From Rhodobacteraceae bacterium LNNU 3342 (GTDB lineage: Bacteria > Pseudomonadota > Alphaproteobacteria > Rhodobacterales > Rhodobacteraceae), in assembly GCA_008711135.1 (NCBI GenBank), contig VUAW01000004.1, positions 124,001 to 188,000 of the forward strand: a stretch of 64,000 nt of DNA. The letters are read 5' to 3'. Shown here one piece after another: positions 1 to 64,000 of this stretch. Under the pieces are notes generated by a model. It made no database searches. It saw only the letters and a program-made list of their open reading frames with translations, and was not told the DNA's origin. The translations under genes and the position numbers were made by a program. Each line of letters starts with the position of its first letter. Position 1 is the stretch's first letter.

Positions 1-366
1 ACCATGATCGCCACTTGCGAGGCCTTTGCCTTGGCAGACAAGCTCGGCCTCGACCGGGCGCGGCTGTTCGATGTGGTGTCAACCTCGTCCGGGTCGAGCT
101 GGTCGATGAACACTTACTGCCCCGCCCCCGGCGTCGGCCCGACAAGCCCGGCAGACAAGGGCTACCGCCCCGGCTTTGCGGCCGAGCTCATGCTCAAGGA
201 CCTGCGCCTGTCGCAGCAGGCCGCAGAAAGCGCCGATGCGGACACGCCGATGGGTCAGCTCGCCACTGCGCTTTATGAACAATTCGTTGAACGCGAGGAT
301 GGCCGCGGCAAGGATTTTTCTGCCATGCTACCGCGGCTGGAACAGCGGAAACGCGCCAGCCCCTGA
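1..366 (+). CDS. mmsB: 3-hydroxyisobutyrate dehydrogenase, C-terminal part (cut by window edge)
   Basis: Only the last ~120 residues are present; the reading frame is already open at base 1, so the N-terminal Rossmann domain lies outside. The visible part is the all-alpha C-terminal domain of the beta-hydroxyacid dehydrogenase family: SSGSSWSMNTYCPAPGVGP followed by YRPGFAAELMLKDLRL matches 3-hydroxyisobutyrate dehydrogenases of valine catabolism, where the conserved MLKDL segment shapes the active site. The enzyme would oxidise 3-hydroxyisobutyrate to methylmalonate semialdehyde with NAD+ in the cytoplasm. A terminator-like hairpin follows, so this is probably the last gene of its transcript. 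Assignment to mmsB rather than a close paralogue rests on these motifs alone. Confidence 0.85.
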   Translation, partial: TMIATCEAFALADKLGLDRARLFDVVSTSSGSSWSMNTYCPAPGVGPTSPADKGYRPGFAAELMLKDLRLSQQAAESADADTPMGQLATALYEQFVEREDGRGKDFSAMLPRLEQRKRASP

Positions 367-389
367 CGGAAATTACAGCAAATGACTTG

Positions 390-424
390 ACAGCCGCGGA
401 ACCTTCCACGGCTGTTGTTTGTTT
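390..424 (+). terminator. Rho-independent terminator after the dehydrogenase
   Basis: Arms ACAGCCG (390-396) and CGGCTGT (409-415) enclose a further GGAA/TTCC pairing with one mismatch, followed by a T-rich tail (TGTTTGTTT). It lies 24 bases after the stop codon of the upstream gene and ahead of the next ribosome binding site. Confidence 0.6.
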
Positions 425-469
425 CCTCTCCAACCTGACATTGATATCCGTCCAGTCGGAGGAGAAACC

Positions 470-799
470 ATGTATTTTCGCGCCCTTGCGGTGGCAGCGG
501 CCCTGTTGCCGACCGCCTCTTTTGCCCACGCCCACTGCGACACCGAAAAGAATGCCTGCACCCTGGCGCTTGCGGATTATACCGCCACTGAGGCTGTCCA
601 TGAAGAGACAGGGTATCAGACCGGCGACATTCTGCCGGTCTATGACTACAACATCCTGATCAATCCCGAATATTACGGGCTGCCGCCGGTTGACGGCTAC
701 TGGCGCTATTACCGCGTCAACGGCGAGATTTTCCGCGTCCACGCCGCCACGAACGAGATCCTGGAACAAGTAACCACGCAGAGCGCGATGTTCCGCTGA
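470..799 (+). CDS. Small secreted RcnB-like protein
   Basis: A 109-residue protein with a clear signal peptide (MYFRALAVAAALLPTASFAHA), so probably periplasmic. The start is fixed by GGAGGAGA at about 457-466, just ahead of the ATG. The mature part has two cysteines close together (HCDTEKNAC) and the pattern GDILPVYDYN...YYGLPPVDGYWRYYRVNGEIFRVHAATNEILEQV, which resembles the RcnB fold (GD-LP, LP-P-GY-W, ATG-I), a family of periplasmic proteins best known from nickel/cobalt homeostasis in enterobacteria. Function here is inferred from the motif only; no metal-efflux gene is adjacent. The stop codon touches that of uvrA, which runs towards it. Confidence 0.6.
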   Translation: MYFRALAVAAALLPTASFAHAHCDTEKNACTLALADYTATEAVHEETGYQTGDILPVYDYNILINPEYYGLPPVDGYWRYYRVNGEIFRVHAATNEILEQVTTQSAMFR

Positions 800-3658
800 T
801 CATTCCGCCGCAATCGATCCCTGACGCAGCATCGGCCGGAGATACCGGCCGGTGTGGCTCGCCTCCACCTCGGCCACCTGTTCGGGGGTGCCAGAGGCCA
901 CCAACTGCCCGCCGCCGTCGCCGCCTTCCGGGCCGATGTCGATGATCCAGTCCGCCGTCTTGATGACGTCGAGGTTGTGTTCGATCACGACGACCGAATT
1001 CCCCTGATCGACCAGTTCGTGCAGGACCTCCAGAAGCTTGCGCACATCCTCGAAGTGCAGGCCTGTAGTCGGCTCATCAAGGATGTAGAGCGTGCGCCCC
1101 GTGGACCTGCGTGCAAGTTCCTTAGACAGCTTCACCCGCTGCGCCTCGCCACCCGATAGCGTCGTCGCCTGCTGCCCCACCTTGATGTAGCCAAGGCCCA
1201 CCCGCATCAGCGCGTCCATCTTCTCGCGGATGCTCGGCACTGCCTGGAAGAAGGCTTGGGCATCTTCAACCGTCATATCAAGAACGTCGGCTATGCTCTT
1301 GCCTTTGAACTGAACCTCCAGCGTTTCGCGGTTGTAGCGCTTGCCTTTGCAGGTCTCGCAGGTGACATAGACGTCGGGAAGGAAGTGCATCTCGATCTTG
1401 ATGACGCCATCGCCCTGACAGGCCTCGCACCGGCCGCCCTTGACGTTGAAGCTGAAGCGGCCGGGCTTGTAGCCCCGCGCCTTGGACTCCGGCAGACCGG
1501 CGAACCAGTCGCGGATGGGACCAAAGGCGCCGGTGTACGTCGCCGGGTTCGACCGCGGCGTGCGTCCGATGGGGCGCTGGTCGATGTCGATGACCTTGTC
1601 CAGATGCTCCAGCCCCTTGATCGTCTCGCACGGCGCCGGCGTCTGCCGCGCGCCGTTGAGCCGAAGCGAGGCCGTCTTGAACAGCGTCTCGATTGTCAGC
1701 GTCGACTTTCCACCACCCGAAACACCCGTCACGCAGACGAACCGCCCAAGCGGGAAATCCACCGTGAGGTCGCGCAGGTTGTTGCCGGTCGCCTTGACCA
1801 CGCTGATCGCCTTCCCGTTCCCCTTGCGGCGCTCCTTTGGAACTGCGATCTCACGTTCGCCAGAAAGATACTGCCCCGTCAGGCTTGCCGGGTCTGCGGT
1901 GATCTGCGCGGGCGTGCCATGGGCCACAACCTGCCCACCATGCACGCCAGCCCCCGGCCCGATGTCAAAGACGTAGTCCGCCTCGCGGATCGCATCCTCG
2001 TCATGTTCGACCACCAGAACCGTGTTGCCCTGGTCGCGGAGGTTCTTCAGCGTGGTGAGCAGCCGGTCATTGTCGCGCTGGTGCAGCCCGATTGAAGGCT
2101 CGTCCAGCACATAGAGCACGCCCGTCAGGCCCGACCCGATCTGGCTCGCCAACCGGATCCGCTGGCTTTCCCCGCCCGAAAGCGTACCCGCATTCCGCGC
2201 CATGGTCAGGTAATCAAGGCCCACGTTCACGAGGAAGCCCAACCGCTCGCGGATCTCCTTGAGGATGGCGCGGGCGATCTCGTTCTTCTGCTTCGTCAGG
2301 CTTTCCGGCGCGTGTTCGACCCAGGCAAGCGCCTCGCGGATCGACATCTCCACCACCTGCCCGATGTGCATCCCGCCGATCTTGACCGCCAGCGCCTCGG
2401 GCTTCAGCCGGTAGCCGCCGCAAGCGCCGCAGGGGCGCGTATTCTGGTAACGTTCGAACTCTTCCCGGATCCAGGCGCTGTCGGTTTCACGGTAGCGACG
2501 CTCCATGTTGGGAATGACACCCTCGAACACCCGGCTGACATTGTAGATCCGCCCGCCTTCGTCATAGCGGAACGGAATCTCCTCGGTGCCGGAGCCATGG
2601 AGAAAAACCTGATGGACATGCGACGGCAGGTCCTTCCAAGCCTTCTTGACGTCGAATTCGTAATGCCGGGCCAGCGCCTCGATCGTCTGGCTGAAATACG
2701 GGCTCTTGCCCTTGCGCCAAGGCGCGATGGCGCCGTTGGCCAGCGATAGCGCCGCATCGGGCACCACCAGCCGTTCGTCAAAGAACAGCTCTGCCCCAAG
2801 GCCGTCACAGACCGGGCAGGCCCCGAAAGGGGCGTTGAACGAAAACAGGCGCGGCTCGATCTCCGGAATCGTAAAGCCGGACTCCGGGCAGGCGAATTTT
2901 TCGCTGAAGGTGATGCGGTCGGACTCACCTTCGGCCGGCGCGGTTTCCAGAACGGCAATGCCATCGGCAAGATCCAGCGCGGTGCGGAAACTGTCCGCCA
3001 GCCGCGTTTCCAGCCCCGCCCGAACCACGATCCGGTCCACGACCACGTCGATGTTGTGGCGGAACTTCTTGTCCAGCACCGGCGGCTCGTCCAGGTCATG
3101 GAATTCGCCGTTGACCTTGACCCGCTGGAAGCCCTGTTTGCGCAGTTCCTGGAACTCTTTCTTGTACTCGCCCTTCCGGTCGCGGATGATCGGAGCAAGC
3201 AGGTACGCCCGCGTGCCCTCCTCCATTGCCATGACGCGATCCACCATGTCCTGAACCTGCTGCGCCTCGATTGGCAGGCCAGTAGCAGGCGAATAGGGCG
3301 TCCCCACCCGTGCGAACAACAGCCGCAGGTAGTCGTAAACCTCGGTCACGGTGCCCACGGTCGAACGCGGGTTTTTCGAGGTCGTCTTCTGTTCGATCGA
3401 GATCGCCGGCGAGAGGCCCGAAATATGGTCCACGTCCGGCTTTTGCATCATGTCAAGAAACTGCCGGGCATAGGCGCTCAGGCTCTCGACATAGCGGCGC
3501 TGGCCTTCGGCGTAGATGGTGTCAAAGGCAAGGCTCGATTTGCCAGAACCCGACAGGCCAGTGATGACCACCAGCTTGTCGCGCGGAATGTCCACGTCGA
3601 TATTCTTGAGGTTATGTTCGCGCGCGCCGCGCACCTCGATCATCTTCTGTTCTGACAT
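800..3658 (-). CDS. uvrA: Excinuclease ABC subunit A
   Basis: A full-length UvrA (952 residues), the damage-recognition ATPase of nucleotide excision repair. Two ABC ATPase modules are visible: Walker [10 protein letters not shown] at residues 34-42 with signature [12 protein letters not shown] near 490, and Walker [10 protein letters not shown] near 640 with signature [11 protein letters not shown] near 830. Cysteine pairs for zinc modules are present ([22 protein letters not shown] with [10 protein letters not shown]). It begins [17 protein letters not shown], as usual in the family. A perfect SOS box lies 71 bases upstream, so it is probably LexA-controlled. The gene stands alone: the stop is tail-to-tail with the small secreted gene, and the upstream neighbour lpdA is separated by a hairpin and the SOS box. 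Confidence 0.98.
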
Positions 3659-3728
3659 CCCACGGTCCCCATTCCGGCAACAGCCACAGAGATAGGCGAC
3701 CGAGACGGAATCTCCAACCCGGAAAAGT

Positions 3729-3743
3729 GAACAAGGGGTGAAC
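3729..3743 (-). promoter_or_regulatory. LexA (SOS) box upstream of uvrA
   Basis: The sequence reads GAAC-AAGGGGT-GAAC, a perfect match to the direct-repeat operator GAAC-N7-GAAC (GTTC-N7-GTTC on the other strand) described for LexA of Rhodobacter and other alphaproteobacteria. It ends 71 bases upstream of the uvrA start codon. Confidence 0.8.
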
Positions 3744-3755
3744 GCGCAGGAAATG

Positions 3756-3777
3756 GCGCAGGGGTTTCCCCCTGCGC
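3756..3777 (-). terminator. Hairpin after lpdA
   Basis: Perfect 9-bp stem GCGCAGGGG / CCCCTGCGC with a 4-base loop, just after the lpdA stop codon. No strong T-run follows on the minus strand (ATTTCC), so termination strength is uncertain. Confidence 0.45.
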
Positions 3778-3784
3778 GCCTAGA

Positions 3785-5179
3785 TCAGAAGTGTACTGCC
3801 TTGCCGTAGGCCGACAGCACGCTTTCGTGCATCATCTCGCTCAGCGTCGGGTGCGGGAAGACGGTGTGCATCAGGTCTTCCTCGGTCGTTTCGAGCGTCT
3901 GGCCGATGACATAGCCTTGGATCAGCTCCGTCACCTCGGCCCCGATCATGTGGGCGCCCAGAAGCTCGCCCGTCTTGGCGTCAAAGACGGTTTTGACCAT
4001 GCCTTCGGGTTCGCCAAGCGCGATTGCCTTGCCGTTGCCGATGAACGGGAAGCGGCCCACCTTGACCTCATGCCCCGCCTCTTTGGCCTTGGCCTCGGTC
4101 AGGCCGACGCTCGCGACCTGCGGGTGGCAATAGGTGCAGCCGGGGATGGAGTTCGGCTTGATCGGGTGCGGATGTCCGCCCGCAATCAGTTCGGCGACCA
4201 TGATCCCTTCGTGGCTGGCCTTGTGGGCAAGCCAGGGCGCGCCCGCGACATCGCCGATGGCATAAAGCCCCTCGACCCCCGTGCGGCAGTATTCGTCCGT
4301 CACTACATGGGTCCGGTCGATCTTGACGCCCAGTTCTTCCAGCCCAAGGTTCTCGATATTGCCGACGATGCCGACGGCCGAGATCACGGTGTCGAACTCC
4401 TGCGTCTCGATCTTGCCGTTCTGCTCGATATGGGCAACCACCTTGCCCTGCCCGCGGTCCAGCTTCTTCACGCCGGCTTTTTCAAGGATCTTCATCCCCT
4501 GCTTGACGAACTGCTTCTTGGCAACGGCAGAGATTTCGGCGTCTTCAACCGGCAGGATGCGGTCCATGACCTCCACCACCGTGGTATCGGCGCCCAGCGT
4601 GTTGAAGAAGCTCGCGAACTCGATCCCGATTGCGCCGGAACCGATCACCAGCAGCTTTTTCGGCATCCGCTTCGGCACCAGCGCCTCACGGTAGGTCCAG
4701 ACCAGATCGCCGTCAGCCTCAAGCCCCGGAAGCTGCCGCGCGCGTGCGCCGGTGGCAAGGATGATGTTCTTGGCGGTCAGCTCATCGGTCCCCTTGTCGG
4801 TCTTAACCGAGATCTTGCCCTTGCCGGCAAGCCGCGCCTCGCCCATCACGACCGTGATCTTGTTCTTCTTCATCAGGTGTGCAACACCGGACGAAAGCTG
4901 CTTGGCCACCCCGCGCGAACGTTGAACCACCGCATCAAGGTCATAGCCGATGCCGTCCGCCTTCAGGCCGAACTCCTTGGCGCGGTGCATCAGGTGGAAC
5001 ACCTCGGATGAACGAAGCAGCGCCTTGGTGGGGATACAGCCCCAGTTCAGGCAGATGCCGCCCATGTGTTCGCGTTCCACGATAGCCACGTTAAGGCCAA
5101 GCTGCGCGGCGCGGATGGCGGCCACATAGCCCCCCGGCCCTGCGCCGATCACGATCAAGTCATAGGCCGTCGATGCCAT
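3785..5179 (-). CDS. lpdA: Dihydrolipoyl dehydrogenase
   Basis: E3 flavoprotein of 2-oxoacid dehydrogenase complexes, reoxidising dihydrolipoamide with NAD+. Visible are the FAD-binding GAGPGGYVAAIRAAQLG near the N-terminus, the redox disulfide CLNWGC (C43 and C48 counted from the chosen start), an NAD-binding GSGAIGIEFASFF, and the C-terminal dimer-interface His-Glu pair in FPHPTLSE. Two in-frame ATGs are available. GGAGGG abuts the first (5185) but sits six bases from the second, so MASTAYDL at 5179 is the likely start (464 residues). No E1 or E2 gene is adjacent, although lpdA often closes such an operon; here the upstream gene is a DUF924 protein. Confidence 0.96.
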   Translation of the reverse strand: MASTAYDLIVIGAGPGGYVAAIRAAQLGLNVAIVEREHMGGICLNWGCIPTKALLRSSEVFHLMHRAKEFGLKADGIGYDLDAVVQRSRGVAKQLSSGVAHLMKKNKITVVMGEARLAGKGKISVKTDKGTDELTAKNIILATGARARQLPGLEADGDLVWTYREALVPKRMPKKLLVIGSGAIGIEFASFFNTLGADTTVVEVMDRILPVEDAEISAVAKKQFVKQGMKILEKAGVKKLDRGQGKVVAHIEQNGKIETQEFDTVISAVGIVGNIENLGLEELGVKIDRTHVVTDEYCRTGVEGLYAIGDVAGAPWLAHKASHEGIMVAELIAGGHPHPIKPNSIPGCTYCHPQVASVGLTEAKAKEAGHEVKVGRFPFIGNGKAIALGEPEGMVKTVFDAKTGELLGAHMIGAEVTELIQGYVIGQTLETTEEDLMHTVFPHPTLSEMMHESVLSAYGKAVHF

Positions 5180-5211
5180 GCACATCCCTCCGCATGAAAA
5201 CTGGTTTAGCC

Positions 5212-5793
5212 TTAAACCATTTCTTGCCCCGGATCAATCGCCCTCACCTCGGCCATGTAACCGCCAGCCTCCAGAAACTCTTTTTCCTCTGGCGTGGTGT
5301 GTCGGCCAAGGACCGCGTTGCGGTACGGAAACCGGCCAAAGCGCCGGATGATGTTTCGATGCGCCTGGGCATGCAGAAGGTTTTCTGCCCCTGTTTCGGG
5401 CATCCGGGTCAGGAACAGCCGGACACAGCGATCCTGATCGGCCAGCACCTCCGAATGCATGAGAGGCAGGTAAAAGAACTGCCGCTCCGGTTCCGGTACC
5501 TGCCTGTCCCAGCGATGATGGATGGCCTGCCGTGCCGTCTTGCGGGCCAGAAGGTCGGTCGCGAAGGCCTGGGCATCGTTGCGGAACATGTTGCGCGGGA
5601 ACTGGTCCGTCAGCACGATATAGGCAAGCGCCGCCCGCGGGTTGCAGGTGCCACTGCTGTCAAGCTGTGCCCGCTCCCAATCGCTCATGAACCGGTCGCG
5701 GATCTGGGTGTCAACGTCGGCATCCACAGCGTACCAGCCCGCCGGGCCGACCTCATGCAGCCAGAAATTCAGGATATCATCAGTCCGTAACAT
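5212..5793 (-). CDS. DUF924 family protein
   Basis: A 193-residue soluble protein. It starts MLRTDDILNFWLHEVGPAGWYAVD and contains LTDQFPRNMFR, both hallmarks of the DUF924 family (FW at the start, then DQFPRN), whose biochemical role is not established; the fold is alpha-helical and TPR-like. The ATG at 5793 is preferred over one 57 bases upstream because a GGGGGGAG ribosome-binding stretch directly precedes it. It lies 32 bases upstream of lpdA on the same strand and may share its transcript. I cannot assign a function. Confidence 0.8.
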   Translation of the reverse strand: MLRTDDILNFWLHEVGPAGWYAVDADVDTQIRDRFMSDWERAQLDSSGTCNPRAALAYIVLTDQFPRNMFRNDAQAFATDLLARKTARQAIHHRWDRQVPEPERQFFYLPLMHSEVLADQDRCVRLFLTRMPETGAENLLHAQAHRNIIRRFGRFPYRNAVLGRHTTPEEKEFLEAGGYMAEVRAIDPGQEMV

Positions 5794-5856
5794 GCTCCCC
5801 CCCTTCACGGCCTGTCCTGACAGGGTGGCACGGCCACCCCGCCACGACAAGCATGA

Positions 5857-7119
5857 TCAAGGCGTTGCGGGCTGCGGCTCGGTGGGGGTGCTTTCCTGCG
5901 CAGCCTCCATCACAGCCTCGATGGCCACGGCAGAGCCGACAGGCGCCACGGTGGCGAAGGCCCCGGTCTCGGACACCGCAGGCGCCGCACGCTGCGTGGT
6001 CCGCCATGCAGCATAGACCGTCAGGACCCCCAGCAGCACCCCGATGTAAAGGAAAAATCCATTGTTCCCCACCAGCCCCATCATCCACGCGGTGATCGGG
6101 GGGCCCGCGATCGCCCCGACGCCGTTGATGAACAAGAGCCCACCCGAAGCACCCGCCATGTCCCGCTGGTCCAGAAAATCGTTCGTGTGGGCAAGCAGGA
6201 GCGAATACAGGGGATTGGAGACGCCGCCGATGATGAGTGCCAGCACCAGCAGGACCTGGAACGGCGGATCGAACACCACCGGCAGCACCATCGTCACCGC
6301 CCCTACCATCGCCACAAGAAGGATCAGCAGCCGCCGGTCCATCCGGTCCGACATCCAGCCGATCGGATACTGGAACACCAGCCCGCCCACGTAGATGATC
6401 GCGATAAAGAGCGAGATCTGCGGCACCGACAGCCCCGCCTGCGTGGCCCAGACCGACGCCATCCCGAAGAGGGCCGAAAATACCCCGCCCACAAGGAAGA
6501 TCCCCACGCAGCCAAGAGGCGACACTGCATATAACCGCTTGAGGCTCATGCTCTGCGTCGACTCGAAGGTAGGTGCCGGGCTGACCGTCAGCAGGATCGG
6601 CGTGAACGCCAGCGACACGAGCACCGAGGGCAGCACGAACAAGAGATATCCGGCCGCGTCTCCCACGTTCATCAGGCCCTGCGCCGTGATGATTCCGATC
6701 ATCTGCACGATCATATATGCTGAAAGCGCCTGCCCCCGGGTTTCATTCGTGGCGGAATTGTTCAGCCAGCTTTCCGCGGTTACGTAGACGCCAGAGAAAC
6801 AGAACCCCATCAGCACCCGCATCAGCGACCAGGCGATCCAGTTGGGCGCCACGGCATACAGCACCAGAAGCGCCGATATCAGCGATCCAAGCGCGGCAAA
6901 GACCCGCACATGCCCGACGCGCCGGATCATTTCCGGCGCAAGGCGCGACCCGAACAGGAAGCCCGCGAAATAGGCGGACATGACCATCGACATCTCGAAG
7001 GTAGAAAATCCCTCGATCGCGCCGCGCACGCCCAGCAGCGTTCCCTGAACGCCGTTCCCGACCATGAGCAGCATGACGCCGAGCAGCAGCGCCCAGGAAT
7101 TGGCCAGAACGACAAGCAT
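5857..7119 (-). CDS. MFS transporter
   Basis: About 420 residues with twelve hydrophobic segments and the MFS signature between TM2 and TM3 (GSRLAPEMIRRVGHVRVF) plus a second-half copy (PIGWMSDRMDRRLLI). It resembles the YcaD-like branch of putative inner-membrane MFS permeases; the substrate cannot be read from sequence. The last ~50 residues form a hydrophilic Ala/Pro/Thr-rich cytoplasmic tail. A GTG two codons upstream is in frame, but GAGG lies five bases from the ATG at 7119, which I take as the start. It is 63 bases upstream of the DUF924 gene on the same strand. Confidence 0.85.
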   Translation of the reverse strand: MLVVLANSWALLLGVMLLMVGNGVQGTLLGVRGAIEGFSTFEMSMVMSAYFAGFLFGSRLAPEMIRRVGHVRVFAALGSLISALLVLYAVAPNWIAWSLMRVLMGFCFSGVYVTAESWLNNSATNETRGQALSAYMIVQMIGIITAQGLMNVGDAAGYLLFVLPSVLVSLAFTPILLTVSPAPTFESTQSMSLKRLYAVSPLGCVGIFLVGGVFSALFGMASVWATQAGLSVPQISLFIAIIYVGGLVFQYPIGWMSDRMDRRLLILLVAMVGAVTMVLPVVFDPPFQVLLVLALIIGGVSNPLYSLLLAHTNDFLDQRDMAGASGGLLFINGVGAIAGPPITAWMMGLVGNNGFFLYIGVLLGVLTVYAAWRTTQRAAPAVSETGAFATVAPVGSAVAIEAVMEAAQESTPTEPQPATP

Positions 7120-7175
7120 CTTCACCTCACAACCATCAATGTGCCGGGTATAGCCGTCCTGACGACGCGTAGACG

Positions 7176-8261
7176 TCAGCCCTGCGACGCCCCTCCAAGC
7201 TTTTGCGCCCCTTCGGGAAACAAGAGCGAGGCATCGCCATAGGAGAAGAAACGGTATCCCTGTCCTATGGCATAAGCGTAAAGGTCCAGCATCCGTTCCT
7301 TCCCCATCAGCGCAGATACCAGCATCAGTAGCGTTGACCGCGGCAGGTGGAAGTTGGTCATGAGCCCGTCAACAACCCGAAAGCGATAGCCGGGATAGAT
7401 GAAGATGTCGGTTTCCCCGTCCCAGGGATGAAGCGTGCCATCTTCGGCCGCGGCGCTTTCGATCAGGCGAAGCGCGGTGGTGCCCACGGCGATAACCCGC
7501 CCGCCAGCGGCCCGGGTCTCATTGATCTCGGTCGCCGCCGCTGCCGTCACCTCGCCCCATTCGGCGTGCATGCGGTGGGTGGTCACGTCCTCGACCTTGA
7601 CGGGCAGGAAGGTGCCTGCCCCCACATGCAGCGTCACCTGCGTGAAGGCCACACCCATGGCGGAGAGTTCCTCCAGCAGCCCCTCGTCGAAATGAAGCGA
7701 GGCGGTAGGCGCCGCCACTGCGCCGGAATGACGGGCAAAGACTGGCTGGTAATCTTCATGGTCCTGGGCATCGGCGGGACGGCGGGCGGCGATGTAGGGC
7801 GGCAGCGGCATCGCCCCGGCCTCGGCCAGCGCGGCATCGAAGTCGCCGCCAGCCAAGTTGAAGCGGATCTCGGCCGTCTCGGCGCCCCGCTCGGTGACGG
7901 TCGCCTCAAGCGCGGGGGAAAAACGGATCGTGTCCCCCTCGCGCAGTTTGCGCAGCGGCTTGGCCAGCACGCGCCAGCCCCCAGCAGCGGTGGGGTCAAG
8001 CAGCGTGATCTCCACCCCCGCCTCTACCGGTCCTTCGGCGCTGTCACGCAGGCGGCGGCCTGACAGCCGCGCGGGGATGACCTTGGTGTTGTTCAGCACC
8101 AGCCGGTCACCGGGGCGCAGCACCTGCGGCAGGTCGCACACATGCAGGTCCCGCGTCTGCGCGCCTTCGGCCACCAGCAACCGGGCCGAGGTGCGCGGAC
8201 GCGCCGGTCGCGTGGCGATCAGATGTTCGGGCAGGTCAAAGTCAAAGTCGGAAAGTTTCAT
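7176..8261 (-). CDS. queA: S-adenosylmethionine:tRNA ribosyltransferase-isomerase
   Basis: QueA transfers and isomerises the ribosyl group of S-adenosylmethionine to 7-aminomethyl-7-deazaguanine in tRNA, making epoxyqueuosine at wobble position 34. The 361-residue length and family motifs are intact: N-terminal [63 protein letters not shown] and the C-terminal [16 protein letters not shown]. The start overlaps the stop of the upstream AsmA-like gene by four bases (ATGA), so the two are translationally coupled. No other queuosine gene (tgt, queG) is in the window. Confidence 0.97.
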
Positions 8262-11200
8262 CGTGCATCCTGGGTAACGGCTGGCCCCTGCAGCGTCGGG
8301 GCTGGCCTGCGAAGCAGGTCCCGCACCGCCCCCGGCGCCAGCAGCGACAGCGGGTTCACCCCCACCCGCGGCGCCGAGGCAGGGCCGCTCAGCGCGTAGT
8401 TGAAGCCAAAGAGCCCCTCGCCCGGGCGGGCGATCAGGCTACCCACCACGTTGATCAGGTAGAACGGCGAGACGACGCCCTTCATGTCGATGCTCCGGTT
8501 CGTTGAATCGTAGATGCCGGCCAGCGTCACGCCAAGCGAGGGGCCGACGGCGGCGCTCCTGATGATCTCGATCCCCTGCGGGGTCAAGCGGAACTCTGCT
8601 GTGATCTCGTCGAAAACAAGGCCCTGCCCGTTCATCTGTTCCACAAGGCCCACAAGGGTCAGTGCCCCCAGAACCTCCAGCAGGACGGGGGCGCCGTGAA
8701 CGCTCAGCCGGCCCACGCGAAGCGCCCCGTCGAAATGGCCGCCGCCCCGCGGGATGATCTGCAGGTCCAGCGCCCCGCCCACGGCGCGGGTAAAGATGCC
8801 GGTGGCCGCGAGGATCGCGCCCGCATCCTGCGACTGCACCCGGATCACGCTTTGCCCCATAAGCCGGCCATCCGGCAAAAGCGCGGGTGTGAAGCTGCCA
8901 CTGACGGGGGTGGTGCCGTTCACCCGCGCCTCGAACAACCCGTTGAAGCCGTTCTGGGTGGAAAAGCGGCCTTGCAACCCTGTCAGGCTCAGCGCCTCGG
9001 TCACGATCACCCGGTCGAGCTGCCCGTTGATCGGCACCGACCCGGTGCTGCCTCCGCCCCCGCTGCCCATCTCGGGCAGGTTCCGCAGGTCGATGGTGCC
9101 CCCGTTCAGTTCGACCGCCAGCGACCGTCCTCCGCCCTGACCGCGCAGCACGACCGGCGCGTCGAGCCACCCGCCCAGCCTTACCCGTGACAGGCGCAGC
9201 GCATCCAGGCCGCCCGCCCGCAGCGCAAGGCTCCCTTCCGCCCGCAGCCCGGGCGCATCGACCGCAACACGGTTGAACCTTGGGACCTCGCCCAGCGTGC
9301 CTTCAAGCTGCAGCGTGCCGGCAGAAGCCGCAGGCTTCCGCCAACCAACCTGAGGAATGGCCACCGCCGCTCCGCGCAGATCACCCCGCAGCGAAAGCTG
9401 CGGCGGCTGGCCCGGCGGCAGCGCCACGGTGAACTCTGCCGCGCCCTGCCCGCTGATCGTTCCCTTGGGCAAGCCCGGCGCGAATTCGGCCAGAACCGCC
9501 GCCGTAAGTGGCGCGCTCCCCTCGATCCGGCTGCCCTGGCCGGCCGAACCCGGACCAAGCGGCTGAGTCCATGCCGCCTCGAACGGCAACCCCTGCAACT
9601 GGCCTGAGCCAGATATTTGCAGACGCGCCGGCGTGGCCTCCAGCGTCATCGCCTCGGCCCGTAGGGTGCGGCCGGGCAGGATCTGGTCCGACGTCACCCC
9701 GGTCAGGTCGCCGGTGACGTGGAAGATCACATCTTCTGCCGGCAGGTCGCGCTGGATCGGGAACGAGAGCTCCGCATGCAGCCGCGCCCGCCCGTCGGCC
9801 AGATCGACAGGGCGGTTGGAGCGGCTCAGGAAGCGGAAGGGCGGCTCGTCCAGAAAAGCCAAGGCGGCGGTGATGCTGCTGTCGGTGTTCAGCTCCAGCC
9901 GCGCCACGGGCGGGCGTTCCATCACGTCCCGCACCTGGAAGACCGAGTCCGTGATGTCGATCATCCCGCCCTGCGACGCCGCGACCTGCCCGCTATCCAG
10001 CACCATCGTATAGGTTGTCCCGTCAACCGTGGCATAGCCCTGGCCCGACAGGATCGGTGGCATCGTCCGCAGGAAGCTAACGTCGGCGCCGCTGAACTCA
10101 TACCCCAGCGCAAGCCGCGGTTCCTGCCCCGGCGACAGCCGCAGCGCGCCGTTGACGTTGTAGATCAGCCCGGTCTGAACGTTTTCCACCAGCCAGTTGC
10201 GCATCCCCCGCACGATTTCCCGCGGCCAGAGCGCGAGCAAGCGGTCATGCGTGATCTCGTTCAGCGAAACATCAAGTGCGACCTCCCACCCCTGCGGCTG
10301 TGCGCCCAGTGATCCCTTGGCGGACAGGCGGCGGCCGTCCTCGACCAGCACCATCTGGCCCAGCGTCAGCATGAACGGATCAAGCGCCAGCCGCAAGTCC
10401 ACAGCGCCCGTGGAAAAGCGGACTGGTTCGTCAAAGATTCCTTCGGGGTCCATCTGCACATCGGCAAAGCTGAACTGCCCCAGCATGGTGCGCGGCAACC
10501 CCTGCTCCATGTCGCGCAGGTAGGCATGGCCTTGGGCGCCCAGCCGCAGGGTCGGGCTGTCCACGGTCACATCCGCAAATTCCAGCCGCTGCGCCGCAGG
10601 ATCGTAAGAAAGCGCAAAGCGGGCCACATCAAAGGCTATCGGGGGCATCCCGGCAACAGGGCGCACGGCGCCGGCGCCCAGTCCAAGTTCCCCCGTCAAG
10701 GCGGCCAGTGCTCCTTCGGCGTCGATCCGGGCGTTCAGCGTGCCGGAAATCGGCGCCTCCAGCACGCCCAGCCATGCGAGCGCCGCCCCCTGCGCTGCGA
10801 GGTCGGTAGAGGCGACATCCTCGACCCGCACCTCCAGCTCGGACTCGGGGCTGCCCTTGCGGCTGACAAAGCGCAGGTCGGCCCGTGCGGGCGTGCCCCA
10901 AGTGCCGGTCATGCCAAAGCCCACGTTCAGCGCCACAGCTTCGGCATCCTGCACCAAAGCTACACGCCCGTCCGTGACCTGCCAGACCTCTTGCGCGCGG
11001 GCATCCTCCAGCGTCAGGGTCAGGCCGTCAGCCTCGATCCGGGCGAGACCGCGCAGGATGGGAAGGTTGAAGACCCGGTCCACCGACGCCAGCACTTCGG
11101 CCAGGGAACCGGGACCGTCAAAGTCGCCCTGCCCAAAGGCAAGGTCAAAGCGGCCTTCCGTATCGCGCCGCAGGATGACGTGGCCGCCGCTCAGCCGCAA

Positions 11201-11593
11201 AAGCGTGGGGCGCAGGTGGCCGTCCAGAAGGTCCTGGCGCGAAAGCCGCGTCTCGATCATCGGGATCTGCGCAAGCGGCGCGCTTCCACGCCCCGGCACA
11301 TGAACCTCTAGGTCCCGCAGGGCAAGGCGAGGCGTGAAGCCGTCTTCAAGCTGGATTTCTGCCGCACCGAGGCGAAGCTGCAGCCTGTCGCCTAATGCCG
11401 CGTTCAGACGCGTTTCGACATGCGCGACGATCACCCCCGGCACCTGAAATGGACGCCCCGTGACCGCCAGCAGCGCAAGCCCCGTCAGGGTTGCCAAGAA
11501 CAGCACGCTCGACATCAGCCAAAGCCCGAAGCGGGCGCTGTGCCTTGTCTTGCGCGGGTGCGCCCGCGCGGGTTGCCGGTTGCCTGCTGTCAC
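8258..11593 (-). CDS. Large AsmA/YhdP-like protein (DUF3971 type)
   Basis: A 1111-residue protein with one N-terminal transmembrane segment (about residues 25-45) and a long beta-rich periplasmic part, ending in a region typical of AsmA-like C-terminal domains ([57 protein letters not shown]). YhdP/AsmA-family proteins are bridge-like factors that carry phospholipids between inner and outer membranes. The GTG start at 11593 has GGAGG about 12 bases upstream, rather far, so the exact start is uncertain. It is upstream of and coupled to queA by an ATGA overlap. Family assignment rests on architecture and C-terminal motifs; the transport role is inferred from family knowledge. Confidence 0.85.
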
Positions 11594-11694
11594 GCGCGCT
11601 GCTGCCTCCGGCGGGTGTTGCGCCCCGCCTTTATCTTTGTTTCAGGATAGCTCAAACAGGAGCGCATCTCAAACCACAAGGGGACAGAGAAGCC

Positions 11695-12162
11695 ATGAGC
11701 ATGATTGCGCCGGGAATGCCCGCCCCCGATTTCACCCTGCCGCGCGACGGTGGCGGCGAGGTCACCCTTTCCGCCCTCCGCCCGGCGCCGGTGGTGCTGT
11801 ATTTCTACCCCAAGGACGACACCTCTGGCTGCACCCGGCAGGCGCAGGACTTCACCGCAGCCACCGAGGCCTTTGCCGAAGCGGGCGCCGTCGTTCTGGG
11901 CGTGTCGAAGGACAGCGTGGCCCGGCACGACAAGTTCGTCGCCAAGCACGGGCTGCAGGTCGCGCTTCTGTCTGACGAAAGCGGCGAAGTCTGTGAAAGC
12001 TATGGCGTCTGGGTGGAAAAGAGCATGTACGGCAAGACCTATATGGGGATTGAGCGGACGACCTTCCTGATCGGCGGCGACGGGACTGTCCTGCGCGTCT
12101 GGAACAAGGTGAAGGTGCCAAGTCATGTTCAAGAGGTTCTTGCCGCGGTAAAAGCATCATGA
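11695..12162 (+). CDS. bcp: Thioredoxin-dependent peroxiredoxin (Bcp/PrxQ type)
   Basis: A 155-residue cytoplasmic peroxidase reducing H2O2 and organic peroxides. The peroxidatic cysteine is C46 in YPKDDTSGCTRQAQDF, with the family features LYFYPKD, LGVSKDS and LLSDESGEVCESYGVW. The resolving cysteine that many Bcp proteins carry five residues later is absent (Q51). The only other cysteine is C100, in a later helix, so either a different resolving arrangement or a 1-Cys mechanism applies. The start ATG at 11695 has a purine-rich GGGGACAGAGAAG before it. The stop overlaps the next gene by four bases, coupling it to the DUF455 protein. Confidence 0.93.
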   Translation: MSMIAPGMPAPDFTLPRDGGGEVTLSALRPAPVVLYFYPKDDTSGCTRQAQDFTAATEAFAEAGAVVLGVSKDSVARHDKFVAKHGLQVALLSDESGEVCESYGVWVEKSMYGKTYMGIERTTFLIGGDGTVLRVWNKVKVPSHVQEVLAAVKAS

Positions 12163-12974
12163 AGACGCTTGCCGACCGCGCGACCGAGGTTCTGAACACC
12201 CCTGACGGGCGCGCCAAGACGGCGCTGTCGCGCCAGCATGCCGCCGAGTGGTTTGCGGCCCGCGCCGCTGGTACGCTGATCCCGGTGGGAACCGCGTCCC
12301 CGCCGCCCCGTCCCGCCCGCCCGGAACGCCCTGAACTGCTGGCCCCGCGCGACGTGCCGCGCCGCCGCCCCGGCACACCCGAGGGACGCATTGCCCTGCT
12401 TCATGCCGTTGCGCATATCGAGCTGAACGCCGTGGACCTGCACTGGGACATCATTGCCCGCTTTGGTCATGTGCCGATGCCGATGGGTTTTTATGACGAC
12501 TGGGTCAAGGCGGCGGATGAGGAATCGAAGCACTTCAACCTGATGTGCGACTGCCTGGAGGCGATGGGCAGCCACTATGGCGCCCTGCCCGCCCATGCCG
12601 GCATGTGGCGCGCGGCCGAAGACACGGCCGAGGATCTGATGGGCCGGTTGGCGGTGGTGCCAATGGTGCTGGAGGCGCGAGGCTTGGACGTGACGCCGGG
12701 CATGATCGAGGTCTTTCGCAAGGCCGGGGAATCGGACGCGATCGCCGCCCTGGAAACTATTTATGCCGAAGAAGTTGGACACGTGGCTTACGGGTCCAAG
12801 TGGTTTCACTTTCTTTGCGGGCGGGAAAATGCCGACCCCAAGGATATATTCCATAAACTTGTAAGGAAATACTTTCACGGGGCACTTAAACCCCCGTTCA
12901 ATGAAGAGAAACGTGCCGAGGCCGGACTGCCGCCTGATTTTTACTGGCCGCTGACTGAGGATTTTGATCCCTGA
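12159..12974 (+). CDS. DUF455 ferritin-like protein
   Basis: A 271-residue protein of the DUF455 family, whose fold is the ferritin-like four-helix bundle related to MiaE-type diiron proteins. Possible metal ligands are visible in HAVAHIELNAVDLHWD, KAADEESKHF and ETIYAEEVGHVAYG, giving the expected spread of Glu and His residues. The N-terminal ~75 residues are Pro/Arg-rich and probably flexible. Substrate unknown. The ATGA overlap with bcp suggests co-translation and hints at a shared redox or oxidative-stress setting, but this is inference. Confidence 0.82.
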   Translation: MKTLADRATEVLNTPDGRAKTALSRQHAAEWFAARAAGTLIPVGTASPPPRPARPERPELLAPRDVPRRRPGTPEGRIALLHAVAHIELNAVDLHWDIIARFGHVPMPMGFYDDWVKAADEESKHFNLMCDCLEAMGSHYGALPAHAGMWRAAEDTAEDLMGRLAVVPMVLEARGLDVTPGMIEVFRKAGESDAIAALETIYAEEVGHVAYGSKWFHFLCGRENADPKDIFHKLVRKYFHGALKPPFNEEKRAEAGLPPDFYWPLTEDFDP

Positions 12975-12976
12975 GC

Positions 12977-13004
12977 CCCGCCGAAAGATCGGCGGGATCT
13001 TGCC
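12977..13004 (+). terminator. Hairpin after the bcp-DUF455 pair
   Basis: Perfect 7-bp stem CCCGCCG / CGGCGGG with a 6-base loop starting three bases after the stop codon, followed by ATCTTG. The tail is weak in T. The rest of 12975-13149 is a 175-base leader in which I see no other feature. Confidence 0.4.
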
Positions 13005-13149
13005 ATGGCATCGGCCAGATTTGCACCAAACCGCCGACAAAATTTTAAGATGTTGCAGCAAAGCCGCGGCCTTTGTATCCACTCGCCTCAGGCCTGCAGA
13101 CCCGGAACCGGGCGGGGCCCGTCAGGATGGGGCAAACGGGACAGGATCA

Positions 13150-14490
13150 TTGAAAACTCGTCTTAGCAACCGACTGAACGCTTCGTTTGAACGGTGGTTC
13201 CCGGAACGGCGTCTGTTCCTGCGTTCCGAAACCGAAACCAGGTTCATCAGGCTGCGCCCGCTGACCCAGGTGGGCATCCTTGCCGGAAGCACCGCCATGG
13301 TAGGATGGACGATCATCGCCTCGGCCGTGTTGATGATGGACAGCATCGGCGCCGGCAACTATCGCGATCAAGCCAAGCGCGAGCAGATCGTCTATGAAAG
13401 CCGCCTGAACGCCCTGTCCGAAGAACGCGACCGCCGCGCCGAGGAAGCCGCCAAGGCGCAGGAACGGTTCTCCATCGCCATGCAGCAGATTTCGGACATG
13501 CAGTCGGCACTGCTTGCCTCCGAAGACCGGTCGAGAGAGCTTGAGACGGGGCTTGAGGTCGTACAGACCACTCTGCGCCGCACCATCAAGGAACGCGACG
13601 AGGCCCGGACCGAGGCCGAAACCGTCACCGCCGCCCTTGCCGAACAGACCGGTTCCGCCCGCACCGAGGCCTCGCGCCTGGGCGATGTCGAAGATACGCT
13701 CGACTTCCTGTCGGTCGCGCTGGGCGCGACTGCCGCCGAACGAGACGCGATGGCGCTGCTTGCCGTCCAGACGAAGAACGAAGTGGAAATGGTCGCGCTG
13801 GAAAAGCGCCTGCTGGAAGAGCGGAACGACCAGATCTTCTCCAAGCTCGAAGAGGCGGTCACCGTGTCGATGGAGCCGCTGGACCGGATGTTCCGGGCCG
13901 CCGGGCTCTCGACCGATCAGCTTCTGACCCAGGTGCGCCGCGGCTATTCCGGATCGGACGCGCTGACCCCGCTTTCGGTGTCCAGCAAGGGCACCGGCGA
14001 TCTGGGCGTCGCGGAAGAGCGCGTCAACAACATCCTTGGCGGGCTGGAGGAGATGAACCTCTACCGGATCGCGGCACAGAAGGCGCCCTTCGCCAGCCCG
14101 GTCAAGACGGCGGTGCGCTTCACCTCTGCCTTCGGGATGCGCCGGGACCCCAAGAACGGTTCGCGCCGCATGCACGAAGGCATCGACTATGCAGGACCGA
14201 CGGGCACGCCGATCCTCGCAACGGCGGACGGGGTCGTGGTCGAGGCTGGGCGGGCCGGCGGTTACGGAAACTTGGTCAAGATCCGCCACGAATTCGGGAT
14301 CGAAACCCGCTATGCGCATCTGTCGCGAATCCACGTGAAGCCCGGTGAAAGGGTCTCGCGCGGGGACCGGATCGGTGATATGGGCAACACAGGACGCTCG
14401 ACCGGCACGCACCTGCATTACGAGGTGCGCCTTGGTGGAAGCGCTGTGGATCCCATGAACTACATCAAGGCGGCACGCAATGTTTTCTAA
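13150..14490 (+). CDS. M23 family metallopeptidase with DUF5930-type N-terminus
   Basis: Envelope-anchored peptidoglycan endopeptidase of the LytM class. From the TTG start at 13150 (AGGA just upstream) it has 446 residues: a short cytoplasmic part with RLFLRSETETRFIRLRPLTQ as in Rhodobacterales DUF5930 proteins, one transmembrane helix near residues 40-60, a long coiled coil (about 75-230), and a C-terminal M23 domain. Catalytic residues are present: H342 and D346 in MHEGIDYAG, and H421/H423 in HLHYEV. An upstream ATG would add 62 residues of unlikely sequence. The last 11 bases overlap the bactofilin gene; M23-bactofilin pairs are widespread and act together in cell-shape control. Confidence 0.9.
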   Translation: MKTRLSNRLNASFERWFPERRLFLRSETETRFIRLRPLTQVGILAGSTAMVGWTIIASAVLMMDSIGAGNYRDQAKREQIVYESRLNALSEERDRRAEEAAKAQERFSIAMQQISDMQSALLASEDRSRELETGLEVVQTTLRRTIKERDEARTEAETVTAALAEQTGSARTEASRLGDVEDTLDFLSVALGATAAERDAMALLAVQTKNEVEMVALEKRLLEERNDQIFSKLEEAVTVSMEPLDRMFRAAGLSTDQLLTQVRRGYSGSDALTPLSVSSKGTGDLGVAEERVNNILGGLEEMNLYRIAAQKAPFASPVKTAVRFTSAFGMRRDPKNGSRRMHEGIDYAGPTGTPILATADGVVVEAGRAGGYGNLVKIRHEFGIETRYAHLSRIHVKPGERVSRGDRIGDMGNTGRSTGTHLHYEVRLGGSAVDPMNYIKAARNVF

Positions 14491-15022
14491 AAGCCGAATT
14501 CAGGAACCCGGGCCGAAAAAGGCCGAGGCAGAAGCCACGGCATCCTATGACACGCAGACGAGGCCCATGAACGACTATTCCACCCCCGCGCCCAAGGCAA
14601 AGCCCGCCGCGTCTGTCCTGTCTTCCGACCTGACGATCGTGGGCAACCTCAAGACCACCGGCGACATCCAGGTTGAAGGTACGGTTGAGGGCGACATCCG
14701 CGCCCACCTGCTGACGGTCGGCGAACAGGCCACCATCCGGGGCGAGATCGTCGCCGACGACGTGGTGGTGAACGGGCGCGTCGTGGGCCGGGTCCGCGGT
14801 CTGAAGGTGCGGCTCACCTCCACCGCGCGGGTCGAAGGCGACATCATTCACAAGACGATCGCGATCGAGTCCGGCGCCCATTTCGAAGGCTCGGTACAGC
14901 GTCAGGAAGACCCGCTAAACGGCAACAATCAGCGCGGCCAGCAGGCCCCCAAGGCGGCACAACCGCAGCCGCAACAGTCGCAGGCCGTATCAGAGGCCGT
15001 CGCCGCGAAAACCGCGGTCTGA
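14480..15022 (+). CDS. Bactofilin
   Basis: A 180-residue bactofilin, a cytoskeletal protein that self-assembles into filaments through a right-handed beta-helix. The core lies at about residues 47-135 with repeating turns (LTIVGNLKTTGDIQVEGTVEGDI, GEIVADDVVVNGRVVGRVRGLKV, ARVEGDIIHKTIAIESGAHFEGSV). The flanks are disordered: a charged N-terminus and a Gln/Pro/Ala-rich C-terminus. It starts inside the end of the M23 peptidase gene, so the two are co-expressed; the filament presumably positions the peptidase at a cell-wall site. A strong terminator follows the stop. Confidence 0.95.
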   Translation: MFSKSRIQEPGPKKAEAEATASYDTQTRPMNDYSTPAPKAKPAASVLSSDLTIVGNLKTTGDIQVEGTVEGDIRAHLLTVGEQATIRGEIVADDVVVNGRVVGRVRGLKVRLTSTARVEGDIIHKTIAIESGAHFEGSVQRQEDPLNGNNQRGQQAPKAAQPQPQQSQAVSEAVAAKTAV

Positions 15023-15030
15023 GGCGAACA

Positions 15031-15059
15031 AGGGCACCCTCAGGTGCCCTTTCTTTTTG
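15031..15059 (+). terminator. Rho-independent terminator of the M23-bactofilin operon
   Basis: Perfect 8-bp stem AGGGCACC / GGTGCCCT with loop CTCA, followed by TTCTTTTTG, nine bases after the bactofilin stop. Confidence 0.9.
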
Positions 15060-15071
15060 TGGCGGGTACGG

Positions 15072-15260
15072 TCAGTTCCCTGGCACCGCGCTTTCAGGCG
15101 GCAGGATGGTTTCGACATCGACATCCGGCATGTCTGTGCCCTCGCCCGGCCAGCTGCAGGCATAAAGCCCCACCGCCGCCAAGATCAACGTCAGCACGAC
15201 GATGATCCCCAGCGATCGCTTGGTTTCCTTCCGGTCCACGGGCTTGTGGTTATTGGCCAT
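15072..15260 (-). CDS. Small single-pass membrane protein (62 aa)
   Basis: A short gene with an excellent ribosome binding site (AAGGAGGA six bases before the ATG at 15260). The product has a basic N-terminus (MANNHKPVDRKETKRS), one hydrophobic helix (LGIIVVLTLILAAVGLYAC) and a short acidic tail (about 25 residues), so it is probably inner-membrane with the tail in the periplasm. The cysteine at the helix end is not in a convincing lipobox context. I do not recognise a function. It lies 95 bases downstream of the XRE-cupin regulator gene on the same strand and converges on the bactofilin terminator. Confidence 0.75.
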   Translation of the reverse strand: MANNHKPVDRKETKRSLGIIVVLTLILAAVGLYACSWPGEGTDMPDVDVETILPPESAVPGN

Positions 15261-15355
15261 GCGTATCCTCCTTGCAGCCACGGATGCGGCGATGCGGCGC
15301 CTGTTCAGGAACACGCCAGACGGGATTTCGATCCCTTGAACCGGCATTTTCCACG

Positions 15356-15979
15356 TCAGGTCAGCGAGGTCACCCAAAGCACGGTCGCGTCATCGGCGCT
15401 GACGGACACAAGGTTATGCCCCATGGTGGCATCGTAATAGGCACTATCGCCGCGGCGCATTTCCACGGGCTCATAGAACTCGGTGTAAAGCCGGATGACG
15501 CCGGTAAGGACGTAAAGAAACTCTTCCCCGTCGTGCCGCACCCAGCCATCGAACTCCTCGATCCGGCGGGCGCGGATGCGGGCGCGGTAAGGCAGCATCT
15601 GCTTGCGGGTCAGGGTGCCGGCCAGAAGTTCATGCTCATAGGTGGCGGTGGCATGATGCTGGCCCTCGCCCGACCGGGTCAGCGCCATGCGCCCGTTCGC
15701 CTGCGCCCGGCTGGGTGGCGTGAACAGTTGCGGGACCGAGATCGAGAGCCCCTCGGCCAGTTTCTTCAGCGCCTCGTAGGTGGGCGACATCTGCCCGTTC
15801 TCGATCTTCGACAGGGTGGAACGGGCAAGCCCCGCCTGCACTGCCGCCTGTTCCAGCGTCCAGCCGCGCGCCTTGCGCAGTTCGCGCACCCGCTCCCCCA
15901 GGTTCAGCGGCTCTACCGCGACCTGATCGCCGTTTTCGCGGGCGATGCGGATGATGCTTTTTGGATCGGCTGTGGTCAT
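15356..15979 (-). CDS. XRE family transcriptional regulator with C-terminal cupin domain
   Basis: A 207-residue regulator: helix-turn-helix at about residues 27-85 (LGERVRELRKARGWTLEQAAVQAGLARSTLSKIENGQMSPTYEALKKLAEGL) and a cupin effector domain from about 110 on (VRHDGEEFLYVLTGVIRLYTEFYEPVEMRRGDSAYYDATMGHNL). This HTH-cupin layout is common in regulators of amino-acid, polyamine or carboxylate metabolism that sense a small molecule in the cupin pocket. It is transcribed away from the acyl-CoA synthetase gene, and an inverted repeat lies between the two starts, so control of that neighbour and of itself is likely but unproven. Confidence 0.9.
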   Translation of the reverse strand: MTTADPKSIIRIARENGDQVAVEPLNLGERVRELRKARGWTLEQAAVQAGLARSTLSKIENGQMSPTYEALKKLAEGLSISVPQLFTPPSRAQANGRMALTRSGEGQHHATATYEHELLAGTLTRKQMLPYRARIRARRIEEFDGWVRHDGEEFLYVLTGVIRLYTEFYEPVEMRRGDSAYYDATMGHNLVSVSADDATVLWVTSLT

Positions 15980-16010
15980 GCCGGGGCTTTACGCCCGCAA
16001 GCCCGGCCAT

Positions 16011-16026
16011 GCAAGGAATCCCTTGC
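16011..16026. promoter_or_regulatory. Inverted repeat, candidate operator
   Basis: GCAAGG-AATC-CCTTGC, a perfect 6-bp dyad with 4-base centre, 32 bases from the regulator start and 35 bases from the synthetase start. The position between divergent genes fits an operator for the XRE-cupin protein; a dyad of this length can also occur by chance. Confidence 0.4.
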
Positions 16027-16061
16027 TTGCAACGCCGGGGCACGGGGCGTAGCACTGCCCT

Positions 16062-17585
16062 ATGCTTTCTGTCGTTGATCGCGGCCCGCCGCCCACTTGT
16101 CCCAACCCGTTCAACTTGGCCGAGGAAGTGCTCTCGGCCGGGGCCGTGACGCCGGATCGCATCGCGCTGCAGATCCTGCGCGCTTCTGGCGCCGAGCGGT
16201 GGAGCTATGCCCGCCTGATCGCGGCCGTGCGGGGAACCGGGGGCGGGCTGTTGGCAATGGGGCTTCAGCCCGGGGACCGGGTGCTGATGCGGCTGGGCAA
16301 TGGCGTGGCCTTCCCAATCCTGTTCCTTGGCGCAATCGCCGCAGGGCTGGTGCCTGTTCCGACCTCGGCCCAGCTTACGGCGGCAGAGATCACTTCCATG
16401 GCGACCAAGGTGAACCCACAGCTGATCGTCGTGGAACCCGGCATCGCACTACCCGATCACCCGGCGCCGGTGCTGGATGTGGACGCGCTGCGCAAGATGC
16501 AGGACGGCCCGCCCTGTGACTGGGATCATGGCGACTCCGAGCGGCTTGCCTATGTCATCTTCACTTCGGGCAGTTCCGGATCTGCACGCCCCGTCGCACA
16601 TGCCCATCGCGCGGTACGGGCGCGGCGCATGATGTGGGACGGCTGGTACGGCCTGCGTCCCGACGACCGGCTCCTTCACGCCGGGGCCTTCAACTGGACC
16701 TATACGCTGGGCACCGGCCTCTTGGATCCGTGGGCGATTGGTGCAACGGCGCTGGTGCCGGCAGCGGGGGTGGATCATGCCGCGATCCCACTGTTGATGA
16801 AACGGTTCGATGCCACGATCATCGCGGGTGCGCCGGGCGTGTTCCGACAGATCCTGCGCGGTCCCGGACCTTTTGCGCTCCCACAGTTGCGGCACGGGCT
16901 TTCTGCGGGTGAAAAGCTGCCCGACACCACCCGCAAGGCGTGGGAGGATGCGACTGGCACGCCCATTCACGAAGCGCTAGGGATGTCGGAAATCTCGACC
17001 TTCGTCTCATCCTCACCGACCTGTCCGGCGCCACCCGGGACGACAGGCTATGCCCAGCCCGGACGGCGCATTGCCGTTTTGGGTCCGGAGGGCGAACCTG
17101 TTCCACGAGGGACGCCAGGCGTTCTGGCCGTGGACCGGAGCGATCCGGGCCTGTTCCTCGGCTATCTTGACGACGCGCAGGAAACTGCGGCGCGTTTCTC
17201 GGGCCGTTGGTTCCTGACCGGCGACACCGTCCGGATGGACGACGACGGCGCGATCACCTATCTCGGGCGCGAGGATGACATGATGAACGCGGGTGGCTTC
17301 CGCGTCAGCCCGGCAGAGGTCGAACAAGCGCTTGCCCAGCATCCCGGCGTCGCGGAAGTCGCCGTGGCCGAGGTGCGTGTGAATGACGCCGCCACCGTCA
17401 TCGGCGCCTTCTACACCGGCCCTGTCGCGCTGCCCGAGGGAGAGCTTGCAGCATTTGCCGCCGAGCGGTTGGCGCGCTACAAGCAGCCCCGCATTTACCG
17501 GCATGTGGCGGAACTGCCGCGTGGACCGAACAACAAGATCCTGCGCCGTGTCCTGCGCATGGCCGAAGCAAGGAACCCGTCATGA
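16062..17585 (+). CDS. AMP-dependent acyl-CoA synthetase/ligase family protein
   Basis: A 507-residue member of the ANL adenylating superfamily, activating a carboxylic acid to acyl-AMP and then acyl-CoA. Visible core motifs: the P-loop-like YVIFTSGSSGSARPV (Arg-Pro where Pro-Lys is usual), GMSEIS (A5), GRWFLTGDTVRMDDDG (A7), YLGREDDMMNAGGFRVSPAEVE (A8) and the C-terminal catalytic lysine in NNKILRR (A10). The substrate is not evident; the size fits short-chain or aromatic acid ligases. It overlaps the following FrnE-like gene by four bases and is divergent from the XRE-cupin regulator. Confidence 0.88.
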   Translation: MLSVVDRGPPPTCPNPFNLAEEVLSAGAVTPDRIALQILRASGAERWSYARLIAAVRGTGGGLLAMGLQPGDRVLMRLGNGVAFPILFLGAIAAGLVPVPTSAQLTAAEITSMATKVNPQLIVVEPGIALPDHPAPVLDVDALRKMQDGPPCDWDHGDSERLAYVIFTSGSSGSARPVAHAHRAVRARRMMWDGWYGLRPDDRLLHAGAFNWTYTLGTGLLDPWAIGATALVPAAGVDHAAIPLLMKRFDATIIAGAPGVFRQILRGPGPFALPQLRHGLSAGEKLPDTTRKAWEDATGTPIHEALGMSEISTFVSSSPTCPAPPGTTGYAQPGRRIAVLGPEGEPVPRGTPGVLAVDRSDPGLFLGYLDDAQETAARFSGRWFLTGDTVRMDDDGAITYLGREDDMMNAGGFRVSPAEVEQALAQHPGVAEVAVAEVRVNDAATVIGAFYTGPVALPEGELAAFAAERLARYKQPRIYRHVAELPRGPNNKILRRVLRMAEARNPS

Positions 17586-18229
17586 TCCGGCTCGACATCT
17601 TTTCCGATCCTGTCTGCCCGTGGTGCTACATCGGCAAGGCCCTGCTGGACCGTGCGCTGGAAGCGCGGCCCAACCATCCCTTCACCGTGGAATGGCACCC
17701 GTTCCAGCTGAACCCCGACATGCCGCGTGAAGGGATGGACCACGCCGCCTTCCTTCAGGCGCGCTTTGGCAGCCCCAAGCAGGCGGTGGAGGTTCTGGCC
17801 GAAGTCGCAAAGGCCGCAGCCAATGCAGGGCTCGACCTTGATCCTTCCGCGATCCGGCGGATGCCGAACACGCTGGATGCGCACCGGCTGATCCACTGGG
17901 CGGGGCTTGAGGGGGTCCAGACGCCGGTGGTCAGCGCCCTCTTCCGGGCGCATTTCCGTGAAGGGCGGGACATTGGCCAGCACGATACGCTTGTCGAGAT
18001 CGCTGAGGGTGCAGGCATGGACGGCGTGGTGGTGCGGCGGTTGCTGGGTTCGGATGCGGACCTTGACACTGTTCGGGCGCGCGAAGATCATGCGCGGGAA
18101 CGCGGCGTTCGCGCCGTTCCAACCTTCCTTGTCGCCAACGCCCATGTTCTGCCGGGCGCTCAGCCGGTGGCGCTTTGGGAACAGGTGATAGACGAGATCA
18201 CGTCCCTTCCAAGCACCCAAAGCCAGTAA
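17582..18229 (+). CDS. DsbA family oxidoreductase, FrnE-like
   Basis: A 215-residue cytoplasmic thioredoxin-fold protein without signal peptide. The CPWC active site (C12, C15) sits in MIRLDIFSDPVCPWCYIG, followed by the helical insertion and the cis-Pro loop GVRAVPTFLV typical of the DsbA/FrnE/2-hydroxychromene-2-carboxylate isomerase clan. FrnE-type proteins act as disulfide isomerases or in oxidative-stress tolerance. The ATGA overlap shows co-translation with the acyl-CoA ligase, which could mean a shared aromatic-acid pathway, but I see no further evidence for this. Confidence 0.88.
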   Translation: MIRLDIFSDPVCPWCYIGKALLDRALEARPNHPFTVEWHPFQLNPDMPREGMDHAAFLQARFGSPKQAVEVLAEVAKAAANAGLDLDPSAIRRMPNTLDAHRLIHWAGLEGVQTPVVSALFRAHFREGRDIGQHDTLVEIAEGAGMDGVVVRRLLGSDADLDTVRAREDHARERGVRAVPTFLVANAHVLPGAQPVALWEQVIDEITSLPSTQSQ

Positions 18230-18230
18230 G

Positions 18231-18422
18231 GGTTGCACTTGACGCAAATCCGATTTGCAGATGCTGCACCTTATGCGCTTCATGCATAGGTGAACGACTG
18301 TCAAGTCATTGATTTCTCTGTAGATGCAGCCAAAGGTGTTTTGCACTTTCTGCACGGCTGCTGCGCCGACTGCATAAGGGCCAGCGGTGGCGCCTTCATC
18401 AGTGGCATGCTAGCGAAAGTGC
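18231..18422 (+). promoter_or_regulatory. TGCA-rich upstream region of the Bcr/CflA-type exporter
   Basis: The 193 bases before the exporter hold nine TGCA tetramers, a perfect dyad GCAAAT-CCG-ATTTGC (18244-18258), a TATGC...GCATA pair (18272-18288) and two similar blocks of form TTTGCA-N4-CTGCAC (at 18254 and 18340). The region is less GC-rich than its surroundings. It looks like a multi-site control region; the regulator is unknown. Confidence 0.45.
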
Positions 18423-19637
18423 ATGCCACAGTTATTCCGCCCTGCGCGCCCGCTGTCCTTCCCGGAATTCATCAGCCTCATGGCTGCGCTGTTCGCGCTC
18501 GCCGCGCTCAGCATCGACGCGATGCTGCCGGCGCTGCCGCAGATCGCGGATGATCTCAGCCCCGACGCGCCAAGTTCGGCGCAGCTTGTGGTGACGAGCT
18601 TCGTGCTGGGGCTTGGCGGCGGCATGCTGTTGATGGGTCCGCTTTCGGACGCCATAGGCCGGAAAAGCGTGATCGCCCTTGGCATCGGGATCTACATCGT
18701 CGGCGCCCTACTTGCCGCTGTGGCGGACAGCCTCCCGATGTTGCTGGCGGCGCGGGTGCTTCAGGGCTTTGGCATCTCTGCGCCGCGGACGGTGGGTATC
18801 GCCATGATCCGCGACCTGTATCAGGGCCGGCTGATGGCGCGGGTGATGTCCTTCGTGATGACGGTGTTCATCCTTGTTCCGGCCGCAGCGCCCTTCCTCG
18901 GGCAAAGCATCCTGACCTTTGCGGGGTGGCGAATGATCTTTGGCGCCTTCATCGTCTTTGGGGCGTTTGCCATGTGCTGGCTGCTGCTTCGCCAGCCCGA
19001 AACCCTGCCGCAGACCGCGCGGCGCCCCTTCCGCCTTCGGGTTATTCTTGACGCGCTGCGGCAGGTGCTGTCGAACCGCCGGGTCGTGCTTTACATTGGA
19101 ACACTGATGCTGGGCTTCGGGCAGATGTTTGCCCTGCTTTCGGCGGCGCAGCCGATCTATGACCACTACTACGACCGGGCAGACAGCTTTGCCTTCTGGT
19201 TCGCGGTGCAGGCGCTGATCGCCGGGACTGCAGGGCTTGTGAACGCGGCGCTGGTCGTGCGGCTGGGAATGCGGCGGATCGCCCTTGCGGCCTTTGTCGG
19301 GCAGGCGCTGATTTCTGCCGTTATGACGATCCTTTGGACGACAGGCATCATCGGCGGGGCAGAGTCCTTCCCGGTGTTCTTCTTCTGGACGGTCAGCGTC
19401 TTTTACGTGGCGGGCCTCGCCTTTGGGAACCTCAACGCGCTGACACTTGAACCGCTGGGGCATATCGCAGGGCTCGCCTCGGCGGTGGTTGGCGCGGTGT
19501 CCACGGTGCTTGCAGTGGGTGTGGCGGTACCGATCACCCTCGCCTTCGACGGAACGCCGCTGCCGCTGATGGTGGGCGTGCTTTTGGCGTCCGGCCTTGC
19601 CGTCCTGACGATGATCCTGGCCGACCGGGCGCCTTAG
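18423..19637 (+). CDS. Multidrug efflux MFS transporter, Bcr/CflA family
   Basis: A 404-residue, 12-TM major facilitator. The N-terminus (ALSIDAMLPALPQIADDL) and motif A (GPLSDAIGRKSVIALGIGIY) with RVLQGFGISAPRTVGIAMIRDLYQGRLMARVMS match the Bcr/CflA drug:H+ antiporter family, which exports compounds such as bicyclomycin, chloramphenicol or sulfonamides. Substrate not predictable. The ATG has only a weak ribosome binding site. The last four bases overlap the end of mfd on the opposite strand. The unusual TGCA-rich region upstream suggests specific regulation. Confidence 0.88.
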   Translation: MPQLFRPARPLSFPEFISLMAALFALAALSIDAMLPALPQIADDLSPDAPSSAQLVVTSFVLGLGGGMLLMGPLSDAIGRKSVIALGIGIYIVGALLAAVADSLPMLLAARVLQGFGISAPRTVGIAMIRDLYQGRLMARVMSFVMTVFILVPAAAPFLGQSILTFAGWRMIFGAFIVFGAFAMCWLLLRQPETLPQTARRPFRLRVILDALRQVLSNRRVVLYIGTLMLGFGQMFALLSAAQPIYDHYYDRADSFAFWFAVQALIAGTAGLVNAALVVRLGMRRIALAAFVGQALISAVMTILWTTGIIGGAESFPVFFFWTVSVFYVAGLAFGNLNALTLEPLGHIAGLASAVVGAVSTVLAVGVAVPITLAFDGTPLPLMVGVLLASGLAVLTMILADRAP

Positions 19638-22600
19638 GCCCCGGTCTTGGCCTTCGCGCCCTTGCCCTTGACCTTGGCGGCAAGGTCGCGGGCGATGGCA
19701 AAGGCGTTCCGGATCCGATCGGATTCCCGCGGCGAGTCCTGCTGAATGACGATGCGGTTGTCCTTGACCCGCGCCCCTGGCCCCGCTTCCTGCAGGAATT
19801 CCACCAGCCCCGCAGGGTTTGCGAACTTGTCGTTGTGGAACTGCACCGTGATGCCCTTGGGCCCGCCGTCCAGCCGCGAGATACCGGCCACCTTGCACAT
19901 CGCCTTGATCCGCATGATCAGCATCAGGGTGTTCACCTCACGCGGAAGCTCACCGAACCGGTCGATCAGTTCCGCAGCAAAGCCTTCAAGTTCGACTTTA
20001 GTCGTCAGGGTGGACAGCCGCCGGTAAAGCCCAAGCCGCACGTCCAGATCGGGCACGTAATCCTCGGGAATCAGCACCGGCACGCCAAGGTTGATCTGCG
20101 GCGACCACTCGCCTTCCTCGGTCAGCCCTTCAAGCTCACCGGACTTGAGCCGCGCGATCGTTTCCTCCAGCATCGACTGGTAAAGCTCGTAGCCAACTTC
20201 CTTGATGTGGCCGGACTGTTCTTCGCCCAGCAGGTTGCCGGCCCCGCGCAGGTCCATGTCCTGGCTGGCAAGGGTGAAGCCGGCACCCAGCGAATCGAGG
20301 CTTGCCAGCAGCCGCAGCCGCTTCATCGCCTGTGGGGTCAGCGGCGTGCGCGGCCGCGTCGTCAGGTAGCAATAGGCCCGCGTCTTGGACCGGCCCACCC
20401 GCCCCCGGATCTGGTAAAGCTGCGCCAGCCCGAACATGTCGGCGCGGTGAATGATCATCGTGTTGGCCGTGGGAATGTCGAGCCCGGATTCAACGATCGT
20501 CGTTGCCAGCAGCACGTCATGCTTGCCGTCGTAGAACGCGTTCATCCGGTCATCCAGTTCACCCGCCGCCATCTGTCCGTGGGCGACCAGGAAGCTCACC
20601 TCTGGCACATGTTCGCGCAGGAACTCCTCGATCACGGGCAGGTCAGTGATGCGCGGCACCACATAGAAGGACTGCCCGCCACGATAGCGTTCACGTAGCA
20701 GCGCCTCGCGGATCGTCACCGCGTCGAATTCCGACACGTAGGTGCGGATGGCAAGGCGGTCTACCGGCGGCGTGGCGATCACCGAAAGGTCGCGCACGCC
20801 GGTCAGGCTCAGTTGCAGGGTCCGCGGGATCGGTGTCGCCGTCAGGGTCAGGACGTGGATCTCGCTTCGCATCTCCTTCAGGCGTTCCTTATGGCTGACG
20901 CCGAAGTGCTGTTCCTCATCGATGACCAGCAGGCCAAGGTTCTTGAACTTCACTGTCTTGGCCAGCAGCGCATGCGTGCCGATGACGATGTCCACCGTTC
21001 CATCAGCAATGCCTGCACGGGTGGCCGAAGCCTCCTTGGCCGAAACGAAGCGCGAGAGTTGCCGCACCTCCAGCGGGAAGCCACGAAAGCGTTCGGCAAA
21101 GCTGCGGTAGTGCTGGCGGGCGAGCAGCGTCGTCGGCGCGATCACCGCCACCTGCGCACCCGACATCGCCGCGACAAAGGCCGCGCGCATCGCGACCTCC
21201 GTCTTGCCGAAGCCAACGTCGCCCACGATCAACCGGTCCATCGGCCGGCCCGCGGCCATGTCGTTCAGCACGTCTTCGATGGCGGAAAGTTGGTCGTCAG
21301 TTTCCTCATACGGGAACCGCGCGGCAAAGGCCTCCCACGCGGCTCCGGGCACCTCATAGGCTGGGGCGCTGCGCAGGATGCGTTCGGCGGCCACGCGGAT
21401 CAGCTTGTCGGCAATTTGGCGGATGCGTTCCTTCAGCTTTGCCTTCTTGGCCTGCCATGCCCCGCCACCCAGCCGGTCGAGCAAGCCTTCCTCATGCCCG
21501 AAGCGCGAGAGCAACTCGACGTTTTCCACCGGCAGGAACAGCCGGTCGCCGCCTGCGTATTCCAGTGCAATACATTCATGCGGCGCGCCCATGGCGGTGA
21601 TTGTCTCAAGCCCGGTGTAGCGTCCGACTCCGTGATCCACATGCACCACAAGGTCGCCAGGGGTCAGGCTCTGCGCCTCGGTCAGGAAGTTTTCGGCCTT
21701 ACGCCGTTTTCGCGTGGGCCGCACCAGACGGTCGCCCAGTACGTCCTGTTCGGAAATCACCGCAAGGCCCGGCCCGGTGAAGCCGTGCTCCAGGCTCCAG
21801 GTCGCCAGGAACAGACCGCCGCGGCCTTCGGGCACGTCGCGGATGTCGCGGATCTTGGTGGCGCCCTCGACCTCCTGATCCTCCAGCAGACCCTTCAGGC
21901 GTTCCCGGGCGCCATCCGAATAGCTGGCGATGATCACCTGCCGTTCGTGGCGCAGTTCCTTGATGTGACTGGCCAGCGCCCCGAACAGGCTGATGCTTTC
22001 CTGCTGCCGTTCCGGCGCAAAGTTCCGCCCGATCCGTCCGCCTGCATCCAGCACGCCCGGCCCCGTTCCCTGTGGCAAAGGGTTCAACTGAAGCTGCCGG
22101 TGCCCGGTCAGCGCCTGTTCCCACGCGGGATCGTCAAGGTACAGGAGCTGCGGCGGGCAAGGCTTGTAGACCGTGTCCACGCGGTTCTTGGCGGTCATCG
22201 CCTCGCGCCGGGTGTCGTACTGGTCGGCGATCCCTTCCCACCGGCTGAGCCGCTGCGGCGTGATCTGGTCGTCCAGCGTGACCGATGCGCTGGGAAGATA
22301 GTCGAACAGGGTCTCCAGCCGCTCGTGGAAAAACGGCAGCCAGTGCTCCATCCCCTGATGCTTGCGTCCCGCGCTCACCGCCTCGTACAGCGGGTCGTCG
22401 GTGCCGGCCGCGCCGAACTCGATCCGGTAGTTCTGGCGGAAGCGGGTGATCGCGGCCTCGTCCAGAACGATCTCGGACATGGGCGCCAGTTCGACGACAT
22501 CCAGCTTTTCCGTCGTCCGCTGGTTGGCCGGATCAAACCGTCGTGCCCCGTCCAGCACGTCACCGAACAGGTCCAGCCGTACCGGACCGGCCTCTCCGGG

Positions 22601-23098
22601 CGGGAAGATGTCGATGATGCCACCGCGGACGGCATAATCGCCGGGTTCCGTCACCGTGGGCGATTGGGTGAAGCCCATGCGCACGAGGAACTTGCGCAAT
22701 GCATATTCGTTCACGCGGCCGCCGACCCGGGCAGAAAATGACGCGCCTGCCACGACCTCTCGAGCCGGAATGCGCTGCATCGCCGCCGAAAGCGTGGTCA
22801 GCAGGATGAACGGCCCCGGCATCCCATGGGCCAGCGCCGCCAGCGTTGCCATCCGCGCCGCCGAAATCGCCGGGTTGGGCGAGGTCCGGTCATAGGGCAG
22901 GCAGTCCCAGGCAGGAAAGCTCAGCACCACCGCCTGCGGGGCAAAGAATGCGAGCGCGGCACGCATCGCCTCCAGCCGCTTGTCGTCCCGCGCGATGTGG
23001 ATCAGCGGCTGGCCAGAGCGCTCAAGCTCCCGCGCCAGAAGCCTTGCGTCAAAGCCTTCGGGCGCCCCGCCCAAGGTGATGCGTTCTGTCTTGGTCAT
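19634..23098 (-). CDS. mfd: Transcription-repair coupling factor
   Basis: Full-length Mfd (1154 residues). It releases RNA polymerase stalled at DNA lesions and recruits UvrA for excision repair. The domains are in the usual order: N-terminal UvrB-homology region (about 1-400), RNA polymerase interaction domain (GDLVVHVDHGVGRYTGLETI, near 480-550), the superfamily 2 translocase with Walker A GDVGFGKTEVAMRAAF, DEEQ box in VIDEEQHFGV and TRG motif (GRVGRSKTRAYCYL), and the C-terminal regulatory domain. The Lys/Ala/Gly-rich end is common. It acts with uvrA at the other end of the window. No SOS box is seen upstream. Confidence 0.98.
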   Translation of the reverse strand: MTKTERITLGGAPEGFDARLLARELERSGQPLIHIARDDKRLEAMRAALAFFAPQAVVLSFPAWDCLPYDRTSPNPAISAARMATLAALAHGMPGPFILLTTLSAAMQRIPAREVVAGASFSARVGGRVNEYALRKFLVRMGFTQSPTVTEPGDYAVRGGIIDIFPPGEAGPVRLDLFGDVLDGARRFDPANQRTTEKLDVVELAPMSEIVLDEAAITRFRQNYRIEFGAAGTDDPLYEAVSAGRKHQGMEHWLPFFHERLETLFDYLPSASVTLDDQITPQRLSRWEGIADQYDTRREAMTAKNRVDTVYKPCPPQLLYLDDPAWEQALTGHRQLQLNPLPQGTGPGVLDAGGRIGRNFAPERQQESISLFGALASHIKELRHERQVIIASYSDGARERLKGLLEDQEVEGATKIRDIRDVPEGRGGLFLATWSLEHGFTGPGLAVISEQDVLGDRLVRPTRKRRKAENFLTEAQSLTPGDLVVHVDHGVGRYTGLETITAMGAPHECIALEYAGGDRLFLPVENVELLSRFGHEEGLLDRLGGGAWQAKKAKLKERIRQIADKLIRVAAERILRSAPAYEVPGAAWEAFAARFPYEETDDQLSAIEDVLNDMAAGRPMDRLIVGDVGFGKTEVAMRAAFVAAMSGAQVAVIAPTTLLARQHYRSFAERFRGFPLEVRQLSRFVSAKEASATRAGIADGTVDIVIGTHALLAKTVKFKNLGLLVIDEEQHFGVSHKERLKEMRSEIHVLTLTATPIPRTLQLSLTGVRDLSVIATPPVDRLAIRTYVSEFDAVTIREALLRERYRGGQSFYVVPRITDLPVIEEFLREHVPEVSFLVAHGQMAAGELDDRMNAFYDGKHDVLLATTIVESGLDIPTANTMIIHRADMFGLAQLYQIRGRVGRSKTRAYCYLTTRPRTPLTPQAMKRLRLLASLDSLGAGFTLASQDMDLRGAGNLLGEEQSGHIKEVGYELYQSMLEETIARLKSGELEGLTEEGEWSPQINLGVPVLIPEDYVPDLDVRLGLYRRLSTLTTKVELEGFAAELIDRFGELPREVNTLMLIMRIKAMCKVAGISRLDGGPKGITVQFHNDKFANPAGLVEFLQEAGPGARVKDNRIVIQQDSPRESDRIRNAFAIARDLAAKVKGKGAKAKTGA

Positions 23099-23129
23099 GT
23101 GGGCGGAGGTAACGGCTGCAGCGTCAATG

Positions 23130-23654
23130 TCAATTGCCCAGCACCCCTGTTGTCAGGCTGTGCCACATCCCCCACAACACCGTCAGGAACACCGCGATCA
23201 TCCCGATAAGCTGCACCCAGAACCGGTGCCGCAGCAAAAGCTGCGCCAGCGCCTCTCCCTCCGGCGCCTCGCGCGCGATCCGGCGCGCCAGCCGCAGCCG
23301 AAGCAGCGTCAGCACGCACATGGGCAGCACGAAGAAGAATACGGCCTGTGCCAGCTCCAGTCCAAAGGAAAACCCCAGCACGAACAGGCTGCCGACGACA
23401 AAGCCGGTCAGGCCTGCCAGCACCATGCCCGCCCCCTGCCCGATCCCAAGCGTCCGGCTCACCGCGATCCGGGTCATGGCATGCAGGTCGGAACTGGCGG
23501 CCTCGCTCCGCCGCGCGTCAAGCAGCAGGTCGTGGGGAATTCCCAACACCCGCGCCCCTGCGGCATGCCAGAAGGCCAGAAGCGCGATCCAGTACCAAAG
23601 CGTGGCAAAGGACCGCGTGTCGAGCACGTCGAGGATGGTATTGTAAAGGCTCAC
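23130..23654 (-). CDS. Conserved membrane protein of Rhodobacterales type
   Basis: About 174 residues from a GTG start at 23654, giving MSLYNTILDVLDTRSFATLWYWIALLAFW, with four predicted membrane segments. Related Rhodobacterales proteins of this size and N-terminus (D-RSF-LWYWIAL) sometimes carry the label 'component of SufBCD complex' in databases; I see nothing in this sequence or its neighbours that supports a role in Fe-S assembly. A longer reading frame continues upstream without a better start. It is 31 bases upstream of mfd on the same strand and divergent from hemB. Confidence 0.65.
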   Translation of the reverse strand: MSLYNTILDVLDTRSFATLWYWIALLAFWHAAGARVLGIPHDLLLDARRSEAASSDLHAMTRIAVSRTLGIGQGAGMVLAGLTGFVVGSLFVLGFSFGLELAQAVFFFVLPMCVLTLLRLRLARRIAREAPEGEALAQLLLRHRFWVQLIGMIAVFLTVLWGMWHSLTTGVLGN

Positions 23655-23795
23655 GTCACGCGCCCTGGGTTCTGTCCTACCGGGTACCCTAGCGCCCTGC
23701 GGCGGGGAACGCCAGCCGGCTGCAGGACGCATGACCCTTGAGCCTGCGACGCAAATCTGCGAACCCGTATCAGGAACCTGAAGCGAGAGGCCAAG

Positions 23796-24800
23796 ATGCA
23801 TCCGACGTTTGCTCCCTTCCCCGCGACGCGGCTGCGCCGCACCCGCCGCTCGGCACCGCTGCGCGATCTTTGTCAGGAAAACGTGCTAACGGTGAAGGAC
23901 CTCATCTGGCCAATCTTCATCCGCGAGGGGCAGGACGTGGCCGAACCCATCGCCTCGATGCCCGGCGTCTTCCGCCTGTCAATCGACAAGGCCGTTCGCG
24001 CGGCCGAAGAGGCCGCATCTTTGGGCATCCCTGCCATCTGCCTGTTCCCCTACACCGACATCAGCCTGAAAACCGAAGGTTGTGAGGAAGCATGTAACCC
24101 GGAGAACCTCACCAACCGCGCCATCCGCGCGATCAAGGCCGAGGTGCCGGGCATCGCGATCATGACGGATATCGCGCTCGACCCCTACAACATCAACGGG
24201 CACGACGGTTTTGTCCGCGACGGGATCATCCTGAACGATGAAACGGTCGAGGCATTGGTGAAGATGGCCATGGCCCAAGCCGATGCCGGCGCCGATATCC
24301 TTGGCCCGTCGGACATGATGGACGGCAGGATCGGCGCGATGCGGGCGGCGCTGGAAGCCGCTGGCCATACTGATGTCGCGATCCTGTCCTACTCGGCGAA
24401 ATACGCCAGCGCCTTCTACGGGCCCTTCCGCGACGCCGTGGGCGCAAGTGGTCTTTTGACCGGCGACAAGAAGACCTACCAGATGAACCCCGGGAATGCC
24501 GACGAGGCGCTGCGCCTCGTCGCCCGCGACCTGTCCGAAGGTGCCGACATGGTGATGATCAAGCCGGGGATGCCCTACCTTGATATCTGCCGCCGGGTGA
24601 AGGACAGCTTTGGCGTACCGACCTATGCCTACCAGGTGTCGGGTGAATACGCGATGATCCGCGGCGCTGCCGACCGCGGCTGGATCGACGGCGACCGCGC
24701 GATGCTGGAAAGCCTGCTGGCCTTCAAGCGCGCGGGCTGCGACGGGATCCTGACTTACTTTGCCCCTGCCGTGGCGCGGATGCTGGCCCCTGCCGCCTGA
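23796..24800 (+). CDS. hemB: Porphobilinogen synthase (delta-aminolevulinic acid dehydratase)
   Basis: HemB condenses two 5-aminolevulinate molecules to porphobilinogen, the second step of haem and bacteriochlorophyll synthesis. 334 residues; both active-site lysines are present, K202 in SYSAKYASAFYGPF and the Schiff-base K256 in MVMIKPGMPYLD. The metal loop reads DIALDPYNINGHDG (near 125-138) instead of the cysteine triad of zinc enzymes, so this is the magnesium-type enzyme usual in this group. It is monocistronic as far as can be seen. Confidence 0.98.
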   Translation: MHPTFAPFPATRLRRTRRSAPLRDLCQENVLTVKDLIWPIFIREGQDVAEPIASMPGVFRLSIDKAVRAAEEAASLGIPAICLFPYTDISLKTEGCEEACNPENLTNRAIRAIKAEVPGIAIMTDIALDPYNINGHDGFVRDGIILNDETVEALVKMAMAQADAGADILGPSDMMDGRIGAMRAALEAAGHTDVAILSYSAKYASAFYGPFRDAVGASGLLTGDKKTYQMNPGNADEALRLVARDLSEGADMVMIKPGMPYLDICRRVKDSFGVPTYAYQVSGEYAMIRGAADRGWIDGDRAMLESLLAFKRAGCDGILTYFAPAVARMLAPAA

Positions 24801-24893
24801 TCGGCGGGACACCGCAGGTGTGAGGTACAAGCCGGTGACACGGCAGGGAAAATCCTGTACGGTCAGGGAAAACATCGACAAGAGGCGGGCAGC

Positions 24894-25454
24894 ATGACAC
24901 ACCTTACTTCGCGCAGGACCTTCATCTTGGCGGGCATGGCCCTGACCGCGCTGGCAGCCTGCGGCAACCCGATCGGCAGCGACGGTGCGCAGCGTCTTGA
25001 TGCGCGGGTGGACGCGACGCGCGATTTCCTCTTCAGCCGCTATCCGGGGACGCAGGACCTTGCCTCGCGGGCACAGGGCATCCTCTATATGCCCCTGATC
25101 ACCGAGGCCGGGCTTGGCATCGGCGGCAGCTATGGGCAGGGCGCGCTGCGCATCGGGGATGTGACGGTTGATTACTATTCGGCCGCGCGGGCGACCGTGG
25201 GCTTCCAGATTGGTGCGCAACAATACGCCCACGCGCTCTTCTTCATGACGCCAGAGGCGCTGGCCGAATTCCGCCAGTCCGAAGGCTGGGCCGTGAATGC
25301 CGACGTCCGTTATGCGCTGCCCGATCAGGGCGCGGCCGCAGGGCTCGACAGCACCACCCAGCAGGCACCGGTCATCGCGGTGATCTTCGGCCAGTCGGGG
25401 CTCATCGCCGGCGCGACGCTCGGCGGTACGAAATACACCCGGATCATCCCCTGA
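24894..25454 (+). CDS. YSC84/SYLF-domain lipoprotein
   Basis: A 186-residue exported protein. The signal TSRRTFILAGMALTALAAC combines a twin-arginine pattern with a lipobox, so it is probably Tat-exported and lipid-anchored. The mature part (ILYMPLITEAGLGIGGSYGQGALRIGD, YSAARATVGFQIGAQQYAHALFFMT, LIAGATLGGTKYTRI) is the YSC84-related/SYLF domain, a lipid-binding module of unknown bacterial function. It stands alone after hemB, and an intergenic repeat follows its stop codon. Confidence 0.85.
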   Translation: MTHLTSRRTFILAGMALTALAACGNPIGSDGAQRLDARVDATRDFLFSRYPGTQDLASRAQGILYMPLITEAGLGIGGSYGQGALRIGDVTVDYYSAARATVGFQIGAQQYAHALFFMTPEALAEFRQSEGWAVNADVRYALPDQGAAAGLDSTTQQAPVIAVIFGQSGLIAGATLGGTKYTRIIP

Positions 25455-25462
25455 TCTGCCTG

Positions 25463-25534
25463 CCGCGGGCATAGCCCGCGGCCCGGCCCAACGGGATGAG
25501 GTGCGCCAGCATCGAAGACGGGCGGGAGCGCCCC
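25463..25534. repeat. Intergenic repeat, copy A
   Basis: Begins with the dyad CCGCGGGC-ATA-GCCCGCGG, then CCCGGCCCAACGGGA, a variable stretch, and GACGGGCGGGAG-CGCCCC. The same order of blocks recurs at 55911-55983. It fills the gap between the convergent lipoprotein and dehydrogenase genes. Confidence 0.75.
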
Positions 25535-25536
25535 TT

Positions 25537-26409
25537 CTACGACAGCGCCCGCAGGCGGCGGATCAGCGAAGACGTATCCCAGCGCCCGCCCCCCATGGCC
25601 TGCACGTCCTTGTAGAACTGGTCCACCAAGGCTGTCACCGGCAGGGGCGCGCCGATTTCCTCTGACGTCTCAAGGCAGATGCTCAGGTCCTTGCGCATCC
25701 AGTCCACGGCAAAGCCAAAGTCGAACTGGTCGTCCAGCATCGTCCCGTGCCGGTTGGCCATCTGCCAGGACCCCGCCGCCCCCTGCGAGATCACCTCGAC
25801 TACCGCGCGCCCATCCAACCCCGCCTTTTCGCCGAACCGAAGCGCCTCGGACAGGCCCTGAACTAGGCCAGCGATGCAGATCTGGTTCATCATCTTGGCA
25901 AGCTGACCCGCGCCGCTGTCACCCAGCCTGCGGCAGATGCGGGCATAAGCAGCGATGACGGGTTCAGCCTGCGCATACTGCGCCTCATCGCCCCCGCACA
26001 TCACCGACAGCACGCCGTTTTCCGCCCCGGCCTGTCCGCCTGAAACGGGCGCATCGACGAAGCCCAACCCGCGGCCCGCGGCCTCTGCCGCAAGCTCTCG
26101 CGTAACCTTTGCGGATACGGTTGTGTGATCGACAAAGATCGCACCGTCAGCCATCCCGGCAAATGCGCCCTCCGGGCCAATGCAGACGGAACGCAGGTCA
26201 TCGTCGTTGCCCACGCAGGCCATGACGAACTCGGCGTCCTTGGCGGCGGCGGCAGGGGTTGGCGCATGGGCGCCGCCATGTTCGGCTACCCAGGCTTCGG
26301 CCTTGGCAGCGGTGCGGTTGTATACCGTCACCTCGTGCCCCGCCCGGCGCAGATGGCCGGCCATCGGATAACCCATGACACCCAATCCAAGAAACGCGAC
26401 CTTCGCCAT
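25537..26409 (-). CDS. NAD(P)-dependent beta-hydroxyacid dehydrogenase
   Basis: A complete 290-residue member of the 3-hydroxyisobutyrate/tartronate semialdehyde reductase family. The N-terminal Rossmann motif is GLGVMGYPMAGHL, the substrate-binding loop DAPVSGGQAGAENG, and the catalytic lysine lies in GAGQLAKMMNQI. It differs clearly from the mmsB fragment at the left edge, so the two are paralogues and not a duplication. The physiological substrate cannot be read from sequence. It is a single gene: the upstream neighbour is divergent, and an intergenic repeat lies just beyond its stop. Confidence 0.9.
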   Translation of the reverse strand: MAKVAFLGLGVMGYPMAGHLRRAGHEVTVYNRTAAKAEAWVAEHGGAHAPTPAAAAKDAEFVMACVGNDDDLRSVCIGPEGAFAGMADGAIFVDHTTVSAKVTRELAAEAAGRGLGFVDAPVSGGQAGAENGVLSVMCGGDEAQYAQAEPVIAAYARICRRLGDSGAGQLAKMMNQICIAGLVQGLSEALRFGEKAGLDGRAVVEVISQGAAGSWQMANRHGTMLDDQFDFGFAVDWMRKDLSICLETSEEIGAPLPVTALVDQFYKDVQAMGGGRWDTSSLIRRLRALS

Positions 26410-26495
26410 CTTTCGCCCCCTCCTCCGCCGATTGCACTTTGCTGGCTTTATCTCTAACTACCGGGTTCACTTCTGCCGTCAACTGCGGGCTTTTC

Positions 26496-28961
26496 ATGGT
26501 CGTCGCCTTCCGCTGGCTCCTGCGTCTGTTCATCGGTCTTACGGCGCTTGGCGTGCTGGTGACGGCAGTGCTTTACTACTTCGTGTCACGCTCCATCCCC
26601 GACTACTCTGCCACGCACCGGGTCACCGGCTTGGGGGCCGAGGTCGAGATCGTTCGCAGCAACGCCAACGTCCCGCACATATTTGGCGCAAGCGACGAGG
26701 ACGTGTTCTTCGGCCTGGGCCTTGCCCATGCGCAGGACCGGCTGTGGCAGATGACTCTGCTGCGCCGCACTGCCCAAGGTCGCCTGTCCGAGATCTTCGG
26801 CCCCCGCACCCTGCGCACCGACGAGTTGATGCGCCGGATCGACATCTACAGCCTCGCCGCGGCTTCGGTCGCGGCGCAGGACGATGCGACACGCGCCGCG
26901 CTTGAGGCGTATTCGCGCGGCGTCAACGCCTGGATCACCGAGATCAATGAACAAGCCATGGGCCGCGGCGCGCCGGAGTTTTTCCTCTTCTCGAATGAAA
27001 TCGCCTTCTGGCAGCCGGCGGACTCCATCGCGCTGATCAAGCTGATGGGCGTGCAGCTTTCCGGCCATCTGGCGGATGAGGTTCTGCGTGCGCGGCTCTC
27101 GCTTGTCCTGCCGCCGGAACGGCTGCGCGACATCCTGCCCGATGATCCGAACGCGCCCATTGCTGCCCTGCCCGACTATGGCAGCCTGTTTCCGCAGGTC
27201 CCGCCTTCGTTCGGGCGGCTGAAGGCGGGGGATGACCTGCTGTCGCCCTTCCCGCAGCCGGGACTGGGTGGCGCGTCCAACGCCTGGGCAGCGGCGGCGA
27301 ACCGTTCCGCCGCCGGGGGCACGTTGTTGGCCAACGATCCGCACCTTGCCTTCACCGCCCCATCGATCTGGTACCTCGCGCGGCTGGAGCTTGCATCGGG
27401 CGGGGTCATCGGGGCGACCATGCCGGGCATTCCGGTCGTCCTTGCGGGCCGGTCGGATAAGCTGGGATGGGCCGTCACCTCCTCTTACCTCGACGATCAG
27501 GACTTGTTTGTCGAACGGCTGAATCCCGACAACCCCGAGGAGTACGAGACGCCAAACGGCTGGGCCCCGTTCCAGACCCGCCACTCCATCATCCGCGTCG
27601 CAAATGAGGAACCTCGCACCTTCACCCTGCGGTGGACGGAAAACGGTCCTGTCCTGCCGGGGCATCACTATGACCTCGCCTCCATCACGCCACGCGGCCA
27701 TGTGATGAGCGTCAGTTGGACGCTTCTTGATCCGCAGGACACGTCGATGACTGCAGCCATGCGGCTGATGCAGGCCCAGACGATGGAGGAGGCGCTGGAA
27801 GCCGCGCCCCTGTTCATCGCGCCCTCGCAGAACCTGACGGTAGTGGACGCGCGGCGCATTACGATGCAGGTGGTGGGCGCCATGCCGGCGCGCCACCCGC
27901 AGCATCAGACCCAAGGACGCATTCCCAGCCCCGGCTGGATCGCCACCAACCGCTGGCAGGGCCGGCTGCCGTTCGAGTCGAACCCGGCCTTTATCGATCC
28001 TGCCACCGGCATCCTGGGCAACACGAACAACAAGATCATCGACAGGCCCTTCCCCGAACACATGAGCTTTTCGTGGGGCGACACGCAGCGGATCCAGCGC
28101 TGGCTGCGCCTGATGCAGATGCGCGATGTCCATACCCGCGAAAGCTTCATCGAGGCGCAGCTTGATACCGTCAGCAACGCGGCGCGGACCCTGCTGCCGC
28201 TGGTGGCTGCCGACCTCTGGTTCACCGGCGAGGCCGCACCCGAAGGCACGCCCGAACGTCGGCGCCAGCGCGCGCTTGCTCTGCTGGCCGAGTGGAACGG
28301 AGAGATGAACGAGCATCTTCCAGAGCCGCTCATCTACTCCGCCTGGATGCGGGCACTTCAGGACCGGCTGATCCGGGACGAACTTGGCCCTCTTGCCGAC
28401 GGGTTCCGCCATGTCGACGCCGTGTTCGTGGAACGCGTGTTCCGCGACATCGGCGGCGCGGGCATCTGGTGCAACATCGTCCAGTCCTCTTCGCGTGAAA
28501 GCTGCACCGACATCAGCCGGATGGCGCTGGACGATGCGCTGGTTTACCTGACGGAACGGCACGGGCCGAACATCGAAAGCTGGCGCTGGGGCGACGCGCA
28601 TCAGGCGACGCATGACCATCCGGTGCTGGGCGACGTGCGTGTCCTGCGGCACTTCGTGAACATCCGCCAATCCACCAGCGGCGACGGCGACACGCTGATG
28701 CGCGGTTCCACCGCCGGGCGCGGGCCGGACCCGTTCTTCAACGTGCATGGTGCGGGCTATCGCGGCGTCTATGACTTTGCCGATCCCGACAGTTCGGTCT
28801 TCATCATTTCGACCGGGCAGTCGGGTCACCCGCTCAGCCGGCACTATGATGATCTGGGAGAGTTGTGGCGCCGGGGAGAATACATCCCCATGTCGCTGGA
28901 TGCGGATCTGGCACGGGCGGCTGCCGTCGGCGTGACCCGGCTCATCCCACAGGAAGATTAG
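26496..28961 (+). CDS. Penicillin acylase family protein
   Basis: About 821 residues from the ATG at 26496, with an N-terminal transmembrane/signal segment (WLLRLFIGLTALGVLVTAVLYYF). This is an Ntn-hydrolase that should self-cleave into two chains: the second chain would begin at S261 in GLGGASNAWA, the nucleophile. Other family motifs are GLAHAQDRLWQM, NDPHL and the C-terminal GQSGHPLSRHYDD. Such enzymes cleave amides including beta-lactam side chains or acyl-homoserine lactones; quorum quenching or peptide salvage are possible here. A TTG further upstream (26439) is in frame; the ribosome binding site is weak in both cases. Confidence 0.9.
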   Translation: MVVAFRWLLRLFIGLTALGVLVTAVLYYFVSRSIPDYSATHRVTGLGAEVEIVRSNANVPHIFGASDEDVFFGLGLAHAQDRLWQMTLLRRTAQGRLSEIFGPRTLRTDELMRRIDIYSLAAASVAAQDDATRAALEAYSRGVNAWITEINEQAMGRGAPEFFLFSNEIAFWQPADSIALIKLMGVQLSGHLADEVLRARLSLVLPPERLRDILPDDPNAPIAALPDYGSLFPQVPPSFGRLKAGDDLLSPFPQPGLGGASNAWAAAANRSAAGGTLLANDPHLAFTAPSIWYLARLELASGGVIGATMPGIPVVLAGRSDKLGWAVTSSYLDDQDLFVERLNPDNPEEYETPNGWAPFQTRHSIIRVANEEPRTFTLRWTENGPVLPGHHYDLASITPRGHVMSVSWTLLDPQDTSMTAAMRLMQAQTMEEALEAAPLFIAPSQNLTVVDARRITMQVVGAMPARHPQHQTQGRIPSPGWIATNRWQGRLPFESNPAFIDPATGILGNTNNKIIDRPFPEHMSFSWGDTQRIQRWLRLMQMRDVHTRESFIEAQLDTVSNAARTLLPLVAADLWFTGEAAPEGTPERRRQRALALLAEWNGEMNEHLPEPLIYSAWMRALQDRLIRDELGPLADGFRHVDAVFVERVFRDIGGAGIWCNIVQSSSRESCTDISRMALDDALVYLTERHGPNIESWRWGDAHQATHDHPVLGDVRVLRHFVNIRQSTSGDGDTLMRGSTAGRGPDPFFNVHGAGYRGVYDFADPDSSVFIISTGQSGHPLSRHYDDLGELWRRGEYIPMSLDADLARAAAVGVTRLIPQED

Positions 28962-29017
28962 GAACAATCACAACACTCTCGCGTTGGTCGGCGTCAATCA
29001 AGGCAGGAGTGTTGAAC

Positions 29018-29146
29018 ATGATTTATCGAATTCTTCCCGTCCTGATCCTGCTGGGCGTCGCCGCCTGCAACACTGTCGAAGGCGCCGGACAGGATCTGTC
29101 GGCCGCTGGTACCGCGATTACCCAGGAAGCGCGTCAGGCCCAATAA
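29018..29146 (+). CDS. Entericidin-like small lipoprotein
   Basis: A 42-residue lipoprotein: MIYRILPVLILLGVAAC gives a lipobox cysteine at residue 17, followed by NTVEGAGQDLSAAGTAITQEA, the classical entericidin A/B pattern (NT-G-G-D---G--I---A). Entericidins are small cell-envelope lipoproteins first described as an antidote/toxin-like pair in E. coli; in alphaproteobacteria they usually occur singly and are stress-linked. The start has AGGAG nine bases upstream. It is followed by a weak hairpin and then the ExoD gene. Confidence 0.85.
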   Translation: MIYRILPVLILLGVAACNTVEGAGQDLSAAGTAITQEARQAQ

Positions 29147-29158
29147 GCATGCTGGAAC

Positions 29159-29183
29159 AGCGGGCCCCTGCGGGTCCGCTTTC
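29159..29183 (+). terminator. Weak terminator or attenuator after the entericidin gene
   Basis: Nine-bp stem AGCGGGCCC / GGGTCCGCT (one G-T pair) with a 4-base loop and a short TT tail, 12 bases after the stop codon. Read-through into the ExoD gene is likely. Confidence 0.45.
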
Positions 29184-29202
29184 CCATCGTGAAGGAATAG
29201 CG

Positions 29203-29784
29203 ATGGCGGAAGCCAACAAGGGAGAAATCTCCAAGGTCCTTGATGACCTGGACGAGGCGGGCGACGAAGATACGGTTTCGGTCGGTCAGGTGGTCGAGGG
29301 TATGGGGGACCGATCCCTTGCGCCGCTTCTGCTGGTGCCCGCGCTAATAACGGTGTCGCCCGTTTCTGCCATTCCGGGAACGCCGACGCTTTCGGCGCTG
29401 ATCATCGCGCTGGTCGTGGTGCAGATGCTCATCGGCCGCAATGGGCTGTGGCTGCCGGCATTCCTCAAGAGCCGCAAGGTGTCATCCGACCGCATGCACA
29501 AGGCGGTCAACTTCCTGCGCAAGCCGATCAGCTATGTCGAGCCGGTGCTGAAGGAACGGCTGACGCTGTTCGTGGACCGGCCCGCCAGCTTCATCGCGCT
29601 GCTGACCTGCCTGATCATTACCCTGATCATGCCGTTGATGGAATTCGTGCCGATGATGGCCTCGATCGCGGCAGCAGCCATTTCGCTGTTCGCAGCGGGG
29701 CTATTGGTGCGCGACGGGCTTCTGGTGCTGCTGGGCTACCTTGTAGTCGGCGGCGGCATCTGGATCGCCACGCTGTTCATCTGA
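29203..29784 (+). CDS. ExoD family membrane protein (exopolysaccharide synthesis type)
   Basis: A 193-residue protein with AAGGA six bases ahead of the start. After a charged N-terminus (KGEISKVLDDLDEAGDEDTVSVGQVVEGMGDRSLAPLLLVPALI) there are about five hydrophobic segments, with SPVSAIPGTPTLSALIIALV and RPASFIALLTCLIIT as in the ExoD family. ExoD was named from a Rhizobium meliloti exopolysaccharide and alkali-sensitivity mutant; the biochemical role is not known. Its last 49 bases overlap the end of the topoisomerase gene on the other strand. Confidence 0.85.
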   Translation: MAEANKGEISKVLDDLDEAGDEDTVSVGQVVEGMGDRSLAPLLLVPALITVSPVSAIPGTPTLSALIIALVVVQMLIGRNGLWLPAFLKSRKVSSDRMHKAVNFLRKPISYVEPVLKERLTLFVDRPASFIALLTCLIITLIMPLMEFVPMMASIAAAAISLFAAGLLVRDGLLVLLGYLVVGGGIWIATLFI

Positions 29785-30827
29785 GCGTATGCCTCAAGGA
29801 ACCCAAGCAGCCGGCGTTCATCACATGTCAGGCCACGGGGCTGCGCCGGCGCCCGCAGGGGCAGAAGACGCTCCCGTTCCGCCGGCTCCATTGCCGCCAG
29901 CTCCAGTATTGCCGGATGCACGTAGGACTTCCGGGAGATCGCAGGCGTGTTGTGCAGCCGCTCTGCCGCGGCCTTGGCCATGATCATTGGTGTAAGGCGG
30001 GTACCGGCCTTCTGGCATTCGGCAGCCGCCTGCAACGCAGATACGCTGCCCGCCCAAGTACGAAAGGTCTTCGCGGTGATTGGTGCGCCGCCCGCTGCCT
30101 CGGCCAGCCAGTCGTTCACCTGCCCCGAGGTAACCTCGCGCGGGGTGCCTTCGTCATCGATCCAGGTGAACAGGTTGCGTCCGGGAAGGTCGTCGATCTC
30201 GTGCAGCACGCGGTGAAGCTGCCGGTCGCGCAGGGTGCGGCGCACGCGCTTGCCACCCTTGGCCTTGAAGGCCAGCCGGACGGTCCCGTCGCGGCCAAGC
30301 GAGACGTGTTTGTTCAGCAGCGTTGTTGCGCCATAGGTGCCGCTCACATCACGGTGCCGGCGGCTCCCGACCCGCAGATGCGCCTTGTCCAGCAGCAGCA
30401 CAAGCGCCGCAATGCTGAACTCGGGGCTGCCGGGGCTGGCCCGCAGGTCACGCTCGATCCGGCGACGGATGCGCGGAAGCGCCTGCCCGAATTCCGGCAG
30501 TTGCGAAAACTTGACCTCGGCGCGCCAGGCGCTCCAGTCTGGATGATAGCGGTACTGCTTGCGCCCGTCGCCGTCGATGCCCGTGGCCTGGATGTGACCG
30601 GCCGGATCGATACAGATCCAGACGTTGCGCCAGGCGGGGGGCACGGCCAGCGCCTCGATCCGCGCACGAGTTTCGACGCAGGTAACAGTCTTGCCGTCTG
30701 GATCGACATAGGTGAAGCCCTTGCCGCAGCGGCGGCGCTGGATGCCGGGGATGTCATCGGAAACATGGGAAAGGCGCGGCCGGGCCGCGACGGGCGCCGC
30801 GGCTGTGACACATTCCTGCACGGTCAT
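29736..30827 (-). CDS. DNA topoisomerase IB (bacterial/poxvirus type)
   Basis: A 363-residue type IB topoisomerase, relaxing supercoils by a 3'-phosphotyrosyl intermediate. The nucleophile is Y302 in RKSYVHPAIL. Other active-site elements are KAKGGKRVRRTLRDRQL and ITAKTFRTWAGS, and the N-terminal beta-rich domain has GKGFTYVDPDGKTV. Bacterial IB enzymes are patchily distributed and accessory to gyrase and topoisomerase I. The 3' end overlaps the ExoD gene. Upstream lies the DUF892 gene with its own terminator, so topoisomerase IB is probably transcribed separately. Confidence 0.93.
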   Translation of the reverse strand: MTVQECVTAAAPVAARPRLSHVSDDIPGIQRRRCGKGFTYVDPDGKTVTCVETRARIEALAVPPAWRNVWICIDPAGHIQATGIDGDGRKQYRYHPDWSAWRAEVKFSQLPEFGQALPRIRRRIERDLRASPGSPEFSIAALVLLLDKAHLRVGSRRHRDVSGTYGATTLLNKHVSLGRDGTVRLAFKAKGGKRVRRTLRDRQLHRVLHEIDDLPGRNLFTWIDDEGTPREVTSGQVNDWLAEAAGGAPITAKTFRTWAGSVSALQAAAECQKAGTRLTPMIMAKAAAERLHNTPAISRKSYVHPAILELAAMEPAERERLLPLRAPAQPRGLTCDERRLLGFLEAYAQMNSVAIQMPPPTTR

Positions 30828-30894
30828 GGGAACCTCCAGATGGGCAAAGCGAAACGCGCTGATGCCCGTCTCGGTTCCCGTTGCCCGCGGACAT

Positions 30895-30924
30895 GAAAAA
30901 GCCCCGCAGGCGAACCTGCGGGGC
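30895..30924 (-). terminator. Rho-independent terminator after the DUF892 gene
   Basis: Perfect 10-bp stem GCCCCGCAGG / CCTGCGGGGC with a tetraloop (TTCG on the minus strand), followed by five T residues. It separates the DUF892 gene from topoisomerase IB. Confidence 0.9.
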
Positions 30925-30944
30925 CCCGGCGCCGGACGGGCGCT

Positions 30945-31439
30945 TTACTCGGCGGCCTGATTTACCCCGCCGGTGGCAATATCGGTCATCGTCTGATCGC
31001 CGCTGTAGGAATGATCCAGGCATTCCTGCAGCGCCGCCGCATCATCGGACAGGTCCAGGCGGCTGGCAAAGGCAACCAGACAGCCGTAGCCCGCGATCGC
31101 GTAATGCACCATCCGCTGATACTGTGTAATGATCATCGCATCGCGCGTGTCGTCCGAGCTGAAATCCTCTTCCAGGGAATGAGCGCGGGCTTCCGCGACC
31201 AGTCCTTCCATCCCCTTGCAGTGTTCGCCTTCGGGGTCTTCGCCGTGGCCGCGGAGGATTTCGTCAACCGCGCTAATGCCCGAGCGGATACCCTCTACCC
31301 CCGCCTGAAGAGCTTTGCGGAGGTCGCGGTTCTTGGCGGCGGCGGCAAGCTCTTCTGTCACCTCCAGTGCCTGGGAGTTGGCGCTGTGAATGTCCTTCAG
31401 CTGGTCGATGTAAAGGTCCTTGAGCGAGGCGATCGGCAT
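30945..31439 (-). CDS. DUF892 (YciE/YciF-like) ferritin-like protein
   Basis: A 164-residue cytoplasmic four-helix protein. MPIASLKDLYIDQLKDIHSANSQALEVTEELAAAA is the typical N-terminus of the DUF892 family, ferritin-like proteins induced in enterobacteria by stationary phase, osmotic or bile stress. GGAGGAAC lies five bases before the ATG at 31439, which decides against an in-frame start 15 codons upstream. It is closed by a strong terminator. Metal binding and function are not demonstrated for the family as far as I can judge. Confidence 0.87.
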   Translation of the reverse strand: MPIASLKDLYIDQLKDIHSANSQALEVTEELAAAAKNRDLRKALQAGVEGIRSGISAVDEILRGHGEDPEGEHCKGMEGLVAEARAHSLEEDFSSDDTRDAMIITQYQRMVHYAIAGYGCLVAFASRLDLSDDAAALQECLDHSYSGDQTMTDIATGGVNQAAE

Positions 31440-31496
31440 GTGTTCCTCCGTTGTCTCCGTTACCACTACAACTCCGGCGTCCATGCGTTGTTCCGA

Positions 31497-32252
31497 TCAG
31501 ATCCCGTGCAGAAGACCAAATCCGATATAGGTCACCACCCCCAGCCCAAAGGCGCGAAAGCTGCTGTCCTTTTCCGACGGAAGCTCTTGCTTGAGGATGT
31601 TGAGGATCATCCCGCCAGCGAGGAAGGCGAAAAGTAACCCGGTGACAACATGTTCCACAGCAAGCACTGCACCGATGACCCAGCCCAGCACCACCAGCCC
31701 CGATAGCACCCAGCGCCCGACCTGCCGGTAGAGGTCGCCGAACTCCTCCTGCAGATCATGGTCGTTAACGAAAAAGTGCATTCCCAAGGCGGCGACATAG
31801 GCTGTCAGTTCAGCCAGGCCCATCTCTTGGCGCTGGCCCAAAATGTAGCCCACGATCGCGTTGTAGATCCCGAAGCCACCCATGTGCAGCCAGAAGTCCG
31901 GCTTGCTCATCGCGCGATGGATCACCGGCAGCCGCAGGGTCTGCCGCCGCCGCGCCAGCCGGTCGAGTCCGTAATAGGCCGCCAGCCCCACCAAGGCCAT
32001 GAGGAAGATCTCGCGCTCGTACATGGTCAGCTGGTCGCCTTCGGTCATGCGCGCCTGATGCGCGGCAAGTTCGGGCAGGATGAAGACAAAGACATAGCCA
32101 CAGCCAGCGCCGCCCACGAACGACCGCCACCCGCTGCGGGACAGGCTGCGTTCGGGGCGCACTGCGCCCGCAAGCTGATGCGTTCCCGCCAGGATCAGCG
32201 CGCCCAGCAGCGTCAGCAGCCACGTCGGGGTGTGCTGAAACATCTGCATCAT
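31497..32252 (-). CDS. Multi-pass membrane protein coupled to the symporter gene
   Basis: A 251-residue protein with about eight hydrophobic segments. The first ATG (32252) overlaps the symporter stop codon by four bases, so it is translated from the same message. Features such as GAGCGYVFVFILPELAAHQ and LLFAFLAGGMILNILKQELP are reminiscent of ZIP-type transporters (glycine-rich helix followed by an E-L-P end), but I do not see the histidine/aspartate metal site clearly, so this is only a suggestion. It may be a partner or regulator of the adjacent symporter. Confidence 0.65.
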   Translation of the reverse strand: MMQMFQHTPTWLLTLLGALILAGTHQLAGAVRPERSLSRSGWRSFVGGAGCGYVFVFILPELAAHQARMTEGDQLTMYEREIFLMALVGLAAYYGLDRLARRRQTLRLPVIHRAMSKPDFWLHMGGFGIYNAIVGYILGQRQEMGLAELTAYVAALGMHFFVNDHDLQEEFGDLYRQVGRWVLSGLVVLGWVIGAVLAVEHVVTGLLFAFLAGGMILNILKQELPSEKDSSFRAFGLGVVTYIGFGLLHGI

Positions 32253-33828
32253 GCGAAGATGTAGACCATCACCGCCGTTACGATCAGCAGGAACAGCCCG
32301 ATGTAGCGGTAATTCTGCCAGGCCGGCAGGTCGCGCAGCTCGCGGCTCTCCTCGGTCCAGAAGCGACGCGACCAAGTCAGCTCGTCCAGATCGACGTCGC
32401 CGGGTTCTGTCCCCAGGCTGACGGTGACAAAGATCGCCACGCTGAGCACCAGCATCAGGCCAGCGGCGTACAGGAACTGAAGCTCGAACAGTTCCAGCAC
32501 CTGCCCCGCCATGAATGCCAGGATTCCGACCGGCACGCCGATGACCAGCGTCCAGAAGGCCGCCGCGGCCGTGCCGCCGCGCCAGAACAGGCCGCCAAGG
32601 AACACCGCCACCACCGGCATGGTCAGATGCCCGAGGAATGATTGGAAGTATTCCACGATATTGCCGAACGATCCAATCATCGGCGCCCAAAGCGCGGCGA
32701 TCACCATCAACACTGCCACCGTTGCCCGGCTGAGCCACATGAGCTTGGCGTCACTCACCTGCCGGTTCCGGGTCTTGACGAAGTCGTTGATGACCATCGA
32801 CGCCGAACCGTTCAGCACGGAGTCCAGTGTCGACATCAGCGCCGCGATCAGCGCTGCCAGCGCCAGCCCCCGCACCCCCACCGGCAGGAAGTCGAACACC
32901 AGCGCAGGCCAGATGTGGTCGGGGTTTTCCAACTCGGGGAAGAACTGGCGCCCCATGAGGCCGGGCATGATCAGGATGAACAGGAACGGCAACTGCAGGG
33001 CACCCGCCAGCAGAACGCCCAGCGGCCGTTGTTGGTGTCCTTGGCCGCCAGCACCTTCTGCACGACCACGTGGTTGGCAATCCAGTAATAGACGCTGAGC
33101 CACAGCACGCCGGTCAGGATGCCGGGCGCGGGCATGAAGTCATCGTCGGCGGGCTTGAACAGGGTAAAGCCGCCCTCAGGCGCCGCATTGCGCACCGCTT
33201 CCCACGACCCCATTTCAATGAACAGCATCACGAAGATGGTGGTGCCCACCGCCAGAAGCAGGACCGCCTGGATCGTGTCGGTGATCATCACCGCCCGCAG
33301 TCCGCCAAAGATCACGTATGACCCGCCAAGGAACGCGATCACGGCGATCAGGAACCACAGCGAATAGTCCGGAAACAACAGCTGGAGCGTGAGGCCACCG
33401 GCGAACAGCGCCCCCGCACTGTCGATGAAGATGGCGGTGATGACCGAAAACCCAGAAAAGACGTAGCGAGTGCGGCGGTCAAAGCGCTTTTCCAAGAACT
33501 GCGGCATCGTGTCGACCTTGGACCGCAGGTAGAATGGCAGGATGAACAGCGCAAAGAAGATCAGGACCACCGTCGCGGCCCACTCATAGTTCCAGACCGC
33601 GATCCCGTCGTCATACCCCGATCCCGCAAGCCCGACATAGGACGTGCCCGAAAGATTGGCCGACATCAGCGACAGCCCGATCAGGGGCCAGATCGCGCCG
33701 CGCCCGCCCAGGAAGTACGACCCGGCCTCTTTCTGCTGGCGGCCGACGTAGATACCGATGGCGAGGATTCCGATGATGTAGGCGGCAACAATTGCCAGAT
33801 CGATGGTTGTGACGTCAAACTCTGGCAC
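32249..33828 (-). pseudogene. Sodium:solute symporter (SSS family), interrupted by a one-base frameshift
   Basis: The product would be about 526 residues with 13-14 membrane helices. The N-terminal half reads from a GTG at 33828 (AGGAGGG six bases before): MPEFDVTTIDLAIVAAYIIGILAIGIYVGRQ, then ANLSGTSYVGLAGSGYDDGIAVWNYEWAA, close to the SGLT branch, and WIANHVVVQKVLAAKDTNNGRW. The frame then breaks at a short G run (CCC at 33018-33020 on the plus strand). One extra G restores RWGVLLAGALQLPFLFILIMPG and the rest to the stop at 32249. The intact downstream half and the preserved ATGA coupling suggest a sequencing error or very recent mutation. Solute unknown. Confidence 0.85.
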
Positions 33829-33984
33829 TACCGCCCTCCTTCTGTTCACGAATTCGTGGTGAAACGCAGCCTTAAGCGGGCGGGTTCCTCTGCCGATGAT
33901 CATCGAACGGAACGAGGCAACGGTGAGACACCCGCTACCCGAACGCATGCCCATGAAATTTCCGCGCCCTGAGGCGGAGAAATC

Positions 33985-35271
33985 ATGACCTTTCAAACCT
34001 CCCTGACCACGCATTTCTTCGGCTGGACAAGCCAGCTTCCCTTTCTGCCCAACATGACCGCCATCCTCGTGGCAGTAGGGGTCGCGCTGCTGATCCACTG
34101 GGTCCTGGTCCAGTTCATGCGCCGCCTGCCGAAACGCGAGGAGGGGTTCTTCGCGCTTCTCTTGCGCAGCATCCGACGCCCCAGCAGGCTGGCCTTCGTG
34201 GTGCTGGCCATGGTCGTGATCGCGCCGACGCTCAACTTGCCGCCCTTTGGCATGTTGATGTTCCAGCGCATCGCCACCATGCTGCTGATCCTGACCATCG
34301 GGTGGATCTTCAGCGTGATCGTCAGCCTGATGGCGGAACGGGCGAACCGGCGCTACCGGATCGATGTCGAAGATAACCTCCGCGCCCGCCAGTACATCAC
34401 CCAGGTGCGCGTGCTGCATCGCACTGCACAGACGCTGATCGTGCTGTTCACGGTTGGCGGCATGCTGCTGACCTTTGAAAGCGTCCAGCGCTATGGCGTC
34501 AGCATCCTTGCTTCCGCGGGTGCCGCGGGCCTTGTGCTGGGCTTTGCGGCGCGGCCGGTCTTTGCTAACCTGATCGCCGGCATCCAGATCGCGCTGACCC
34601 AGCCCATCCGCATTGACGACGTCGTGATCGTCGAAAATGAATGGGGCTGGATCGAGGAAATCCGCGCCACCTATGTCACCATCCGGCTCTGGGACTGGCG
34701 GCGGCTTGTGGTGCCGATTTCCTACTTCATCGAGCAGCCGTTCCAGAACTGGACCCGTGACAGCGCCAGCATCATCGGCACAGTTATGTGGCACGTGGAC
34801 TATACCATGCCCATCGACCGGTTCCGCGAAAAGGCGACCGAGATCATCCGCGCCTCGTCGCTATGGGATGGCAACGTGGTGAACATCCAGGTAGTCGAGG
34901 TGACGGAGCGCACCATTCAGGTCCGCGGGTTGATGAGCGCCCGGACTTCGCCGATCGCGTGGGACCTGCGGTGCGAGGTACGGGAAAAGGTGCTCGCGTG
35001 GATCCAGCAGGAATACCCGCACTGCCTGCCCCGCCACCGCGCCGAGATCGGCGCCGAGGTTCAAGCCACCACCACATCGCGGCGGCCGCCCCGTCCCGAA
35101 CCTGCGGCACGTCCGGAGGCGTCGGATACGGACGTTCACCTTTTCGACTCGTCGCCGGGGGCAGAACGGGAGCCCCTTCCCGAACCCGTGGAACGCCAGG
35201 GACCGCCCGCGCCGCCCAAGGATGGTGGTGTTCAGGGGCCGCCGGTGCCGCCCGGCTCCGGCGGGGTGTAG
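33985..35271 (+). CDS. Mechanosensitive ion channel, MscS family
   Basis: A 428-residue channel with four hydrophobic segments before the MscS core. The pore-lining helix is SILASAGAAGLVLGFAARPVFANLIAGIQIALTQPI, followed by the beta domain RIDDVVIVENEWGWIEEIRATYVTIRLWDWRRLVVPISYFIEQPFQNWTR. It opens under membrane tension and protects against hypo-osmotic shock. After the alpha/beta domain, the last ~75 residues are Pro/Glu-rich and probably disordered, unlike E. coli MscS. It is divergent from the symporter; its final 40 bases overlap the flavoprotein gene on the other strand. Confidence 0.94.
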   Translation: MTFQTSLTTHFFGWTSQLPFLPNMTAILVAVGVALLIHWVLVQFMRRLPKREEGFFALLLRSIRRPSRLAFVVLAMVVIAPTLNLPPFGMLMFQRIATMLLILTIGWIFSVIVSLMAERANRRYRIDVEDNLRARQYITQVRVLHRTAQTLIVLFTVGGMLLTFESVQRYGVSILASAGAAGLVLGFAARPVFANLIAGIQIALTQPIRIDDVVIVENEWGWIEEIRATYVTIRLWDWRRLVVPISYFIEQPFQNWTRDSASIIGTVMWHVDYTMPIDRFREKATEIIRASSLWDGNVVNIQVVEVTERTIQVRGLMSARTSPIAWDLRCEVREKVLAWIQQEYPHCLPRHRAEIGAEVQATTTSRRPPRPEPAARPEASDTDVHLFDSSPGAEREPLPEPVERQGPPAPPKDGGVQGPPVPPGSGGV

Positions 35272-36515
35272 GCGCCAAGCATCCCTTCAATCGTGGCGTC
35301 ATACCAGGCCAGCGACTGGCGGAAGTTGTGGTCAAACACTTCCGCCGGATCGTCCGGCAGGCTTGCGTCCTGCTCGACCTGGGTCACAGGGTCCGCGTCT
35401 TCCTCGGCCGGTTCAAAGCGTGCGAAGTGATGTGCGGCCTCGCCCGGACCGATCAGCGGCCAGGCGGGATCGGAATAGTCGGGCGGATTGGTGAAGGCTT
35501 CGGTTAGCTCGCTCAGCACCGCCTCTGCCGCCGCCCTGGCTTGGGCCTGCGCGATTGCAGCGGAACGTGGCAGGCCGCTGATGTGCACCGCATCGCCGAT
35601 TACCTGAATGGCCGGATCGGCTTCCCATTGCAGGTTCCACGGGCTGACGGGCACGAAGCCCGATCCATCCACCAGCCCCTGCGCGAGCCGCCCCGCCACC
35701 TGCGCCGGGATCGCGTTGCAGACGTCGACAGCGAGGACGTCGTCATCCAGGACCACCTCCATCGTCTCGGGGCGCACCTCGACCGTTTCGGGAACCACGC
35801 GTTCGACCATGCCGGGCGCGTGACGCTCCCACGCCGCGGCAAAGACCGGAAGCAACGGCGGCTCTTCCTCTGCATCCACCAGCAGGATCTTGGCCGTAGG
35901 GTTCGTTTCCACCAGAAGCTGCGCCGCCGCCGCTACCCGTTCGTGTACCGCAAAGGCACCCCGCGACGGGCCACGCGGCGCAATGATGCAGAAGGTGCCG
36001 CCTTCTGGCATGGCGGCCAGTTGATCGCGCAACATCCGGACCTGCACACCGCCCCGCCAGGCATGGGGCATCGCCCCCTGCCAAGTCAGGTCCCAACCGG
36101 GCAACGCGCCTTCCTGAAACTCGATGCCGGGCGCAAGAACCAGCCGATCCCAGCCAATGGCCCCGCCAGAGCTTAAGGCAACCTCACGCTTGAACGGATC
36201 GACCGGCAGGGCCCAATCGTGGATAACGGTGATGCCATAGGTGCGCGTCAGGGCGCCGTACCCATGCCCCGCCGCAGCAGGCGCATCTACCCCCGCGAGC
36301 GTGTGGTTGGAGAGGAACGCCGGATGATAAAGCCGCGCGGGCTCTATCAGCGTAATCTCGATCTGGCCCTCGCCCGCATTGGCAAGGCGGCGGGCAAAGC
36401 TTGCCCCGCCCGCGCCGCCGCCGATCACCACCATCTGGGGAAGGCTTTGCCCAACCACAGGCGGCGCGGCCAACAGCGCCGCCGTCCCGGCAAGGAACGT
36501 CCGACGTCGGATCAT
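35232..36515 (-). CDS. FccB-like FAD-dependent oxidoreductase lacking the redox cysteines
   Basis: A 427-residue flavoprotein with a twin-arginine signal (MIRRRTFLAGTAALLAAPPVVG), so periplasmic. FAD-binding motif VVIGGGAGGASFARRLA; overall order HAWRGGVQVRMLRDQLAAMPEGG, AKILLVDAEEE, CNAIPAQVAGRLAQ and VIGDA follows flavocytochrome c sulfide dehydrogenase FccB. The two cysteines forming the catalytic disulfide of FccB are replaced: residues 186-193 read GAFAVHER where RCPPGPYER is expected, and GFVPVS (286-291) where W-C-P-V is expected. No cytochrome partner is adjacent. A GTG at 36536 overlapping the previous stop (GTGA) is an alternative start. Confidence 0.8.
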   Translation of the reverse strand: MIRRRTFLAGTAALLAAPPVVGQSLPQMVVIGGGAGGASFARRLANAGEGQIEITLIEPARLYHPAFLSNHTLAGVDAPAAAGHGYGALTRTYGITVIHDWALPVDPFKREVALSSGGAIGWDRLVLAPGIEFQEGALPGWDLTWQGAMPHAWRGGVQVRMLRDQLAAMPEGGTFCIIAPRGPSRGAFAVHERVAAAAQLLVETNPTAKILLVDAEEEPPLLPVFAAAWERHAPGMVERVVPETVEVRPETMEVVLDDDVLAVDVCNAIPAQVAGRLAQGLVDGSGFVPVSPWNLQWEADPAIQVIGDAVHISGLPRSAAIAQAQARAAAEAVLSELTEAFTNPPDYSDPAWPLIGPGEAAHHFARFEPAEEDADPVTQVEQDASLPDDPAEVFDHNFRQSLAWYDATIEGMLGAYTPPEPGGTGGP

Positions 36516-36532
36516 GACGGCGCCCCCGGCGA

Positions 36533-36817
36533 TCACGTCTCTTCGACGATCACCAGATCCCGCTCGGACGCGCCCTTGGCAAAGGCCAGTGCCTCTTGGT
36601 AGCGGGGCGAGTTGTAGCAGGCGATGGCGTCATCAAAGCTCGGGAAGCGCGCGACCACGTTGCGCGGGCGCTCGTTCCCTTCCAACTGCTGGTAGCGGCC
36701 CCCACGCGCAAGGAAGACGCCGCCGTGATCGGCGATCGCTTCCGTCGCGATGGCTGCGTATTTCTTGTATGCCTCGGTGTCAGTCACATGCACATGGGCA
36801 ATCCAGAGTGCGCTCAT
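36533..36817 (-). CDS. DUF1330 domain protein
   Basis: A 94-residue protein with the dimeric ferredoxin-like alpha/beta fold of the DUF1330 family: [64 protein letters not shown]. No enzymatic role is established for the family. It overlaps alaS by four bases at its start and lies four bases into the flavoprotein frame if that gene uses its upstream GTG, so alaS, this gene and the flavoprotein probably form one transcript. Confidence 0.88.
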
Positions 36818-39477
36818 TCCATCCCCCCAAGTACGGCCTCGGCCGCGCTGATCGCCGCATCGGCCCGCGAGGCATCCGCGCCCCCGGCCTGCGCCATGTC
36901 CGGACGGCCGCCGCCGCCCTTGCCACCCAGTTCCGCCGCCGCGGCCTTGACCAGATCGACCGCCGAAACGCGGCCCGTCAGGTCCCCGGTCACCCCTGCA
37001 GCAACGGCTGCCTTGCCGCCGGTATCCGCCACCAGCAGCACCGCGCCCGAACCGATGCGGGTCTTCATCTCGTCGATCAGGGCAGGCAGGTCCTTGCCCG
37101 AGACGCCGGACAGCACCTGCGCAAGGAACTTGACGCCGTTCACGTCCTTCGCCTCTGGGCCGTTGCCGGAACCACCGCCCATCGCCAGTTCACGCCGCAG
37201 CTGCGCGACCTCATTCTGAAGGGCGCGACGTTCATCCAGCAGCGCACGCAGACGATCCGCAAGCTCTGCCGGCTGGGCCTTCAGCACGCCGGCAACCTCG
37301 GCCAGTTGGGCCGACTGTTGGGCCAGATGCGCCAGCGCACCCTCGCCCGTCAGCGCCTCGATCCGGCGCACGCCCGAAGATGACGCGCTGTCCCCCAGCA
37401 ACACGAAGACGCCGATGTCGCCGGTACGTGCCACATGGGTGCCGCCGCAAAGTTCCAATGAGTAGGTGCGCCCGTCGTTGCCCTTGCCCGAGCCGTCCTG
37501 CTGGCCCATGGACACCACGCGCACCTCGTCGCCGTATTTTTCGCCGAACAGCGCTTGCGCACCAAGCGCCCGCGCCTCGTCCGGCGTCATGATCCGCGTC
37601 GTGACCGGAGAGTTCTGGCGGATGAAGGTGTTCACCTCATCCTCGACACGGCGCAGCTCCTCGGGCGTCAGCGCCTTCGAGTGGCTGAAGTCAAAGCGGA
37701 GGCGATCCTCGGCATTCAGCGACCCGCGCTGCGCGACGTGATCGCCCAGGGCCTGACGCAGTGCCTCGTGCAGCAGGTGCGTTGCCGAATGGTTGGCGCG
37801 GATGGCGCTGCGCCGGGCGTGATCAACCTCAAGCTCCGCACCTTGGCCGGTGCTGATCGTGCCTTCGGTCACCTCGGCCACGTGGACAAACACGCCTTGC
37901 GCCTTTTTCGTGTCTGTGATGCGGGCGGTGCCGGTCTCGGTGCGCAGCATGCCGCTGTCGCCCACCTGCCCGCCAGATTCCGCATAGAACGGCGACTGGT
38001 TCACGACGATCTGGACACTGTCGCCCGCCTTGGCCTCCGCGACAGCGGCCCCGCCTGCGACAAGCGCCAGAACCTGGCCTTCGGCCTTTTCGGTGTCATA
38101 GCCCAAGAATTCCGTGGCCCCGTGCTGTTCGGCAAGGTCAAACCAGATCGCGGCTTCCTTGGTTTCGCCGGAACCGGCCCAGGCGGCACGTGCCTTGGCC
38201 TTCTGTTCGGCCATTGCGGCCTCGAAGCCGTTGACATCGACTGCCCGGCCCTTTTCCCGCAGGGCGTCCTGCGTCAGGTCAAGCGGGAAGCCATAGGTGT
38301 CGTAAAGCCGGAACGCGGTTTCGCCAGGCAGCGCCGACCCTTCGGGCAGGCGGCCAAGCTCGTCGTCCAGCAGCCGAAGACCGCGATCCAGCGTTTGGCG
38401 GAAGCGCGTTTCCTCCAGCCGCAGCGTTTCCTCGATCAGCGCCTGCGCGCGGGTAAGTTCGGGATAGGCGGCTCCCATCTGCCGCACCAGCGCGGGCACC
38501 AGCCGGTGCATTAGCGGATCCTGCGCGCCCAGCTGATGGGCATGGCGCATCGCGCGGCGCATGATCCGGCGCAGCACATAGCCTCGCCCTTCATTCGACG
38601 GCATGACTCCGTCCGCGATCAGGAATGAGGTCGAACGCAGGTGGTCCGCAATGACCCGGTGGTGCATCTTGCCGGGACCATCCGGGTCCGCGCTCGTCGC
38701 GTGGGCCGAGGCCTCGATCAGGCTGCGCATCAGGTCGGTGTCATAGTTGTCGTGCTTGCCCTGCAGCAGCGCGCCGATCCGCTCCAGCCCCATGCCGGTG
38801 TCGATCGACGGGCGCGGCAGGCCGGTGCGGCTGCCATCCTCATGCTGTTCGAACTGCATGAAGACGAGGTTCCAGATCTCGATGAAACGGTCGCCATCCT
38901 CATCGGCGCTGCCGGGGGGGCCGCCCCAGATGTGGTCGCCATGGTCAAAGAAGATTTCGGTGCAGGGACCGCAGGGACCGGTCGGACCCATCATCCAGAA
39001 GTTGTCGTTGGTCGGGATGCGGATGATGCGGTCATCCGACAGGCCCGCGGCCTTTTTCCAGATGTTCGCGGCCTCGTCATCCGTGTGGTAGACGGTGACC
39101 AGCAGCCGGTCCTTGGGAATGCCGAACTCCTTGGTGATCAGCTCCCAAGCATAGGGGATGGCCTCGGACTTGAAGTAGTCGCCGAAGCTGAAGTTGCCGA
39201 GCATCTCGAAGAACGTGTGGTGCCGGGCGGTGTAGCCCACGTTGTCGAGATCGTTGTGCTTGCCCCCGGCGCGGACGCATTTCTGGGCCGTCGTGGCGCG
39301 GGAATAGTCGCGCTGCTCAACCCCGGTAAAGACGTTCTTGAACTGGACCATGCCCGAGTTCGTGAACATCAGGGTCGGGTCGTTTCGCGGCACAAGAGGC
39401 GAGCTGTCCACCACCGCGTGGCCGTTCCGGCCAAAGTAGTCGAGGAAGGTCGAGCGGATGTCGTTGAGCGATGGCAT
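36814..39477 (-). CDS. alaS: Alanine--tRNA ligase
   Basis: A complete 887-residue AlaRS. The class II catalytic core is at the N-terminus ([50 protein letters not shown]). The editing domain carries the zinc-binding [13 protein letters not shown] and [14 protein letters not shown] motifs, and the C-Ala region closes the protein with a Gly-rich end ([16 protein letters not shown]) typical of the family. The gene lies downstream of recA on the same strand, an order common in alphaproteobacteria, but a terminator-like hairpin separates them. Confidence 0.98.
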
Positions 39478-39571
39478 GAGGGCCTCCGGCAGGTGCGGTT
39501 CGGAAACACCGTTTAGCGGCAGCCCGTTGCGCTGTCCACTGCCGCCGTAGAACTGGAAAGCCGCAGATACG

Positions 39572-39600
39572 AAGGCCCCGCCGGAATGCGGCGGGGCTTT
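39572..39600 (-). terminator. Hairpin after recA
   Basis: Nine-bp stem GCCCCGCCG / CGGCGGGGC with loop GAATG. T-runs are short on both sides (TTT on the plus, CCTTC on the minus strand). It lies 10 bases past the recA stop, between recA and alaS. Confidence 0.55.
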
Positions 39601-39609
39601 GGTGCTTGA

Positions 39610-40683
39610 TCAGCTGTCGACAACGTCGTCAGACGCGTCATTCTCGCTCATGTGAAAGTCGAGCCCGTGCGAGGCGCGGATCTTCTCCTCGATCTCACCG
39701 GTAATGGCCGGGTTCGACTTGAGGAAGTTCTTCGCGTTCTCACGTCCCTGGCCGATCCGTTCGTCGCCATAGGAATACCAAGAGCCCGATTTCTCCACCA
39801 CGCCGGCCTTGACGCCAAGGTCGAGGATCTCACCGGTCTTGGAGATGCCTTCGCCGTACATGATATCGAATTCCACCTGCTTGAACGGCGGAGCCACCTT
39901 GTTCTTCACCACCTTGACGCGGGTGGAGTTGCCGACCACCTCGTCCCGGTCCTTGATCGAGCCGATGCGACGGATGTCGAGTCGCACGGAGGCATAGAAC
40001 TTCAGCGCGTTGCCGCCGGTGGTGGTTTCGGGGCTACCGAACATGACGCCGATCTTCATCCGGATCTGGTTGATGAAGATCACCATGCAGTTCGACCGGC
40101 TGATCGAGCTGGTGAGCTTGCGCATCGCCTGGCTCATCAGGCGGGCTTGGGAGCCCATCTGCATGTCGCCCATGTCGCCCTCGATCTCGGACTTGGGCGT
40201 CAGCGCCGCGACCGAGTCGACAACCACAAGGCTCACCGCCCCCGACCGCACCAGCGTGTCGACGATCTCAAGCGCCTGTTCGCCAGTGTCGGGCTGGCTG
40301 ATCAGCAGTTCGTCCAGGTTTACGCCCAGCTTGCGTGCATATAGCGGATCAAGTGCGTGTTCAGCGTCGACAAAGGCGCAGACGCCGCCCTTCTTCTGTT
40401 CCTCAGCCACGACATGCAGCGTCAGCGTAGTTTTCCCTGAACTTTCAGGGCCGTAGATTTCGATGATGCGCCCCTTCGGCAGGCCGCCGATGCCAAGGGC
40501 GATGTCCAGACCCAGCGACCCGGTAGAGGTCGCCTCGATCTCGGCCACGGGATTGTCGCCCCCCAGGCGCATGATCGAGCCCTTGCCGAACTGCCGTTCG
40601 ATCTGGGCAAGCGCGCTGTCGAGCGCCTTCTGCCGGTCTGTTGTGCGCTTGTCGGTCATGTCGAGTAAGCTCGCGGTTGCCAT
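39610..40683 (-). CDS. recA: Recombinase A
   Basis: The central homologous-recombination and SOS-signalling ATPase, 357 residues from the ATG at 40683 (AAAGGG eight bases upstream). Walker A GPESSGKT is at 78-85, Walker B region [13 protein letters not shown]-binding loop 1 region [25 protein letters not shown] and loop 2 region [31 protein letters not shown], and an acidic C-terminus ([13 protein letters not shown]). An in-frame ATG seven codons earlier is possible. A perfect SOS box 52 bases upstream indicates LexA control. Confidence 0.99.
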
Positions 40684-40734
40684 AGGGTCTACCCTTTGTT
40701 TCATAGCGTGCTGGAAACGGCAATCGCCGCCTGT

Positions 40735-40749
40735 GTTCGCCAGTTGTTC
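40735..40749 (-). promoter_or_regulatory. LexA (SOS) box upstream of recA
   Basis: GTTC-GCCAGTT-GTTC on the plus strand, that is GAAC-N7-GAAC towards recA: a perfect match to the alphaproteobacterial LexA operator. A one-mismatch copy (GACC-N7-GAAC) lies 8 bases further upstream at 40758-40772. Confidence 0.88.
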
Positions 40750-40885
40750 GCATATAGGACCAAACAGGGAACATTTCCAGAGCATTCGCTTCAAATCCAA
40801 CTTTTTAACGCAGAGGTTAAGAAGATGTTTACGCGGGCCTCGGAGCGGGGCATTTTCCCCGGGCAATAGAAAGTAAAGGATTGCC

Positions 40886-41497
40886 ATGCTTGTTTTTTGG
40901 CAGCAGCGGCTGGTGTTTCTTGCCACGCCCAAGACTGGCTCCACCGCGATTGGCGCAGCGCTCGAATCGCTGGCCAGCGTTTCTATCCAGCGTCCGCCAG
41001 AACTGAAACATACCAACGCACAGCGCTATAGGCGTTTCCTGGCCCCCTATCTTGAGAAGTCCGCGGGCCACCAATTCGAAGTGGCGGCCCTGATGCGCGA
41101 ACCGATCGACTGGCTGGGCAGCTGGTATCGCTTTCGTCAGCGCGAAGATCTGTCCGATCCCCGCAAAAGCACCCGCGACATGAGCTTCAACTCCTTTGTC
41201 GAGGCGTATCTGGAAGCTGAACGTCCGGCCTTTGCGGATGTGGGCGCCCAAAGCAAGTTCCTCACCAAGCAGGGTGAACTGATCGTCGATCACCTGTTCC
41301 GGTACGAGGATATCCAGGATTTCGTGATCTTCCTCGAAGACCGGTTGGATTGCGAGGTTCTGCTACCGCGGGTCAACGTCTCGCCGGATGCGGACGTGAC
41401 GCTGGACCCGGCACTGGCGGACCGGTTGCGCGCGGAACAGGCCGCGGATTTCGAACTGTACAACAGCATTCCCCGCTACGTTCCGGCGCATGCATGA
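40886..41497 (+). CDS. Sulfotransferase-like protein
   Basis: A 203-residue cytoplasmic protein. [17 protein letters not shown] near the N-terminus matches the 5'-phosphosulfate-binding loop of PAPS-dependent sulfotransferases, and [16 protein letters not shown] matches the 3'-phosphate-binding segment. It is shorter than typical sulfotransferases and of the small type seen in many Rhodobacterales genomes near recA. Acceptor substrate unknown. It is divergent from recA, with about 200 bases of relatively AT-rich sequence between them. Confidence 0.75.
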
Positions 41498-41504
41498 AAC
41501 GGCT

Positions 41505-41522
41505 GGGGGCCTTCTGGCCCCC
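41505..41522. terminator. Hairpin between convergent genes
   Basis: Perfect 7-bp stem GGGGGCC / GGCCCCC with loop TTCT, placed between the sulfotransferase-like gene and the end of cckA. There is no T-run on either side, so it may act weakly or through structure only. Confidence 0.4.
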
Positions 41523-41526
41523 GCCC

Positions 41527-43815
41527 TCAGCTTAGCTGCGCCTGAACGGTCGCTGTCAGGTCAGTCAGCGAAAACGGCTTGGGCAGGAAGACCGAGTTCG
41601 GGATTCGCGCCTGCGTGTCGGCAAAGCTGTCCTCGGCATATCCCGACATGAAGATGACCTTGACGCCGGGACGGTCGCGCAGCGCCTCACGCACCCAGGT
41701 AGGCCCGTCCACGCCCGGCATGATCACGTCGGTCAGGAACACGTCCACCTTGACCTCGGGGTTTTCCAGAATCTCGAGCGCCTCCTCGGCATGTTCGGCC
41801 TCCAGCACCGTATAACCGCGCAGCCGCAGGGCCCGGGCGGCAAAGGCCCGTACCGGCGCCTCGTCCTCGACCAGCAGAACAACCCCCTCGCCGGGACCAA
41901 GCACCGGCGCCGCAGGCTCGGCCGGTTCCGGCGCTGCGCGGGTGCCTTCGTGCGCCGGGAAATAGAGGGAAAAGGTTGTACCCTCGCCCACGACGCTGTC
42001 TGCAAAGACGAAGCCGCCGGTCTGCTTGACGATGCCGTAGACCGTGGACAGGCCCAGCCCTGTCCCCTCGCCGGCCCGCTTGGTGGTGAAGAATGGCTCA
42101 AAGATCTTGGTCATGCTTTCCGGCGGGATGCCCACGCCCGCGTCGATCACCTGGAGTACGACATAATCCCCCGGCGGAACTACGGCCCGATCTCGGCTGA
42201 GCGGTTGCTCCAGCCGGATGTTTCGGGCGGTCACCTGCACCTCGCCGCCTTTTGGCATGGCGTCGCGGGCATTCACTACGAGGTTCATCAGCACCTGCTC
42301 CAGCTGCCTCGGGTCGGCGCGGATCAGGTCAAGTTCGGCCGGCTGCGCCACCCGAAGCCGCACCCGTTCCCCCACAAGACGGTTCAGAAGATGGCCCAGA
42401 TCGGTCAGCGCATCCCGCAGGTCAATAAGCTGCGGCTGCAGCGTCTGCTTGCGTGAAAATGCAAGAAGCTGCCCCACCAGGCTTGCCGCGCGATTGGCGT
42501 TCTGGTGGATCTGCACAAGATCGGCATAGTCCGGATCAGACTTGTCATGCCGCAACAACAACAGGTCACAATGACCTGAAATCGCAGTCAAAAGGTTGTT
42601 GAAGTCATGCGCAACGCCGCCGGCAAGCTGGCCGATCGCCTGCATCTTCTGGCTTTGCACGAACTGCGCCTCAAGCGCCTTCATCTCGGTTGCGTCATGA
42701 AGCAGCGCGTAAAGAACCGGCGTGCCTTCCTCCTGCCCGCGGCGCAGCGTCACTTGGACAAAGACCTCCTCAGGCGCATGGCTGGCCCGAACGATTTCAG
42801 GCCGGCCAAGGATGCGGCCAGCGAAGGCGTCGGCCACCCAGTCGCCAACAGGACGCCCCAGCCCTTCGACCAGATCCGACAGGCGGTCATCCGGCCCCGG
42901 CTCTGCCGCAAGCAGTTCCCGGGCAAGCCGGTTCGCGGCAAGAACCTCGCCCTGCTGGCCCAGACGCAGCAAGCCTACGGGCAGTTCCTCAAACCCAAGA
43001 CCCTGGCCCTCTTCCCCGGTTGATTGCATCTCAGCGTCTCCCAGTAGAAAGATTTCCTTGCGCCCTGCGGCGGCATTGGTCGCGGCAACAAGCATCCGCT
43101 CGCCATTCGGCAGGGTCACCTGCTGCCCCGATCGCGGCTGTTCGGGAAAAACGTCCGACCAGCGAGCAATTTCCTGTCCCAGAAGCTTCTTCATGGCGCG
43201 GTTTATCGACAGCACGCTGCCGGCAGAATTCACGATCACCCGCGGCAGTGCCACCGGCTCTGCCGCCCGGCCTTCGAGGTCCGAGCCCGCCGTTTCTTCC
43301 AGCCGCCACAGGAAACCGCCCGGAACCTGATGCACCGAAAGCCGCGCGGTGCCGCTGCAGGTCGCAACATCCTCGCGGGCGGCACCCGACTCCTCTGCCT
43401 GCCGTTGCAGTCGGTAGAGTGTGCTGGAAGGCTGCGCGAACAGCCCTTCGAGCCGCCGCCGTAGGGTCTGCCCGTCCGCGCCGAACCGGCTGGTGGCCGC
43501 GCGGTTCTGGTAATGGACAGTCCCGTCCGCGTCGGTCGTAAAGGCCGGCACTGCGTCCCGCTCCACTACACCCGCCACCTGCCGCCGCATCCGCCGCAGC
43601 GAGTGGTCGTGCAGTATCCGCAGCAACCGGAACAGCAGCACTGTCCCAAGGATCGTGCCCGCAAGCGTCAGAAGCGCCAGCCCCACGATCTGATCGGCCG
43701 CCAAGAGAGCCCCTCCGCCCAGCACAAGCACGACCGGCAGCACCGGCCAGAGCCGCGGGCTGAACTGAGAAGCCATCCGCAGGATCGGGTGCGGTGTAAG
43801 AAGCGGCTGCGGCAA
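41527..43815 (-). CDS. cckA: Hybrid sensor histidine kinase CckA
   Basis: The top kinase of the CckA-ChpT-CtrA phosphorelay controlling cell cycle, motility and, in Rhodobacterales, gene-transfer agents. 762 residues from a TTG start (GGAGA six bases upstream): two N-terminal transmembrane helices (about 23-65), PAS-like regions (about 85-380), HisKA with the phospho-acceptor H403 in [17 protein letters not shown], the ATPase domain ([49 protein letters not shown]) and a receiver domain with D696 in FLTDVIMPG. The HDFNNLLT box and order are diagnostic of CckA. A perfect CtrA box lies 46 bases upstream. Confidence 0.95.
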
Positions 43816-43859
43816 GGAATGTCTCCGTCAGAATCACATCCCTATTGCGCCCGTAAACG

Positions 43860-43876
43860 GTTAATGTGCGATTAAC
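43860..43876 (-). promoter_or_regulatory. CtrA binding site upstream of cckA
   Basis: GTTAATGTGCGATTAAC contains TTAA-N7-TTAAC, an exact match to the CtrA consensus, and is also a perfect dyad (GTTAAT / ATTAAC, 5-base centre). It lies 46 bases upstream of the cckA start codon in otherwise GC-rich sequence. Confidence 0.72.
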
Positions 43877-43921
43877 TGAGGTGATCATGCCTGGGAAAGG
43901 ATGGATCAACCTCTGGCGGAG

Positions 43922-45082
43922 TCAAGCCCGGCGCATGATGCAGAGGTAGAATCCATCGCCGCCATCCAGCGGGGTCAGGCGACGCTCTTCCTCTATCCGC
44001 CAACCCGTATGCCGCGAAAGGAACGCCGCCGTCTGGTCCCGGTTCTCGGCGTCCAATAGTGAGCAGGTGACATAGGCAATCGCACCCTCATCCGCTACCA
44101 GTTCGGCCGCGATATCAAGTATCTTTGTCTGTATCCTCACAAGCTGCGCGAGCCGTTCGGATGTCAAGAGCCACTTCGCTTCCGGGCTGCGGCGCCAACT
44201 ACCGGAGCCTGAACAGGGCACGTCCAGCAGCACCAGATCAAATGGCCCCGCCGCCCGCACCTTGGCCGTCTCCAATATCCGGACGCTGGTCCCTGCCCGC
44301 GCCGCCCGCGTCGGAAGGTCCGCCATCCGCCGCGGATCGACATCATGTGCGTAAAGATCAAGCCGCGCCTGCGCTGCGGCAGCCAGCGTCTTGCCCCCGC
44401 CACCCGCGCAGTAATCCAGCACCCGCATTCCGTCCCGCAGGGGCAGCATCTCTGCGACTGCTTGGGACGCCGCATCCTGAAGTTCCACCAGCCCCTCGGC
44501 GTAAAGGCGCGAGGCCTGCACCTTTCGCGCGCCCTCCGTCACCTCAACGGCCGAGGTGGCCAGCGCAACCGGGCGCGCCACGATCCCTTCGTCGGCAAGG
44601 GCGGCAATCGCCTCTTCCCGCCCAATCCGTGAAAGGTTGACCCGCAGAAAGACCGGAGCGCGGGACTGAAGAGCTTGGAAGACGCGCGCAGTCTCTTCGC
44701 TCAAGCTCTGCTCCATCAGCGGGTAAAGCCAGTCGGGACAATCCAGCGCCTCTGCCGGCGCCATCTGCGGAGCAACCGGTACCGTTTCCGTCAGCGGCGC
44801 AGGCGCGTGCCCGACGCCGGTAAAGAACTCCGCCGGCTCCAGCCCAGTCAGCCGCAGCGTGCCGATCATCAGCCCGCGCCCCGTATCGGCACCGCCCATC
44901 GCGGCAGCGGATCGGCGGCGGCGCACGGCGTCGAAAACTAGGTCGCGGATCGCAGCGCGATCCTTAGACCCGGCAAAGCGGTTCTGCCGGGCCCAGTTGG
45001 TCAGCACCTGCTCGACCGGGCTGCCCGCCAGCCAGCGGTCAAGAATCTCGATGGCTGCGGCCACCCGGGCGGCTGGTGTCAT
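43922..45082 (-). CDS. rsmB: RsmB/NOP family RNA (cytosine-5) methyltransferase
   Basis: A 386-residue SAM-dependent m5C methyltransferase. An N-terminal NusB-like helical domain (AAAIEILDRWLAGSPVEQVLTNWARQNRFAGSKDRAAIRDLVFDAVRRR) precedes the Rossmann core: VLDYCAGGGGKTLAAAAQ (motif I), LLDVPCSGSGSWRRSPEAKW (motif IV with one catalytic Cys) and AYVTCSLLDAEN (motif VI with the nucleophile Cys). RsmB modifies C967 of 16S rRNA in E. coli; other RsmB/NOP members have other targets, so the exact site is inferred. It lies 33 bases downstream of guaB with its own GAGGTAAG and is probably in the same operon. Confidence 0.9.
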   Translation of the reverse strand: MTPAARVAAAIEILDRWLAGSPVEQVLTNWARQNRFAGSKDRAAIRDLVFDAVRRRRSAAAMGGADTGRGLMIGTLRLTGLEPAEFFTGVGHAPAPLTETVPVAPQMAPAEALDCPDWLYPLMEQSLSEETARVFQALQSRAPVFLRVNLSRIGREEAIAALADEGIVARPVALATSAVEVTEGARKVQASRLYAEGLVELQDAASQAVAEMLPLRDGMRVLDYCAGGGGKTLAAAAQARLDLYAHDVDPRRMADLPTRAARAGTSVRILETAKVRAAGPFDLVLLDVPCSGSGSWRRSPEAKWLLTSERLAQLVRIQTKILDIAAELVADEGAIAYVTCSLLDAENRDQTAAFLSRHTGWRIEEERRLTPLDGGDGFYLCIMRRA

Positions 45083-45115
45083 GTCTTACCTCAACTTCAC
45101 GGTGCAGAGCGTTGA

Positions 45116-47643
<2,528 letters not shown>

Positions 47644-47647
47644 GCCA

Positions 47648-50260
47648 TCACGCCGCGCTGGTTTTGGCCTCCTCGGGTGCTTCCTCGGCGGCCACGGCAG
47701 CGAGCTCCTCTGCCGCCACTGGCTCGGCAACCTGCGCGGTGGTGGGCGGCAGTGCCTCGTCGTCCGGCAGGCTTCCCTCGGCCAGCTTTACGCCACGGCG
47801 GGCGGCGCTGTCACGCACCGCCTGCCGCAGCGACGGTTGTCGTTCCAGCAAGCGACGGAAGCGTGTCTCGTCCAGCGCCAGCAGGGTCGAATGGCTGATC
47901 GCCGTCACCTGCCCGCGCCGCCGCTGCCGCGCGAGGATCGTCAACTGGCCGAACATCTCACCCCGGCCGAGGCGAATCTTGTTACCCGCAGTATCGACCT
48001 CCACCGCGCCGGTGGCGATGAAATAGACGCTGCGCGGCGCCTCGCCCCGGCGGATCAGGATGTCGCCGGGTTCAGCATAGATCGTGTTCAGCGCGCGCAC
48101 CAAACGCTTGCGGACACGTTCGTCCAGATCCGCGAACAGCGGGAACTGGCCAACCAGTTCCGTCTTCCGCACCGCAAGATCCAGCTTTGGCCGCGGCTCC
48201 ACCTCGGCGCGGGCGCGCTGGATCTGCTGGCGCAGCTTGGTGTGAAGTTCGGGACCTATCAGCCCGTCAGCGAACAAAATATCGTATTCCCGCTCCTCCA
48301 GCCTTAAGGCGGTGCGGCGCAGGTATTGCCTTTCCAGTTCCTCAGCGTAACCCGGATACTGAAGGCGAAGCCCCTCCAGCGCGCTCTCGGCCGCTTCCTC
48401 GCGCCGGGCGAGCAGTTCGTGCAGAAGGTCGGCCACCCTTCGCCCATGGATGCGGCGGATCTTGGTGTCGATGTAGCCGTGCAGATCCTGAAGGATCATG
48501 CGCTGGTTCAGCAGGATCTCGAACCGCTCCGCCGTCAGCCGGGCCAGCGGCCCCGAAATCCGCAGCCGGTTGTTGAGCGCGACGGCCCAGCGATAGCCAA
48601 GCCCGTAGCCAAGCGCCCTGCGCCCGGCGTTGCGGTAGCCGCCACGTCCTTCAAGACGCGTCGCCTCGATCAGCCGGTCGACGTCAGAAAGCATCCGTTC
48701 CACCAGCCGCTGCGAAACAAGCTGCTGCAGGAAATGTTCAAGCACCAGATCACGTTCGCGACCCGCAAGCGCGATCAGCCCCAACGTGATCCGGTCGCGG
48801 TCCTGGATCTCGGTTCCCGCCTCGGCCCGGCGCACGGCCTCATCCAGACGTTCGCCGAACCGCTTGGCCTCGGCCCGGACGGTTTCACGCGCAAAGGCGT
48901 TGTGGCGGGCGGTATCCGCCACATCCTCACGCACGTTCTGAAGCGCGACGGCGATCACCTGATGCGACAGGGCCGCATCGATGGGCGACAATCGGTCAAG
49001 GCCCAGCCGCGCGATGATCCAGCGGAGCGTCGTCCCTTGCGCGATCAGCGTGAACAGCGTGAGCCCCGTGGCCAGGATACCGACTAGACGCTGCACCTCT
49101 GGCGCGACGCGGACGTTCTCCGTCACCGCCAGAGCAAGCGCCAGCGTCACGGCACCGCGCAGGCCGCCCCAGAGGATGGCAAGCCTGTAAGGCCGCTGGA
49201 CGCGCGGTGACAGGCGCATCCCGCTCAACATCGGCAGGACAAGGAACAGCATGAAGATCCGCGCTCCCAATGCCGCGCCGATCACAACCAGCAGCAACCC
49301 GAGGTCGGCCAGCTGCACATCCCCCATCAGCCGTGGGATCAGCAACGCCGCCAGCACGAAGATCAGCGCGCCCGCCCAATGGGCCAGAAGGTCCCACACT
49401 TCCCGCAAATAATTCCAGGCAGCCGGTTGCAGCCGCGCCGGCCCCACGAGGTTGAGCGTCATCCCCGCCGCCACCACCGCGATCACGCCAGAGACGCCCA
49501 ACAGCCGTTCGCCGAGCACATAGGTCAGATATGGCAGCGCCACGCTGATCGACACCTGCGCCAGCAGGTAGCGCCCAACCAGCGACATGACCCCGACGGC
49601 GATCCGCCCGGTAACCCAGCCGGTAGCAAGCCCGCCCACCACCAGCCAAGGAAACTGCAAAAGCGCCGCGCCGATTTCGGGATCCGGAACGCCGCGCATC
49701 ACGAAGGTGATGAACAGGCCGAATAGCGCGATGGCCGCGGCATCGTTCAACAGGCTTTCACCTTCGACGATGCGGGTCAGGCGCTGGGGTGCGGCAATGT
49801 TGCGGAAGATGCCAACGACCGCGGATGGATCGGTGGTGGACACGATCGCCCCGATCAGCAGGCAGGCGGTCAGCGGCAGACCCGCGATCGGCGCCAGCGC
49901 ATAGCCAACCGCAAGCGTCGCCACCACCACCGCCACGACCGCCATGGTCAGGATCGGCACCCAGTCGTCCATCATCCGCCGCAGGTTCAGGCCCAGCGAC
50001 ACCTGGAACAACAACGTCGGCAGAAAGACGTAAAGGAACACCTGCGAAGTGATCGGCAGGTTCACGATGACCTGCGCCACCGGGTTGAGCGCGTCGGTCA
50101 GGTCGGTCTGGACGAAGTAGGTTGCACCGACCGCGATCACGATCCCCACGGCTGCAAGCATCACGCTGTAGGGAATCCTGAACCTGCCGGCGAGCGGCTC
50201 TGAAATGCCGATCAGCAGGAACAATGCAGCAAAGAGAGTAACCGTGATAATGACGTCCAT
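47648..50260 (-). CDS. Sodium/proton antiporter (CPA1) with C-terminal cyclic-nucleotide-binding domain
   Basis: About 870 residues. The first ~430 form a 12-TM NhaP/CPA1 exchanger, with GAIVSTTDPSAVVGIF and EGESLLNDAAAIALFG carrying the conserved acidic ion-binding residues. A long soluble helical region (about 450-700) follows, then a cNMP-binding fold (FPLFADLDERVRKRLVRALNTIYAEPGDILIRRGEAPRSVYFIATGAVEV...GEMFGQLTILARQRR) and an Ala/Glu-rich tail, an arrangement like SOS1/sperm NHE proteins. I place the start at ATG 50260 because the sequence just upstream holds a hairpin and dyads; an in-frame ATG at 50320 is the alternative. Confidence 0.87.
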   Translation of the reverse strand: MDVIITVTLFAALFLLIGISEPLAGRFRIPYSVMLAAVGIVIAVGATYFVQTDLTDALNPVAQVIVNLPITSQVFLYVFLPTLLFQVSLGLNLRRMMDDWVPILTMAVVAVVVATLAVGYALAPIAGLPLTACLLIGAIVSTTDPSAVVGIFRNIAAPQRLTRIVEGESLLNDAAAIALFGLFITFVMRGVPDPEIGAALLQFPWLVVGGLATGWVTGRIAVGVMSLVGRYLLAQVSISVALPYLTYVLGERLLGVSGVIAVVAAGMTLNLVGPARLQPAAWNYLREVWDLLAHWAGALIFVLAALLIPRLMGDVQLADLGLLLVVIGAALGARIFMLFLVLPMLSGMRLSPRVQRPYRLAILWGGLRGAVTLALALAVTENVRVAPEVQRLVGILATGLTLFTLIAQGTTLRWIIARLGLDRLSPIDAALSHQVIAVALQNVREDVADTARHNAFARETVRAEAKRFGERLDEAVRRAEAGTEIQDRDRITLGLIALAGRERDLVLEHFLQQLVSQRLVERMLSDVDRLIEATRLEGRGGYRNAGRRALGYGLGYRWAVALNNRLRISGPLARLTAERFEILLNQRMILQDLHGYIDTKIRRIHGRRVADLLHELLARREEAAESALEGLRLQYPGYAEELERQYLRRTALRLEEREYDILFADGLIGPELHTKLRQQIQRARAEVEPRPKLDLAVRKTELVGQFPLFADLDERVRKRLVRALNTIYAEPGDILIRRGEAPRSVYFIATGAVEVDTAGNKIRLGRGEMFGQLTILARQRRRGQVTAISHSTLLALDETRFRRLLERQPSLRQAVRDSAARRGVKLAEGSLPDDEALPPTTAQVAEPVAAEELAAVAAEEAPEEAKTSAA

Positions 50261-50310
50261 AAGTTGACCATAAGTGCTTATGGTGACGTCGAGAAGGGGC
50301 AGTAGCCCCT
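50251..50310 (-). promoter_or_regulatory. Structured region over the antiporter start
   Basis: Two CCATAAG half-sites (50257-50263 and 50268-50274) and an inverted CTTATGG (50277-50283) form a dyad CCATAAG-TG-CTTATGG with a third half-site. Copies of TGACGTC flank them (50251-50257, 50284-50290). A hairpin AGGGGC-AGTA-GCCCCT follows (50295-50310). It may be an operator and leader structure; part would be coding if translation begins at 50320. Confidence 0.45.
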
Positions 50311-50438
50311 GTTGGCTCATCTGTGACCGGATGCCGCCTATTTCCGCAGGGGCACACGCGGCGGCCCGCCGGTCATGCAGCGACACAAGCCGCCGCGGCC
50401 CATTGCGCTGGCGCACCGGCGGTCGTAGGGTCCGCGCC

Positions 50439-51341
50439 ATGTCATGGTATTCGTCACTTGGCCCCGGGTCGCGGGGCATTCTTCTGATGATCGGCGCGGT
50501 GTCCCTGTTCACCGTGATGGACGCGTTGGCAAAGACGCTGATCGCGTTTTATGGGCCGGTACAGGTGGTCTGGGCACGCTATGCCGGGCAGACAGCCATC
50601 ATGATCGTGCTACTGTTCGGGCGGATGCGGCCGTTGCTGCGGACGAACTACCTTGGCACCCACGCGCTGCGATCGGTCTTTCAGGTGGGGGCGACGGCGC
50701 TTTTCTTTGCATCCCTGCCCTTCATCGGCTTGGCAGAGGCCACGGCGATCATGGACATCAACCCGGTCCTCATCACCTTGGGCGCCGCGCTGTTCCTGGG
50801 CGAACGGATCGGGCCACGCCGGCTGTTCGGGGTGATCGCCGCGATGTGCGGAGCGCTGATCATCATCCGCCCGGGCAGCGGCGTCTTTTCCCCCGCGGCA
50901 CTTCTGCCCCTCCTTGGGGCTGTCTGCTATGCCGGCCATGCGATCACCACGCGTCTTGTCGGGCGCGAGGACAGCGTGTGGACCGCGCTCCTTTACACCG
51001 CGCTGATCGGCACCGCCCTGACCACGGCAGCCCTTCCGTTTGGCTGGACCACGCCGGAATGGCGGCACGTTCCCGGCTTCCTGATCATCGGGTTGATCGG
51101 CGCCTCCGGTCAGCTTCTGCTGATCCGCGCCTTTACCATGGCCGAGGCCGCAGTGGTCGCCCCTTTCGGCTATGTCGGGCTGCTGTTCGCAACGCTCTGG
51201 GGGGTCCTGCTGTTCGGCGAATACCCCGACATCTGGACCGGCGTCGGTGCGCTTGTGATCGTAGGGGCCGGGCTCTATGTCTGGCACCGGGAAACGCGGG
51301 TGGCGACGCCGCCGCTGCCACAGCAAAGCGGTACGGGATGA
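50439..51341 (+). CDS. DMT family transporter (EamA domains)
   Basis: A 300-residue, 10-TM drug/metabolite transporter with two EamA repeats. The first is GILLMIGAVSLFTVMDALAKTLIAFYGPVQVVWARYAGQ to GALIIIRPGSG, the second begins LLPLLGAVCYAGHAITTRLV and ends near GEYPDIWTGVGALVIVGAGLYVWHRE. The RhaT/EamA-like class exports or imports small metabolites; the substrate is unknown. It overlaps the following acyltransferase gene by four bases (ATGA). It is divergent from the antiporter, with about 180 bases in between containing the dyads and hairpin. Confidence 0.9.
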   Translation: MSWYSSLGPGSRGILLMIGAVSLFTVMDALAKTLIAFYGPVQVVWARYAGQTAIMIVLLFGRMRPLLRTNYLGTHALRSVFQVGATALFFASLPFIGLAEATAIMDINPVLITLGAALFLGERIGPRRLFGVIAAMCGALIIIRPGSGVFSPAALLPLLGAVCYAGHAITTRLVGREDSVWTALLYTALIGTALTTAALPFGWTTPEWRHVPGFLIIGLIGASGQLLLIRAFTMAEAAVVAPFGYVGLLFATLWGVLLFGEYPDIWTGVGALVIVGAGLYVWHRETRVATPPLPQQSGTG

Positions 51342-52210
51342 CAGAGCGGCACAAAGGCCAGGGCTGGGGCGACTGGATGTCGGACCGGGTATTCCGCGGG
51401 ATGATCTGGCTGGCCCTGCGGCTGCCGCGCGGTCCGCGTATCCGGCTGATGGGCTGGATCGCCGAACGGATCGTGGCGCCGATGGCGGGCTATCTGGACC
51501 GGGCGCGTGAAAACCTTGCCCTTATCCATCCGCAGATGCCAGAGGCAGAGCGTGACCGCATCGCCCGCCGCGTCGCCAACAACATGGGCCGGCTGCTGAT
51601 CGAGAATTACGCCACCGACGAGCTGATGGCACAGGCGCGGGCGCACCAACCCACTGGCCGGGGAATGGAGGCACTGCGGCAGGCGCGTGACCAGGGGCGG
51701 CCTGCGATCTTCGTGACCGGCCACTTTGGCAACTTCGGGTTCGGCCGCGCCGTTCTGGCGGCACAGGGGATTGAGATCGCAGGACTTTACCGTCCGATGC
51801 GCAACGTGTTCTTCAATGAACACTACACACGCATGATGGAGGCCGTGGGCGGCCACTCATTCCCGCAGGGGCGCAAGGGCACCGCCGGCTTCGCTCGCCA
51901 CCTGCGCGACGGCGGCCAGGCGGTCCTTCTGGTCGACCAGCATATCGCCGGGGCGCCCCAACTTGATTTCCTCGGCCAGCCCGCCCGGACCGCCCTTTCA
52001 GCAGCGGAGCTCGCGCTCAAGTACGACGCGCTTCTGATCCCCTTTTACGCGACGCGCCTGCCCGACGGCCTGAACTTCACGGTGGATCTGGAAGCGCCGA
52101 TTCCTCACACCGATCCGGTAACGATGACGCAGGCGCTGAACGACAGCTTGGCGGAACGGGTGCGCGCACACCCTGATCAATGGTTCTGGATCCACCGCCG
52201 CTGGAAATAG
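51338..52210 (+). CDS. LpxL/HtrB-like acyltransferase family protein
   Basis: A 290-residue protein of the lipid A late-acyltransferase family. Family landmarks: RENLALIHPQMPEAERDRIARRVANNMGRLLIENY, GRPAIFVTGHFGNFGFGRAVLAAQG, IAGLYRPMRNVFFNEHYTRM, RKGTAGFARHLRDGGQAVLLVDQHIAGAPQLDFLGQPART and the ending PDQWFWIHRRWK. The catalytic H-X4-D/E motif is incomplete: H129 is followed at position 134 by Gly instead of Glu/Asp. It lacks the usual N-terminal membrane helix strength but has a hydrophobic stretch near 20-30. It is co-translated with the DMT transporter. Confidence 0.85.
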   Translation: MTERHKGQGWGDWMSDRVFRGMIWLALRLPRGPRIRLMGWIAERIVAPMAGYLDRARENLALIHPQMPEAERDRIARRVANNMGRLLIENYATDELMAQARAHQPTGRGMEALRQARDQGRPAIFVTGHFGNFGFGRAVLAAQGIEIAGLYRPMRNVFFNEHYTRMMEAVGGHSFPQGRKGTAGFARHLRDGGQAVLLVDQHIAGAPQLDFLGQPARTALSAAELALKYDALLIPFYATRLPDGLNFTVDLEAPIPHTDPVTMTQALNDSLAERVRAHPDQWFWIHRRWK

Positions 52211-52212
52211 AC

Positions 52213-52923
52213 CTACTGCAGTCGGGCCACACCCAGAACCGGCCCGTAGTCCGGCGCCTGCACGACCACGACGACAGGTTCATCTCCCTCGGCGGCGCTC
52301 AACATCTCCATCGGGGCGGCGCCGTCCCAGCGGGCAATCGTCTCCCACAGGGTGACAATGTTGTAGTAGGTCAGCGTCTTGCCAGCGTTCTCCCCTCGCT
52401 CGATCGCCACCGTTTCCTGCGGGCGATATCGGACAAGCTGGATCAGCGCCTCATGCGGCAGCGGCGGTTCCGCCTTAAGATGGATGCGGATCTGCGTCCC
52501 CTCGCGCGTCAGGGTCACGCGTACCGGGTGCTGGCGGGTGCGGTGCGTTGTCACCAGGTCGGCCACCTGAATAGGGCGGAAGCCCTCTACCCTGTCCTGC
52601 CCGTTCACGATCATCTGCGGGGTGTAGATCGACCGGTCGCCATTCGCGCGGGCATAGCCCTTCTGGCGGTTAGTGAAGGCGGGATCGGCAAAGCGATCCG
52701 CCCAGCCGATGTAGTCCCAGTAGTCCACGTGCAGCGCCAGCGGGATCACGTCGGCCCGCGCCGCAAGCCGTTCCATCAGCTCGTCCGCCGGCGGACAGGC
52801 CGAACACCCCTGCGAGGTGTAAAGCTCAATCAGAACCGGATTTTCCTGCGCCCCGGCAGGGTTGGACAGACCTATGGCCCCCGCCACAAGAAGACCAAGG
52901 GCGGTACTGATGATCCGGCGCAT
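52213..52923 (-). CDS. DUF1223 secreted thioredoxin-fold protein
   Basis: A 236-residue periplasmic protein with a signal peptide (MRRIISTALGLLVAGAIGLSNPAGAQ). The DUF1223 domain starts PVLIELYTSQGCSACPPADELMERLA, with a CXXC pair at C40 and C43, then ALHVDYWDYIGWADRFADPAFTNRQKGYARANGDRSIYTPQMIVNGQ, all family hallmarks. A thiol-redox role is inferred from the CXXC and fold. AAGGAGCG lies five bases before the ATG. It is convergent with the acyltransferase gene, and its promoter region faces that of acnA. Confidence 0.88.
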   Translation of the reverse strand: MRRIISTALGLLVAGAIGLSNPAGAQENPVLIELYTSQGCSACPPADELMERLAARADVIPLALHVDYWDYIGWADRFADPAFTNRQKGYARANGDRSIYTPQMIVNGQDRVEGFRPIQVADLVTTHRTRQHPVRVTLTREGTQIRIHLKAEPPLPHEALIQLVRYRPQETVAIERGENAGKTLTYYNIVTLWETIARWDGAAPMEMLSAAEGDEPVVVVVQAPDYGPVLGVARLQ

Positions 52924-53136
52924 GGGCGCTCCTTTGCGTGGTTCTGCATCGTGGGTAGCCGCCACCATGCCCCTTTGCCAATCAAGGTTTTGAGAGTGTT
53001 TCCAACATGCAACAGCATCGGGCAAAAAATTCTGTGCACAACGGTATACAAATAGGGCCCTTCCCCCTTGAACGGCGCGGCGCAATGGGGCAAGAGCATG
53101 GCAGCAAGACCCCGGTCCATGCCAAGGGAGCCATCC

Positions 53137-55848
<2,712 letters not shown>

Positions 55849-55865
55849 TCAGCAAGCTGACATGG

Positions 55866-55901
55866 AAACGCCGCGCGAACCTTCGCGCGGCGTTTTCTTT
55901 T
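55866..55901 (+). terminator. Rho-independent terminator of acnA
   Basis: Perfect 14-bp stem from AAACGCCGCGCGAA to its complement with a CC centre, running directly into TTTTCTTTT, 18 bases past the stop codon. Confidence 0.92.
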
Positions 55902-55910
55902 GCTCGCCTT

Positions 55911-55983
55911 CCGCGGGCGCAGCCCGCGCCCGGCCCAACGGGAGGAAGGCGCCTTGGGGCCTGACGACGGGCGGGAGCCGCCC
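55911..55983. repeat. Intergenic repeat, copy B
   Basis: CCGCGGGC-GCA-GCCCGCG, CCCGGCCCAACGGGA, a variable GC-rich part, then GACGGGCGGGAG-CCGCCC: the same block order as copy A at 25463-25534. It sits just after the acnA terminator. The remaining bases up to 56105 hold the leader of the binding-protein gene, with a TTGACG -35-like hexamer at 56009 but no clear -10. Confidence 0.75.
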
Positions 55984-56105
55984 GAACCGCGCAAAGACCT
56001 TGATTTCCTTGACGCTCTGCTGTCACATGCCCGTCATAAAAGACCACTAACAGGCGGTAGCAGGTTCGGAAACCTTCCTGCTTCAGACCCAACGGGAGAG
56101 TACGC

Positions 56106-57212
56106 ATGTCCACCACCGTCACGCGCGTCACAGGCGCGTCCCTTGCCGTTCTGATGGCCACCAGCGCCATCGTCTCGGCGCAAAGCATGGAAGAACTGAT
56201 CGAAGGCGCCCGGGCCGAGGGCATGCTGACCACCATCGCCCTGCCGCATGACTGGTGCGGCTATGGCGCCGTCATCCAGGGCTTCAAGGAAAAGTACCCC
56301 TTCATCACGGTGAACGAGCTGAACCCCGACGCCGGCTCCGCCGATGAGCTGGAGGCCATCCGCGCCAACAGGAACAACACTGGCCCGCAGGCGCCCGATG
56401 TCATCGACGTGGGCTTCGCCTTTGGCCCCGCTGCCAAGGAAGAAGGTCTGATCCAGCCCTACAAGGTCTCGACCTGGGACTCGATCCCGGATGCCGCCAA
56501 GGATGCCGAAGGCTACTGGTACGGCGACTATTACGGCGTTCTGGCCTTTGCCGTGAACACCGATCTGGTGGATGAAGTCCCGCGGGACTGGGAAGACCTG
56601 CTGAAGCCGGAATATGCCAATTCGGTCGCCCTCGCCGGTGATCCGCGCGCGTCCAACCAGGCGATCCTCGCCGTGCAGGCCGCAGGACTTGCCCGTGGCG
56701 CCGAGGCTGGCGAGGCCGCAGGCCAAGCAGGGCTGGAGTTCTTTGCGGAGATGAACCAAGCCGGCAACTTTGTCCCCGTGATTGGCAAGGCCGGCACGCT
56801 AGCCCAAGGCGCGACCCCGATCGTGATCGAGTGGGACTATAATGCCCTGGCAAGCCGCGACACCCTGAACGGCAACCCTCCGGTCGAGGTCGTGGTGCCG
56901 CAGTCCGGCGTCGTCGCGGGCGTCTACGTGCAGGCGATCAGCGCCTATGCCCCGCACCCGAACGCCGCGAAGCTGTGGATGGAATATCTGTATTCTGACG
57001 AAGGTCAGCTCGGCTGGCTAGGCGGCTACTGCCACCCGATCCGCTTCAACGACATGGTGGAACGCGGCGTGGTGCCGAATGACCTGCTCGAAGCGCTTCC
57101 GCCGGCCGAAGCCTATGAGGCCGCTGTCTTCCCGACGCTGGAACAGCAGGAAGCGGCCAAGGCCGTCATCACCGGCGGCTGGGACCAGGTCGTGGGCGCG
57201 AACGTCCAGTAA
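56106..57212 (+). CDS. ABC transporter periplasmic substrate-binding protein
   Basis: A 368-residue binding protein with signal peptide (VTGASLAVLMATSAIVSAQS). The sequence (AEGMLTTIALPHDWCGYGAVIQGFKEKYPFITVNELNPDAGSADELEAI, YWYGDYYGVLAFAVNTDLV, WMEYLYSDEGQLGWLGGYCHPIRF) belongs to the type II fold group that binds iron, thiamine, polyamines or phosphonates. The exact ligand cannot be assigned; two cysteines (DWCG, GYCH) are notable. The start has GGGAGAG upstream. It heads a four-gene importer operon, and a hairpin after its stop likely sets a higher level of binding protein than of permeases. Confidence 0.88.
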   Translation: MSTTVTRVTGASLAVLMATSAIVSAQSMEELIEGARAEGMLTTIALPHDWCGYGAVIQGFKEKYPFITVNELNPDAGSADELEAIRANRNNTGPQAPDVIDVGFAFGPAAKEEGLIQPYKVSTWDSIPDAAKDAEGYWYGDYYGVLAFAVNTDLVDEVPRDWEDLLKPEYANSVALAGDPRASNQAILAVQAAGLARGAEAGEAAGQAGLEFFAEMNQAGNFVPVIGKAGTLAQGATPIVIEWDYNALASRDTLNGNPPVEVVVPQSGVVAGVYVQAISAYAPHPNAAKLWMEYLYSDEGQLGWLGGYCHPIRFNDMVERGVVPNDLLEALPPAEAYEAAVFPTLEQQEAAKAVITGGWDQVVGANVQ

Positions 57213-57228
57213 AGCGACAGCCTGAACG

Positions 57229-57257
57229 CCCGCCCTGCCACGCGCGGGGCGGGTTTT
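57229..57257 (+). terminator. Hairpin with T-run between binding protein and permease genes
   Basis: Seven-bp stem CCCGCCC / GGGCGGG (extendable by weaker pairs) followed by TTTTG, 16 bases after the binding-protein stop. The permease ribosome binding site is close behind, so this is probably a partial terminator or 3' stabiliser. Confidence 0.6.
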
Positions 57258-57279
57258 GCGTGGAAGATCAGGAGGCATA

Positions 57280-58152
57280 ATGGACATTCCCGACGCCCGG
57301 CCGCGCCGGCAGCTGCCGCTGCATTGGCTCGGCATCCTGCCGTTCACCGCTTTCGCGGTGCTGTTCCTGATCTGGCCGACCATGCATATCGTCGCCGGCG
57401 CCTTCCGGACACCTCAGGGCGATTTCACGCTGCAGAACATCGCGAACCTCTGGACGCCGTCGATCATCGCCTCCTACTGGATCTCGATCCGGATCAGCTT
57501 TGCCTCGGCGCTATTGGGCTGCGTGATCGGTTTCGCCATCGCGGCGGCAGTGACCCTAGGCGGGCTTCCGCGCGGTATCCGGGGACCGTTGCTGACCTTT
57601 TCCGGGGTTGCGTCCAACTTCGCAGGCGTGCCTCTGGCCTTTGCCTTTCTTGCCACGCTCGGGCGGCTCGGGCTGGTCACGGTGCTGCTGCGGGAATGGT
57701 TCGGGGTCAACATCTACGCGATGGGCTTCAACCTCCTGTCGTTCTTTGGCCTCACGCTGACCTACCTGTTCTTCCAGATCCCGTTGATGATCCTGATCAT
57801 CACCCCTGCCCTTGACGGGCTGAAGAAGGACTGGCGAGAGGCTGCGTCGATCCTTGGGGCCACGGGCGCGCAATATTGGCGCATCGTCGCCTTCCCGATT
57901 CTCTGGCCGGCGCTGCTGGGCACCTTTGCCCTGTTGTTTGCGAATGCCTTTGGCGCGGTGGCGACGGCTTATGCATTGACCGGGTCGTCGCTGTCGATCG
58001 TGCCGATCCTGCTTTTCGCGCAGATCCGGGGCGACGTGCTGCAGGACCCACACCTGGGATATGCGCTGGCCTTCGGAATGATCCTCGTCACCGGCATCGC
58101 CAACCTGATCTACGTCATTCTCCGTGCGCGGAGCGAGAGGTGGATGCAATGA
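57280..58152 (+). CDS. ABC transporter permease, first subunit
   Basis: A 290-residue inner-membrane permease with six helices and the EAA loop DWREAASILGATGAQYWRIVAFPILWPALLGT that docks on the ATPase. It is similar to the PotB/PhnE-like subunits of polyamine, iron or phosphonate importers. AGGAGGC precedes the ATG at 57280. The stop overlaps the start of the second permease by four bases (ATGA), giving a fixed one-to-one coupling. Confidence 0.92.
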   Translation: MDIPDARPRRQLPLHWLGILPFTAFAVLFLIWPTMHIVAGAFRTPQGDFTLQNIANLWTPSIIASYWISIRISFASALLGCVIGFAIAAAVTLGGLPRGIRGPLLTFSGVASNFAGVPLAFAFLATLGRLGLVTVLLREWFGVNIYAMGFNLLSFFGLTLTYLFFQIPLMILIITPALDGLKKDWREAASILGATGAQYWRIVAFPILWPALLGTFALLFANAFGAVATAYALTGSSLSIVPILLFAQIRGDVLQDPHLGYALAFGMILVTGIANLIYVILRARSERWMQ

Positions 58153-58937
58153 GGATGCAGCGGGTATGGGCTTGGGTGGCGCTCGCCTTCGGGCTGGTCT
58201 ATTTCTTCCTGCCGCTGATCGGCACGGTGGAGTTTTCGCTGCGCATGCGGCGGGGAGAATACAGCCTTGACGCCTATCGGGTGGTGCTGAGCGATCCGCG
58301 CTTTCAGCAAACCTTCAGCTATTCCGTGGTGATGGCGCTTTGCACCATCGTCGTGGGCGTGCTGATCGTGGTGCCCACCGCGTACTGGGTACGGCTGCGG
58401 CTACCGCGCCTGCGCCCGATCGTGGAATTCGTGACGCTGCTGCCACTGGTGATCCCGCCGATCGTGATCGTCTTTGGCTATATCCGCATGTACAACACGT
58501 CGTCCTTTCTACCGCTCACGGGTTCGGCGACCGGGACGAACTTCCTGCTGATGATGGGCTACACCACACTGGCGCTGCCCTACATGTACCGCGCGGTGGA
58601 CACCGGCCTGCGCGCCATCGACATCCGTACCCTGACCGAGGCCGCGCAGAGCCTTGGCGCAGGCTGGTTCACGATCATGGCGCGGGTGATCATGCCAAAC
58701 GTGCTGGTCGCGATCTTGTCCGGCGCGTTCCTGACCTTCGCGATCGTCATCGGGGAATTCGTGCTGGCGGCTCTGCTGAACCGTCCAGCGTTCGGCCCCT
58801 ATCTCCAGCTTGTCGGCGCCAACCGCGCCTATGAGCCCGCGGCGCTGGCGGTGATTGCCTTCTCGATCACCTGGATCTGCATGGGGCTGATCCAGCTTGT
58901 CACCCGCTTTTCCCGACACACACAGGCCAGGCGCTGA
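58149..58937 (+). CDS. ABC transporter permease, second subunit
   Basis: A 262-residue, six-helix PotC-like permease. The EAA loop reads LTEAAQSLGAGWFTIMARVIMPNVLVAILSGAFLTF. The start ATG at 58149 lies in the ATGA overlap with the first permease. Together the two form the heterodimeric channel. The ATPase gene begins two bases after its stop, so translation is tightly linked across the set. Confidence 0.92.
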   Translation: MRMQRVWAWVALAFGLVYFFLPLIGTVEFSLRMRRGEYSLDAYRVVLSDPRFQQTFSYSVVMALCTIVVGVLIVVPTAYWVRLRLPRLRPIVEFVTLLPLVIPPIVIVFGYIRMYNTSSFLPLTGSATGTNFLLMMGYTTLALPYMYRAVDTGLRAIDIRTLTEAAQSLGAGWFTIMARVIMPNVLVAILSGAFLTFAIVIGEFVLAALLNRPAFGPYLQLVGANRAYEPAALAVIAFSITWICMGLIQLVTRFSRHTQARR

Positions 58938-58939
58938 TC

Positions 58940-59989
58940 ATGGGTTATCTTCATATTTCCAACCTCCAGAAAAGCTTTGGCCCGACGCAAGTCGTCAAGG
59001 ACTTCAACCTGAGCGTGGAGAAAGGAGAGTTCATCTCCTTCCTCGGCCCCTCGGGCTGTGGCAAGACAACGACGCTGCGCATGGTGGCAGGGTTTGAGAC
59101 ACCGTCAGCCGGTACGATCCAGATCGAGGGGCGCGACATCGTCCGCCTGCGCCCCAACCAGCGCAACATCGGCATGGTCTTTCAAAGCTACGCGCTGTTC
59201 CCGAACCTAACGGTGGCTGACAACGTGGGCTTTGGCCTGCGCGTGGCGGGCGTGAGCCGAGCCGAACGGGCCGAACGGGTGGCAGAGATGCTGGGGATCG
59301 TGGGCCTTGGCGAATACGGTGCACGTTACCCGTTCCAGCTGTCCGGCGGGCAGCAACAGCGCGTGGCACTGGCCCGTGCACTGGCCGTGCGCCCGCAGGT
59401 CCTGCTGCTGGACGAGCCGCTCTCGGCGCTCGACGCAAAGATCCGCGTGTCCCTGCGAGAAGAGATCCGGGCCATCCAGCGCAAGCTCGGCATCACCACC
59501 ATCTATGTGACCCACGATCAGGAAGAGGCCCTGTCGATGTCCGACCGGATCGTGGTGATGAACAACGGTGTGGCGGAACAGGTGGCCGCGCCCTATGAAA
59601 TCTATAACCGCCCCACGACGCGCTTCGTCGCCAACTTCGTCGGCACCCTGAACCTGATCGAGGCGCAGGTGGCAGATGGCCCCGCTGGTGTCGTTGAAAT
59701 CGGCGGCACTCCCCTTCCGCTGGGCCGGCCGGTGCAGGGTGCGACTGTGGCCCTGGCGCTTCGCCCGGAGTCGGTAAGCCTTGTGCCCGCGTCGGGGCGC
59801 GATGTGCCGCTTCCAGCTGAAATCTCAGAGGTTCATTTCCTGGGGTCCGTCATCCGCATCCGCGCACGGGTCGGTACCGCGTCTCTCTCGCTTGACACGT
59901 TCAACACGCCTGACGCGCCGCCCCCGCCCGTTGGCGAGCAGGCGCGGATCTGGCTGAACCCGCGTGACCTGATGGTGCTGGAGGAATGA
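58940..59989 (+). CDS. ABC transporter ATP-binding protein (PotA/FbpC-like)
   Basis: A 349-residue ATPase: Walker A GPSGCGKT at 36-43, Q-loop in MVFQSYALFP, signature LSGGQQQRVALARAL, Walker B LLLDEPLSALD and the H-loop VTHDQEEA. A C-terminal TOBE-type beta domain (about 240-349: LRPESVSLVPASG, AEISEVHFLGSVIRI) marks the CUT1/MOI (molybdate-iron-polyamine) class with a regulatory end. It completes the importer: binding protein, two permeases, ATPase. Confidence 0.93.
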   Translation: MGYLHISNLQKSFGPTQVVKDFNLSVEKGEFISFLGPSGCGKTTTLRMVAGFETPSAGTIQIEGRDIVRLRPNQRNIGMVFQSYALFPNLTVADNVGFGLRVAGVSRAERAERVAEMLGIVGLGEYGARYPFQLSGGQQQRVALARALAVRPQVLLLDEPLSALDAKIRVSLREEIRAIQRKLGITTIYVTHDQEEALSMSDRIVVMNNGVAEQVAAPYEIYNRPTTRFVANFVGTLNLIEAQVADGPAGVVEIGGTPLPLGRPVQGATVALALRPESVSLVPASGRDVPLPAEISEVHFLGSVIRIRARVGTASLSLDTFNTPDAPPPPVGEQARIWLNPRDLMVLEE

Positions 59990-60001
59990 GCAGAGGAAGG
60001 A

Positions 60002-60077
60002 TGGTGGGTCGTGACGGACTCGAACCGCCGACATTCTCGGTGTAAACGAGACGCTCTACCAACTGAGCTAACGACCC
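60002..60077 (-). tRNA. tRNA-Val (anticodon TAC)
   Basis: On the minus strand a complete cloverleaf: acceptor GGGTCGT / ACGACCC, D arm TAGCTCAGTTGGTAGAGC, anticodon stem TCTCG / CGAGA with loop TTTACAC (anticodon TAC), T arm with GGTTCGAGTCC, discriminator A and encoded CCA. It reads GUA valine codons and, by wobble, others. It follows the tRNA-Val(CAC) gene by 129 bases. Confidence 0.95.
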
Positions 60078-60152
60078 GGCGAGGCAGGTCTTAGCAAGAC
60101 CTGCCAGGGCTTTGCAAGCCCGTTCTGTTCCAATTTATAGCAATCAGCTAAC

Positions 60153-60177
60153 AAAAAAGCGCCCCGGAAAGGAGCGC
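60153..60177 (-). terminator. Rho-independent terminator after tRNA-Val(CAC)
   Basis: On the minus strand, a 7-bp stem GCGCTCC / GGGGCGC (one G-T pair) with a 5-base loop is followed by six T residues, 29 bases past the tRNA end. Confidence 0.8.
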
Positions 60178-60206
60178 CAGTTATTCGTGTGAATACGAGA
60201 AAACGA

Positions 60207-60281
60207 TGGTGGGTGATAAGAGATTCGAACTCCTGACATCTTCGATGTGAACGAAGCGCTCTACCACTGAGCTAATCACCC
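60207..60281 (-). tRNA. tRNA-Val (anticodon CAC)
   Basis: On the minus strand: acceptor GGGTGAT / ATCACCC, D arm TAGCTCAGTGGTAGAGC, anticodon stem CTTCG / CGAAG with loop TTCACAT (anticodon CAC), T arm with AGTTCGAATCT, discriminator A and encoded CCA. It reads GUG, the frequent valine codon in this GC-rich genome. Confidence 0.95.
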
Positions 60282-60340
60282 TTCGGCGCTGTCTTTAGCC
60301 TCAGTCCTCCGCGCCTGCAAGGGTAAATCGCACGGTTTTT

Positions 60341-60709
60341 CTACTCTGCCGCGGTTTCCTTTGGCTCGGCTGCATTGGCGCCCCGGACGCGGATCTTGAC
60401 CGTCAGGGTTTCGCCGTTTGGACGCTCAACGCGCTTGATCTGGTCATAGCGGCCCAACTGTCCCAAGGCCAAGGACTCGCCCTTGGACAGGGACTCCAGC
60501 AGCACGGACAAGGCGGCCTCGGCGGCGCGCTTCACGTTGCTGCGCTTTTCGCCGGACCGTTCTACGACACGGTCGATGAACGTCTTGCGGTCAAGGGGCT
60601 CTACCTCGGCCGCGTCTTCCTTGTCTTCCACTTCCTTGGGCGGAGCTGCCACAGCGACGGCAAGCTCTTCCGCTTCGGGCTCGGTCTTGGGGGTGGTACG
60701 GCGTGCCAT
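60341..60709 (-). CDS. HU-like DNA-binding protein with N-terminal extension
   Basis: A 122-residue protein. Residues 1-45 are a charged extension (MARRTTPKTEPEAEELAV, then an acidic stretch). The rest, LDRKTFIDRVVERSGEKRSNVKRAAEAALSVLLESLSKGESLALGQLGRYDQIKRVERPNGETLTVKIRVRGA, matches the helix-helix-beta part of HU/IHF. The DNA-embracing arm is shortened: the usual RNP-TG segment with its intercalating proline is replaced by ERPNGET, and the C-terminal helix is missing. It may bind DNA differently from HU. The start at 60709 has AGAGG about eight bases upstream. Confidence 0.75.
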   Translation of the reverse strand: MARRTTPKTEPEAEELAVAVAAPPKEVEDKEDAAEVEPLDRKTFIDRVVERSGEKRSNVKRAAEAALSVLLESLSKGESLALGQLGRYDQIKRVERPNGETLTVKIRVRGANAAEPKETAAE

Positions 60710-60791
60710 AAAAAAAACCTCTGGGAACTGGATAATGTCCCGACGGTAACCGCCTTGCGTCCCGGAAGCGAGGGATTCGTATGCAGCCAAG

Positions 60792-60818
60792 AAAAAGGCC
60801 CGCCAAGGGCGGGCCTTT
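60792..60818 (-). terminator. Rho-independent terminator of lon
   Basis: An 11-bp stem (arms 60794-60804 and 60808-60818) with a 3-base loop; on the minus strand it ends in TTTTT. It starts six bases past the lon stop codon. Confidence 0.92.
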
Positions 60819-60823
60819 CTGGC

Positions 60824-63232
60824 TTAATGTGCGGTGGGTACGGCGCCCCCCGCTTCGGCACGGCGGGCTGCCATGGCGGCCTCTTCCGCCGCCTCGTCCC
60901 ATTCCACCGGCTCCGGCTGGCGAACCAGCGCGTGTTTCAGCACCTCGCGGACGTTGCTGACCGGGATGATCGTCAGTCCTTCCTTCACGTTATCGGGGAT
61001 CTCGGGCAGATCCTTGGCATTGTCCTGCGGGATTAGCACCGTCTTGATGCCGCCCCGGAGCGCCGCCAGAAGTTTCTCCTTCAACCCGCCGATCGGCAGG
61101 ACATTGCCGCGCAGCGTCACCTCGCCCGTCATCGCGATGTCCTTGCGGACGGGGATGCCGGTCAGGACTGAGACGATGGAGGTCACCATCGCGATCCCTG
61201 CGCTTGGCCCGTCCTTGGGCGTGGCGCCTTCCGGAACGTGGACGTGGATGTCCAGCGTTTCGAACTTTGGCGGTTTCACCCCAAGTTCCGGGCTGATCGA
61301 GCGCACGAAGCTGGAAGCCGCGTCAATCGACTCCTTCATCACGTCGCCCAGCTTGCCGGTCGTCTTCATCCGACCCTTGCCGGGCAGGCGCAGCGCCTCG
61401 ATCGACAGAAGCTCGCCGCCGACGCTGGTCCAGGCAAGGCCTGTGACGACGCCGACCTGATCTTCCTTCTCGGCCAGACCATACTTGAAGCGCTTGACCC
61501 CAAGGAAGTCTTCCAGCCGTTCCGGCGTCACCTCAACCGTCTTGGTCTTGCCCTTGATGATCTCGGTCACGGCCTTACGCGCGAGTTTCGCGATCTCACG
61601 CTCAAGGTTCCGCACACCGGCCTCGCGGGTATAGGTGCGCACCATTTCGGTCAGCGCCGCGTCCGTCACCGAGAACTCGCCCTTGCGAAGAGCGTGGTTC
61701 TTGATCTGCTTCGGCACCAGGTGCTGCTTGGCGATCTCGCGCTTTTCATCCTCGGTGTAACCCGACAGCGGGATGATCTCCATCCGATCCAGAAGCGGCC
61801 CCGGCATGTTGTAGCTGTTCGCCGTGGTCAGGAACATGACGTTCGACAGGTCATATTCCACTTCCAGATAGTGGTCGACGAAGGTTGCGTTCTGTTCGGG
61901 GTCAAGCACCTCGAGCATGGCGCTGGCCGGGTCGCCACGGAAGTCCTGCCCCATCTTGTCGATTTCATCAAGCAGGATGAGCGGGTTCGTAGTCTTGGCC
62001 TTCTTCATCGCCTGGATGATCTTGCCGGGCATCGAACCGATGTAGGTCCGGCGGTGGCCGCGGATCTCAGATTCATCGCGTACGCCGCCAAGGCTGATGC
62101 GGATGAACTCGCGCCCCGTCGCCTTTGCCACGGATTTGCCCAGCGAGGTCTTACCCACGCCCGGAGGTCCAACGAGGCAGAGGATCGGCCCCTTCAGCGT
62201 CTGCGACCGCGCCTGAACGGCAAGGTACTCGACGATCCGCTCCTTGACCTTCTCAAGGCCATAGTGGTCCTTGTCCAGAACCTCTTGTGCCTTGTTCAGG
62301 TCTTTCTTGACGCGGCTTTTCACGCCCCACGGGATCGACAGCATCCAGTCGAGATAGTTGCGGACAACCGTCGCCTCGGCCGACATCGGGGACATCGACT
62401 TCAGCTTCTTGATCTCGGCTTCGGCCTTTTCGCGCGCCTCTTTCGACAGCTTGGTGTTCTTCACCCGCTCCTCGAGTTCGGCAATCTCGTTCTGGCCTTC
62501 CTCGCCGTCGCCCAGCTCCTTCTGAATGGCCTTCATCTGCTCATTCAGGTAGTACTCGCGCTGGGTGCGCTCCATCTGCGACTTGACGCGGGTCTTGATC
62601 TTCTTCTCGACCTGCAGGACCGAAACCTCGCCCTGCATCAGGCCATAGACCTTCTCAAGCCGTTCGGCCACGTCGAGCGTTTCCAGAAGCTCCTGCTTCT
62701 GCGCAACCTCAAGCCCAAGGTGACCGGCCACAAGGTCGGCCAGCTTCGCCGGCTCGCGCGTCTCGGTGACGGCGGCAAGGGCTTCCTCAGGGATGTTCTT
62801 CTTGATCTTGGCGTAGCGCTCAAATTCCTCGGCCACCGAACGCAGCAGCGCGGTCACGGAGTCGCGGTCGCCGGGAGTTTCCTCCAGAAGCGTGGCGCGG
62901 GCCTCGAAGAACGCGGCGTTTTCGACGAACTCGGTGATACGAACGCGAGCACGGCCTTCGACCAGCACCTTCACGGTGCCGTCGGGCAGCTTCAGCAGCT
63001 GCAGCACGTTCGCCAGAACGCCGGAACGGTAAATGCCTTCAGTCGTGGGATCGTCCACCGAAGGATCGATCTGGCTGGACAGCAGGATCTGCTTGTCGTC
63101 GGCCATGACCTCTTCCAACGCACGGACCGATTTGTCCCGCCCAACGAACAGCGGCACGATCATGTGCGGGAACACGACGATGTCGCGCAGCGGAAGGACG
63201 GGGTAGCTATGTGCGAGAGGTTCTTGCATCAT
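60824..63232 (-). CDS. lon: ATP-dependent protease La
   Basis: A full-length LonA protease (802 residues) degrading misfolded and regulatory proteins. In this class Lon also removes cell-cycle factors such as CcrM in Caulobacter. N-terminal substrate domain ([23 protein letters not shown]), AAA+ core with Walker [16 protein letters not shown] and Walker [11 protein letters not shown], and the serine-lysine protease dyad S677 in [11 protein letters not shown] and K720 in GGLKEKLL (numbered from the first ATG). Two consecutive ATGs are possible; AAGGAAAG fits the second (63229) slightly better. A sigma-32-like promoter lies upstream and a strong terminator closes the gene. Confidence 0.98.
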
Positions 63233-63304
63233 CTTTCCTTATGCTGGCAGGAAGGCACTGGCCCCGGTCATCGGCGGCCCCGGCCTCCCCCGGTCTTGGT
63301 CGAT

Positions 63305-63333
63305 ATTTGGGGGGTCGGCCCACTGGTTTCAAC
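63305..63333 (-). promoter_or_regulatory. Heat-shock (sigma-32-like) promoter of lon
   Basis: On the minus strand GTTGAAA-N14-CCCCAAAT, close to the RpoH consensus CTTGAAA-N13/14-CCCCATNT. The -10 element lies about 73 bases upstream of the lon start. lon is a classic heat-shock gene, which supports the reading. Confidence 0.65.
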
Positions 63334-63392
63334 CAACCCGTTACAGCTTGGTTACAGACAATGCCGCGCTGCGCCGCCAGCCGCAAGGCCCT

Positions 63393-63956
63393 CTACCGGG
63401 TGAAGCGCGTCACCACGCGCGCCACTCCACGCGTCCCATCCGGGGCATCCAAGTCGGCCGTAGTCACCGCATAGGCGCGTTCTGCATCCGGAACCACGAG
63501 GTAAAGCGTGAAGGTCACGCCGCCCAGTTCATCCTCGACCCGCCCTTCGGCGCGGTAGCGCGGCAGCTCGGACAACGGGCAGGCAAGGCCGAAACCGAAG
63601 GTCGGGTCGGCAAAGACTTCCTCGGCCGGAAGCGGCGGTTCCGATCCCATTGAAAGATCCCAGTCCTCGCCCGCAGCAGGCAGCAGTTCGACCTCGCCCT
63701 GCACGTTCGGTGGGTTGAGGAACAGGCGCCCGCCTTCCGCCCGCAACTGCGCGATCCCTTCCACGCGTTCCGGCATGGCCATGACATCACCTTCGACAAA
63801 GGCAAGGCCCGAAAGCGCCTCGGTTTGCCACGCCCCTGACAACACGGGGGCCAGGATCGCGGACCAGTCGCCTTGCGGCAGGTTGCAGAAGGTATCCGCC
63901 CAGGCAGCGCCCGGAACGGCTGCGGCCAGGACAAAGGACAAGAGGACGGGTTTCAT
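63393..63956 (-). CDS. Secreted protein of unknown function
   Basis: A 187-residue protein with a clean signal peptide (MKPVLLSFVLAAAVPGAAWA) and AAAGGAGC four bases before the ATG. The mature part has two cysteines (DTFCNLPQGDW; GLACPLSELPRY), which could pair in the periplasm, and is rich in short beta-like stretches (GGVTFTLYLVVPD). I do not recognise a family. It lies about 160 bases upstream of lon on the same strand, with the heat-shock-type promoter in between, so it is likely transcribed separately. Bases 63957-64000 show nothing further. Confidence 0.75.
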   Translation of the reverse strand: MKPVLLSFVLAAAVPGAAWADTFCNLPQGDWSAILAPVLSGAWQTEALSGLAFVEGDVMAMPERVEGIAQLRAEGGRLFLNPPNVQGEVELLPAAGEDWDLSMGSEPPLPAEEVFADPTFGFGLACPLSELPRYRAEGRVEDELGGVTFTLYLVVPDAERAYAVTTADLDAPDGTRGVARVVTRFTR

Positions 63957-64000
63957 GAAGCTCCTTTCCGTTTCTCGGCGGGTCAGAGCGGCTCGATATC

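Follow-up and report, generated by a model that had tools for sequence, protein, structure and literature searches.

The window analysed here, a 64,000-nucleotide stretch of contig VUAW01000004.1 from Rhodobacteraceae bacterium LNNU 3342, carries at positions 43860-43876, in front of the kinase gene cckA, a strongly conserved site that, on comparative sequence evidence, is very probably a genuine binding site for CtrA. We consider it likely that phosphorylated CtrA (CtrA~P) binds this box and activates cckA, giving positive feedback through the CckA-ChpT-CtrA relay. A CtrA-cckA loop is already predicted in the literature; our analysis adds a GANTC motif at the cckA promoter, CtrA sites at divL and ctrA, and a degenerate CtrA-like site upstream of recA. 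Conservation of GANTC beside the CtrA box is a less expected addition than the loop itself. The box and the genes that flank it are as follows.

43860-43876, minus strand: full CtrA box, TTAA-N7-TTAAC towards cckA, 5'-GTTAATCGCACATTAAC-3' (sequence; conserved in 101 of 107 rsmB-cckA gaps)
41527-43815, minus strand: cckA, hybrid histidine kinase with PAS, HisKA, HATPase and receiver domains and a TTG start (NCBIfam models, domains, relatives, synteny)
43823-43826, minus strand: Shine-Dalgarno sequence GGAG of cckA, 7 bases before the TTG start (sequence)
43922-45082, minus strand: rsmB, 16S rRNA cytosine methyltransferase, whose place upstream of cckA anchors the synteny (models, domains; adjoins cckA in 107 of 110 loci)

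On the plus strand, positions 43860-43876 read GTTAATGTGCGATTAAC, with TTAA at 43861-43864, seven intervening bases and a second TTAA at 43872-43875; the segment 43861-43875 thus carries the CtrA full-site consensus TTAA-N7-TTAA(C) at its exact spacing. Because the pair is flanked by G and C, TTAA-N7-TTAAC is legible on either strand. The box sits in the intergenic gap between rsmB and cckA, 45 bases from the cckA start, a distance supported by the GGAG and by the relatives, whose alignments begin here too, at residues 1-3 (TTG at 43815). The best NCBIfam models for the downstream gene are CckA of Brucella and of Caulobacter, below their curated cut-offs; together with the kinase and receiver domains and the synteny with rsmB, they bear out the initial annotation, which had named the gene cckA and placed a TTAA-N7-TTAAC box 46 bases before it. 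The letters confirm that box at about the claimed distance. It had also been called unlikely by chance, and it is indeed the only TTAAN7TTAA in the window, where dinucleotide shuffles give an expectation of 0.04. The whole genome (3.78 Mb) contains 14 copies, compared with 5 for the pattern read backwards. Neither a sigma-70 consensus promoter nor an intrinsic terminator was found in the rsmB-cckA gap.

Conservation was assessed in 110 cckA loci, nearly all of them Rhodobacteraceae by name or kinship; whole-genome searches supplied 30 and GTDB contigs the other 80. In 107 of these rsmB precedes cckA, and 101 of the 107 gaps contain an exact copy of TTAA-N7-TTAA, in most cases 45-55 bp ahead of the cckA start; several of the six box-less gaps hold a one-mismatch version. 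The 772 kb of sequence spanned by the loci includes 104 TTAA-N7-TTAA in all, about 101 at cckA and only 3 elsewhere. Upstream of other genes in the same loci the box is rare or absent (recA, 2 of 81; rsmB, 0 of 91; guaB, 0 of 23), and the shuffled expectation is 0.0015 per 120-bp region. The 101 box-bearing gaps represent 99 distinct sequences, and the 99 loci aligned for the comparison were selected because they carry the box. Between-locus identity in these box-selected sequences is near random both in the 7-base spacer (0.31) and in the 20 bases upstream (0.29), yet both TTAA are retained, so selection maintains the pair. Relatives thus show constraint at the same promoter against a diverged background, and the suggested check, conservation of the box across Rhodobacterales cckA upstream regions, was very strongly passed within Rhodobacteraceae. 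In 13 genomes from outside the family, no full box was found close to the start of the longest cckA frame, where starts are uncertain, suggesting a family trait and no universal rule.

The sequence between the box and cckA is also patterned. Positions below are counted from the start of the box towards cckA.

43855-43857, minus strand: TTT two bases after TTAAC, which fits the extended CtrA half-site TTAACCAT and gives direction (T in 0.72 and 0.81 of loci at +18 and +19)
43844-43846, minus strand: predicted -10 region, A-A-T at +29 to +31, with the -11 A of CtrA-activated promoters (A conserved in 89 of 99 loci)
43834-43835, minus strand: predicted cckA transcription start, +40/+41 (from the conserved A and the R. 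sphaeroides spacing)

The window copy of the half-site is TTAACCGTTT, in which the T of the extended form fits and the A does not. A TT flank is present on the cckA side in 61 of 99 loci and at the mirror position in 3 of 99, so the site faces cckA. The conserved A, at +29 or +30, lies about 14 nt past TTAAC-n-n-TTT. In CtrA-activated promoters of R. sphaeroides the site ends 23-24 nt ahead of the mapped start, and position -11 is always A (PMC6180460), and both features are satisfied if the cckA start is placed at +40/+41; the A at +29/+30 then fits the near -35 geometry of CtrA activation. The fla2 promoters of R. sphaeroides share this spacing and this A with the predicted cckA promoter, although they serve flagellar genes and have mapped starts, whereas the cckA start is predicted. 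By this analogy, the conserved flanks match the geometry of a CtrA-activated promoter pointing at cckA.

The remainder of the circuit, comprising the CckA-ChpT-CtrA relay and divL, is encoded in the same genome. The ctrA orthologue shows 77% identity to a Caulobacter CtrA sequence used as query, a ChpT-type HPTransfase is present, and divL was assigned by its PAS domains, absent kinase domain and sequence reading. A full box precedes divL in 26 of 30 relatives' loci. In LNNU 3342 itself it lies 27 bp before the gene (G000:C33:232552-232566, or L117:3053-3067 in our numbering). Upstream of ctrA lies TTAAC, mostly at about -55, with a degenerate left half, mostly GTAA, at the right spacing. Throughout the family the ctrA promoters read TTAAC(CATT), with a full TTAA-N7-TTAA in 0 of 30, and the LNNU 3342 copy lies about 56 bp upstream (L126, G000:C44); this is perhaps a weaker site that is kept weak. 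CtrA sites therefore occur at all three genes, full at cckA and divL and degenerate at ctrA, the pattern described for cluster B of the Rhodobacterales. Our genome-wide look at boxes and their genes covered the 14 exact sites, which also include boxes near a TadE pilus gene, a GGDEF protein, a glycosyltransferase and others. Pili and c-di-GMP enzymes are known CtrA targets, with which the TadE and GGDEF boxes agree.

A related site was found within the window before recA, a gene at 39610-40683 on the minus strand.

40816-40832, minus strand: degenerate CtrA-like site TAAA-N7-TTAAC(C), about 130-150 bp upstream of recA (1 mismatch)

CtrA-like sites with at most one mismatch occur upstream of recA in 77 of 87 loci, mostly near -150, and most loci have a LexA-type GAACN7GAAC at about -65; these motifs suggest that CtrA and LexA may act together on recA. 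A 203-aa open frame on the opposite strand (40886-41497, plus strand) occupies the interval from recA to cckA; it has no Pfam match, and its start resembles sulfotransferase-like proteins by eye only.

In the mechanism that we propose, the cckA box would be an operator for phosphorylated CtrA that replaces the -35 element of the promoter. CtrA~P on 43861-43875, about -41 to -27 relative to the predicted start near 43835, would recruit RNA polymerase and activate cckA; more CckA would then lead to more CtrA being phosphorylated through ChpT, closing a direct positive feedback that the CtrA sites at divL and ctrA would reinforce. We infer CtrA binding, activation over repression and net positive feedback from the features above, and consider binding and activation very probable. 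CckA is also capable of phosphatase activity, and the net effect may therefore vary with the state of the enzyme.

Several elements of this loop have been anticipated. For cluster B of the Rhodobacterales, Brilli 2010 predicted that ctrA, cckA and divL all have CtrA sites and noted feedback (PMC2877005); by comparison, the present analysis covers about 100 loci and gives the exact position, orientation, promoter geometry and conserved GANTC. For D. shibae, Wang 2014 and Koppenhofer 2019 predicted a CtrA site at cckA and proposed a feedback loop, and the cckA transcript was lower without ctrA, an effect reported in stationary phase only (PMC4046655, PMC6473078); that work was expression-based, whereas ours is comparative and concerns another genus. 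Zan 2013 located a full CtrA site of this kind 62 bp before cckA in Ruegeria sp. KLH11, but supplying extra ctrA left a cckA-lacZ fusion unchanged (PMC3692519). By our own reading, native ctrA was still present in that test, so the site may have been saturated. In R. capsulatus, as cited in the KLH11 paper, the cckA transcript is unchanged without ctrA and CckA protein falls (PMC3692519). The CtrA-box reading of the initial annotation is backed by box conservation, pathway genes and promoter geometry; the feedback loop that it proposed is probable and was already predicted, and the expression data conflict. The near-universal conservation of the box suggests that the experiments which saw no expression effect in two relatives missed the relevant condition.

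The same lack of an expression effect in two relatives (PMC3692519) would also fit a weak or condition-dependent role, in which CtrA binds but represses or only modulates cckA and negative feedback limits CckA; CtrA of Caulobacter both activates and represses. However, the box is placed near -35, the position of activating CtrA sites, whereas repressing sites overlap the -10 region (PMC6180460), and in D. shibae loss of ctrA lowers the cckA transcript. We therefore regard repression or modulation as improbable and favour activation of cckA by CtrA~P.

It is far less likely that the box serves another regulator that recognizes inverted repeats, for example of the FNR/Crp or LexA type. Such a protein could use the perfect dyad in the LNNU 3342 genome, GTTAAT-N5-ATTAAC, whose 6-bp arms (GTTAAT/ATTAAC) make the 'longer perfect dyad' of the initial annotation literally true; moreover, it has been suggested in the literature that CtrA and FNR motifs overlap, and LexA is reported, in a citing paper, to act on R. 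capsulatus cckA. Yet TTAA is itself palindromic, which leaves only 2 of the 6 arm positions as extra, and a full GTTAA...TTAAC is found in 28 of 99 distinct loci, where about 27 are predicted from the separate base frequencies (G 0.53, C 0.51). Composition accounts for the dyad, which we rejected as a selected inverted repeat; the emphasis placed on it was unsupported. One-sided conservation of the flanks and the recurrence of the motif at divL and, in degenerate form, at ctrA also argue against another regulator. LexA-like pairs with at most one mismatch occur in 12 of 99 gaps (shuffles: mean 4.5, maximum 11); LexA was accordingly rejected as the cause of the conserved gap motifs, for which it could account in a subset at best. 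Chance AT-rich letters, although short gaps are AT-richer than genes, are refuted by retention of the box in 101 of 107 gaps amid diverged surroundings, far above the shuffled expectation, and have virtually no probability left.

A second conserved element overlaps the predicted transcription start. GANTC is the target of CcrM.

43831-43835, no strand assigned: GANTC, in the form GATTC on the minus strand, a candidate target for methylation by CcrM where transcription is predicted to start (68 of 99 distinct loci)

GANTC lies between box and start in these 68 loci, mostly at +40 to +44, and is the commonest of the 256 NN-N-NN patterns there (shuffles: mean 18, maximum 34). Counting only the last 60 bases ahead of the start, 65 of 98 cckA loci have it, in contrast to 0 of 81 for recA, 5 of 91 for rsmB and 1 of 23 for guaB; of the other circuit genes, divL has it in 4 of 30 loci and ctrA in 6 of 30. 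At least 20 changes are needed on the cckA tree, where 63 of the 99 loci are positive. The motif was thus gained or lost many times, and plain ancestry was rejected as its explanation. GcrA and a CcrM-type protein, the latter assigned by its RAMA domain, are encoded in the genome. For a promoter under GcrA/CcrM control, GANTC is expected no more than 40 bp from the start, with which its place over the predicted cckA start would agree.

In Brevundimonas, cckA belongs to the GcrA and CcrM regulons, having a GANTC and changed expression in gcrA/ccrM mutants, and in Alphaproteobacteria as a whole cckA is one of the 50 genes ranking highest for GANTC (PMC7987155). The link between cckA and GANTC is therefore not wholly new; it is common to both groups, but Brevundimonas belongs to the Caulobacterales, whereas here, in Rhodobacteraceae, GANTC adjoins a CtrA box and falls on the predicted start. 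We found no description of that arrangement at cckA in Rhodobacteraceae in the searchable literature. Brilli 2010 called the cluster B regulon isolated from CcrM (PMC2877005), and a 2021 survey of ctrA promoters doubted a major role for methylation in Rhodobacterales (PMC8116508). As a tentative proposal, somewhat short of an even chance, the cckA promoter of Rhodobacteraceae may join two inputs, CtrA~P at -35 and CcrM methylation of the GANTC on the transcription start, perhaps read by GcrA, which would change the feedback gain. Passage of replication through cckA would leave the GANTC hemimethylated and so alter this gain once per cell cycle, and methylation would act on the CtrA pathway via the kinase gene, unlike in Caulobacter, where it acts via ctrA.

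For us, most of the interest lies in the conserved GANTC and in the strong conservation of the box against the weak expression effects reported. If the GANTC works, DNA methylation would gain a role in Rhodobacterales of the kind that the 2021 survey doubted (PMC8116508). Positive feedback through the kinase that feeds CtrA can give its activation a switch-like character, which would bear on why only some Rhodobacteraceae cells turn motile or make gene transfer agents.
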